43,480 bases of DNA from an uncultured SAR86 cluster bacterium (GTDB lineage Bacteria; Pseudomonadota; Gammaproteobacteria; Magnimaribacterales; Magnimaribacteraceae). A program made the position numbers and the translations under genes. The notes below the pieces were generated by a model. It was given only the letters and a program-made list of their open reading frames with translations. It had not been told where the DNA came from and ran no database searches. The stretch lies in assembly GCA_902628375.1 (NCBI GenBank), contig CACOMS010000010.1, positions 1 through 43,480 of the forward strand, written 5' to 3'. This document shows positions 1 through 43,480 of the stretch, piece after piece (position 1 is the first letter of the stretch; each line of letters opens with the position of its first letter).

Positions 1-13
1 ACACTATATCTTA

Positions 14-37
14 GGTGTTATACATGACTATAACACT
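14..37. other. 8-bp inverted repeat (hairpin) beyond the dnaT-like gene
   Basis: GTGTTATA at 15-22 is exactly complementary to TATAACAC at 29-36 around a 6-base loop, with a possible extra G-T pair at 14/37. It lies just past the stop codon of the minus-strand gene at 58-1113. There is no T run on either side, so it is not a classical intrinsic terminator. It could protect a 3' end or be a protein-binding site. Confidence 0.3.
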
Positions 38-57
38 AAAATACTAAGAAAGAAAAC

Positions 58-1113
58 TTAAATTTTATGTTTTTGTCTTAATTTTTCTAAATTGGATTTA
101 ATCTCGTCTTTATGAAGAAAAGGATCTTCTTGTTGGCCAGTGCTTTTATCTATTTTCCAGCTTTCTTCAGTCCTCTTATTAAGCTCATCGCTAGTTTGCA
201 TTGGCGAGTTATTTTGTTTTTGCCAGCAATACTTTACATGCTGAAGAAATTTAGAATTCCAAGAGACATGAGCTTGACCAGACTCTTTCCAATAAAGAAT
301 AAAATCAGCTCTTACAGATTCAGCAAATTCTTTACTAATCCCAGTTAAAGCTAAAACTTGGAAAAAGTCATCATTTGGTATCCACTCATTCTCTATTGGC
401 TTAGGAGCATCATTTGAATCAATAATTGAATTATTTTTTGCCCATTGTCTTCTAACATGGGCAATAAATTTACTATTCCATGTATCAGTTAATTGACCTT
501 TTTCAGACCAATACAAGATAAATTCAGGCAATTGATTTTCGACGAATTCCTTTGGGATATCTGCCTTCAACAGTATCTCTAGGGCATCAATTTCGGGATA
601 CCATTCTTTTGTTATCGGAGATTTCTTCTTATTTTTATAATCTATGGTTTCTTGTTCTCTCCATTTTTTTATTAGAAATCTAAGAAATTTTATTTCCCAT
701 GTTTCACTAGAATCCTGTTTTTCCTTATGAAGATGAATAAATTCATCTATTTTGCTCTCTAAAAAGGTTAGGGGAATCCCATATTCTTCTGCTTGAAGAA
801 TCACACCTTCTTGAGGATACCAAGCACCTTCTATTTTTTTGTTGGATCGCTGTTTTTGTCGCTCTTTTAAGTCTCTTTGAGAAATTAATGAGAATGAATC
901 ATAGGATGATTGCGTCTTGATTAATCCTTTAGAAATTAAGCTAGCTATAGTTTTATTAATTTCATCTTTACTTAAAAATTGCAATTCAGTGAATAGTTCT
1001 TCCTTGCTAATTTCAGTTTTATTTAATGACCTAATTGCCTCTAATAAAATAGTCTCATTTAATCCAATTGTTTTAGCTGAATCTGTCGAAATTTTTAGAA
1101 TTAGGTCTTTCAT
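58..1113 (-). CDS. DnaT-like protein with three tandem DnaT-type ssDNA-binding domains
   Basis: 351 aa. Residues about 1-80 look like a small winged-helix domain (a SKEEL...LSKDEI...LISKGLI pattern). Three similar blocks of about 55 residues follow, at roughly 97-152, 170-225 and 244-298. Each opens with W-Y/I-P and closes with a W-x-S/I-KF-x(2)-H/F-V/L-x(3)-W pattern, as in SWNSKFLQHV. This pattern is that of the C-terminal domain of the primosomal protein DnaT, which binds single-stranded DNA and helps load the replicative helicase during restart. The tail after 300 is charged and probably disordered. The gene lies 53 bases downstream of the DAHP synthase on the same strand and may be co-transcribed with it. 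A role in replication or restart is inferred from the domain. Three copies instead of one is unusual and could allow one chain to cover more ssDNA. Confidence 0.7.
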   Translation of the reverse strand: MKDLILKISTDSAKTIGLNETILLEAIRSLNKTEISKEELFTELQFLSKDEINKTIASLISKGLIKTQSSYDSFSLISQRDLKERQKQRSNKKIEGAWYPQEGVILQAEEYGIPLTFLESKIDEFIHLHKEKQDSSETWEIKFLRFLIKKWREQETIDYKNKKKSPITKEWYPEIDALEILLKADIPKEFVENQLPEFILYWSEKGQLTDTWNSKFIAHVRRQWAKNNSIIDSNDAPKPIENEWIPNDDFFQVLALTGISKEFAESVRADFILYWKESGQAHVSWNSKFLQHVKYCWQKQNNSPMQTSDELNKRTEESWKIDKSTGQQEDPFLHKDEIKSNLEKLRQKHKI

Positions 1114-1166
1114 CTCAATAATGTGAGATTAAGTCATAAGTTTACTAGTTACAAGTAGAACTTTTG

Positions 1167-2216
1167 CTATCTTCTTTCTTGTATTGAAGTTGCTAATTTT
1201 TCTAAGCAAGACTTTGTATCTTCAAAGTTTAAACAAGCATCGGTTATGCTTTTTCCGTAGACCAGATTATTGATATCTTTCATAGATTGATTGCCTTCTT
1301 CGATATTGCTTTCAATCATTACTCCAACAATCCTATTTTCTCCTGAAGAAATTTGAGAAGAGACATTGTTGCAAACTTCTATCTGATTTTTATGCTGTTT
1401 TTGACTATTACCATGACTCATATCTACCATTAAAGATTCTTCTAAATTAGAACTTTTTAACGTATTACTTGCTTCAGAAATAAATTCAGCGCTGTAATTA
1501 GGTTCTTTACCTCCTCTTAAAATGACATGGCAATCAGAGTTACCAGAAGAGGAAAATACAGCAGAATTTCCTTCTTTAGTCACAGATAAGAATATGTGCG
1601 GATTTTTTGCAGACCCAATTGCATCTATGGCAACTTGTATACTTCCATTAGTGCTATTTTTAAATCCAACTGGACAAGATAAACCCGAGGCTAATTCTCT
1701 GTGAACTTGACTCTCAGTAGTTCTTGCTCCTATTGCACCCCAGGAAATGAGATCCGCTATGTATTGAGGAGTAATCACATCTAAGAATTCAGTTGCGGCA
1801 CATACACCCATCTCATTAATTTGTAATAAAAGTTTTCTGGCTATATTAAGGCCTTTATTGATATTAAAAGAATTATCTAAATCTGGATCATTGATTAAAC
1901 CCTTCCAACCTACAGTTGTTCTAGGCTTTTCAAAATATACTCGCATAACAATTTTTAGTTCATTCTTGTATTTATCAATTTCACCTTTTAGTTTTTCGGC
2001 ATAATCTATGCCTGCCTCAGGATCGTGTATAGAGCAGGGCCCAACTACTACAATAAGTCTGTCATCTTTTTTAGATAAAATATCAGAAATCTCTTGCCTT
2101 GATTCAAAGACAACCCTTGAAGCCTCTTCAGTAATCGGAAGTTCTTCAATAAGCCTATTTGCAGGCATCAATTCCTGCATTCCAGCTATTCTTAAATTAT
2201 CAGTTGTAAATTGCAT
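1167..2216 (-). CDS. aroG: 3-deoxy-7-phosphoheptulonate (DAHP) synthase, AroG/F/H type
   Basis: 349 aa from the ATG at 2216. An upstream TTG at 2234 is open, but MQFTTDNLRI aligns with the E. coli AroG N-terminus. The enzyme condenses phosphoenolpyruvate and erythrose 4-phosphate, the first step of the shikimate pathway, in the cytoplasm. Family signatures are clear: GPCSIHDPEA, MRVYFEKPRTTVGWKG (PEP and metal site), GARTTESQVHRELASGLS, HVILRGGKEPNY, MVDMSHGNSQKQHK and GVMIESNIEEGNQ. Length matches class I-alpha enzymes (about 350 aa). Which amino acid inhibits it cannot be read safely, so the AroG symbol stands for the family. Aromatic genes pheA, tyrA and aroA lie about 13-17 kb away on the other strand. 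It starts 55 bases from the divergent nadE, so the two promoters share a short region. Confidence 0.93.
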   Translation of the reverse strand: MQFTTDNLRIAGMQELMPANRLIEELPITEEASRVVFESRQEISDILSKKDDRLIVVVGPCSIHDPEAGIDYAEKLKGEIDKYKNELKIVMRVYFEKPRTTVGWKGLINDPDLDNSFNINKGLNIARKLLLQINEMGVCAATEFLDVITPQYIADLISWGAIGARTTESQVHRELASGLSCPVGFKNSTNGSIQVAIDAIGSAKNPHIFLSVTKEGNSAVFSSSGNSDCHVILRGGKEPNYSAEFISEASNTLKSSNLEESLMVDMSHGNSQKQHKNQIEVCNNVSSQISSGENRIVGVMIESNIEEGNQSMKDINNLVYGKSITDACLNFEDTKSCLEKLATSIQERR

Positions 2217-2271
2217 TTTTCTTAAAACGGCCAAGCATTTTACCTATAAAACTAATAGTTTAAAGCTTTGG

Positions 2272-3954
2272 ATGCTAGAATTCTCAAAAATTGAAGAATT
2301 AAAGGACATTTCAGCATTGAAAAATAAAAAATTAGATCTCTCGGTAGGGGTGGTTCAAGAAAATCCAATAGTTGGAGATGTGGCTGGAAATCTTGAATTA
2401 GCAACTAAGTCAATTGATAGTCTTCTTTCAAAGCGTCATCCAGATATTATCTTATTTTCAGAAATGTTTTTAACTGGGTATCCTCCAGAAGACCTACTTT
2501 TAAGGGGAGATCTTTATAAAAAGGTAGAGGAATCTCTTAAATCACTAGCTACTAAATATCCACAAGTGCCAATAGTTATTGGATATCCAAGAATAGTAGA
2601 TGGCAATACTTATAATTGCGCTGGTGTATTGCATGAAGGAAAACTTGTACATGAATATAAGAAACAGGAATTACCCAACTATAAGGTTTTCGATGAAAAA
2701 AGATACTTTTCTGAAGGCTCTGATCCTTGTACTTTTTCTATCAAAGGCATCAAGCTATCTATAACCATTTGCGAAGACATCTGGCATAAAAAAGCAGTTA
2801 AGCAAGCAAAAGAAGAAGGAGCAAAACTAATCCTAAATTTAAACGCCTCTCCTTTTCATTTAAATAAAATAAAAGAGAGAAAGGAAATATTGTATGACCA
2901 CTGCAAAGAAAATAATTTAAGTATTGTCTATGTTAATCAGGTGGGAGGACAGGATGAGTTAGTTTTTGATGGTAATTCGATGGCAGTGACTCCAGATGAA
3001 AGAAATTGGACTTTATTAAATGGATTTAAAACCCAGGTCGATTGTTTTGACTTCACTATGAATGATAAAGGAGACCTAGAACTAGCAGAAACTAACCAAC
3101 CAACTATTGATGATGAAAAAGAAAGTCTACTTAACGCCTTGGTACTAGGCACTAAAGATTATGTTGAGAAGAATAACTTTAATGGCGCGATAATAGGTTC
3201 TTCAGGAGGAATTGATTCTGCTTTAACTGCTGTAATTGCTACAAAAGCTTTAGGTCCAGAGAGAGTTAAGACATTTATGATGCCATTTAAATTTACAGCA
3301 GACATCAGTCAAGAAGATGCTAGTAGTTTGGCTCTAAATTTAGGAATAGAGCATAAAGAGATAAGAATTCATGAAATATTTGAGTCATTTGATGAAACTT
3401 TAGATTTACAAAACATAGTAGATCCTTCAGATAAAACAAAAGAAAATCTTCAGTCTCGGATCAGAGGGGTAATTCTAATGGCTATATCCAATAAAATAGG
3501 CTCCTTAGTACTTACAACAGGGAATAAGAGTGAGACAGCAGTCGGCTATTCAACGCTTTATGGAGATACCGCAGGAGGATTTGCAGTTCTAAAAGATGTT
3601 CCGAAAACTCTAGTATATGAATTAGCAAAGTATATAAATTCTATTAAAGAAATTATTCCACAAAGGATAATAGACCGCCCTCCGTCAGCCGAATTAGCAC
3701 CAAATCAAAAAGATTCAGATTCCTTACCTGATTATGAAGTTTTAGATCAGATTATTGAAGAATATGTAGAAAAAGACATGAGTATTGATGAAATCTCAAA
3801 AAAAGGACTGAATAAAAAAGAGGTTGAGAGAATTATAAAATTAATTGATAGAAACGAGTATAAAAGAAGACAAGGACCTCCGGGAGTTAGGATCACTAAT
3901 AGGGGTTTTGGTAAAGATAGACGTTACCCGATAACAAATAAATTCTCTCAATAA
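2272..3954 (+). CDS. nadE: Glutamine-dependent NAD+ synthetase
   Basis: 560 aa from the ATG at 2272. The open frame extends upstream to 2008, but that part is antisense to the DAHP synthase and is not credible coding. The N-terminal nitrilase-type glutaminase domain (about 22-280) shows the Glu-Lys-Cys triad: E64 in FSEMFLTGYPPEDLL, K131 in YKKQELPNYK and C167 in ITICEDIW. The C-terminal synthetase domain has the ATP pyrophosphatase loop SSGGIDSAL (about 310-318) and GNKSETAVGYSTLYGD. It makes NAD+ from deamido-NAD+, ATP and glutamine-derived ammonia. About 20 residues precede the usual start of the family (LSVGVVQENPIVGD), so a later start is possible; no strong ribosome-binding site is seen. 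The three-subunit transhydrogenase further on uses the same cofactor pool. Confidence 0.93.
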   Translation: MLEFSKIEELKDISALKNKKLDLSVGVVQENPIVGDVAGNLELATKSIDSLLSKRHPDIILFSEMFLTGYPPEDLLLRGDLYKKVEESLKSLATKYPQVPIVIGYPRIVDGNTYNCAGVLHEGKLVHEYKKQELPNYKVFDEKRYFSEGSDPCTFSIKGIKLSITICEDIWHKKAVKQAKEEGAKLILNLNASPFHLNKIKERKEILYDHCKENNLSIVYVNQVGGQDELVFDGNSMAVTPDERNWTLLNGFKTQVDCFDFTMNDKGDLELAETNQPTIDDEKESLLNALVLGTKDYVEKNNFNGAIIGSSGGIDSALTAVIATKALGPERVKTFMMPFKFTADISQEDASSLALNLGIEHKEIRIHEIFESFDETLDLQNIVDPSDKTKENLQSRIRGVILMAISNKIGSLVLTTGNKSETAVGYSTLYGDTAGGFAVLKDVPKTLVYELAKYINSIKEIIPQRIIDRPPSAELAPNQKDSDSLPDYEVLDQIIEEYVEKDMSIDEISKKGLNKKEVERIIKLIDRNEYKRRQGPPGVRITNRGFGKDRRYPITNKFSQ

Positions 3955-3987
3955 TCTCCTAAATTCAATAATTTTGTCAATTAGGGC

Positions 3988-4016
3988 TATAATGTTGTTC
4001 CAATAGTTCTTATTGG
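3988..4016 (+). promoter_or_regulatory. Candidate scpA promoter -10 box and leader hairpin
   Basis: A perfect TATAAT lies at 3988-3993, 28 bases before the scpA start; no good -35 is seen. A hairpin CCAATA / TATTGG (4000-4005 with 4011-4016, 5-base loop) begins where transcription from that box would start and ends 4 bases before the ATG. No Shine-Dalgarno sequence is present. The leader would then be about 20 bases and mostly hairpin. The promoter assignment is inferred. Confidence 0.4.
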
Positions 4017-4020
4017 GTAT

Positions 4021-4833
4021 ATGGTTGATATAAAAACAGGCTTACCTCAGCAAGAGGAGATTGTTCTTGCAACTGTTCAGGGCAAAGATGTTACATCTAT
4101 GCCTGAGGATCTTTATGTCCCTCCTAACTCTTTGAAAATCCTTCTCGATACCTTTTCTGGGCCTCTAGATTTCTTACTTTATTTGATAAGAAAGCAAAAC
4201 TTAGATGTTTTAGATATAGATGTCTTTAAAATTACAGAGCAATATATTTCTTATATTGAATTAATGAAAGCATTTCAGATTGAGCTGGCAGGAGATTACT
4301 TGGTTATGGCAGCTTATTTAGCTGAACTAAAATCTAAAATGCTCCTACCTAGACCTGAGGAGCAATCAGATGAAGATGATCCGAGAGCAGAATTGGTTAG
4401 GCGATTACAAGAATATGAGAGATTTAAAGAAGCAGCTTCTCAAATAAACGATATGCCAAGACAAAATAGAGACTTTTTTCTAGCTGGAGCAAAGCTTCCT
4501 GAATTTGAGCTAAAAACTTCCTATGTGGATGTACCTCTAGAAGAACTCTCTTTAGCTTTAGCAGAAGTATTGAGAAGAGCTGAGAATTCAAAAATTCATT
4601 TAATTAACTTTGAACAATTATCAACCAGAGAAAGGATGACGCAGATCTTGGAAAGAATGAAAAATGAGTCCTTCATAGACTTTATATCTTTATTTAACCC
4701 CGAAGAAGGAAGACTTGGAGTAGTGGTGACCTTTTTAGCAATTTTAGAATTAATTAAGGATTCTTTGATAGAAATTGTTCAAACTGAAGAATTTGGACCG
4801 ATACACATCAAAGGGATAAGTGAGGTACACTAG
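4021..4833 (+). CDS. scpA: Segregation and condensation protein A (kleisin)
   Basis: 270 aa. ScpA is the kleisin that bridges the SMC head domains and, with ScpB, forms the condensin complex that compacts and segregates the nucleoid. The diagnostic ScpA start is at about 38-70: LDTFSGPLDFLLYLIRKQ, then LDVLDIDVFKITEQY. A second signature follows in YLVMAAYLAELKSKMLLPRP, and the C-terminal winged helix is about 195-265. About 35 residues precede the core, as is common in gammaproteobacterial ScpA. The next gene, scpB, starts on the base after this stop codon. No smc gene is in the window. E. coli uses MukBEF instead, so ScpAB fits an SMC-type lineage. Confidence 0.93.
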   Translation: MVDIKTGLPQQEEIVLATVQGKDVTSMPEDLYVPPNSLKILLDTFSGPLDFLLYLIRKQNLDVLDIDVFKITEQYISYIELMKAFQIELAGDYLVMAAYLAELKSKMLLPRPEEQSDEDDPRAELVRRLQEYERFKEAASQINDMPRQNRDFFLAGAKLPEFELKTSYVDVPLEELSLALAEVLRRAENSKIHLINFEQLSTRERMTQILERMKNESFIDFISLFNPEEGRLGVVVTFLAILELIKDSLIEIVQTEEFGPIHIKGISEVH

Positions 4834-5442
4834 ATGGAAATGAAATTAGAACAAATATTAGAAGCTTTATTACTTTCAGCTTCAAGACCTCTATCGATTA
4901 ATGAAATTCTAGCTGCTTTTGATAAAGAAAAATCTCCATCTAAAGATGAAATAAGAGAAAGCTTAAAACAGATAGAAGTTGATTGTGAAACTCGTGGAGT
5001 TGAATTAAAGAAAGTCTCAAGTGGATATAGAATGCAAGTAAAGCAGATACATTCTTCTTATGTTTCAAAACTCTGGGAGGAGAGACCTCAAAGATTATCT
5101 AAAGCAACTCTAGAAACATTAGCTCTAATAGCATACAAACAACCTATAACTAGGGGAGAAATAGAAGAAATAAGAGGAGTAAGTGTTGGAACTCAGTTAA
5201 TGCGAGGATTAATGGATAGGGGCTGGATAAAGATAGTAGGACAAAGAGATGTACCCGGAAGGCCATCAGTATATGCAACAACTAAAGAGTTTTTAGATTA
5301 TTTTAGTTTACAACACATAAGAGAACTTCCTGAACTACCTGAATTGCCAGACCTTAAGTCTTTGGATTATGAACTGCCTCTTGAAGAACCAGAAAGAGAA
5401 GAAAACAGTAAACAAGACTCACAACCAAATCTAACTCAATAA
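4834..5442 (+). CDS. scpB: Segregation and condensation protein B
   Basis: 202 aa. ScpB dimers clamp the ScpA linker in the SMC-ScpAB complex. The two winged-helix domains are visible: LEQILEALLLSASRPLSINEI (start of the first) and LSKATLETLALIAYKQPITR followed by RGVSVGTQLMRGLMDRGWIK (second). The C-terminal tail from about 165 is acidic and rich in proline and leucine (LPELPELPDLKSLDYELPL), probably disordered. The ATG directly abuts the scpA stop, which points to translational coupling; a second in-frame ATG two codons on is an equally possible start. Confidence 0.93.
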   Translation: MEMKLEQILEALLLSASRPLSINEILAAFDKEKSPSKDEIRESLKQIEVDCETRGVELKKVSSGYRMQVKQIHSSYVSKLWEERPQRLSKATLETLALIAYKQPITRGEIEEIRGVSVGTQLMRGLMDRGWIKIVGQRDVPGRPSVYATTKEFLDYFSLQHIRELPELPELPDLKSLDYELPLEEPEREENSKQDSQPNLTQ

Positions 5443-5451
5443 TCTTTTTTT

Positions 5452-6174
5452 ATGAAGCAGAGGATACAGAAATTGTTATCTTCTTCTGGAATCTGTTCTA
5501 GAAGACAAGCAGAGACCTTGATTAAGGAAGGTAGGTTAACTGTAAATGATGAGAAATCTCATTTGGGGCAAATGATTGACCATAAGGATTTAGTCAGGAT
5601 AGATGGGAAACTAATCGATCTTCCGAAAGCAAATTCTAAGCTCAGAGTTCTTATGTATCATAAAGATTTAGGAGAGATTTCTTCGAAGAAGGATCCTGAA
5701 GGCAGAAAGACTATATTTGACTCTCTTCCTAGAATTAATGGCGGTAATTGGTTTTCTGTTGGTAGGCTGGATATTAATACTTCTGGAATTATCTTATTTA
5801 CAAACAAAGGTGATTTTGCCAATCAATTAATGCACCCAAGTTCAGAAGTAGAAAGAGAGTATGTGGCAAGAATAAGAGGTAATGTTAAAGAAACGGATTT
5901 AGAGGCTATGATGAATGGAGTTCAATTAGAAGATGGAATAGCTAGGTTTACAGATATCCAACCAGGAAGGAAAGGAAATACCAACCAATGGTTCGCCATG
6001 GTAATTATTGGAGGTAAAAATAGAGAAGTTAGAAGGATATGGGAAAGTCGAGGGTTTGAAGTTTCACGTCTGAAAAGAGTTAGGTTTGGTGGTCTTTTTT
6101 TACCATCGAGTCTCAAGAGGGGAGAATTTAGAGAATTAAAAGAAAAGGAAATAAAATCTATTGTGCATCAATAG
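5452..6174 (+). CDS. rluB: 23S rRNA pseudouridine synthase, RluB family
   Basis: 240 aa. An S4 RNA-binding domain opens the protein (QRIQKLLSSSGICSRRQAE, residues 3-21, through about 60). The RsuA/RluB catalytic domain follows, with the catalytic aspartate in VGRLDINTSGIILFTN. Family motifs NQLMHPS, EREYVARIRG and GGKNREVRRIWESRGF are present. RluB makes pseudouridine in the 23S rRNA peptidyl-transferase region (position 2605 in E. coli). The protein lacks the long basic C-terminal tail of E. coli RluB (about 290 aa). The scpA-scpB-rluB order is common. The last 17 bases overlap the convergent yciK. RluE/RluF are less likely because of context. Confidence 0.85.
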   Translation: MKQRIQKLLSSSGICSRRQAETLIKEGRLTVNDEKSHLGQMIDHKDLVRIDGKLIDLPKANSKLRVLMYHKDLGEISSKKDPEGRKTIFDSLPRINGGNWFSVGRLDINTSGIILFTNKGDFANQLMHPSSEVEREYVARIRGNVKETDLEAMMNGVQLEDGIARFTDIQPGRKGNTNQWFAMVIIGGKNREVRRIWESRGFEVSRLKRVRFGGLFLPSSLKRGEFRELKEKEIKSIVHQ

Positions 6175-6913
6175 AGTTACCTGAAAATCCAATACTGTCA
6201 TCACTCATCAAATATAGATAAGCATTCATAATATCTAAAGGAGATAGGAGTTCATTTGGATCTTCTGCAGGATAGGCTTCTTTTCTCATGTCGGTTCTTA
6301 TTGCACCAGGGTTAATAGAATTAACTCTTACTTTACTTATCCTTTCTAATTCTTCATGTAGTATTTGAGTAAGGCTTTCAACTCCAAATTTGGATACAGA
6401 ATACGCTCCCCAAAAGGCTCTACCTTTTCTTCCTACACCTGAAGTTGTTAGAACAATAGAAGCATTTTTTTGCTTTTTTAGAAGAGGTAGGGCATTTTTT
6501 GTCAGAAGAAAAGTGGCATCAAGATTTACTTTTAATACTTTTTTCCATGTTTTGTAATCATATTGGGAAAGTGACTTCTTAGATCCTAGAATACCTGCAT
6601 TACACAAGAGACCATCTAGCTTTCCAAATTCTGACTCTATAGCTGAAATTACCTCAATATAGTCATTTTCAGAGCTAGTCGTATGATCCATGGCATGTAT
6701 CGTCGGCTCTAAGTAACCTAATTCTTTTATTTCATTATAGGTTTTTTCTAATTTACCTAGATCCTTCCCTATTAAGATTGTCTCTGATCCATATGATGCG
6801 AAAGTAATCGCAGCTTGTTTACCAATGCCATCAGAAGCTCCTGTTATTAAAATTACCTTGTTCTTCAAGCAACTACTTTTGGGGGAATAGTTTTTTGGAT
6901 CTACTGTATTCAT
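6158..6913 (-). CDS. yciK: YciK-like short-chain dehydrogenase/reductase
   Basis: 251 aa classical SDR. The cofactor loop TGASDGIGKQAA is at about 24-35, NAG is in LLCNAGILGSKK, the catalytic Ser is in TTSGVGRKGRAFWG, and Tyr-Lys lies in GAYSVSKFG. The C-terminus (NSINPGAIRTDMRKEAYPAEDP, ending SGNSIDAQ) closely follows E. coli YciK as I recall it. The physiological substrate of YciK is not established. Its start overlaps the stop of the HAD phosphatase gene by four bases, and its 3' end overlaps rluB by 17 bases. The ubiG-mupP-yciK order occurs in Pseudomonas, and yciK sits near rluB in E. coli. Confidence 0.82.
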   Translation of the reverse strand: MNTVDPKNYSPKSSCLKNKVILITGASDGIGKQAAITFASYGSETILIGKDLGKLEKTYNEIKELGYLEPTIHAMDHTTSSENDYIEVISAIESEFGKLDGLLCNAGILGSKKSLSQYDYKTWKKVLKVNLDATFLLTKNALPLLKKQKNASIVLTTSGVGRKGRAFWGAYSVSKFGVESLTQILHEELERISKVRVNSINPGAIRTDMRKEAYPAEDPNELLSPLDIMNAYLYLMSDDSIGFSGNSIDAQ

Positions 6914-7575
6914 TCATGTATTAAATTTTTGATTTCACACAAATTACTTACTGTAAAGTTTGCATTCCAATTTTCTACAAGGTCATCAATTTTTCTATAA
7001 CCATAATCTACTGCTATTGTGTGAATACCGGCTCTTCTTCCTGCCTCTATATCTATTGCATGATCACCAACAAAGAAAGAAGAACTTGGATCTGAATTTG
7101 TATTTTTACATGCTAAATTTAGTCCTCTAGGGCTAGGCTTAGGTTCAATAAACTCATCTGGACAGAAGAGCATTTTTTTATGATCCAGGGACGGAAAGAA
7201 ATGTTTAACTATTTTTTCAGCAAACCTTCTAGGTTTATTTGTAACTATGCACCACTTTATTTTTTCTGACTCAAGATATTGGATCAAGCTATCTGCCCCT
7301 TCAAACTTAATGGTCTTAAGTAAACAATTCTCTTCATAAAGATCAAGAAGCTCTTCTCTTAGAAGGTTTGTTCTTTTCTCGCTAGATCCTTTAAAGGCAT
7401 GCTTTATGAGACTAAAAGAACCCTCTGAAACCCTTTCTCTTACTTCTGTATACTCTATTTCCTCTTCGTTATGCTTTTTTGTTAAAAGATTTAAGCAATT
7501 ATGAAAATCTTTAGCAGAATCAATTAAAGTTCCATCTAGATCAAATGCAACTAATGTTGTTACATTTTTATTCAT
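6910..7575 (-). CDS. mupP: HAD-family phosphatase (MupP / Gph-like)
   Basis: 221 aa from the ATG at 7575, which overlaps the ubiG stop by 8 bases; a TTG at 7584 is open but unnecessary. HAD motifs occur in order: motif I AFDLDGTLIDSAKD, motif II CIVTNKPRR, motif III lysine in EPKPSPRGL, and motif IV FFVGDHAIDIEAGRRAG. The helical cap between motifs I and II is the phosphoglycolate-phosphatase type. In Pseudomonas the gene at this place (ubiG-mupP-yciK) encodes MupP, which dephosphorylates N-acetylmuramic acid 6-phosphate in cell-wall recycling. That role here is inferred from position. 2-Phosphoglycolate phosphatase is the alternative, and amgK and murU, the partner genes, are not in this window. 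Confidence 0.7.
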   Translation of the reverse strand: MNKNVTTLVAFDLDGTLIDSAKDFHNCLNLLTKKHNEEEIEYTEVRERVSEGSFSLIKHAFKGSSEKRTNLLREELLDLYEENCLLKTIKFEGADSLIQYLESEKIKWCIVTNKPRRFAEKIVKHFFPSLDHKKMLFCPDEFIEPKPSPRGLNLACKNTNSDPSSSFFVGDHAIDIEAGRRAGIHTIAVDYGYRKIDDLVENWNANFTVSNLCEIKNLIHE

Positions 7576-8266
7576 TAGATGCAAAAACCATATAATTAAC
7601 TTGAATATCTTTTCCTAACCAATAGTGATTTGTTAATGGGTTGTAGCTTAACCCAATTATTTCTTCTTGTTTAAGGCCCGAATTTCTTATCCATCTAGAG
7701 AGCTCTGAAGGTTTAATAAACTTATCAAATTCATGAGTCCCTTTAGGTAATAGATTTAATATATATTCAGCACCCAATATGGCAAATAAGTAGGATTTAG
7801 GGTTCCTATTTATAGTTGAAAAGAAAACTTTACCATCTTTCTTTAGTAATGATTTGCAGCCCTGAACAACTTTTGAAGGGTCAGGTACATGCTCTAACAT
7901 CTCTAGACAAGTTATTACATCAAATTCCTTTTCATTTTCGCTATTTATATATTCCTCTAGACTCATTTGCAGGAAAGTAATATTGCTTCCAACTTTATTT
8001 GATCTTGCCCTGGCCACGCCTATTGTTTTTTCAGATGCATCCAAACCAATAACTTCAGCACCCAAGTTAGATAAAGACTCAGAAAGAATGCCTCCTCCAC
8101 ACCCAATATCTAGGACTTTTGCACCTTTAAGAGTTGTCCTCTCGTTAATAAAACCAACCCTTAAAGGGTTTATTTGATGGAGAGGTTTAAATTCTCCTTC
8201 GAGATCCCACCATTTCTCTGCTATTTCATCAAATTTATTAACTTCTTCTTGATCAATATTTTCCAT
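7568..8266 (-). CDS. ubiG: Ubiquinone biosynthesis O-methyltransferase
   Basis: 232 aa from the ATG at 8266. The frame is open up to 8440, but the UbiG N-terminus is recognisable at MENIDQEEVNKFDEIAEKWW, followed by DLEGEFKPLHQINPLR. UbiG performs both O-methylations of ubiquinone synthesis using S-adenosylmethionine. Motif I is VLDIGCGGGILSESLS; EMLEHVPDP and FFSTINRNPKSY are further class signatures. It is divergent from pntAA across 85 bases and heads the ubiG-mupP-yciK set. A respiratory quinone gene fits an aerobic organism. Confidence 0.92.
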   Translation of the reverse strand: MENIDQEEVNKFDEIAEKWWDLEGEFKPLHQINPLRVGFINERTTLKGAKVLDIGCGGGILSESLSNLGAEVIGLDASEKTIGVARARSNKVGSNITFLQMSLEEYINSENEKEFDVITCLEMLEHVPDPSKVVQGCKSLLKKDGKVFFSTINRNPKSYLFAILGAEYILNLLPKGTHEFDKFIKPSELSRWIRNSGLKQEEIIGLSYNPLTNHYWLGKDIQVNYMVFASNE

Positions 8267-8351
8267 AATTAACTTCTCGAAAGTTTCAGCACCATAATAC
8301 ATAATGTGGTAAATTACGAGTAATCCCAACCTAAAAAATTTGAGTGAATAG

Positions 8352-9470
8352 TTGAGAATCTTTTTTCCAAAAGAAATCAGTAAAGAGAGAAGGGTGGCGG
8401 CCTTACCTTCTACTATACAAAGATTAATTGATCTAGGCATAGATGTTTCTGTGGAGACAGGATTTGGTGATAGTCTTTATATTTTTGATAAAGACTTTGA
8501 AGATTCTGGTGCAGAAATAATTAAAGATCGATCAGAAGGTTTGGCAGTATCAGATATTGTTTGCAGAATAAATAAACCTCCAGAAGATGAAATTCATATT
8601 TTGAAAGAAGGAGGTATCCATATAAGCTTTTTGGACCCATTTAATGAAAAGAATTTAGTTGATGCTTTTGTATCTTCTAGATCTACAGCTATTAGTATGG
8701 AGCTAGTACCAAGAATAACTAGAGCTCAAAAAATGGATGCCCTAAGCTCTCAGGCTAATTTAGGTGGTTATGCGGCTGTAATTGAAGCATCCAAACATCT
8801 AACTAAGTCTTTTCCTATGATGATGACAGCCGCTGGAACTATTTCTCCCTCAAAAGTTTTTGTTATAGGCGTAGGAGTAGCTGGTCTTCAAGCAATAGCT
8901 ACTGCTAAAAGGTTGGGTGCTAGAGTGGAAGCCTTTGATACCAGGCCTATAGTGGAAGAGCAAGTAAGATCCTTAGGCGCTAAGTTCGTTAAGATTGACA
9001 TTGGTGAAACAGGAGAGACTGATCAAGGTTATGCAAAAGAACTCACAGAAGCTCAAATTGAATTACAACAACAAGGAATGAAAAAAGTTTGTTCGCAATC
9101 GGATGTAGTTATAACAACAGCTCAAGTTTTTGGAAGACCTGCACCAAGAATAGTGACAGGCGAGATGGTGTCTGCAATGCAACCTGGTAGCGTTATCGTA
9201 GATATGGCGGTTTCAACAGGAGGGAATGTTGAAGGTTCTGTTTCTGGAGAAACAATTAATTTAAATGGAGTAACAATTGTAGGTTTATCTAATCTTCCAG
9301 GAGAAATGGCGACTGATGCATCTTTGGTTTATGGAAATAATTTATATAACTTGATTGAAGAATATTGGGATAAGGAAGCAAAAGAATTTAACTTTGATAT
9401 AGAAGAAGAAATCTTATCTGGATGTACCGTAACTCATCAAGGAGAAATAACAAACAAATTACTTAAATAA
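8352..9470 (+). CDS. pntAA: NAD(P) transhydrogenase subunit alpha part 1
   Basis: 372 aa, starting with a TTG at 8352. MRIFFPKEISKERRVAALP matches the conserved N-terminus of the family, and no upstream or nearby ATG fits. This is the NAD(H)-binding domain I of the proton-translocating transhydrogenase. The mobile-loop region RAQKMDALSSQANLGGYAAV and the dinucleotide-binding VFVIGVGVAGLQAIATAKR are clear. The alpha chain is split here into PntAA and PntAB, as in Rhodospirillum, whereas E. coli has a two-gene form. The pntAA-pntAB-pntB operon probably supplies NADPH driven by the proton gradient. It starts 85 bases from the divergent ubiG. Confidence 0.92.
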   Translation: MRIFFPKEISKERRVAALPSTIQRLIDLGIDVSVETGFGDSLYIFDKDFEDSGAEIIKDRSEGLAVSDIVCRINKPPEDEIHILKEGGIHISFLDPFNEKNLVDAFVSSRSTAISMELVPRITRAQKMDALSSQANLGGYAAVIEASKHLTKSFPMMMTAAGTISPSKVFVIGVGVAGLQAIATAKRLGARVEAFDTRPIVEEQVRSLGAKFVKIDIGETGETDQGYAKELTEAQIELQQQGMKKVCSQSDVVITTAQVFGRPAPRIVTGEMVSAMQPGSVIVDMAVSTGGNVEGSVSGETINLNGVTIVGLSNLPGEMATDASLVYGNNLYNLIEEYWDKEAKEFNFDIEEEILSGCTVTHQGEITNKLLK

Positions 9471-9480
9471 GAGAATAATC

Positions 9481-9759
9481 ATGGAATCACAAATAGTCTT
9501 ACTTTTCTTTGTCTTAGTCCTATCTATATTTTTAGGAGTTGAATTAATTTCTAAAGTACCTTCGACCTTGCATACCCCCTTAATGTCAGGAGCTAATGCA
9601 ATCTCTGGCATAACTTTAGTGGGTGCTATTTTGGCTTCTGGATCATCAGGTGAGTGGTCAGTTATTTTAGGTACGGCGGCAGTAATATTTGCTTCTATAA
9701 ATGTAGTTGGAGGATATCTAGTGACAAACCGAATGCTTTCAATGTTTAAGAAAAAATGA
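9481..9759 (+). CDS. pntAB: NAD(P) transhydrogenase subunit alpha part 2
   Basis: 92 aa integral membrane protein with three hydrophobic segments at about 3-22, 37-54 and 60-85. This is the small membrane part of domain II. Typical family sequence is present: VELISKVPSTLHTPLMSG, ANAISGITLVGAI and INVVGGYLVTNRML. The start is 10 bases after the pntAA stop, and its last four bases are the ATGA overlap with pntB. Confidence 0.92.
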   Translation: MESQIVLLFFVLVLSIFLGVELISKVPSTLHTPLMSGANAISGITLVGAILASGSSGEWSVILGTAAVIFASINVVGGYLVTNRMLSMFKKK

Positions 9760-11168
9760 ATATAGAAATATTTCAGGGACTTAATTTAAGTTTGTTAGTT
9801 AACTTAGCATATATCTTAGCTTCCATTATGTTTATATTTGGTTTGAAGATGCTGGGTTCGCCTGAAACAGCAACAAAAGGAAATTTAACATCAGCCTCTG
9901 GAATGTTACTGGCTGTAATTATTACTTTACTAGACCAGAATATACTTAGTTTTCAGTACATAGCTATCGGTATACTCATTGGTTCCTTAATAGGTTATTT
10001 TGCAGCAACTTTAGTAAAGATGACCTCAATGCCAGAAATGGTAGCCTTGTTCAATGGATTTGGTGGAATAGCTAGCCTGTTGGTAGGTTCATCTGAGTTC
10101 ATTTCAGGATCTGATATGAGCTCTTTTCTTTCTTTTGCAATCTATCTAACTGTTTTGATAGGCGGAGTAACATTTACAGGAAGCCTAATAGCTTATGGAA
10201 AATTATCTGAAACAATTTCTGGTAAACCATACCTCTATAAAGGGCAGCAAATAGTTAATTCTTTACTTCTACTTTCTCTTGTACTTGTAGGATTAGAAAT
10301 GATAGCTCTGGGATTATCTAATTTAAGTAATGTTGAGCTATTAATTCTAATTTGCTCTTTAGCTTTTATATTAGGAGTTCTTTTTGTAATTCCTATAGGT
10401 GGAGCTGATATGCCTGTGGTCATAGCTTTACTAAATAGTTTTTCTGGACTTGCAGCTTGTGCTGCTGGATTTGTAATTCTTAATAATGTTCTAATCGTTT
10501 CAGGAGCACTTGTAGGAGCTAGTGGGTTAATTCTTACCAATATAATGTGTAAGGCAATGAATAGATCTTTAGCAAATGTATTATTCAGTGGATTTGGAGC
10601 AGTTTCTGATGTCTCCTCATCAAAATCTGAAGATCAGGGTGAGGTTAAACCAATAAATATACAAGATGCTTTTCTAATTCTTGAAGCGGCTTCATCTGTA
10701 CTGATAGTTCCAGGCTACGGTATGGCTGTTGCCCAAGCACAACATTCGGTAAGAGAATTAGGAGAGCTATTAGAGAAAAATGGTACGGAAGTCCAATATG
10801 CAATTCATCCTGTAGCGGGGCGTATGCCTGGCCATATGAATGTCCTTTTAGCTGAGGCTAATGTTTCCTATGATGTTTTAGTTGAACCTGAAGATGTTAA
10901 TCCAACAATGGAAACAGTAGATGTCTGTATGGTGATTGGAGCCAATGACGTTGTAAATCCAGATGCAAAAGAAAATGAAGGAAGTCCTATCTATGGAATG
11001 CCCATTATTGAGGTGGATCGGGCCAAGACTGTTTTTGTTTTAAAAAGGTCTATGGCTTCTGGCTTTGCAGGAATTCAAAACCCACTTTTCTTTAAATCCA
11101 ACTCCAGAATGTTATTTGGAGATGCGAAAGACTCAGTATCTAATTTAGTTTCTGAATTTAAAGATTAA
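9756..11168 (+). CDS. pntB: NAD(P) transhydrogenase subunit beta
   Basis: 470 aa. The N-terminal two thirds are membrane segments (about 10-275), including SMPEMVALFNGFGGIASLLV and DMPVVIALLNSFSGLAACAA. The C-terminal NADP(H)-binding domain III begins near 300, with VPGYGMAVAQAQHSVRELG, HPVAGRMPGHMNVLLAEA and ANDVVNPDA. The NADP-binding hairpin FVLKRSMASGFAGIQNPLFF is intact. The start codon overlaps the pntAB stop (ATGA). This completes a functional three-gene enzyme; a terminator follows about 95 bases downstream. Confidence 0.94.
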   Translation: MNIEIFQGLNLSLLVNLAYILASIMFIFGLKMLGSPETATKGNLTSASGMLLAVIITLLDQNILSFQYIAIGILIGSLIGYFAATLVKMTSMPEMVALFNGFGGIASLLVGSSEFISGSDMSSFLSFAIYLTVLIGGVTFTGSLIAYGKLSETISGKPYLYKGQQIVNSLLLLSLVLVGLEMIALGLSNLSNVELLILICSLAFILGVLFVIPIGGADMPVVIALLNSFSGLAACAAGFVILNNVLIVSGALVGASGLILTNIMCKAMNRSLANVLFSGFGAVSDVSSSKSEDQGEVKPINIQDAFLILEAASSVLIVPGYGMAVAQAQHSVRELGELLEKNGTEVQYAIHPVAGRMPGHMNVLLAEANVSYDVLVEPEDVNPTMETVDVCMVIGANDVVNPDAKENEGSPIYGMPIIEVDRAKTVFVLKRSMASGFAGIQNPLFFKSNSRMLFGDAKDSVSNLVSEFKD

Positions 11169-11203
11169 TATCTAAATTTAAACCCTCCAAGGCATCAATT
11201 TAT

Positions 11204-11216
11204 GGTAAAATTTACC
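11204..11216. other. 13-base palindrome in the pntB-gyrA gap
   Basis: GGTAAA at 11204-11209 and TTTACC at 11211-11216 form a perfect inverted repeat around one A. Lacking a loop, it is better read as a possible dimeric-protein site or promoter part than as an RNA hairpin. It is 94 bases before the gyrA start. Confidence 0.25.
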
Positions 11217-11262
11217 CTAGTTTGAAGCAACATTTAATACTTAAAAATGCTTATTTTATAAG

Positions 11263-11288
11263 GGTCTCAGCAGATTGAGACCTTTTTT
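11263..11288 (+). terminator. Intrinsic terminator after pntB
   Basis: A perfect 7-bp stem GGTCTCA (11263-11269) / TGAGACC (11276-11282) with a 6-base loop is followed at once by six T residues (11283-11288). It ends the transhydrogenase operon. It lies only 22 bases before the gyrA ATG, so if gyrA transcription begins upstream of it, it could also attenuate gyrA. Confidence 0.85.
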
Positions 11289-11310
11289 CATATGGAGTTG
11301 ATAAATACTT

Positions 11311-13851
11311 ATGGGTGAAATTGCAGCTAAAGAAATAATTCCAATAAATATTGAGGAAGAATTAAAGGAATCTTACTTAAATTACGCTATGCATGTAATA
11401 GTTGGGAGAGCACTTCCTGACGCAAGAGATGGTCTAAAACCTGTTCATAGAAGGATTTTGTATGCCATGCACGATCAAAATATGGACTGGAATAAACCCC
11501 CCAAAAAATCTATGAGAATAGTGGGTGAGGTAACTGGTAAGTATCACCCACATGGAGATGCAGCTGCTTATGAAACTATAGTTAGAATGGCTCAATGGTG
11601 GAGCTTAAGGTACACATTGGTAGATCCTCAAGGTAATTTTGGATCAATGGATGGAGACCCTCCCGCAGCTGCAAGATATACAGAAGCCAGAATGTCTAAG
11701 ATAGCTCATGAGTTACTATCTGACTTAGATAAAGAAACTGTTCCTTTTGTTGAGAATTATGATGGCCAAGAAACCATGCCTGACGTTTTACCAACAAGGA
11801 TTCCAAATTTATTAGTCAACGGGTCTTCAGGTATAGCAGTTGGAATGGCTACTAATATGGCGCCTCATAATCTTAATGAATCTATATCAGCCTGTTTAGC
11901 TTTTATAGAAAACCCAGATATTTCTACTGAAGAGTTAATTAAACATATCCCTGGACCTGACTTCCCGACTGGCGGAATAATCAATGGAAGATCAGGTATT
12001 TTAAGTGCTTATGAGACAGGCAAGGGAAAGGTAAAGATAAGAGCTAAAGTTGACATAGTAGGAGAAGATGAAGGTAAAACTCAAATTATTGTTACAGAAA
12101 TACCTTATATGGTTAATAAGGCTAAGTTGGTAGAAAACATAGCTATTTTAATGAGAGATAAAAAAATAGAAGGTATCAGAGAGATAAGAGATGAATCTGA
12201 TAAGGATAATCCAGTAAGGATAGTTATGGACTTAACTTCTGGCTCTATAGCCGATGTTGTTTTAAATAATCTTTATAAACAAACTCAAATGCAGTCTGTC
12301 TTTGGGATAAATAATGTTGCATTAGTTGGAACTGAACCAAAATTACTTTCTTTAAAAGAAATTCTTGAGATATTTTTTAACTTCAGAAAAGAAGTAGTCT
12401 CCAAGAGGACAATATTTGAATTAAATAAAGCTAAAGACAGAGGACATATTTTGGAAGGTCTTACAGTAGCATTATCAAATATTGATCAAATGATTGAGTT
12501 AATCAAGAAATCCAAAGATGGCAGTGAAGCAAGATCTAAGCTATTAGCGAAGAAATGGAAAGCAGGAAAGGTTATAGATATGCTGAAAAGAGCTGGACCA
12601 GATGCATGTAAACCTGATGATTTAGGTAAGGAATTTGGTCTTTCTTCGAGGAGTTATCAGTTATCTGAAATACAAGCTCAAGCGATTTTGGATATGAGGC
12701 TCCAAAGATTGACTGGGTTAGAGCAGGATAGATTAATTAAAGAATACGAAGAAATAATTGACCTTATTGACTCTTTAATCGAAATTCTTTCTAACCAAGA
12801 AAGACTTATTGAAGTAGTTTGCGAAGAGCTTAAAGAGATTCAAGATCAGTATAAGGATGAAAGAAGAACAGATATACAAGATTCAGTTTCTGATCTAAGC
12901 GCAGAAGATTTAATAACTCCTGAGGATAGAGTGGTTACTATTTCTCATGAAGGTTACGCAAAAACTCAACCATTAGATGAATATAGGGCACAAAGAAGAG
13001 GAGGAACAGGTAAAACAGCAGCTTCTGTTAAGGATGAAGATTTTGTAGAGCAACTTATGGTAGCAAACTCGCATACAACTATGCTTTGCTTCTCAAACCT
13101 AGGACAAGTTTATTGGCTAAAGATATTTGAAATTCCTACTGCTGGAAGAACGGCTAAAGGGAGGCCATTAATCAATCTTATTCAACTAAATGAAAGTGAA
13201 AGAATTACTAGCATGGTTCCAGTTGAGAGTTATGAAGAAGATCATTATGTGTTGATGGCTACTAAGTTTGGAACAGTTAAAAAGACACCTTTAAAAGAAT
13301 TCGAGAATCAAAGAAAGGGAGGAAAAAGAGCGATTACTTTGGTAGAGGGAGATGAATTAGTAGGAACAAAAGTAACGGATGGTACAAAATTCATAATGCT
13401 AGTTTCGGATGCAGGGAAAGCAGCACATTTCTCTGAATCTGAAGTAAGGTCGATGGGAAGAACGGCGCAAGGAGTTAGGGGTATAAGGTTAGAAAAAGAT
13501 CAGTCTGTAATTTCTCTAATTATCCCTGAAGAAGAAGCTTCTATTCTTACAGTAAGTGAAAATGGGTATGGAAAAAGATCTTCAGTAGATGATTTCAGAA
13601 AAACTAGGAGAGGAGCAAAAGGTGTTATAGCAATGCAAACTTCTGAAAGAAATGGACAATTGATAGGGGCATCTCAGGTCACAGATGAAGATGAACTGAT
13701 GCTAATTACAAACAAAGGAATGTTGGTTAGAACAAAGGTTTCTGAAATTAACGTCATTGGGAGAAACACTCAAGGAGTTACGGTCATCAGATTGAAAGAA
13801 GATGAGAACCTAATCAATATAGCGCCTATTAGGGAAGAATTTATCGATTAA
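11311..13851 (+). CDS. gyrA: DNA gyrase subunit A
   Basis: 846 aa (E. coli 875). With GyrB it introduces negative supercoils using ATP. The N-terminal catalytic domain begins [20 protein letters not shown]; the active-site tyrosine is Y123 in [10 protein letters not shown]. The C-terminal beta-pinwheel contains the gyrase-specific GyrA box QRRGGTGK (about 560), which separates it from ParC. In the quinolone-binding region the sequence [15 protein letters not shown] carries A84 and E88, at the places of E. coli Ser83 and Asp87. It heads a long same-strand gene run, and serC starts 3 bases after its stop. A GGAG lies 13 bases before the ATG, a loose ribosome-binding site. Confidence 0.96.
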
Positions 13852-13854
13852 AAA

Positions 13855-14934
13855 ATGACTAGCAGAAAATATAATTTTGGGGCTGGTCCTGCAACTATGC
13901 CTACAGAAGTTCTGTTGGAAGTTCAGGAAGAACTACTAGATTGGAATGGAATGGGTGTTTCTGTAATGGAGATTAGTCATCGCAGTCCCGAGTTTACGAA
14001 GATAGCAGAGGAAGCAGAATCTGATTTTAGAGATTTATTATCTATACCAGAAAATTATGCAGTTTTATTCACGCATGGTGGTGCTTCCTTACAAAATGCG
14101 ATGATACCTTTAAATTTATCAAAACAAGGGATTGTTCAATATGTAGATTCAGGTTATTGGGCTTCAAGGTCAATAAAAGAAGCATCAAAATTTTGTGAAG
14201 TTGGTATAGCTGCTTCTTCAAAGGATAAAGATTATTCGTATTTTCCTTCCCAAGAAAGTTGGCAAATAGATAAAACAGCAAATTACATCCATATAACGCC
14301 TAATGAGACTATTGGTGGGGTGGCTATGAGATCATTTAATGATACGACAATACCTTTAGTTGCTGACTTTTCTTCTAGTATTCTTTCAGAGAAGCTTGAT
14401 GTTTCTAAATTTGGTCTTATTTATGGTGGAGCACAAAAGAATATAGGTCCTTCCGGATTAGGTTTTGTAATTTTGAATAAAGATCTAATAGGCCATGCAA
14501 TGGATGGAACTCCATCAATGCTAGATTATCAGGTCATAAGTGAAGGAAAGTCGATGTTTAATACTCCTCCTACTTTTCCTTGGTATGTAGCTGGAAAAGT
14601 ATTCAAATGGTTAAAGTCTCTTGGAGGAGTTAATGAGATATCTAAGATTAATGTAAGAAAAGCCAATAAGCTCTATGAGTTCATAGATAACTCTGATTTT
14701 TATTCAAATAATATCCAAAAAGATTCAAGGTCTATTATGAATATTCCTTTCCTTCTTAGGAATGAAGATTTAAATGAAAGTTTCCTTCAAAATTCTAAAG
14801 AAGCAGGTCTTTTAGCTTTAAAGGGTCATAGATCTGTTGGGGGTATGAGAGCAAGTATTTATAATGCTTTACCTGAAGAGGCTATAGATACACTTATTGA
14901 ATTTATGTCCTCATTTGAAAAAAAGGCAGGGTAA
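13855..14934 (+). CDS. serC: Phosphoserine aminotransferase
   Basis: 359 aa PLP enzyme making 3-phosphoserine from 3-phosphohydroxypyruvate and glutamate; in many gammaproteobacteria it also serves PLP synthesis. The opening YNFGAGPATMPTEVLLEVQE is diagnostic, as are MEISHRSPEF and FTHGGASLQNAM. The PLP lysine lies in IYGGAQKNIGPSGLGFVIL, and PTFPWYVAGKVFKWL is also typical. The C-terminus ends RSVGGMRASIYNALP, the phosphate-binding part. It sits 3 bases after gyrA and 4 bases before pheA. Confidence 0.95.
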   Translation: MTSRKYNFGAGPATMPTEVLLEVQEELLDWNGMGVSVMEISHRSPEFTKIAEEAESDFRDLLSIPENYAVLFTHGGASLQNAMIPLNLSKQGIVQYVDSGYWASRSIKEASKFCEVGIAASSKDKDYSYFPSQESWQIDKTANYIHITPNETIGGVAMRSFNDTTIPLVADFSSSILSEKLDVSKFGLIYGGAQKNIGPSGLGFVILNKDLIGHAMDGTPSMLDYQVISEGKSMFNTPPTFPWYVAGKVFKWLKSLGGVNEISKINVRKANKLYEFIDNSDFYSNNIQKDSRSIMNIPFLLRNEDLNESFLQNSKEAGLLALKGHRSVGGMRASIYNALPEEAIDTLIEFMSSFEKKAG

Positions 14935-14938
14935 TTAC

Positions 14939-16012
14939 TTGAGCAACAAAGACGAACTAGAAAAGATCAGGTCCCAGATAGATACTATTGATGAATCTAT
15001 TCTAGAATTAGTGAATCAAAGGTCTCTTTTGGCAAAAGAAACAGCCAATCTAAAGAAGAGCACTGATATATATAAACCAGAAAGAGAGGCTAAGATAATT
15101 AGGAATCTAATTTCTCTTAATGAAGGACCTTTACTTAAAGAACAAGTTATTTCTATATTCAATGAAATAATTTCCAGCTGTAGAAGTTTAGAAAAAGAAT
15201 TAAAAGTTTCTTATCTTGGCCCTGAAGGAACTTTTTCTGAGGAAGCAGTTAAAGAAGTTTTTGGAAGTTCGGTAACAAAAAGCTCAGCAGTTACAATTGA
15301 AGAAGCTATATCAGATGTTTCTGAGGGAAACTCGAATTACGCAATAGTTCCTATTGAAAACTCAACTGAAGGACCTGTGAACATAACTTTAGATTGCTTA
15401 TATGATTCAGACCTAAAAATATGTGGAGAGATAGAGATGTCGATACAGCACAATCTCTTAGCAAAAGATTTAGCTTTACCGAAAACAGATCTAGAAATTC
15501 ATGCCCATGAACAAACTCTTTCACAGTGTAAAAATTGGTTAGATGATTATTGCCCCAATATAAAAAGAGTGGCTGTATCAAGTAATGCTCAAGCTGCACT
15601 TAATTCATCTAAATCTGATTCTGTAATAGCAATAGCTGGTAGAGCAGCAATTGAAAAATATAACCTAAAGGTTATTGCAGAAAAAATTCAAGATTCAAAA
15701 AATAACACTACTAGGTTTATAACCATTTCTAAAGATGATGTAGAAGCTTCTGGCTTAGATAAGACATCTGTCTTCATTACAACAAAAAATGAGCCTGGTG
15801 CCTTATTTAATGCACTGAAACCTTTTCATGAAAAGAAAATAAATTTGACACATATTACTTACAGGCCTCTAAGGAAAGACAAATGGAATTATTTCTTTTT
15901 CTTTGATTTTGAAGGTCATAGAGAGGAAAAGAAGATTCAATCTCTATTCGAAGAGCTAAAAAATTTAAATGTAGATCTAAAGATCCTTGGGTCTTATCCT
16001 AAAGCAACTTAA
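14939..16012 (+). CDS. pheA: Bifunctional chorismate mutase / prephenate dehydratase
   Basis: 357 aa from a TTG at 14939, preceded by a purine-rich GGCAGGG (14926-14932). The start gives SNKDELEKIRSQIDTIDES, the normal AroQ-type N-terminus; an upstream TTG at 14897 would overlap serC. Domains are chorismate mutase (about 1-85), prephenate dehydratase (about 92-270, with LGPEGTFSEEAV, PIENSTEGPVN and TTRFITIS) and an ACT domain (about 278-355, EPGALFNALKPFHEKKINLT). It converts chorismate through prephenate to phenylpyruvate. The ACT motif usually written ESRP or ETRP reads TYRP here. It stands between serC and hisC as in Pseudomonas. Confidence 0.94.
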   Translation: MSNKDELEKIRSQIDTIDESILELVNQRSLLAKETANLKKSTDIYKPEREAKIIRNLISLNEGPLLKEQVISIFNEIISSCRSLEKELKVSYLGPEGTFSEEAVKEVFGSSVTKSSAVTIEEAISDVSEGNSNYAIVPIENSTEGPVNITLDCLYDSDLKICGEIEMSIQHNLLAKDLALPKTDLEIHAHEQTLSQCKNWLDDYCPNIKRVAVSSNAQAALNSSKSDSVIAIAGRAAIEKYNLKVIAEKIQDSKNNTTRFITISKDDVEASGLDKTSVFITTKNEPGALFNALKPFHEKKINLTHITYRPLRKDKWNYFFFFDFEGHREEKKIQSLFEELKNLNVDLKILGSYPKAT

Positions 16013-16017
16013 ATTTA

Positions 16018-17121
16018 ATGGGCACTAATTTAAAAGAACTATTGAATTCAGGTATAACTGAACTTTCACCTTATGAACCAGGAAAGCCAATAGAAGATCT
16101 TGAGAGAGAATTAGGTTTAAAAGATATAGTTAAGATAGCTAGTAACGAAAACCCCTTAGGCCCTAGTCCTTTGGCGTTAAAGAAGATAAAAGATTGTCTA
16201 GAAGACCTTCATCGTTACCCAGATGGAAATTCATTTAACCTTAAGAGGGTTCTTTCAGATAAATTTAATCTCCAAGAAAATAGGCTAACTATAGGAAATG
16301 GATCTAATGACATCATCGAGTTCGTTTCTCGATGTTTTCTTTCAAGTTCTGATAGTGCTGTCTTTTCTCAATATGCCTTTGCTATATATCCTTTAGTAAT
16401 TCAAGCTCTTGGAGCTGAAGGAATAGTATCTCCAGCAACTAATTGGTCCCATGATTTGGAAAAAATGCTTTCTTCAATCAAATCAAATACCAAAATAATC
16501 TTCATAGCTAACCCTAATAATCCTACTGGAACATTCCTTCCGAAAGAGGAGCTATTAGATTTTAGTTCTCGGGTCCCAGAAAATATTTTGGTATTTCTAG
16601 ATCAAGCATACTTTGATTATTCATCTTATGAAGAGGTAGACGTAACATTTCAAGATATAGAGGAATATCCAAATCTCTTGATTTCTAGGACTTTCTCAAA
16701 GGCTTATGGGTTAGCTGGTTTAAGAGTAGGTTTTTCTTATTCTTCTTTAGAGATGGCTGATTACTTAAACAGAATAAGGCAACCTTTTAATGTTAACTCT
16801 TTGGCACAGATTGCAGCTGAAACTGCCTTAAGTGATCAGAATCATTTGCTTAAATCATTAAAATTAAATGCAACAGAAAAACAAATACTTTACAAAGAAT
16901 TTGATTCACTAGGGTTCGAATACATTCCTTCTCTAGCTAATTTCATCTGCTTTGATTGTAAAGGAGATGCAGATGAATTATTCCAGTCATTTTTAGAAGA
17001 AGGCATTATTGTAAGGTCTATGAGGGTATATGGAATGCCAAATCATCTTAGGATTACAATTGGAACCAAAGAAGAAAACCTAAAGTTCATTAATGCACTT
17101 AGAAAGTTAACTAATGGGTAA
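16018..17121 (+). CDS. hisC: Histidinol-phosphate aminotransferase
   Basis: 367 aa class I/II PLP aminotransferase. The N-terminal SPYEPGKPIEDLERELGL and KIASNENPLGPSP are HisC hallmarks. The PLP-binding aspartate region is NPNNPTGTFLP, and the lysine is in SRTFSKAYGLAGLRVGF. The C-terminal phosphate-binding arginines are in GIIVRSMRVYGMPNHLRITI. This HisC2-type gene next to pheA and tyrA probably also acts on aromatic 2-oxo acids, which is an inference from context. Its stop overlaps the tyrA start by 8 bases. Confidence 0.92.
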   Translation: MGTNLKELLNSGITELSPYEPGKPIEDLERELGLKDIVKIASNENPLGPSPLALKKIKDCLEDLHRYPDGNSFNLKRVLSDKFNLQENRLTIGNGSNDIIEFVSRCFLSSSDSAVFSQYAFAIYPLVIQALGAEGIVSPATNWSHDLEKMLSSIKSNTKIIFIANPNNPTGTFLPKEELLDFSSRVPENILVFLDQAYFDYSSYEEVDVTFQDIEEYPNLLISRTFSKAYGLAGLRVGFSYSSLEMADYLNRIRQPFNVNSLAQIAAETALSDQNHLLKSLKLNATEKQILYKEFDSLGFEYIPSLANFICFDCKGDADELFQSFLEEGIIVRSMRVYGMPNHLRITIGTKEENLKFINALRKLTNG

Positions 17122-17989
17122 TTTTGAAAACATAGACACGATAGTTTTAGTTGGCATGGGACTTATAGGAGGATCAATACTAAAAGGAATAAAAGAATCT
17201 AGCTATCAGGGTTATGTATATGGCTTAGATAAAGAAAGCAAGGTTATGGAGTATGCTTTTGATGAAGGACTTATAAAAAATAAAGACAAAGTCATAAGCC
17301 CGAAAGGAAAATGCCTTATAGTTTTTTGTGTTCCTGCCTTATCTCTTGAAGAAGCCTTAAAAGACTTACAAAGTTACGATTTTCTTCCTCAAGAGACAAT
17401 ATATACAGACACTTTTAGTGCAAAAACAAGATTGTTAGAATTTTTAGAAGCTAATTCACATTTAAAACAGAAATTTGTAATCGGACACCCAATCGCAGGT
17501 TCAGAAAAGAGTGGAATTAAAAATAGCTCTAAAGATCTTTTTAAGGATAAGTTGACTTTGATATCTCCTTTCAAAGAAAACTCTAATCAAGATATTTCCG
17601 TAGTAAAAGGTTTTTGGGATAGCTTGGGTTCAAGGGTGCTTAATATTGAACCAAATATGCACGATATGATTTTTGCTAGGACAAGCCACCTGCCTCACAT
17701 TATTTCTTATTCTTTAATGCACTCTCTAATCCATAAGTTGGGACATGAAGCATTTGAATTTTCAGGAGGTAGCCTGGAAGATTATACGAGAACTTCATCC
17801 AGTGACCCTAGGATGTGGAAAGATGTAACTATCTCCAATAAAGAAGAGATCTTATCAGCCATAGATGATTTCATTTCTAGCTTAAATACTATTAAAAGTT
17901 TCATATCACAAGATAATGAAATTGAGATTGAAAAATTTCTTAGAGGAATTAAGTCGGCTAGAGATAGTTTAATTAAGGAAGATTCTTAG
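17114..17989 (+). CDS. tyrA: Prephenate dehydrogenase
   Basis: 291 aa, monofunctional. The NAD-binding loop is VLVGMGLIGGSILKGI (about 11-26). Further signatures are GHPIAGSEKSGI and ARTSHLPHIISYSLMHSL with the catalytic-region histidine, then LEDYTRTSSSDPRMW. It oxidatively decarboxylates prephenate to 4-hydroxyphenylpyruvate for tyrosine. There is no chorismate mutase or ACT domain. It overlaps hisC by 8 bases, and aroA starts on the base after its stop. In Pseudomonas the two are one fused gene; here a stop and a start separate them. Confidence 0.93.
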   Translation: MGNFENIDTIVLVGMGLIGGSILKGIKESSYQGYVYGLDKESKVMEYAFDEGLIKNKDKVISPKGKCLIVFCVPALSLEEALKDLQSYDFLPQETIYTDTFSAKTRLLEFLEANSHLKQKFVIGHPIAGSEKSGIKNSSKDLFKDKLTLISPFKENSNQDISVVKGFWDSLGSRVLNIEPNMHDMIFARTSHLPHIISYSLMHSLIHKLGHEAFEFSGGSLEDYTRTSSSDPRMWKDVTISNKEEILSAIDDFISSLNTIKSFISQDNEIEIEKFLRGIKSARDSLIKEDS

Positions 17990-19303
17990 ATGGATTATTT
18001 TGTTAAGCCAGTAGAATCAATCAAAGGTGAAATAAAGGTTCCTGGTGATAAATCTATCACGCATAGAGCTATGATGCTTGCCTCTATAGCAAGTGGTCAA
18101 TCTAGGCTTACTGGTGTATTGGAAGGTGAGGATTGCTTAGCAACTAAAAAAGTTTTTGAACACCTGGGAGTTAATTTTATAAAAGAAAACGACGATCTGA
18201 TAGTAGAAGGAGTAGGGATCAAAGGTCTTCGTCAGCCAGAAAGAGAATTAGACTTTGGGAATTCAGGCACAGGTATAAGACTAAGCTCAGGCATACTTGT
18301 AGCCCAAAATTTTGCTACAGAATTGATAGGAGATTCCTCTTTAAGTGAAAGACCTATGTCTAGAATAGTAGAGCCTCTATCTTTGATGGGGGCTAATATT
18401 TCTTCTAATCAAGGAACTCTTCCTCTTCATATCTTACCAACTTCATCTTTAAGAGGAATCACTTTCTCTCTTCCTGTCGCGAGTGCACAAGTTAAGTCTG
18501 CTTTATTATTGGCAGGCTTATATGCAGAAGGATATACAGAAGTTAAAGAAGATAAAATTACAAGAAATCATACCGAAACTATTTTTAACGAATTTGGAAT
18601 ACCTGTTGAAGTTAATAAGAGTAAAAATTCTAGATCTATAAGAGTCAGCAAATCTGACAAAATTAATCCTAAAGATATAAATATTCCTAGTGACTTTTCT
18701 TCTGCTGCTTTTTTTATTTTAGCAGCACTAATAACCCCCAAATCTCATTTGAGAATTAGAGGCGTAGGAATAAATGAGACCAGAATAGGTTTTTTGCATG
18801 CACTTAGACATATGGGAGGAAAAATAGATATACAAAACATCCAAAATGGTCCTGAACCTATTGCAGATCTTTTAATTGAATCTTCTAAATTAAAAGGAAT
18901 AACACTTAATACTAAATTAGTCGCAAATATGATTGATGAAATGCCTGCTTTTTTTATAGCAGCCTCTTTAGCTGAAGGCATTACAATAGTTAAAGATGCA
19001 GAAGAATTAAGAGCTAAAGAAAGTGATAGGTTGGAAGCAATGGCTAATGCCTTAGGGTCTTTAGGGGTCAAATTTAAATTAAATCAGGATGGTATAGTAA
19101 TTCATGGATTAGGAGATAAAGGCCAATTTAAGGCTTCAGAAATTAATTCTCTAGGTGATCATAGGATAGCTATGGCCAGTTCTATTGCGTCATTAAGAGC
19201 TGATGGAGAAGTTAGAATAGTAGATTGCGATAATGTGGGAACTTCTTTTCCTGACTTTATAGAAGTTTGTGGTGATATTGGAATAAAAATAAAAGAACAA
19301 TGA
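17990..19303 (+). CDS. aroA: 3-Phosphoshikimate 1-carboxyvinyltransferase (EPSP synthase)
   Basis: 437 aa. It joins shikimate 3-phosphate and PEP in the sixth shikimate step. Seen motifs are VPGDKSITHRAMMLASIASG (N-terminal substrate lysine), LDFGNSGTGIRLSSG (PEP site), LSERPMSRIVEPLSLMGA, DFSSAAFFILAAL, KESDRLEAMANALGSLGV and LGDHRIAMASSIASL. The PEP-site stretch reads GNSGTGIRL, not the GNAGTAMRPL of E. coli, so it is nearer to the Bacillus/Agrobacterium branch. The cmk start overlaps its stop by four bases. Confidence 0.95.
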   Translation: MDYFVKPVESIKGEIKVPGDKSITHRAMMLASIASGQSRLTGVLEGEDCLATKKVFEHLGVNFIKENDDLIVEGVGIKGLRQPERELDFGNSGTGIRLSSGILVAQNFATELIGDSSLSERPMSRIVEPLSLMGANISSNQGTLPLHILPTSSLRGITFSLPVASAQVKSALLLAGLYAEGYTEVKEDKITRNHTETIFNEFGIPVEVNKSKNSRSIRVSKSDKINPKDINIPSDFSSAAFFILAALITPKSHLRIRGVGINETRIGFLHALRHMGGKIDIQNIQNGPEPIADLLIESSKLKGITLNTKLVANMIDEMPAFFIAASLAEGITIVKDAEELRAKESDRLEAMANALGSLGVKFKLNQDGIVIHGLGDKGQFKASEINSLGDHRIAMASSIASLRADGEVRIVDCDNVGTSFPDFIEVCGDIGIKIKEQ

Positions 19304-19980
19304 AATCATCTACGCCTGTTATAACAATAGATGGACCAAGTGGTGCTGGAAAAGGGACAATTGCTCAGATGCTTGCATTAGAACTTAATTGGAATATCCT
19401 CGATAGTGGAGCTCTTTATAGAACATTAGCTTTCTTGCTTCATCAAGAAAACATTTCTCTGAATCAATTTGCTGAAAAAAAGGAAAAAATCCAAAAAGAT
19501 TTCAAAGTTCAGTTTGATCCTGGTGTTATAGGAGAACCAGTTAGAGTTATCTTTAACAATATAGATATAACAAATAAGGTAAGAAATGAAGAAATAGCAA
19601 AAAAGACTTCAATGTTGGCCGCAGATCCATCTATCAGAGAGTTTATTAGACCTTGTCAGAGAGAATTTATGAAACACCCAGGACTTATTGCTGATGGAAG
19701 AGACATGGGTACAGTTATATTTCCTGATGCAAATTTAAAAATTTTCTTGACTGCTTCTTTAGAAGAAAGAGCTAAAAGAAGAGAACAGCAGTTGAAAAGA
19801 CAGGGCATGGAGGTTAACATGCGCGTCCTTTTAGAGGAGTTAGAAGATAGAGATCAAAAAGACCGAGAAAGAGAGCATTCACCTTTAGTGGCTGCAAAAG
19901 ATTCGGTTGAATTAGATACTACGAACATTAAACCTGAGGGAGTAATAAAAAAAATAAAGGCTTTGCCATTTTTTAATTAG
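19300..19980 (+). CDS. cmk: Cytidylate kinase
   Basis: 226 aa. It phosphorylates CMP and dCMP with ATP. The P-loop ITIDGPSGAGKGTIAQMLA begins at residue 8; LDSGALYRTLAFL, ADGRDMGTVIFPDANLKIFL and the lid region RAKRREQQLKRQG are family signatures. Length matches (E. coli 227). The ATGA overlap with aroA and the 4-base gap to rpsA make this part of one transcript; cmk-rpsA-ihfB is a widely kept order. Confidence 0.95.
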   Translation: MKSSTPVITIDGPSGAGKGTIAQMLALELNWNILDSGALYRTLAFLLHQENISLNQFAEKKEKIQKDFKVQFDPGVIGEPVRVIFNNIDITNKVRNEEIAKKTSMLAADPSIREFIRPCQREFMKHPGLIADGRDMGTVIFPDANLKIFLTASLEERAKRREQQLKRQGMEVNMRVLLEELEDRDQKDREREHSPLVAAKDSVELDTTNIKPEGVIKKIKALPFFN

Positions 19981-19984
19981 ATAT

Positions 19985-21667
19985 ATGACAGTAAATTTTG
20001 AACAAATATTAGACGACAGTCTTAATACGCTAAATATGAAACCAGGATCTTTAGTTACTGGTATTGTAATGGATATTTTGGACACCTACGTAGTGGTTCA
20101 TGTAGGACTTAAATCAGAAGCTTCAGTCCCTATCAATGAATTTTATGATGAGTCTGGTGAATTAGCTGTTGAAGTGGGTGACGAAGTACAGTTGACCTTA
20201 GAAGCAGTAGAAGATGGTCATGGAAATACCAGAGTTTCAAGAGAAAAAGCTATAAAACAAGAAGTGTGGAAAAGGATAGAAGACTGCCTGGTATCAGAGT
20301 CTGTACTTAAAGGCTTGATTACAGGTCAGGTTAAAGGTGGGCTTACTGTTGACATTCAAGGTATAAAAGCATTTCTACCAGGTTCTTTAGCAGAATCAGT
20401 TCCAACAAAAGAATTTGATCACCTCTTAGGAAAATATGAAGAGTTTAAAGTTATAAAACTAGATAAAGAAAAAAGTAATATTGTTCTTTCTAGAAAAGCA
20501 GTACTAGAAGAAGTGAACTCCGAAGAAAGAGAAAAGCTTTTAGCAACCTTACAAGAAGGTCAGGTAACAAAAGGAATGGTTAAAAATTTAACTGACTACG
20601 GAGCTTTTGTTGACCTAGGTGGAGTAGATGGTCTTCTTCATATTACAGATATGTCTTGGAGTAGAATAAATCACCCTTCAGAAGCTATCTCAATAGGCCA
20701 AGAAATAGAAGTAAAAGTAATAAAATTTGATAAAGAAGATAAAAAAGTTTCCTTAGGGATTAAGCAGTTAATGGAAGATCCTTGGGTAGGAATAGAAGCT
20801 CAATTCCCTATTAATACTTCTGTAATGGCTAAAGTGACTAATCTCACTGATTACGGTTTTTTTGCTGAAATAGAAAAAGGAGTTGAGGGGTTGGTTCATG
20901 TTTCTGAAATAGACTGGACAAATAAAAACATCCATCCTTCAAAAGTAGTCCAGCTAGGAGATTCACTAGAAGTTATGATCCTAGAAGTAGACGAAGAAAA
21001 AAGAAGAATTTCTCTAGGCTTAAAACAGCTTTCTGAGAACCCTTGGCAAGTATTTGAGCATAAGTACAATGAAGGCGAAAAAATTACGGGCGTTATTAAG
21101 TCAATCACTGATTTTGGAGTGTTCATAGAGCTAGAAGGAGGGATAGATGGCCTTGTTCATTTATCTGACATCTCTTGGGACGAAGATGAAGAAGCAGTAA
21201 GAGCACTTGAAAAAGGACAGGACGTGGAAGCTGTAATCTTAGCCATAGATTCAGAAAGAGAAAGAATATCCTTAGGAATAAAGCAACTTCAAAGTGATGC
21301 GTTCTCAGATTTTTGTAATCAAAACAAGAGAGGATCAAGAATTTCAGCAAAAGTTACAAGATTTGATGATGACAAAATATACATGTCTCTAGCAGAAGGG
21401 GTTGAGGGATACCTACCACAAAAAGATTTTCAAAATTCAAATTCTGATTCTACTTTAGAAGAAGGTCTTGAAATGGAAGTTGTAATAGCAAATTTAGGAA
21501 AAAAAGACAGAGAGATTATTTTATCTTTAAGAGCCCTAGAGAAAGCAGAAGAAAGAGAAGCCTTACAAGAACAAGACAGAATAAACAAAGAAATAGAGGA
21601 TTCATCAAAGTCTAATATTGGAGATTTAATCAAAGCCAAATTAGATGATAACCCTGAAGATGAATAG
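19985..21667 (+). CDS. rpsA: 30S ribosomal protein S1
   Basis: 560 aa with six S1/OB repeats of about 85 residues, beginning near 18, 104, 190, 275, 362 and 448. The first two are the divergent, ribosome-anchoring type; domains 3-5 show the strongest repeat, with D/E-YGAFVDL-x-GVDGLLH-I-x-D-x-SW variants. S1 unfolds mRNA and brings messages with weak or no Shine-Dalgarno sequence to the ribosome, which suits this window where many genes lack one. The ihfB start lies inside its last codons (8-base overlap). Confidence 0.95.
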   Translation: MTVNFEQILDDSLNTLNMKPGSLVTGIVMDILDTYVVVHVGLKSEASVPINEFYDESGELAVEVGDEVQLTLEAVEDGHGNTRVSREKAIKQEVWKRIEDCLVSESVLKGLITGQVKGGLTVDIQGIKAFLPGSLAESVPTKEFDHLLGKYEEFKVIKLDKEKSNIVLSRKAVLEEVNSEEREKLLATLQEGQVTKGMVKNLTDYGAFVDLGGVDGLLHITDMSWSRINHPSEAISIGQEIEVKVIKFDKEDKKVSLGIKQLMEDPWVGIEAQFPINTSVMAKVTNLTDYGFFAEIEKGVEGLVHVSEIDWTNKNIHPSKVVQLGDSLEVMILEVDEEKRRISLGLKQLSENPWQVFEHKYNEGEKITGVIKSITDFGVFIELEGGIDGLVHLSDISWDEDEEAVRALEKGQDVEAVILAIDSERERISLGIKQLQSDAFSDFCNQNKRGSRISAKVTRFDDDKIYMSLAEGVEGYLPQKDFQNSNSDSTLEEGLEMEVVIANLGKKDREIILSLRALEKAEEREALQEQDRINKEIEDSSKSNIGDLIKAKLDDNPEDE

Positions 21668-21935
21668 ATCAGACTTAGTAACTAAAGTCTTTCAGAATAT
21701 AGATTCTTTAAATAAAAACGATATAGAGCTAGGTATTAATCAAATACTAGAAGTTTTGTCTTCGTCTTTAGAAAAAAAGAACAGAATTGAAATAAGGGGT
21801 TTTGGAACTTTTTCAACTAGAAAACGAGAAAGAAGGATAGGCAGAAATCCCAGCTCAGGATCCTCTGTTGTAGTAATGGAAAAGTATCATCCTTATTTTA
21901 GGGCATCAAAATCACTTAAGATGAAAGTTAAATAA
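21660..21935 (+). CDS. ihfB: Integration host factor subunit beta
   Basis: 91 aa from the ATG at 21660. The frame is open from 21645, but MNRSDLVTKVF is the usual start. It is an HU/IHF-fold DNA-bending protein: RIEIRGFGTFSTRKRERRIG and GRNPSSGSSVVV carry the beta-arm with the conserved GRNP that intercalates into DNA. With IhfA (encoded at 38724) it forms the heterodimer that makes sharp bends. The rpsA-ihfB order supports beta rather than HU. It overlaps the rpsA end by 8 bases. Confidence 0.93.
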   Translation: MNRSDLVTKVFQNIDSLNKNDIELGINQILEVLSSSLEKKNRIEIRGFGTFSTRKRERRIGRNPSSGSSVVVMEKYHPYFRASKSLKMKVK

Positions 21936-21962
21936 TATTTATATGATAAGCTTTACCCGATC

Positions 21963-22184
21963 ATGAGTTTTAGAACATTATTCTTAGTATTAATAGTTTC
22001 TATAGTTTTATTATTTTCCTTTCTGCTAATTTCACTTAACAAAGAAGTCATTGCCTTAGATTTATTTTTCTTTGAATTATCGCCAAGTTTAGGTACTTCT
22101 CTTTTAATATTTTTCTTAATAGGAACTACTCTTACCTTAATTCTTGAATTAATTTTTTTCTTATCAAAAAAAGGTAATAAATAA
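21963..22184 (+). CDS. lapA: LapA-domain small inner-membrane protein
   Basis: 73 aa with two transmembrane segments at about 5-26 and 42-66, the second preceded by SPSLGTSLLIFFLIG. The short loop NKEVIALDLFFFELSP is typical of the LapA/YciS family (DUF1049). In E. coli LapA works with LapB to control LPS synthesis through LpxC turnover; here lapB does not follow and pyrF comes next. The position after ihfB matches other gammaproteobacteria. Confidence 0.75.
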   Translation: MSFRTLFLVLIVSIVLLFSFLLISLNKEVIALDLFFFELSPSLGTSLLIFFLIGTTLTLILELIFFLSKKGNK

Positions 22185-22186
22185 TC

Positions 22187-22867
22187 ATGTCTAGTCCCAT
22201 AATTGTTGCACTCGACCTAGAAAGAGATGCAGCGATTAAATTATCCTCAAGATTAGACCCTAATTTATGTAAATTAAAAGTAGGAAATGAATTGTTCACT
22301 TCCTCTGGGCCTCAAGTAGTCTTAGACCTAAAGTCGAAAGGGTTCGATATATTTTTAGATTTAAAATTTCATGATATTCCAAATACGGTGGCCTCTGCTG
22401 TTAGAGAAGCTTGTGAATTAGGAGTTTGGATGGTTAATGTACATGCCTCAGGAGGTAGTAAGATGATGGCATCTGCAGCTGACACTATACTTGATTATGA
22501 AAGTAAACCAATTCTTATTGGAGTGACTGTTCTTACAAGTATAGGAGAAGATGAAGCAAGCAGTCTTGGGATCAATCATATAGAAAGTCATACACTATCT
22601 CTTGCTAAATTAGCAAAACAATCAGGTTTAGATGGAATAGTTTGCTCTCCACAGGAAGTGAAGAAAATAAAAGAAGATTGTGGGAATGATTTCATTGCAG
22701 TAACTCCAGGAATAAGGCCAAGTAATACAGAAGATGATCAAACTAGGATTTCTACGCCCAAGCAGGCTATTGCTAATGGCTCTGATTATTTGGTGATTGG
22801 TAGGCCTATTACTAGAAGTGCTGATCCTTTAGCTTCTCTTAAATCTATACTCAACGAAATAACCTAA
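22187..22867 (+). CDS. pyrF: Orotidine 5'-phosphate decarboxylase
   Basis: 226 aa. This is the last step of UMP synthesis. The catalytic D-x-K-x-x-D array is in IFLDLKFHDIPNTVASAV, preceded by VALDLERDAA. The phosphate-binding part is VTPGIRPSN near 170-178 and DYLVIGRPITRSADP near 205. It starts 2 bases after lapA, the lapA-pyrF pairing seen in many gammaproteobacteria (with lapB lost). Confidence 0.95.
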   Translation: MSSPIIVALDLERDAAIKLSSRLDPNLCKLKVGNELFTSSGPQVVLDLKSKGFDIFLDLKFHDIPNTVASAVREACELGVWMVNVHASGGSKMMASAADTILDYESKPILIGVTVLTSIGEDEASSLGINHIESHTLSLAKLAKQSGLDGIVCSPQEVKKIKEDCGNDFIAVTPGIRPSNTEDDQTRISTPKQAIANGSDYLVIGRPITRSADPLASLKSILNEIT

Positions 22868-22897
22868 ATAGGATTAAGAATTTTTATTCTTTCAGAT

Positions 22898-22912
22898 TAA
22901 GTTTTAAACTTA
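22898..22912. other. 15-base palindrome between pyrF and uvrC
   Basis: TAAGTTT (22898-22904) and AAACTTA (22906-22912) flank one T. A T-rich stretch follows, so it may end the pyrF transcript weakly, or be a regulatory site ahead of uvrC. It does not resemble the LexA box CTGT-N8-ACAG. Confidence 0.25.
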
Positions 22913-22932
22913 TTCTTTTATTTTATTAATTT

Positions 22933-24756
22933 ATGTTGAAGATACCCGAAAAAGATTCAGTTAAACTTTTTTTGAAAGAACTTCCTTCAAAACCTGGTGT
23001 TTATAAGTTTCAAGATAAAAAACACAATTCTATATATATAGGAAAAGCAAAAAACATAAGAAATAGAGTAACTTCTTACTTTTCTGAATCTAAATCTAAG
23101 AGCAAGAAGGTCGAGAGTATCGTCAATGAATCAAATTATCTTGATTTAGTTATAACGAAAACGGAACTCGAAGCATTATTGTTTGAACAAATTAGGATTA
23201 AAGAAGAAAAACCAAAATACAATGTCCAGTTTAAAGATGACAAAGGTTATCCCTGGATAAAGATTGAAACTAGTAAAGAATTCCCTTCTGCTAGATCTTT
23301 TTTAGGAAAGAAAACAAAAGAAGATTTATACTTTGGTCCTTTTCCTAGTTCTTATTCCGTTAAAGGGGCGCTCGATCTAATACAGAAGACCTTCAAGTTA
23401 AGAGATTGTACTGATTCAACTTTCAAAAATAGATCTAGGCCTTGCATGCAGTTTCAGATAAACAAATGTTCTGCTCCATGTGTGGGGGCGATAGATAGAG
23501 AAGAATATTTAAAAGAAGTAAATGATGCTAAAAATCTTCTAATGGGAGGGGCGGAAAGTTTAATAGATAAATTTTATTCAGAAATGGACAAAAATTCTGA
23601 AAAAGAGGCTTATGAAAGAGCTGCTATGTTTAGAGATAAGATTTCTTCACTTAGAGAAGTTCAGAGAAACCAAAGTATTGCAGGTTTTGCAAATGAAAGA
23701 GATGCAATCACTATTTGCATCAATGGAGAGGATACTAGAGTAGGTTTAACTCAAGTAAGAGGAGGGTGGATAATAGGTCATCAAAATTTTATAGTGAAAG
23801 GAAATAAATTTAAAGAAGAACTAATCTCTACTTTCATTCAAGGACGCTATTTAAATAAAAGAGCAGATATCGCAGATATATTAACTACAGAAGAAATATC
23901 CAATAAAGCCGAGTTAGAAAGATCTATATCTCAGGTTCATGGAAAGAAAATAAAAATACTTTCTAAAATATCTAAGCAAGATTCTGGTCTTTTAGAGATT
24001 TCTAAAAGGAATACTGAATTTTCTTTAAATAGAGCAACTAAAAAGAAGAGAGATTTGGTAAAAAAATTCAATTCCCTCAAAGAGTTTCTTAAATTTGAGG
24101 ATAACCTTTCTTTAATTGACTCTATAGATATCAGTCATCACTCGGGTCAAAATCCTGTAGGAGGGGTAGTTACTTACAATACATCAGGAAGGGTTTCTAA
24201 TGAGTGCAGAACTTATAATATAAGTAAGGAAAACTCTGGAAATGATATTGCTTCAACTCAGGAGGTAATTGAAAGAAGGTATGGAAACTCTCTAATTAAG
24301 AAAAAAAGACTTCCAGATCTATTAATTATTGATGGAGGAAAAACTCACTTAAAAGCCGCTAAAGAGAAATTAAATGAATTAGGAGTAGAAGAAATAAATG
24401 TAATTTCAATTTCAAAAGGTGTGCGAAGGAAAGCCGATTATGATCTGGTTCACATCATTGGATTAGAGCCCAAAGATCTACTTCAAGATGATCTTTCAAA
24501 ACTCCTGATACAAGAAATAAGGGATGAAACTCATAGATTTTCTATAGTACGTCATAGAAGAAAATCAAAGAATAGACTAACAAAGTCTTATTTAGACTCT
24601 ATTCCCGGAATAGGTCGAAAGAGAAAATCTATTTTATTAAGGTATTTTGGGAGTATAGATCAAATTAAGAGAGCAAGCTCAGAAGATATAGCCAATGTTC
24701 CAGGAATTGGAAAGACAACTTCTGACTTGGTTTATAATTATTTCAATCAATCATGA
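22933..24756 (+). CDS. uvrC: UvrABC system protein C
   Basis: 607 aa excision nuclease subunit of nucleotide excision repair. The N-terminal GIY-YIG domain is at about 14-95 (GVYKFQDKKHNSIYIGKAKN), the cysteine-rich part is RPCMQFQINKCSAPCVGAID (about 170), and a UVR motif is near 205-240. The RNase H-like second nuclease domain has DSIDISHHSG and DLLIIDGGKTHLKAA. The tail has two helix-hairpin-helix motifs, DSIPGIGRKRKSILLRYFGS and NVPGIGKTTSDLVYNY. The stop overlaps pgsA (ATGA), a pairing conserved in gammaproteobacteria. Confidence 0.96.
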   Translation: MLKIPEKDSVKLFLKELPSKPGVYKFQDKKHNSIYIGKAKNIRNRVTSYFSESKSKSKKVESIVNESNYLDLVITKTELEALLFEQIRIKEEKPKYNVQFKDDKGYPWIKIETSKEFPSARSFLGKKTKEDLYFGPFPSSYSVKGALDLIQKTFKLRDCTDSTFKNRSRPCMQFQINKCSAPCVGAIDREEYLKEVNDAKNLLMGGAESLIDKFYSEMDKNSEKEAYERAAMFRDKISSLREVQRNQSIAGFANERDAITICINGEDTRVGLTQVRGGWIIGHQNFIVKGNKFKEELISTFIQGRYLNKRADIADILTTEEISNKAELERSISQVHGKKIKILSKISKQDSGLLEISKRNTEFSLNRATKKKRDLVKKFNSLKEFLKFEDNLSLIDSIDISHHSGQNPVGGVVTYNTSGRVSNECRTYNISKENSGNDIASTQEVIERRYGNSLIKKKRLPDLLIIDGGKTHLKAAKEKLNELGVEEINVISISKGVRRKADYDLVHIIGLEPKDLLQDDLSKLLIQEIRDETHRFSIVRHRRKSKNRLTKSYLDSIPGIGRKRKSILLRYFGSIDQIKRASSEDIANVPGIGKTTSDLVYNYFNQS

Positions 24757-25280
24757 CTTTAGCATCACTTCTCTCCTCAATTAGGGCTTTAATGATAGTT
24801 CCAATTGTAATTTTTAATGGTCATCATTTATTGGTCTTTTCTTTATTTGTGGTTGCTGCTTTAACAGATTGGTTAGATGGCTATGTAGCAAGAAAGACGA
24901 AGACGGAAACAGAGATGGGTGCTTTACTAGATTTACTTGCAGATAAGATCCTGGTTTCTCTTTCGTTAATTTGGATTATTTATCTGACCCAAGATCCTTT
25001 TATTTTATTACCTGCTGTCATTATCATTTCTAGAGAGCTAATAATCTCTTCTGTTAGGCAATACATAGTGGAAAGTAAAAATGGTCAAAAAATAGAAGTT
25101 TCTTTTATAGGTAAAAGTAAAACTACACTCCAGCTTATTGCAATTGCCATGTTATTTCTCTTGCCTATTTTTGGAAGCATCTTTTATATATTGACTCTTT
25201 TTATTTTATGGCTATCTAGTTTTCTATCTATATTCTCGCTTTATAGCTATCTGGTAAAATGGAGATCTACACTTATCTGA
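24753..25280 (+). CDS. pgsA: CDP-diacylglycerol-glycerol-3-phosphate 3-phosphatidyltransferase
   Basis: 175 aa membrane enzyme for phosphatidylglycerol synthesis. The CDP-alcohol phosphatidyltransferase signature D-G-x2-A-R-x8-G-x3-D-x3-D is complete at about 39-65 (WLDGYVARKTKTETEMGALL then DLLADK). Four to five membrane helices follow the usual layout. The start overlaps the uvrC stop by four bases. Confidence 0.92.
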   Translation: MTLASLLSSIRALMIVPIVIFNGHHLLVFSLFVVAALTDWLDGYVARKTKTETEMGALLDLLADKILVSLSLIWIIYLTQDPFILLPAVIIISRELIISSVRQYIVESKNGQKIEVSFIGKSKTTLQLIAIAMLFLLPIFGSIFYILTLFILWLSSFLSIFSLYSYLVKWRSTLI

Positions 25281-25289
25281 TTTGAACTT

Positions 25290-26318
25290 ATGTTCTATTT
25301 TTTAGTATTTATACTTTCTGCTGTTGTATTCGCAATAGGTCCTTTCTTATTTAAATATTTAGGAATAGTTGATAGGCCAGATGGGGTAAGAAAACAACAT
25401 AAAGGTGAAATAGCATTATCGGGAGGGTTTTGTATCCTCGTTTCTTTAGGGTTGAGTTTTCTAATAGCTGAGTACTTAGGTATAACTGATTCCAATAGAC
25501 CTTCATCTTTAACCACAGCAGCTATATTTGGCATACCTGTTTTCTTTATTGGTTTATTAGATGACATTAAACCTAGAAAACCAGCTCTTAGACTTATCGT
25601 CCAGATCCTTTGTTGTTGGGGATTTATCTTAGCTACAGATGTGTATGTTAGAGACTTAGGAAATCTTTTTGGATTCGGCAATATATATCTAGGAGAGCTA
25701 GGTATCCCAATTACTATTTTTATGGTGGTTGGAATAACTAATGCAACCAATATGTTTGATGGTTTTGATGGAATCGTAGGTTCTGTAGCTTTTTGGGCTT
25801 GGAGTACAGTCAGTTTGTTTGCTTTCATGCATTCAGCTTACTCACTCACTTTCATGCATACTGTAATTTTTGGTGTGTATTTCTTTTTTGCTACGGGACT
25901 TTTAGGAAAGAAAGTAAAAATGTTTTTAGGTGATAGCGGTTCTATGGTTATAGGCTTTATTGCTTCATTACAGCTAGTTATATTATCTCAAGGAGATGAT
26001 GCCATCTTTAAACCAGTTTGCGCTCTGTACCTTGTTTTACTTCCGTTAATTGATGCGTTAACAACTTTTATATCAAGAATAAGAGCAAGAAAGCCAATTT
26101 GGTCTAATGACAGAAATCACTTTCATTTTATTCTATACGACGGAGGGGTATCAAAGATAAATGTAATCTTAATAATATCTTTGATTACAATAATCTCTTG
26201 CAGTATTTGTGTTTATGGTCATATTTATCAAGTACCAGAATACATTCTATTTTATGGATTTTTAACCATATGGTTCTTTTATTACCTCTTCTTAAACGAA
26301 CAAACTAATTCAAATTGA
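25290..26318 (+). CDS. wecA: WecA/TagO-type polyprenyl-phosphate sugar-1-phosphate transferase
   Basis: 342 aa, with about ten membrane helices. Signatures of the MraY/WecA superfamily are GLLDDIKPRKPALRLIVQ, NATNMFDGFDG, KMFLGDSGSMVIGF and the cytoplasmic histidine motif SNDRNHFHFIL. The last motif and the lack of MraY-specific sequence favour the WecA branch, which moves GlcNAc-1-phosphate (or a related sugar) from UDP to undecaprenyl phosphate to begin O-antigen or related glycans. The donor sugar cannot be told from sequence. It is placed between pgsA and rnd, with the rnd start overlapping its stop by four bases. No other glycan genes are nearby. Confidence 0.8.
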   Translation: MFYFLVFILSAVVFAIGPFLFKYLGIVDRPDGVRKQHKGEIALSGGFCILVSLGLSFLIAEYLGITDSNRPSSLTTAAIFGIPVFFIGLLDDIKPRKPALRLIVQILCCWGFILATDVYVRDLGNLFGFGNIYLGELGIPITIFMVVGITNATNMFDGFDGIVGSVAFWAWSTVSLFAFMHSAYSLTFMHTVIFGVYFFFATGLLGKKVKMFLGDSGSMVIGFIASLQLVILSQGDDAIFKPVCALYLVLLPLIDALTTFISRIRARKPIWSNDRNHFHFILYDGGVSKINVILIISLITIISCSICVYGHIYQVPEYILFYGFLTIWFFYYLFLNEQTNSN

Positions 26319-27160
26319 TCTTTAACTTAATTGATAAACCAGATGATTTAGAGTTTCTAAATCAAGAGTTGTTGCAAAGTTCTCATGTAGGAGTTGATAC
26401 TGAGTTTAGAAGAACAACCAAAGACAATATGAAGTTGTCCTTAATTCAAGTTAATGATGGTGAAGAAATTTATCTTATTGATTGCTTACAAATAGACTAC
26501 AAAGAAGAAAATTGTAATTTTCTATTTTCTAAAGATGTAATTAAGATATTTCATTCATGCAAAGAAGATTTAGAAGCTGTATTTTCGTGGACTGGTCAAA
26601 ATTTGGTAAATATTTTTGATACCCAGCTAGCAAATGCTTTTTTAGGTGGATCCTATTCAATAGGATATCAAGACTTAGTTATAGATAAAATTGATGTAAA
26701 AGTTGATAAAGATGAAACTAGATCTAATTGGCTAAGAAGACCATTAACTGATTCTCAACTTAGATACGCTGCTTCTGATGTTGAATTCTTATCTGATTTA
26801 TATATGGAACTAGAAGAAAAATTAATTTCTGAAAATAAGATAGATTGGTTTTATGAAGAAATTACTTCAATTATTGACTTAAAATCTTATTTAGAGACAG
26901 ATTCTAGAGATCAAAATCAGATCTTAAGTAAAGCTCTTCAGGGAGAGTTTTTGGATGAGCTTAATTGTATAGTTGAGTCTTTAGCTCAAGAAAAGGAAGT
27001 AAACAAAACACTTCTTTTTTCAAAGAAATCGCAAAAATTACTTTTACATAAGATATTAAATTCAAATTTAGAAGAAGCATTGGATAATTTGACTACCTGG
27101 AGAAAAGATCTGATTTCAAATCAGCTTAATCAATTAAGCAAAGCTTATGATTTGATCTAA
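26315..27160 (+). CDS. rnd: Ribonuclease D, shortened form
   Basis: 281 aa from a TTG at 26315 (overlapping the wecA TGA); the next in-frame ATG would remove the first catalytic residues. It is a 3'-5' exoribonuclease of the DEDDy class that trims tRNA precursors. The active-site residues are D28 and E30 (GVDTEFRR), D85 (HSCKEDLEAVF), and Y151 and D155 (LRYAASDVEFLSDLY). E. coli RNase D is 375 aa and has an HRDC domain plus a second helical domain after the nuclease. Here about 85 residues are missing: residues 200-281 line up with the last E. coli domain, as in LTTWRKDLISNQLNQL, and the HRDC1 region appears to be gone. Confidence 0.85.
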   Translation: MIFNLIDKPDDLEFLNQELLQSSHVGVDTEFRRTTKDNMKLSLIQVNDGEEIYLIDCLQIDYKEENCNFLFSKDVIKIFHSCKEDLEAVFSWTGQNLVNIFDTQLANAFLGGSYSIGYQDLVIDKIDVKVDKDETRSNWLRRPLTDSQLRYAASDVEFLSDLYMELEEKLISENKIDWFYEEITSIIDLKSYLETDSRDQNQILSKALQGEFLDELNCIVESLAQEKEVNKTLLFSKKSQKLLLHKILNSNLEEALDNLTTWRKDLISNQLNQLSKAYDLI

Positions 27161-27170
27161 GGAGCTTATT

Positions 27171-27461
27171 TTGTATTGGGTTTTATATATTCTTTCTTCG
27201 CTACTTGTTTCATTCTTCCTGGTTAGAAATATAAAAAAAAGGAAAAATGAATTTTCTTTCTTTCTTTTTGTTTTACTGGCTACACCAGCTACTGTAGAGA
27301 TAGGCTCTTCGACTTTAGCTCCTTCTCTATTTATATTCTTTTTTGACCTTATTTTAGAATCTAATTTCTCATTCAGAGCTTTGAGGCCATTAGTTTTAAC
27401 TTTGCCAGCTACTATCTTAATCTTGTTCGTTTTTAGCTCTATTAAAAAAAGATTCTATTAA
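27171..27461 (+). CDS. Small membrane protein of unknown function
   Basis: 96 aa, not recognised. A TTG start at 27171 lies 6 bases after a perfect AAGGAG (27159-27164), the best Shine-Dalgarno in this operon, which supports the gene. Three hydrophobic segments are seen at about 2-18, 27-58 (with a polar break) and 71-90, separated by a basic NIKKRK stretch and ending SSIKKRFY, so both N-side loop and C-terminus are probably cytoplasmic. It follows rnd by 10 bases. Its last 20 bases overlap the convergent phosphodiesterase gene. Confidence 0.65.
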   Translation: MYWVLYILSSLLVSFFLVRNIKKRKNEFSFFLFVLLATPATVEIGSSTLAPSLFIFFFDLILESNFSFRALRPLVLTLPATILILFVFSSIKKRFY

Positions 27462-27933
27462 TCTTTAAGGACGGAAATTCCACTATACCTATAGCATTTT
27501 TACCTTTCATCATTCCTGCACATTCTCCAGGATTGAAAACTCTAGTGCCTTTAACCTTTTCATTGAAATACCGATGAGTATGTCCATGAAGGACCAAATC
27601 TATGTCTTTATTTTTTTGTAAAAATTCTTCAATTGAATCTGGTTCATGAAATACTGCTATTTTCTTTCCTTCTATCTTTTTAATCAGAGGTGGATGTTGG
27701 AAAGAAAATCCATTTCTTCTAATTGATTCTTCTAGACCTGATTCATCTAAATCATTGTTGCCAAATACACCAATTAAAGGACTCTTTAGGGTAGATAAAC
27801 ATTCAATTGTTTTTGGCTGACTTATGTCTCCAGTATGGATGACCAGCTCAACTCCTTCTTGGTTAAATAATTCCACTAACCTTCGAACATTCTGAAGGTT
27901 ATTGTGGGTGTCGCTTACAACACCAACAAGCAT
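27442..27933 (-). CDS. YfcE/MJ0936-type metallophosphoesterase
   Basis: 163 aa. It carries the calcineurin-like phosphoesterase motifs in order: VGVVSDTHNN (D8, H10), HTGDIS, GVFGNNDLD, FHEPDS, then HGHTHRYF. Length and layout fit the small YfcE/MJ0936 phosphodiesterase group, which acts on artificial phosphodiesters in vitro; the natural substrate is unclear. It starts 14 bases after the thiolase stop on the same strand, so it may be the third gene of a DUF35-thiolase operon. The link could be only positional. Confidence 0.82.
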   Translation of the reverse strand: MLVGVVSDTHNNLQNVRRLVELFNQEGVELVIHTGDISQPKTIECLSTLKSPLIGVFGNNDLDESGLEESIRRNGFSFQHPPLIKKIEGKKIAVFHEPDSIEEFLQKNKDIDLVLHGHTHRYFNEKVKGTRVFNPGECAGMMKGKNAIGIVEFPSLKINRIFF

Positions 27934-27947
27934 CTAAATCTAAGGTT

Positions 27948-29087
27948 TTAAGTTTTTTCTAAGATGTGTATACCGCATGCACTTCCTAAACCAATTACAT
28001 GAGTAAGACCTATCTTAGCATCTTCAACTTGCCTTTCTCCTGCTTCACCTCTTAGGTGAGTACAGACTTCATAGATATTTGCTATACCTGTGGCCCCTAG
28101 TGGATGTCCTTTTGAAAGAAGGCCTCCAGAGACATTTACTGGAATTTTACCGCCCAGAGCTACCTCTCCTTCATCTATCATTCTTCCTGCTTCACCATCC
28201 TCACATAAACCTAGGTTTTCATAATGAAGCATCTCGGCTGTAGCAAAACAGTCATGTAGTTCTACTAAATCTAGATCTTCTGGACCTATACCTGCCATTT
28301 CATATGCTTCTCTAGCGGCTTTTCTAGTACAAGTGTTTACATCTGGCATCACTAGGTCTCTTTCTTGGTAAGGGTCACTAGTAATTACTGAGGCTTTTAC
28401 TCTAACAGCTCTTTCCATGCCTAGTTCTTTAGCCTTTTTCTCTGACACCAATACTGCAGCTGCTGAACCATCTACATTGACAGAGCACATTAGTTTTGAA
28501 TTTGGATATGAAATCATTTCAGCATTCATTACTTCCTCTAAAGGCGTTTCTATCCTATACATGGCCTTAGGATTCATTGTTGAATGATGGTGATTTTTGA
28601 CTGATATTTTTGCAAATTGTTCAAAAGTGGTTCCATATTTTCTTGCATGCTCCATACCAGCTTCAGCAAATACGGCAGGCATTGTTCCTGAACCTAAAAG
28701 ACCTTCTTTAGGTATTCCTTTTCCAGCTCCACCACCACCGAGAAGCCCTTTACCCATTTGTTCTACACCTACAGCCAATACTACATCGTATAGTCCTGCT
28801 TTAATAGAAGTCCAAGCTTCTCTGAAAGCAGTAGCTCCAGTTGCACAAGCATTTGCACAATTAACAACAGGTATACCTGTTTGACCTATTTCTTGCAAAA
28901 CTCTTTGCCCTACCATTGCACTTGCTTGGCCTAAATTTCCGCAATATAAAGCTTGCATGTCTTGAATTGACAGACCTGCATCATCTAATGCTAATAATGC
29001 TGCTTCGGAAGCCAAATCAGGAACAGTTCTTTCTGGGAATCTCCCAAACTTAATCATATCCACACCTAAAACATATACATCACTCAT
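27948..29087 (-). CDS. SCP-x-type thiolase / acetyl-CoA acetyltransferase family protein
   Basis: 379 aa. The nucleophilic cysteine lies in NCANACATGATAFREAW (C81 by alignment). The SCP-x/non-decarboxylating branch is shown by ELHDCFATAEMLHYENLGL, the HDCF motif that replaces the classical NEAFA motif, and by GGLLSKGHPLGATGIAN. It probably cleaves or forms a 3-oxoacyl-CoA. A clear GAGGAG ribosome-binding site precedes the ATG. It follows the DUF35 gene by 14 bases. Thiolase-fold proteins of this kind often need a DUF35 partner, as in steroid side-chain breakdown. The substrate is unknown: fatty acid, sterol-like or other branched acyl-CoA. Confidence 0.85.
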   Translation of the reverse strand: MSDVYVLGVDMIKFGRFPERTVPDLASEAALLALDDAGLSIQDMQALYCGNLGQASAMVGQRVLQEIGQTGIPVVNCANACATGATAFREAWTSIKAGLYDVVLAVGVEQMGKGLLGGGGAGKGIPKEGLLGSGTMPAVFAEAGMEHARKYGTTFEQFAKISVKNHHHSTMNPKAMYRIETPLEEVMNAEMISYPNSKLMCSVNVDGSAAAVLVSEKKAKELGMERAVRVKASVITSDPYQERDLVMPDVNTCTRKAAREAYEMAGIGPEDLDLVELHDCFATAEMLHYENLGLCEDGEAGRMIDEGEVALGGKIPVNVSGGLLSKGHPLGATGIANIYEVCTHLRGEAGERQVEDAKIGLTHVIGLGSACGIHILEKT

Positions 29088-29101
29088 TTTTTTCTCCTCA
29101 A

Positions 29102-29509
29102 TTAATTAACTGGTTTAAAGAAGTAACTGATGTAAGAATTTCCATCAGCATCTTTTCTGCCTAGAGCATCATCAAAGACAACCTCAACTGGCATATCAAA
29201 TTCTATTTTTTCTGGATCAGGTTCACACTCAATAAGATTCCCTTTAATTGTTCCTCCTCCGTCTAGATCAACTATGGCAGAGATATATGGAACATCTATG
29301 CCAGGGAACGATCTAAACACTATTGAATAAGAATATAGCTTACCTTTATTATTAAGCTTTACAGCCTCCATAGTGTCTCTAGATGAGCAATTTGAGCATA
29401 CTGATCTTTCACCCAAAAAAACTGATCCACAGTTCGAACATTTATGGCCTTCTATATAAGGATCTCCATCCTCTGGTAATTTCAAATAACTTACTACGGG
29501 TAGAGCCAT
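29102..29509 (-). CDS. DUF35 zinc-ribbon/OB-fold acyl-CoA-associated protein
   Basis: 135 aa. Four cysteines C24, C27, C38 and C41 (HKCSNCGSVF, then RSVCSNCSS) form the rubredoxin-like zinc ribbon, followed by an OB fold (about 50-130: GKLYSYSIVFRSFPGIDVPY, then IKGNLIECEPDPEKI). Members pair with thiolases or hydratases and form a joint active complex. A GGGAG ribosome-binding site is 8 bases before the ATG. It is first in a minus-strand set with the thiolase and is divergent from the djlA-like gene across 69 bases, which must hold both promoters. Confidence 0.88.
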   Translation of the reverse strand: MALPVVSYLKLPEDGDPYIEGHKCSNCGSVFLGERSVCSNCSSRDTMEAVKLNNKGKLYSYSIVFRSFPGIDVPYISAIVDLDGGGTIKGNLIECEPDPEKIEFDMPVEVVFDDALGRKDADGNSYISYFFKPVN

Positions 29510-29578
29510 TTATTTTTCTCCCTAAATTAAAACTAAACAGTATCATATTATAAAATTGAATTAAATGAACTAAATAAC

Positions 29579-30307
29579 ATGTCTTTTTGGAAGTCTGCTT
29601 TAGGAGGAATGATAGGCCTTAGTTTAGGAGGACCTATAGGGGCTCTAATTGGAGCAGCAATAGGATATAAGATAGGAAATCAAGACCAACAGGTTTCCTT
29701 TTCCTCACAAGAACAACAACAGGCTGCTTTCTTTACAGCTTTATTTGCTTGTTTAGCAAAGTTAGCTAAGTCAGATGGAAGGGTAAGCGAAGAAGAAGTA
29801 ATTAAAGTCGATCATTTTATTAAAGAAAAATTTAAGTTTGATAAAGAGCAGAGAGTATTTGCAATAAAGACCTTCAACCATGCTAAAGATGACTCTGTTC
29901 CTTACAGAGAATATGCTTCACAGCTATCGTCTCTGCTATCTAACAATAAGAATGCTTTAGTTTTTTTCTATGAACTTTTATTTGAATTAGCTATGGCTGA
30001 TCATGTTTTAGCAAAAGAAGAAGAGGCTCTACTGCAAGAAACCGTAGCTATATTTGGAATAGACCCAAACCTATATGATTCTCTGAAGAAAAGGTTTTCA
30101 TCAGAAAATAAAGATCCTTATAAAATTTTAGGGGTTGATAGGGGTATGTCTTTTTCAGAAATTAAGAAGGTGTACCAAAGAAAGAGAAGAGAGTTTCACC
30201 CTGATACACTTATATCAAAGGGTCTTCCTGAGGAACTTTTAGAAAAAGCCAAAGAAAGATTCATTGAAATCCAGACAGCTTTTGAAGAGATAGAAAAGAA
30301 AAATTAA
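29579..30307 (+). CDS. djlA: DjlA-like membrane-anchored J-domain co-chaperone
   Basis: 242 aa. A glycine-rich hydrophobic segment at 8-33 (GGMIGLSLGGPIGALIGAAI) could be a membrane anchor. A TerB-like helical domain follows (about 48-165: SDGRVSEEEVIKVDHF and ADHVLAKEEEALLQET). The C-terminal J domain (178-242) has the HPD tripeptide at 207-209 in REFHPDT. In E. coli DjlA stimulates DnaK and is linked to envelope stress. No dnaK is in the window. It stands alone, with about 57 bases to the next gene. Confidence 0.85.
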   Translation: MSFWKSALGGMIGLSLGGPIGALIGAAIGYKIGNQDQQVSFSSQEQQQAAFFTALFACLAKLAKSDGRVSEEEVIKVDHFIKEKFKFDKEQRVFAIKTFNHAKDDSVPYREYASQLSSLLSNNKNALVFFYELLFELAMADHVLAKEEEALLQETVAIFGIDPNLYDSLKKRFSSENKDPYKILGVDRGMSFSEIKKVYQRKRREFHPDTLISKGLPEELLEKAKERFIEIQTAFEEIEKKN

Positions 30308-30364
30308 AATTCTCTTGTCTAAAGTTAGGTTTTTATTTAGTTTCATAAAGAGAACGGGGGAAAT

Positions 30365-31480
30365 ATGGGAATATATATTGCAGGTACTGGCTTATTTACG
30401 CCTAATGAGTCAATTTCTAATGAAGAATTGGTCAAAAGCTACAATGCTTATGCAGATCTGTTTAATCAGCAAAACAAAGAAGCTATAGAGAAAGGTGACT
30501 TAGAAGAACTTACTTATTCAAGTGCTGATTTTATTTATAAAGCTTCAGGCATAGAAAGTAGATATGTTTTAAGTAAGGAAGGAATTCTTGATCCACAGAG
30601 AATGAAACCTAAGTTTAAGAAAAGAAAAGATAATGAACCCTCCATTCAAGCTGAAATAGCTATAAAAGCTTCTAAGGAGGCTTTGAAAAATGCCAATATA
30701 GAAATTGATCAGGTGGATGGTTTAATCTGTGCTTGTTCAAACCTTCAAAGAGCTTATCCTGCCGTTTCTATTGAAGTACAACAAGAGCTGGGTATTCAAG
30801 GCTATGCTTATGATATGAATGTCGCATGCTCTTCAGCAACCTTTGGTATGCAAAATGCTGTTAATGATATAAAAGCTGGAGTTGCAGAGACAATATTAGT
30901 TGTAAATCCAGAAATATGTACAGCTCATCTTAATTTTAAAGATAGAGATGGGCATTTTATATTTGGCGATGTCTGCACAGCTGTTGTTATTACTAAAGTT
31001 AATGATAGTTCTACAGAAAACTTTGAAGTTATAGATACTAAATTAAAAACATCTTTTTCCAATAATATCCGTAACAATTTTGGTTTCATTAGTAAAAATG
31101 AAGATTTAGACCTTTACTCTGATGACCAACTCTTTAAACAGGAAGGAAGAAAAGTATTCAAACAGGTAGTTCCGATGGTTGAAGAATTAATAGCAAATCA
31201 TTTGAAAGAAAATAATCTCTTGGTTTCTGATATTAAGCGCTTATGGCTTCATCAAGCAAACTTGAGTATGAATAGTTTAATAGCAAAGAGACTTCTAGGA
31301 AGGGACCCTAATGAAGATGAAATGCCAACTGTTTTAAACAGATACGCCAATACAAGTTCCGCTGGTTCCATTATTGCTTTTCACAAATATTCAGAAGATT
31401 TTCGTAAAGGAGATTTGGGAGTTATATGTTCTTTTGGAGCAGGTTATTCTGTAGGTAGTATAATTGTCCAAAAAACTTAG
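30365..31480 (+). CDS. Beta-ketoacyl-ACP synthase III (FabH) family protein
   Basis: 371 aa. The thiolase fold carries the Cys-His-Asn triad: C155 (NVACSSATFGMQ), H296 (LWLHQANLSMN) and N329 (NRYANTSSAGS). About 45 extra residues at 28-95 distinguish it from E. coli FabH (317 aa). They include SSADFIYKASGIESRYVLSK, a stretch that recalls the Pseudomonas enzyme that condenses octanoyl-CoA with malonyl-ACP, shunting beta-oxidation products into synthesis. That identity is from memory and not searched. A GGGGGA ribosome-binding site precedes the ATG. DoxX and pdxH follow with almost no gap. No acyl-carrier or fab genes are near. Confidence 0.82.
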   Translation: MGIYIAGTGLFTPNESISNEELVKSYNAYADLFNQQNKEAIEKGDLEELTYSSADFIYKASGIESRYVLSKEGILDPQRMKPKFKKRKDNEPSIQAEIAIKASKEALKNANIEIDQVDGLICACSNLQRAYPAVSIEVQQELGIQGYAYDMNVACSSATFGMQNAVNDIKAGVAETILVVNPEICTAHLNFKDRDGHFIFGDVCTAVVITKVNDSSTENFEVIDTKLKTSFSNNIRNNFGFISKNEDLDLYSDDQLFKQEGRKVFKQVVPMVEELIANHLKENNLLVSDIKRLWLHQANLSMNSLIAKRLLGRDPNEDEMPTVLNRYANTSSAGSIIAFHKYSEDFRKGDLGVICSFGAGYSVGSIIVQKT

Positions 31481-31484
31481 CTTC

Positions 31485-31919
31485 ATGAATATTCTTGTCA
31501 GCACAAATAACCTTTTAAAGAAATTATCAAGTCTAGATTTTTTAGCTCTATTTTTCATAAGAGTCTATTTATTCTTTGTATTTTGGCCAGCAGGAACAAG
31601 CAGGATAGAAAATATAGATAAATTTTCTGGGTGGCTGGACTCAATGAATATACCTTTAGCTGAATTTATGGCTTGGTGTGTAGTTATAGCGGAGGCAGGA
31701 GGAGCTGTTTTGTTACTGGTTGGCCTTTTTGTTAGGTGGGCAACAATTCCAATGTTGGTTACTATGGGAGTGGAGATTTTTCTTGTGCATTGGGAAAATG
31801 GATGGAATCGAGAAGTAAACGGAATAGAAATGGCTGTTACCTATTCAATCATGCTCTTGATCTTACAGTTTTCTGGAGGTGGTAAATATTTAAGTTTAGA
31901 TTACTGGGTTTCTAGGTAA
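31485..31919 (+). CDS. DoxX-family membrane protein
   Basis: 144 aa from the ATG at 31485; an upstream TTG at 31464 overlaps the synthase gene and is less likely. Four membrane segments are at about 18-37, 54-75, 77-97 and 107-129. The first contains FFIRVYLFFVFWPAG and the second AEAGGAVLLLVGLFVRW, both typical of the DoxX/quinone-oxidoreductase-like family. Functions in the family range from thiosulfate:quinone reduction to oxidative-stress membrane complexes; none can be chosen here. pdxH starts directly after its stop codon. Confidence 0.78.
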   Translation: MNILVSTNNLLKKLSSLDFLALFFIRVYLFFVFWPAGTSRIENIDKFSGWLDSMNIPLAEFMAWCVVIAEAGGAVLLLVGLFVRWATIPMLVTMGVEIFLVHWENGWNREVNGIEMAVTYSIMLLILQFSGGGKYLSLDYWVSR

Positions 31920-32522
31920 ATGGATCTTTATCTCAGAGAATCTTTATCAGAAGAACCTTTATTGCTCTTAGACGAGTGTATTCAAGAAGCCCTTAAAGTT
32001 TCGGTACCCCTTCCGCATGCTATGAATATAGCTACGGTTAATAAAAATTCAAAACCATCAAATAGAGTAGTCCTTTTAAAGTCTATTTCAGATAAAGGCT
32101 TAGTTTTTGTGACCGATTATAGAAGTGCTAAAGGAATAGATATTGAAGAAAACCCTAATGTTTCTGTTACTTTCTGGTGGGCTCAAACTAATAAACAGAT
32201 AAGAGTAGAGGGTGACTGCATAAAAGTAGATACTGAATTTTCAGATGATTATTTTTCCACTAGACCTAGAGGATCTCAGATTTCTGCTAGTGTTTCAAAT
32301 CAAAGCGAAGAAATTTTAAGTTACGACTCTTTAGTCGATGAAGCAGAGAAGTTTTCTAGTCTATACACAGATAAAGCTATACCTAGACCAAAAAGATGGG
32401 GAGGGTACCTACTTAGACCAAAAAAGATTGAATATTGGCAAGACATGCCAAACAGACTTCATAAAAGGGAATTGTTCATAAAAAAGGCTAAGGAGTGGCG
32501 AAAAACTTACTTATCTCCTTAA
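31920..32522 (+). CDS. pdxH: Pyridoxamine 5'-phosphate oxidase
   Basis: 200 aa FMN enzyme making pyridoxal 5'-phosphate from PNP or PMP, the last step of the DXP-dependent route. Motifs: SNRVVLLKSISDKGLVFVTD, QIRVEGDCIKV, STRPRGSQISASVSNQSE and WGGYLLRPKKIEYWQDMPNR followed by LHKRELF. The length is a little short of E. coli PdxH (218). SerC, in the same window, contributes earlier to PLP synthesis in related bacteria. The gene abuts the DoxX stop codon, so they are probably transcribed together. Confidence 0.93.
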   Translation: MDLYLRESLSEEPLLLLDECIQEALKVSVPLPHAMNIATVNKNSKPSNRVVLLKSISDKGLVFVTDYRSAKGIDIEENPNVSVTFWWAQTNKQIRVEGDCIKVDTEFSDDYFSTRPRGSQISASVSNQSEEILSYDSLVDEAEKFSSLYTDKAIPRPKRWGGYLLRPKKIEYWQDMPNRLHKRELFIKKAKEWRKTYLSP

Positions 32523-32572
32523 TTGCCTTGCATATGCATCTAAAGAAAAATAGAATTTGTCTTTTAATACAA

Positions 32573-32593
32573 GTGACCTGTCGTAGGGGCCAC
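32573..32593 (+). promoter_or_regulatory. Candidate thrS translational operator mimicking a tRNA-Thr anticodon arm
   Basis: The RNA folds as GUG/CAC, an A-C mismatch, then CC/GG and a U-G pair (32573-32579 with 32587-32593) around a 7-base loop G-U-C-G-U-A-G (32580-32586). In tRNA numbering the loop holds U33, anticodon C34-G35-U36 (threonine) and A37. It ends 8 bases before the thrS ATG, and its 3' strand holds the only Shine-Dalgarno-like AGGGG (32585-32589). E. coli ThrRS represses its own mRNA by binding an anticodon-like hairpin of this kind. The function here is inferred. Confidence 0.5.
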
Positions 32594-32601
32594 CACTGAC
32601 T

Positions 32602-34527
32602 ATGCCTAAAATTACTCTTCCAGACAATTCAGTAAGAAAATTTGACAAACCTATATCTGTTAATGAATTAGCAGAAGAAATAGGAGCAGGTTTAGCTAAA
32701 GCAACAGTAGCAGGAAAAATAGATGGTATAAGAGTAGATGCTTCTGAATTGATATTAGAAGATAGTAAAGTAGAGATCTTAACAGCAGATAGTGAAGAAG
32801 GTCTTGAAGTAGTTCGACATTCTTGTGCTCACCTCTTAGCGCATGCACTAAAACAAATATATCCAGATATCAAATTAGCAATCGGTCCAACTATAAGCGA
32901 CGGGTTTTACTATGACGTTCTGCTAGATCATAAGATTAATGAAAAAGATCTAGAAAAGATTGAAAAAAGGATGAAGAAATTAGCAGAAGAAAATTATGAA
33001 GTTGTTAGGGAGGTTGTTACTAAAGCTAAAGCAACTAAAACTTTCAAAGATAGGAAAGAGGACTACAAATTAGACATTATTAAAGAAATTCCTAAAGATG
33101 AAATTATTGCTCTTTATCACCACAAAGAATACATAGATATGTGCAGAGGGCCTCATGTAACAAATACTAAGCACTTGAGGGCTTTCAAATTGACTAAGGT
33201 AGCAGGTGCTTATTGGAGAGGAGATTCAAAAAATGAGATGCTACAAAGAATTTATGGCACTGCTTGGAAGGATAAAAAAGATTTAGAAACTCATCTAAAT
33301 AACTTAGAAGAAGCGGAGAAAAGAGACCATAGGAAATTAGGAAGACAATTGGATCTTTTTCACTTTCAAGATGAGGCACCAGGAATGGTTTTTTGGCACC
33401 CAAAAGGGTGGTCCATTTATAGAGTTTTAGAAGATTATATTAGGGCTAAGCAGCAGGAAGCTGGCTACAAAGAGATAAACACTCCGGAAGTCGTAGATAG
33501 GAAGCTATGGGAGAAATCTGGTCATTGGGATAAATACAGAGAAAATATGTTTATTACAGAAATTGATGATGAACACGCAAATGAAAAAAGAACCAATGCT
33601 TTGAAACCTATGAATTGCCCTTGTCATGTGCAAGTTTACAATCAAGGTTTAAAGTCTTACAGAGATTTACCTATTCGTTTAGCAGAATTCGGTTCTTGCC
33701 ATAGATACGAAGCTTCTGGAACCTTGCATGGTTTAATGCGAGTAAGAGGTTTCACTCAAGATGACGGACATATTTTTTGTACTGAAGAACAAATTGAAGC
33801 AGAAACTGGAAAATTCATAGAAGTACTATCATCTGTTTATAAAGATTTAGGCTTTGATAAATTTGAAATTAAACTTTCAACAAGGCCCGAAGTTAGAGTA
33901 GGTTCGGACAAAATTTGGGACAAAGCGGAGTCTGCATTAAAAAAAGCAATTAACAACTTAGATTTACCTTATGAAGTTGCAGAGGGAGATGGAGCATTTT
34001 ATGGACCCAAATTGGATTTTGTTTTAACGGATGCTTTACAAAGAGAATGGCAATGCGGAACCTTTCAGGCAGATTTTAATGTTCCGGATAGATTAGATGC
34101 AAAGTTTATTGGAGAAGATGGCAACAAGCATATACCTGTTATGATTCATAGAGCTATTTTGGGATCTTTTGAAAGATTTATAGGTATTTTAATAGAACAC
34201 CATTCAGGTTCTTTACCTTTATGGCTAAGTCCCACACAGGCTATTATTCTTAATATTACTGATAAACAAGCTAAATTTGCCCAAAAAATAGAGAAATCTT
34301 TAAGAAAAGATGGATTTAGGGTCGAAAGTGACTTGAGGAATGAGAAGATCACTTATAAAATTCGCGACCACTCTATGCAAAGAGTACCTTATTTGCTCAT
34401 AGTGGGAGATAAGGAAATGGAAAACAATACTGTTTCAGTTAGAGCAAGAGGTTCACAAGACCTCGGCGAGATGCCATTGGATGAATTTATTCAAAGAGCT
34501 TCTAAAGAAATAGTAACTAAGAATTAA
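32602..34527 (+). CDS. thrS: Threonyl-tRNA synthetase
   Basis: 641 aa (E. coli 642). Domains: TGS (1-62), the second N-terminal editing domain with [16 protein letters not shown] and [10 protein letters not shown] (about 75-225), class II catalytic core (about 245-535) and anticodon-binding domain (about 540-641). The zinc ligands are the cysteine in [11 protein letters not shown] and the histidines in [16 protein letters not shown] and [15 protein letters not shown]. It charges tRNA-Thr. It begins the translation cluster. A hairpin resembling the tRNA-Thr anticodon arm directly precedes the ATG, suggesting autoregulation. Confidence 0.96.
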
Positions 34528-34546
34528 TATAAATTAGGAGTAACAA

Positions 34547-35086
34547 ATAGTACAAAATAGAAGAAACTCTAAGAAAGCAAATCGTTTGCCGATTAATGAG
34601 GAAATAAGAACAGATAAAGTTAGGCTCATAGGTGCCGACGGTCAACAATTAGGAATAGTCTCATTAGATGAAGCTCTTAAAGAAGCCAAGGCATCGTCAC
34701 TAGATCTTGTTCAGATGGCAAAAGATGGCAATCCTTTAGTTTGTAAATTGATGGATCATGGTAAGCATATTTTTGATGTAAAAAAACAAAAAGCTGCATC
34801 TAGGAAAAAACAAAAGAGAATACAAATTAAAGAGATAAAATTTAGGCCTGTAACTGAAGAAAATGATTACCAGATAAAGGTTAATAAAATTAAGTCTTTT
34901 TTAAATGATGGAAACAAAGCGAAGATCACCCTTAGATTTAGAGGAAGAGAAATGGCTCATCAAGATATAGGATTAGATTTATTAAAAAGAGTAGAAACTG
35001 ATTTAGAGACAATAGCTAGTGTAGAGCAATTCCCAACGCTAGAAGGTCGTCAGTTAGTAATGATGATGTCTCCTAATAGGAAATAA
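34547..35086 (+). CDS. infC: Translation initiation factor IF-3, with an ATA start
   Basis: 179 aa if read from the ATA at 34547. That codon lies 6 bases after a perfect AGGAG (34536-34540). It gives an N-terminus [20 protein letters not shown] that matches the length and charge of E. coli IF-3 before NRINGEIR. The frame is closed upstream by a TAA at 34541, contains no ATG or GTG before the core, and the TTG at 34586 would remove part of the conserved N-terminus with no good ribosome-binding site. IF-3 tests the start codon and represses its own unusual AUU start in E. coli; the ATA here should be regulated likewise. Domains: N-terminal about 14-80, with [16 protein letters not shown], linker rich in lysine, and C-terminal ([31 protein letters not shown]-like). 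Confidence 0.9.
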
Positions 35087-35090
35087 TAAA

Positions 35091-35288
35091 ATGGGTAAAG
35101 TAAAAATACATAGTGGAGCTACAAAGAGGTTTAAAAAGACCGGGAGTGGACTAAAGAGAAAAAGAGCTGGCAAGAATCATATTCTTACCAAGCGAACTAC
35201 TAAAAATAAGAGGCAGTTAAGGGGAACAGTTCCTATAGCTAAAGGCGATCAGAAGTTAGTTGATAGGATGTTAAAGAACACTAGTTAG
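35091..35288 (+). CDS. rpmI: 50S ribosomal protein L35
   Basis: 65 aa, strongly basic. The L35 pattern is [20 protein letters not shown] and [16 protein letters not shown]. It lies 4 bases after infC and 8 bases before rplT, the universal infC-rpmI-rplT order. In E. coli L20 represses this pair. Confidence 0.96.
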
Positions 35289-35296
35289 GAATAAAT

Positions 35297-35656
35297 ATGG
35301 CAAGAGTAAAAAGAGGCGTACAGTCAAAAAAGCGTCATAAAAAAATACTAAAACAGGCTAAGGGTTATAGAGGGGCTAGAAGCAGAACTTTCAAAGTAGC
35401 TAAACAGGCTGTTCAAAGAGCAGGTCAATATGCTTATAGAGACAGAAGAGTTAAGAAAAGAACTTTTAGATCCCTGTGGATAATTAGAATAAATGCCGCA
35501 GCTAGAGAAAATGGTCTGTCTTATAGTAAGTTGATAGCCGGTTTAAAAAAAGCAAATATAGACTTAGATAGGAAAACTTTAGCTGAAATTGCCGTAAATG
35601 ATAAAGAAGCTTTTTCATTAATTGTAGAGCAAGCTAAATCTAATCTAGCTGCCTAA
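35297..35656 (+). CDS. rplT: 50S ribosomal protein L20
   Basis: 119 aa. It starts [20 protein letters not shown], with [20 protein letters not shown] and [20 protein letters not shown], the standard L20 sequence. It binds 23S rRNA early in 50S assembly and, in E. coli, represses its own operon. An AGGA stands before the ATG. pheS follows after 62 bases. Confidence 0.97.
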
Positions 35657-35718
35657 CTTCCTTTAATTGATTTAGTCTCTTAGAATAAGAGGTAATCTCT
35701 AATAGGTTAGGAGCTAAA

Positions 35719-36693
35719 GTGGACATTCAGTCTTTATCAAAGAAATCTAAAGCGATACTAAGTCAATCTGATAACTTAGATTCTTTAGAGGAAGCACAAA
35801 GATCCCTTCTGGGAAAAAGTGGTGAGATTACATCAAAACTAAAAGAGCTTGGCTCTTTGCCACCTGAAGAAAGGAAATCTGCAGGGAAAGAGCTCAACAT
35901 TCTAAAAAATAGCCTTCAAGAAATATATCAAGCTAGAAAGCTAGAGCTTAGAAGAATCGAAGCCGATAAAAAACTCCAAGAAGATTCTATAGATGTAAGT
36001 CTGCCTGGAAGACAAAGGAAAAAAGGCTCTATTCATCCTGTTACGCAAACCATTGCTGAGATAAGTTCCTTTTTTACTAGTAAGGGCTTTAGTGTGGCAT
36101 CAGGTCCTGAAGCAGAATCTGACTATTATAATTTTGAAGCTCTAAATATTCCTGCTGATCATCCAGCAAAAGATATGCACGATACCTTTTATTTAGATAA
36201 TGGCGACCTTTTGAGAACACATACATCTCCAGTTCAAGTTAGGGTAATGGAAGAAAATGAGCCTCCTTTACGAATCATCTGCCCAGGTAGGGTTTATAGA
36301 AAAGATTCTGACCTTACACACACACCAATGTTTCATCAGATAGAGGGTTTATTAATAGAAGAAGATGCATCATTTTCTCAACTCAAGGGTTTATTAGAGG
36401 ATTTTATATCTGATTTTTTTGGATCTGATACTGATATTAGATTCAGACCATCTTATTTTCCATTTACTGAACCATCTGCTGAAGTAGATATTAAATGGAA
36501 GAAAGGCTGGCTGGAAATTTTAGGTTGTGGAATGGTGCACCCCAATGTCTTAGAGATGGCTGGAATAGACTCTAAAAAATTTACAGGCTTCGCTTTTGGT
36601 CTTGGACCTGAAAGAATTGCCATGCTTAAGCATGACATACCAGACTTGAGAGCCTTCTTTGAAAACGACATAAGATTTATAAAACAATTCTAA
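35719..36693 (+). CDS. pheS: Phenylalanyl-tRNA synthetase alpha subunit
   Basis: 324 aa with a GTG start at 35719, 5 bases after AGGAG (35709-35713). The N-terminal coiled coil covers about 1-90. Class II catalytic motifs: HPVTQTIAEISSFFTSKGF, GPEAESDYYNFEALNIPADH, DTFYLDNGDLLRTHTSPVQV, VYRKDSDLTHTPMFHQIEGL and GFAFGLGPERIAMLKHDI. It forms an alpha2-beta2 enzyme with PheT, 9 bases downstream. No pheM-type leader peptide rich in phenylalanine was found in the gap after rplT. Confidence 0.96.
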   Translation: MDIQSLSKKSKAILSQSDNLDSLEEAQRSLLGKSGEITSKLKELGSLPPEERKSAGKELNILKNSLQEIYQARKLELRRIEADKKLQEDSIDVSLPGRQRKKGSIHPVTQTIAEISSFFTSKGFSVASGPEAESDYYNFEALNIPADHPAKDMHDTFYLDNGDLLRTHTSPVQVRVMEENEPPLRIICPGRVYRKDSDLTHTPMFHQIEGLLIEEDASFSQLKGLLEDFISDFFGSDTDIRFRPSYFPFTEPSAEVDIKWKKGWLEILGCGMVHPNVLEMAGIDSKKFTGFAFGLGPERIAMLKHDIPDLRAFFENDIRFIKQF

Positions 36694-36702
36694 GGTTAAT
36701 TG

Positions 36703-38727
36703 ATGCAATTTAGTGAAAACTGGCTTAAAGAATTCATTGATATAAATATATCTACTGAAGAGCTATGTGAGCAATTAACAATGCTAGGCTTGGAAGTAGA
36801 TGGTTATGAAAAATATAAATCTAAGATAACCGGCGATGACTCAATTATAAAATTAGATATCACTCCTAATAGAGGGGATTGCTTTAGTATTTTAGGAATT
36901 GCCAGAGAGGTATCTGCCCTAAATGGACTTAAAATTAAGCTACCTGCTGAAGAGAAAATTAACGAAACGATAGAGAGCCCGATAGATGTAGATATTTGTA
37001 ATGAATCTCCTAGATATATAGGAAGATATGTTGAAGGAGTAGATTTAAAGAAAAAAGTTTCTCCTTTAATAATTGAAAGACTTAAATTAAGTGATGTTAG
37101 GTCTATTGACCCAATAGTAGATATAACAAATTATGTTTTGTTGGAGACCGGACAACCTTTGCATGCTTTTGATGCAAAAAAGATCCCAAATGGCTTAGGT
37201 GTAAGACTCGCTAAAGACAAAGAGGAAATCGAACTTCTTGATGAACAAACCCTGAAATTATCCAGAGACTGCTTGGTTATAACTGATAAATCTGATCCAG
37301 TTGCTTTAGCAGGGATTATGGGAGGTCTAGATTCAGGAATTAGCTCTTCAACCAAATCGATTTATCTAGAAAGTGCTTTCTTCAAACCAGAAATAATCAG
37401 AGGGAAAGCAAGACGCTATGGGCTTCAAACTGATGCTTCAGTAAGATTTGAAAGAGGGGTTGATTATCAGCTTCAATCTTTAGCTATCGAAAGAGCAAGT
37501 CAGTTAATAATGAACTTTATGGACTGTGATTTCGCCCCTATTCAAACTTTTGAGATAAAGAAATCTATCCCTAAAGAGAAAAAGATTTCTCTGGATATCC
37601 AAAATGTAAGAAAAAGTTTGGGAGTTAATATTAAAGATTCAGAAGTCAAAAGAATCTTAAAGAGCTTGGGAATGAAAATAGAATTAACTAAATCAGATGG
37701 AAAAGTTCTTGTCTGCATTCCCTCATGGAGATTTGATATTTCAATAGAAGTAGATTTAGTAGAAGAAGTAGCTAGGCTGATAGGTTATGACAAACTCCCT
37801 AGTTCATCATTGAGATCATCCAACAGAAAAACTGTAGATTCATTAAATCACAATCTTATTTCTAGTTTAGTCTCATTGGGATATAACGAAGTTATTACTT
37901 ATTCTTTTGTGGATGAGAAGGAAGCTTTGTTATTTGAAGAAAAGGATAAAATGCTATTCGTACAAAATCCTATTTCACAAAATATGTCGGTTATGAGAAC
38001 TTCCTTACTTCCTGGACTTTTGAATACCTTTAGTTATAACTTCAACCGCGGTGAAGAAAGTGTAAAGCTCTTTGAAATAGGTTCTACTTTTTTAAAGGGT
38101 AAAAAAATTGCACAAAAAGAAAAATTAGCAGGATTAGTTTCTGGTAAGGTTTCTGATATACATTGGTGTGATGAAAACAGAGCCTTTGATTTTTTCGATA
38201 TAAAGGGAGATTTAGAAGTTTTATTAAATCAAGATTATTCATTTACAAACGGAAAGTTGCCTTTTTTACATCCGGGAAAAACAGCTTTAATTACCACTAA
38301 GAATAAAGAGATTGGTTTTGTTGGAGCTTTAAGTCCTAATATTTCAAATTCTTTAGATCTCAAACAGGATATTTATTATTTTGAACTGAGTTTAGATTCT
38401 TTGCCGCAGCCACATGTAAGAAAATATTCTAAATACTCTAAATTTCCTATTGCTCAGAGAGATTTAGCTTTTTTAGTGGATGAGCAACTTCCAGTGTCAG
38501 TTATTTTAGAATTAGCTAAGAAGAAGGCAGGTAAAAACCTTAAAGAAATTAATCTATTTGATGTCTATCAAGGTAAGGGCATTCCAGAAAATAAAAAAAG
38601 TATAGCTTTCTCTTTATTTTGGCAATCAATGAAAGGAACTCTAACCGACGAAGAAGTAGATCTAATAGTTGAAGATATTTCAAAATATCTATCCAAAGAA
38701 GTTAAAGCAGAATTAAGATCTGAATGA
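36703..38727 (+). CDS. pheT: Phenylalanyl-tRNA synthetase beta subunit lacking the EMAP tRNA-binding domain
   Basis: 674 aa from the ATG at 36703 (E. coli 795). The N-terminus [20 protein letters not shown] and [18 protein letters not shown] is normal to about residue 42. The sequence then runs straight into [20 protein letters not shown], which in E. coli is reached only after the roughly 110-residue EMAP/OB (B2) domain. The B3/B4 editing core follows ([20 protein letters not shown] near 130, then [20 protein letters not shown]), then B5, the catalytic-like domain ([15 protein letters not shown]) and a complete C-terminal ferredoxin-fold anticodon-binding domain (from about 585, [20 protein letters not shown]). 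The reading frame is continuous, so this is domain loss rather than a frameshift. The stop overlaps ihfA (ATGA). Confidence 0.95.
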
Positions 38728-39017
38728 ATAAAACTCTTACTAAAAAGGACATAGTTAATTATCTAAACGAAACTATAGGATTGAATAAATCTGAATCTAA
38801 GTTAATCGTAGAAGGATTCTTCAATGAAATAAAAGAAGCTCTCTCTTCTGGAGAAGAAGTAAAAATTTCTGGATTTGGGAATTTTGAACTTATTGACAAA
38901 GAAGAGAGGCCAGGAAGGAATCCTAAAACTGGTGAAGAGGTAACTATTTCTGCAAGAAGAGTAGTGACGTTTAGATCGGGTAGAAAATTAAGGAAGCGCG
39001 TTGCATTTGATGACTGA
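38724..39017 (+). CDS. ihfA: Integration host factor subunit alpha
   Basis: 97 aa HU/IHF-fold protein: [40 protein letters not shown] with [12 protein letters not shown], and [15 protein letters not shown]. Its place right after pheT (ATGA overlap) identifies it as the alpha subunit. IhfB is encoded about 17 kb upstream in this window. The merR-like gene overlaps its end by 8 bases. Confidence 0.95.
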
Positions 39018-39336
39018 GCTAAACAAAAAATATTACACAATTAGTGAAGTTTCTAAAGCCTGTGGTTTAAAACCTCATACACTACGATTTTGGGAAAAAG
39101 AGTTTAAGCAAATTAGCCCTCAAATAAACAAAGGCGGAAGAAGGCGCTATCAACCTAAAGATATAGAAATAATAAATTCGATAAAAAATTTGCTGCAGGA
39201 TGAGGGATTAACTATCTCAGGAGCAAAGAAGAAACTCGCACAGACCACTGTAGATAGTTCAAATAAAAATAATTCTAAGAAAATTATCAAGGAGCTAGAA
39301 AAGATCCTTATGCAGATTAAGAAATCTAGAGGGTAG
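39010..39336 (+). CDS. MerR-family transcriptional regulator
   Basis: 108 aa from the ATG at 39010 (a TTG at 39001 is open). The DNA-binding head reads [20 protein letters not shown] followed by [20 protein letters not shown] and the wing. A short coiled coil (about 75-108) follows, with no effector domain and no metal-binding cysteines, so what it senses is unknown. The order pheT-ihfA-merR-tRNA-Pro is the same as in Pseudomonas. It ends only 7 bases before the tRNA. Confidence 0.88.
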
Positions 39337-39343
39337 TTTAAAT

Positions 39344-39420
39344 CGGGGCGTGGCGCAGCCTGGTAGCGCACCACACTGGGGGTGTGGTGGTCGCTGGTTC
39401 AAATCCAGCCGTCCCGACCA
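39344..39420 (+). tRNA. tRNA-Pro (anticodon GGG)
   Basis: 77 bases, with CCA encoded. The acceptor stem CGGGGCG pairs with CGTCCCG (one G-T), the D arm is GCGCAGCCTGGTAGCGC, the anticodon stem CCACA/TGTGG holds the 7-base loop CTGGGGG with anticodon GGG, and the T arm CTGGTTCAAATCCAG is standard. It starts 7 bases after the merR stop and likely is processed from the ihfA-merR message. A run of seven T residues lies about 25 bases beyond, with no clear stem. Confidence 0.97.
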
Positions 39421-39441
39421 ATTTATGAATTTACTCTTAAT

Positions 39442-40356
39442 TTAGGTTTTTTTATGACTTTGATCCAAAGATTTTGCATAAGCCAAATCTTCCTTTTTTT
39501 CAAGACAAGCAATACGCCCACTAAGATGTTTTTTATAATTTGAAGAAAATAAAGTGAAATAATAGCTCTTATCCTTTGAAAGGTAGTTAGAAAAGAAACT
39601 ATCATCTTTTGCTCTAGAAAGGTTAGAGTTTAAAAATTGCTTACATGAGCTTGGGTCTCCTGCTTCAAAGTAAAGGGCATATTTATTATTATCTGTGTGT
39701 TCTTTAAACACCCCTTCACTATAAGAAGTTATTTCCATTTTTTCTGAAAGATTAGAAAATGAAGATCTATGAATCAATCTAGAATCAAAAATAATGCAAT
39801 CCCCTGCAGTTATATCTAGATCTATTTTTCTTGAGAATAAATTACCTAATTTTCCTAAAAACTTTCTATTCAATAAGAAAACAGTCAAGGAGTAGGCCCA
39901 TTGAGGCAATAGATAGCTATAGGGTATTACTTCTATAGAAGAACCATAAGGACATTTCTTGTCTTGTAAATAAATACCTATTTTAAGAAATTTATAGTTT
40001 TCTAGATCTAATTTTTTCTTCTCTGGATTCTTAGAGTATTGACTATTTATATCAGCATGCCAACCACCTGTTTTCTTAGACGACATGTTTTTGATCAATT
40101 GAAAGTCATTTACGTAATTCCAGTTATCAATAGAGAAAAGTGAATCTAAAGTTGATAATAGCTCTGTATTGAGTTGGATTTGCTCTATAAGGTCAATATT
40201 ACTTATTGTTTCTTCAAGGTTTAGCATTCTTTTTTGAGGTTTATCTTTGAAGTAATAATCTAATTTATTCCTTATCAGATTTACCTCTTCTTCGCTCAAC
40301 AGAGATTGTATTAGAACAAAGCCTTTTTTATCTACTTTCGACCAATAATTTGACAT
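39442..40356 (-). CDS. Phytanoyl-CoA dioxygenase (PhyH) family protein
   Basis: 304 aa. The Fe(II)/2-oxoglutarate facial triad is visible: H100-x-D102 in GGWHADINSQ and distal H196 in IFDSRLIHRSSFS. The order GFVLIQSLLSEEEVNLIRNK (about 12-31) to GIYLQDKKCPYGSSIEVIPY (about 127-146) to DLDITAGDCIIFDSR matches the family. About 85 residues follow the core and resemble nothing I know. It runs convergent to the tRNA and divergent from the secreted small protein. The substrate is unknown. Confidence 0.75.
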   Translation of the reverse strand: MSNYWSKVDKKGFVLIQSLLSEEEVNLIRNKLDYYFKDKPQKRMLNLEETISNIDLIEQIQLNTELLSTLDSLFSIDNWNYVNDFQLIKNMSSKKTGGWHADINSQYSKNPEKKKLDLENYKFLKIGIYLQDKKCPYGSSIEVIPYSYLLPQWAYSLTVFLLNRKFLGKLGNLFSRKIDLDITAGDCIIFDSRLIHRSSFSNLSEKMEITSYSEGVFKEHTDNNKYALYFEAGDPSSCKQFLNSNLSRAKDDSFFSNYLSKDKSYYFTLFSSNYKKHLSGRIACLEKKEDLAYAKSLDQSHKKT

Positions 40357-40540
40357 TTTTTATCTAGTAAGTAGATCAACTTTATCATAGTGTTAGAGTG
40401 CTTAGAACTTCTTAAGTTTGTAGCTCTTATATCTACTAGGCTATATGAGAACTGATGACATTAAGGCTTTAATTTTCTTTGGACATAATCTCTTTTTAAA
40501 ACTAAAGTAGATATTAGATACAACTGGTTTGGTTAAAGGC
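40357..40540. other. 184-base intergenic region between divergent genes
   Basis: It separates the PhyH-type gene (minus) from the small secreted protein (plus), so it should hold two promoters. It is AT-rich. A short inverted repeat AACTT/AAGTT around CTT is present near 40410-40425. I see no convincing -35/-10 pair, tRNA or repeat. Confidence 0.4.
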
Positions 40541-40813
40541 ATGCTTAAAAAGTTTTTTTTGTTCTCAAGTATATTTTTTGTTTTTTCTATTTGTGCAGCA
40601 GAGCAAACATTTTGCAAGATTGAAAACACAAACTCTAGATCAGGAATAGAAAAGATTATTAAGTCTTGTGAGCCAGGAGAGATTCTTCTATGGAAAAAGC
40701 TTTCTACCAATTTTAGTTTAGATTTAATAAATAACTATTGTCATAGAGAAAAACGAATAAATGTTACAGATAATTATGCTTATGGTGTTTGTACATTAAG
40801 TGATAAAAGTTAA
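40541..40813 (+). CDS. Small secreted protein with four cysteines, unknown function
   Basis: 90 aa from the ATG at 40541; an in-frame TTG at 40529 would add four residues. A signal peptide is clear: MLKKFFLFSSIFFVFSICAA with probable cleavage after A20. The mature part (about 70 aa) has four cysteines (FCKIE, KSCEPGE, NYCHRE, GVCTLS), enough for two disulfides, and an ILLWKKLSTNFSLDLINNYC stretch. The sequence FSIC does not fit a lipobox well, so a lipoprotein is less likely. It is preceded by AAAGGC, a weak ribosome-binding site. No family was recognised. Confidence 0.65.
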   Translation: MLKKFFLFSSIFFVFSICAAEQTFCKIENTNSRSGIEKIIKSCEPGEILLWKKLSTNFSLDLINNYCHREKRINVTDNYAYGVCTLSDKS

Positions 40814-40849
40814 ATCAATTTAGACATAAAAATAATAAAGGAGAAAAAA

Positions 40850-41863
40850 ATGGAAACAGTTTTAGTAACTGGAGGAACAGGTTTTATCGGTCTGCACTGT
40901 TTACAGCAACTACTTGATCAAGGTTACAAAGTTAGAACAACGATCAGGAGCGAATCTAGAAAATCTGAAGTTATTGATTCGATGAAAGAATTTTCAAAAC
41001 ACCCAGAGAATCTAGAAATATTTATAGCTGATTTATTAGAGGATGAAGGATGGAAAGAAGCCGTAACTGGATGTGATTTTGTTTTACATGTAGCTTCTCC
41101 ATTTTTCTTAGGAGAGCCAGATAATGAAGATGTTTTTGTAAAGCCTGCAGTAGAAGGAACTTTAAGAGTTTTAGAGGCCTGCAGTGATTCAGAAGTTAAG
41201 AAGGTTGTTTTAACCTCATCAATGGCTGCAGTTGGCTATGGTCATGCAAAAGAAAAAAATATATTTAGTGAGGAGGATTGGTCTAAAACTGATGGTGAAA
41301 TCAGTGCTTATGCAAAAAGCAAGACGTTAGCTGAAAAGGCTGCGTGGAATTATCTAAGAGATTTACCTGAAGATAAGAAATTTAAACTCACCGTTATCAA
41401 TCCAGTTGCAGTAACTGGACCTATGTTGACTGACGATATTGGCAGTTCAAATGATTTCTTATTAAAACTGATCAATGGGTCTATGCCGGCTTGCCCAAAA
41501 ATACACATGGGATATATAGATGTTAGGGATGTTGCGAAGGCTCATATTTCAGCAATGACAAATGAACAGACAGACGGAGAAAGGATCCTCTTGAGTGAAA
41601 GAGAAATGTTTTTTGCTGAAGTAGGAGTTATCTTGAAAGAAGCAGGATTTGAAAAATCACCAACTAAAGAGATGCCAAACTTTCTAGTAAAATTCATGGC
41701 TATTTTTGTAAAAGAACTTAAAGGACTTTTACCTTCACTAAATAGAATTGGAGAAGTGGATAAAACAAAAGCTAAGAAGTTCTTCGATTGGAAGTTGGTT
41801 ACTACTGAAGAGTCAGTTATAGAATCAGCAAAACAATTAAAAGAAATGGGCTTAATGGAATAA
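40850..41863 (+). CDS. NAD(P)-dependent extended SDR (dihydroflavonol-4-reductase-like)
   Basis: 337 aa. The cofactor loop TVLVTGGTGFIGLHCL is at about 3-18, VLHVASPFFLGEP follows, and the catalytic serine is in KVVLTSSMAAVGYG. The Tyr-Lys pair is in ISAYAKSKTLAEKAAWNYL. INPVAVTGPMLTDD and GYIDVRDVAKAHISAM are typical of the dihydroflavonol/anthocyanidin reductase-like branch. It probably reduces a ketone or aldehyde with NADPH; the substrate is unknown. AAGGAG at 40838-40843 gives a strong start. The aldo/keto reductase gene begins 6 bases after its stop. Confidence 0.85.
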   Translation: METVLVTGGTGFIGLHCLQQLLDQGYKVRTTIRSESRKSEVIDSMKEFSKHPENLEIFIADLLEDEGWKEAVTGCDFVLHVASPFFLGEPDNEDVFVKPAVEGTLRVLEACSDSEVKKVVLTSSMAAVGYGHAKEKNIFSEEDWSKTDGEISAYAKSKTLAEKAAWNYLRDLPEDKKFKLTVINPVAVTGPMLTDDIGSSNDFLLKLINGSMPACPKIHMGYIDVRDVAKAHISAMTNEQTDGERILLSEREMFFAEVGVILKEAGFEKSPTKEMPNFLVKFMAIFVKELKGLLPSLNRIGEVDKTKAKKFFDWKLVTTEESVIESAKQLKEMGLME

Positions 41864-41869
41864 AAAACA

Positions 41870-42862
41870 ATGGAACAACGTATATTTGAACCATTTGGTA
41901 AAGTAAGCTCGCTGACCCTTGGAGGAGGGGGTCTGGGTCAGGTATGGGGCTCAACAACTCGAGAAGAAGCTATAGCAACCGTTCAATTAGCCCTGGAAAA
42001 AGGCATTAACCACTTAGATGTTGCTCCTATGTATGGAAAAGGAGAATCTGAAATAGTTTTAGGTAAGGCCCTTAGAGAACAAGATCTAAAAACAGTTAAA
42101 GTTACTACTAAATGCAGGCTAGGTACCTTGCCTGATGAAGAAGTATTTGATTATCTTCATAGGTCTCTCTCTAGAAGTTTAGAAAGCATGAACCTAACTA
42201 GAGTAGATCTTTTTTTATTACACTCTCAGCTTATAGAAGACGGATTCACTTTGGCTAACAATGACGAGTACAAGCTACGTACTACTACAACCTTAAGTTC
42301 TTATTTTAACGCTGTCATACCTGCATTCGAACAATTAAAAAAGGATGGATTGATAGGAAGTTGGGGCATAGGAGGGCTTGGCCAACAAAAAGCAGTAATT
42401 GCTGCTATAAATAATGAAGTTAAACCTGAAGCTATCCAGTGTGTAATCAATCCATTAAATTCTGCTGGAGCTATTGCTTATGTAGATGATGAATTTAATT
42501 CTCAGCAAATTTTTGTCGAAAGCAAAAGAAATGAAATACCTATATTGGGCATAAGAGCAGTTCAAGCTGGGGCACTAACTTCAAAGATGGATAGAGAGCC
42601 TCATCCTTCAGGAATGGATAAAAAAGACTTTGAAGATTATGAAAGAGCAGAGTCTTTTAGGGAGTTAGCAAAAGAGCTAAATGAAAGCCCGTCTAAACTT
42701 GCATATAGATATGCTCTAAGTCAAAACGGAGTTTCATCTATAATTCTCGGTGTAAAAAATAGAGAAGAGTTAATGGAATGTTTGGAATCTGAACAAAGTA
42801 CAAGACTTGATAAAGAACAAATTAGTAAAATAGAAGAAGCAATCTCACTTAAAAAAAATTAA
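41870..42862 (+). CDS. Aldo/keto reductase
   Basis: 330 aa (beta/alpha)8-barrel. The catalytic set is seen: Asp and Tyr in NHLDVAPMYGKGESE, Lys in VKVTTKCRL, and His in DLFLLHSQ. GSWGIGGLGQQKAV and RYALSQNGVSSIILGVKN are the usual late motifs, the latter preceding the NADP-binding end. It may act on the same compounds as the upstream SDR. The gene lies 22 bases before the hydrolase gene. Confidence 0.88.
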   Translation: MEQRIFEPFGKVSSLTLGGGGLGQVWGSTTREEAIATVQLALEKGINHLDVAPMYGKGESEIVLGKALREQDLKTVKVTTKCRLGTLPDEEVFDYLHRSLSRSLESMNLTRVDLFLLHSQLIEDGFTLANNDEYKLRTTTTLSSYFNAVIPAFEQLKKDGLIGSWGIGGLGQQKAVIAAINNEVKPEAIQCVINPLNSAGAIAYVDDEFNSQQIFVESKRNEIPILGIRAVQAGALTSKMDREPHPSGMDKKDFEDYERAESFRELAKELNESPSKLAYRYALSQNGVSSIILGVKNREELMECLESEQSTRLDKEQISKIEEAISLKKN

Positions 42863-42884
42863 TTGAAAATCAAAAATAAAAAGA

Positions 42885-43480
42885 GTGAAACTAAAATTAA
42901 TTATTCTGGTGTTATTCTCAACTTTAGTTATGGCTAGTGAGAGATTTAGTAATACTAATGGAGTGATAAACGATAAATCACTTAAAGATTTACTTAAATG
43001 GAGTTTTACTAACAAAACTCCAAAAAGAGTGAAGATAGAGACCAGCGATGATTGGAAAAATATAACTGAGAAACAAGAGAATTATATCGTCTGGATAGGG
43101 CATGCAACCTTTTTAATAAATGTAGAAGGAAGAAATATTCTAACCGATCCTGTTTTTTCCAATAGATCTTCACCAGTGAGGTTTGCAGGACCAAAAAGAT
43201 ACATTCCTCCAGCTATACCTTTAGATAAGCTCCCAAAAATTGATGTAGTTACAGTCAGCCATAACCATTATGATCATTTAGATATAAGAGCTCTGAAGAG
43301 TCTTTACAATTTAAATTCAGATACCATTTTTTTAGTTCCTAAAGGAGATAAGAAGCTTCTAGTTAAGAAGGGCATAGAAAATGTTCATGAATTTCTTTGG
43401 TGGGAAGAAATACTCATAGATGAGAATGCCAAGTTTACTTTTACACCTGTTCAACATTGGTCAGCTCGCAACTTAAGAGA
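42885..43480 (+). CDS. Metallo-beta-lactamase-fold hydrolase, NAPE-PLD-like, secreted (partial)
   Basis: At least 198 aa; the gene runs off the window end. A GTG at 42885 gives MKLKLIILVLFSTLVMASER, a good signal peptide. Starting at the ATG at 42930 would lose it. The metal motif SHNHYDHLD (H126-x-H128-x-D130-H131) and an earlier YIVWIGHATFLINVEGRNIL are clear. The end PVQHWSARNL matches the NAPE-PLD/UlaG-like lipid or lactone hydrolases. With the signal peptide it probably acts in the periplasm. No strong ribosome-binding site is seen. It is 22 bases after the aldo/keto reductase stop. Confidence 0.8.
   Translation, partial: MKLKLIILVLFSTLVMASERFSNTNGVINDKSLKDLLKWSFTNKTPKRVKIETSDDWKNITEKQENYIVWIGHATFLINVEGRNILTDPVFSNRSSPVRFAGPKRYIPPAIPLDKLPKIDVVTVSHNHYDHLDIRALKSLYNLNSDTIFLVPKGDKKLLVKKGIENVHEFLWWEEILIDENAKFTFTPVQHWSARNLR

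Follow-up and report, generated by a model that had tools for sequence, protein, structure and literature searches.

A small hairpin that directly precedes thrS in an uncultured SAR86 cluster bacterium is very probably a translational operator through which threonyl-tRNA synthetase (ThrRS) represses its own synthesis: a one-arm form of the E. coli thrS operator, whose domain 2 is its homolog. We base this reading on sequence comparison. The hairpin lies in a 43,480-nucleotide stretch of DNA (the window) from a genome that is 67% complete and belongs to a one-member genus of a family labelled f1 within its order. Synthetase feedback control by tRNA mimicry is a textbook case, for which nearly all work known to us concerns E. 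coli. A search of the open literature gave no earlier survey of the element beyond that species.

That ThrRS represses thrS via an anticodon-like arm, the premise of a first-pass annotation of this DNA, is established in E. coli (PMC9976931, PMC7373986, PMC3858243). There, thrS is repressed through an operator whose domain 2 mimics tRNA-Thr (PMC9976931, PMC7373986). Operator-bound ThrRS blocks the 30S subunit through its N-terminal domain (PMC7373986), and the ribosome binding site (RBS) is bipartite with an unstructured Shine-Dalgarno (SD) sequence (PMC3858243). The S. cerevisiae AspRS and HisRS also bind an anticodon-like hairpin in their own mRNA (PMC6542539, PMC7373986). The principle of autoregulation is the same in these systems, but they are eukaryotic, involve other enzymes and sites and show no homology to the element described here.

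A threonine anticodon-like arm before thrS

Positions 32573-32593 read GTGACCT GTCGTAG GGGCCAC, which as RNA can form a hairpin (GUGACCU-GUCGUAG-GGGCCAC). Six of the seven stem pairs form, the single A.C mismatch being pair 28-42, and the 7-nt loop carries U33, C34-G35-U36 and A37. GGGCCAC is followed by CACTGACT and then by the thrS ATG at 32602, 8 nt past the end of the hairpin. The small hairpin with a threonine anticodon loop reported by the first-pass annotation is therefore real. The same annotation described AGGGG as the only SD-like stretch, which is correct, and as sited in the 3' arm, which is not quite so: two of its bases, A37 and G38, belong to the loop and the other three are the first of the arm. 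The G at position 32 of the loop is unusual and counts against the ThrRS-operator reading.

Folding energy, which had been suggested as a check, gives the hairpin no support. Its energy of -4.3 kcal/mol corresponds to a z-score of +0.25, 115 of 200 shuffled sequences fold equally well, and the minimum free energy structure of the 118-nt leader region does not contain it. As folding energy is uninformative, comparative tests were used in its place. The hairpin is rare by composition and, by comparison with relatives, far beyond chance; among 12 hairpins of equal quality with 7-nt loops on both strands of the window, U33-N-G-U-A37 is unique to this site.

The E. coli K-12 thrS leader reads GUGAUCU-UUCGUGU-GGGUCAC-CACUG and aligns without gaps to GUGACCU-GUCGUAG-GGGCCAC-CACUG in the window, the two arms being identical at most positions. 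Both precede thrS, and both combine a 7-bp, 7-nt arm, a GUG...CAC stem and a threonine anticodon loop with a downstream CACUG. In sequence as well as in position, the window arm and E. coli operator domain 2 are homologous; the assignment to domain 2 was made because the anticodon-arm form, the CGU loop and the place before the SD match published descriptions (PMC9976931, PMC7373986).

The block before thrS recurs across Gammaproteobacteria, in 58 non-SAR86 regions mostly from different families, and the element is widespread instead of being peculiar to an AT-rich lineage. A covariance model (R2) trained on 51 non-SAR86 sequences scores 32569-32599 at 40.4 bits (E 1.4e-10), which makes it the genome's single strong match; the next one reaches 10.3 bits. 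This SAR86-free model also finds other SAR86 loci, including, only weakly, those of a sister family, f3. With a SAR86-inclusive model, exactly one strong site was obtained in each of the 22 f1 genomes whose thrS 5' end is readable, and it always lies no more than a few nucleotides from the thrS start; the f1 genomes without a strong match are those where the protein search gave no thrS 5' end. Relatives of the window thrS at 70-76% identity come nearly all from SAR86 cluster genomes.

The element matches no Rfam family, and the same holds when the E. coli leader itself is scanned; the only match in the Rfam scans was a tRNA. In Firmicutes, thrS is controlled by a T-box riboswitch, which responds to the charging of tRNA-Thr and binds the tRNA via a codon. 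This also places thrS under the control of tRNA-Thr, but the codon-based binding differs, and the T-box covariance model gave no match at the site.

Covariation of the stem and constraint on the loop

Across an alignment of 64 distinct sequences, pairing is kept in 92% of cells and four of the seven pairs have changed on both sides, with 25 compensatory cells against 4.7 in shuffles. When SAR86 is left out, 93% of cells pair, four pairs have changed on both sides and 25 compensatory cells are counted against 5.9 in shuffles. Slid controls are far lower (0-14 compensatory cells). The loop was examined using a position matrix that ignored the loop and was seeded only with the flanking sequence of E. 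coli: all 68 genuine sites found by this loop-blind search (17 in f1, 51 elsewhere) carry N-G-U at positions 34-36. Two extra matches, in f2/f4, are outside the 68; they belong to the matrix matches in L053/L056/L057, which lie about 150 nt upstream in unrelated sequence and were discarded as false.

All four bases occur at position 34, whereas G35 and U36, which in bacteria serve as identity bases for ThrRS (PMC9976931), never change. Within f1, G35-U36 is found in all 17 distinct sequences though N34 changes, and the loop triplet is AGU in 15 of them. The alignment of relatives called for by the first-pass annotation thus bears out a stem that covaries through compensatory changes, and a loop in which G35-U36 is invariant; its expectation of a fixed CGU holds for the last two bases and fails for C34, only N-G-U being constant. 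The tRNA-Thr genes found in the incomplete window genome have the anticodons UGU and GGU, and none has AGU. Since the AGU of f1 loops is absent from these genes, the loop would copy what ThrRS reads, not one particular tRNA.

Pair 28-42 has been lost in f1, where it is paired in 2 of 17 sequences versus 88 of 91 elsewhere, and we count this against the operator reading. Selection for a 28-42 mismatch in f1 was tested and is unsupported (P 0.28). Downstream of the arm, the single-stranded CACUG is near-invariant in Gammaproteobacteria and lost in f3; its UG could pair with a CA that is conserved on the other side of the arm.

The ThrRS of the window aligns over its full length to 1qf6 and 6vu9, with the N-terminal domains kept. 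Residues N575, K577, E600 and R609, which we take to be those expected for anticodon binding, are present in it and invariant.

Leader, promoter and ribosome binding site

Features of the thrS upstream region are listed in Table 1. Transcription is predicted to start near 32563, which would give a leader of about 39 nt. The TTGCAT-N17 spacing of the candidate promoter is also present in sister-genus loci (L100-L102), and 18 of 19 f1 regions have a -10-like box at a distance of 11-18 nt from the arm on its upstream side, compared to 1.4 in shuffles. A strict sigma-70 scan returned no promoter upstream of the window thrS. The predicted transcription start leaves no space for a second arm in the leader; in a scan which also misses E. 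coli's own domain 4, no second N-G-U arm was found within 110 nt upstream.

Table 1. Coordinates of sequence features at the window thrS gene
Feature	Position	Strand	Remarks
Candidate -35, TTGCAT	32528..32533	+	17 nt before the -10; from conservation
Candidate -10, TAGAAT	32551..32556	+	From sequence and a family-wide -10-like box
5' arm of anticodon-arm mimic, GUGACCU	32573..32579	+	From sequence and comparison
Anticodon-like 7-nt loop, GUCGUAG (U33, C34 G35 U36, A37)	32580..32586	+	
SD-like AGGGG	32585..32589	+	Only one present; across the junction of loop and 3' arm; 12 nt from AUG
3' arm of mimic, GGGCCAC	32587..32593	+	From sequence and comparison
Conserved single-stranded tail, CACUGA	32594..32599	+	E. 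coli shares CACUG
thrS, threonyl-tRNA synthetase	32602..34527	+	641 aa, full length, N-terminal domains present

No SD is present in the 8-nt gap between hairpin and AUG in any of the 21 f1 members; SD-like stretches occur at the usual place before several other genes of the window. The distance between AGGGG and AUG is longer than ideal, which again counts against the ThrRS-operator reading.

The E. coli leader is well over 100 nt long and has a second arm (domain 4, making up a symmetrical operator), a separate SD (AAGGA) and 21 nt between arm and AUG. In contrast, the SAR86 leader is predicted to be about 39 nt, with one arm, an 8-nt gap, SD-like bases in the arm and no separate single-stranded SD, a domain 1 feature of the full E. 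coli architecture. Because this separate SD is absent, we class the whole leader as a new variant: the arm belongs to the domain-2 element and the principle is known, while the SAR86 leader as a whole is new in detail. The reduced, single-hairpin form put forward in the first-pass annotation is backed by two features of SAR86, the short leader that is predicted and the lack of a separate SD.

Possible leader reduction among SAR86 families

The gap between arm and start codon is 8 nt in all 21 f1 members, compared with a median of 17.5 nt in other Gammaproteobacteria, where an SD lies in this gap in 88% of cases. In f3, the gap is 3-5 nt in nearly all members and contains no SD. Median arm energies are -5.1 kcal/mol in f1 and -3.4 in f3, versus -7.8 in the others. 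Furthermore, f3 has a -10-like box 6-11 nt before the arm, well above shuffles, which predicts a leader of about 25-30 nt with the arm starting close to the transcription start.

The arm is absent before thrS in SAR86 families f2 and f4. In f2, many thrS genes have a TATAAT 6-9 nt before the ATG, suggesting a leaderless thrS mRNA; in f4, thrS overlaps cysS. Some f4 start codons had seemed odd, and on the DNA these were read as an in-frame ATG overlapping the cysS end and are ordinary.

We lean slightly towards the view that the SAR86 thrS leader ranks among the smallest tRNA-mimic repressor sites in nature, consisting of hardly more than a single anticodon arm that encloses the ribosome site, making ThrRS and 30S binding strictly exclusive, and that leaders have shrunk stepwise across the order, from about 39 nt in the window to about 25-30 nt in f3 and to no arm in f2 and f4, where thrS is apparently leaderless or fused to cysS and the HxxxH motif of ThrRS is also lost. 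Genome streamlining in an abundant ocean lineage would then have compressed an operator until a single arm, merged with the ribosome site, was left. This bears on the minimum RNA needed for ThrRS repression and on ribosome-site masking as an alternative to the N-domain clash of E. coli. The core arm itself is widespread and conserved in Gammaproteobacteria, and a covariance model is now available to find it.

The arm-less SAR86 families also differ in the N-terminal domain of ThrRS, in which RHT[LV][TA]AQVLA, with one inserted residue, replaces RHSCAHL. These families have also lost the second His of HxxxH, the editing motif, which the arm-bearing ones keep (the loss was read in L023-L051, L053, L056-L058, L060, L063 and L069).

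Proposed mechanism and alternative explanations

We infer the following mode of control. When ThrRS is in excess of tRNA-Thr, free enzyme would bind the hairpin through its anticodon-binding domain, reading G35-U36, and the bound hairpin would stay folded. With the putative ribosome site (AGGGG and an AUG 8 nt past the stem) in or against the hairpin, binding would block 30S loading directly: as the SD-like bases lie within the arm, a bound and stabilized arm would mask them. Uncharged tRNA-Thr would compete ThrRS off the hairpin, and the freed, weak hairpin (about -4 kcal/mol) would open and allow thrS translation. Repression in E. coli uses two arms, and a single weak arm might bind ThrRS poorly, which counts against this reading. 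In E. coli, a change of the loop from CGU to CAU is reported to transfer control to MetRS.

We may also hypothesize that the hairpin tunes ribosome access without any protein, as a standby site or thermometer, and that SAR86 has inherited its likeness to an anticodon arm but no longer makes use of it. A weak hairpin holding the SD-like stretch, with pair 28-42 lost in f1, would fit such a role. However, a plain RBS hairpin needs no threonine anticodon, and G35-U36 is kept in 17 of 17 f1 sequences while N34 varies; f3, too, retains the loop while stem length, flank and gap change. We thus consider this explanation unlikely.

More improbable still is that the arm is a tRNA-gene relic or is recognized by some other protein specific for anticodon loops, for instance the t6A37 enzymes, whose substrates are U36-A37 loops. 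U33, U36 and A37 are common to ANN-reading tRNAs, and tRNA genes do occur upstream of thrS in many Gammaproteobacteria (for example, L210). Yet t6A enzymes would not require the invariant G35, and A37 is not itself invariant, since E. coli and much of Rhodobacterales have G37; the tRNAs upstream of thrS are tRNA-Val(GAC) by their anticodon and not tRNA-Thr, and a tRNA search found no tRNA at the site. Finally, the arms form an imperfect palindrome near a promoter and could be imagined to work in DNA as a transcription-factor operator. We give this the least credit. Symmetry at the DNA level is broken by G.U, the most frequent pair at 28-42, and by U.G at 31-39; moreover, the conserved loop is asymmetric, and the E. 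coli homolog works in mRNA (PMC3858243).

Other thrS upstream regions

Rhodobacterales-type Alphaproteobacteria (L287, L288, L317-L344, L073 and L080) have a threonine anticodon arm in 31 of 32 thrS upstream regions, 46-61 nt before the match start; in the lone exception, L321, the loop is kept with one mismatch. The arm is mostly GGCGU-[UC][UC][CU]GU[AG]G-GCGCC, with a stem sequence unlike that of the gammaproteobacterial arm, and is rare in a sample of other Alphaproteobacteria. It is possibly a separate thrS operator.

Tandem threonine anticodon arms were also observed before thrS, two in L147, L134 and L226 (and, by eye, in L149) and three in L136. We read these as a naturally occurring counterpart of the symmetrical operator with two arms. 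In many Gammaproteobacteria (L152, L200, L213, L223, L243 and others), a tRNA with anticodon GAC (Val) lies directly before thrS, within about 120 nt, and several of the species with this arrangement lack the arm.
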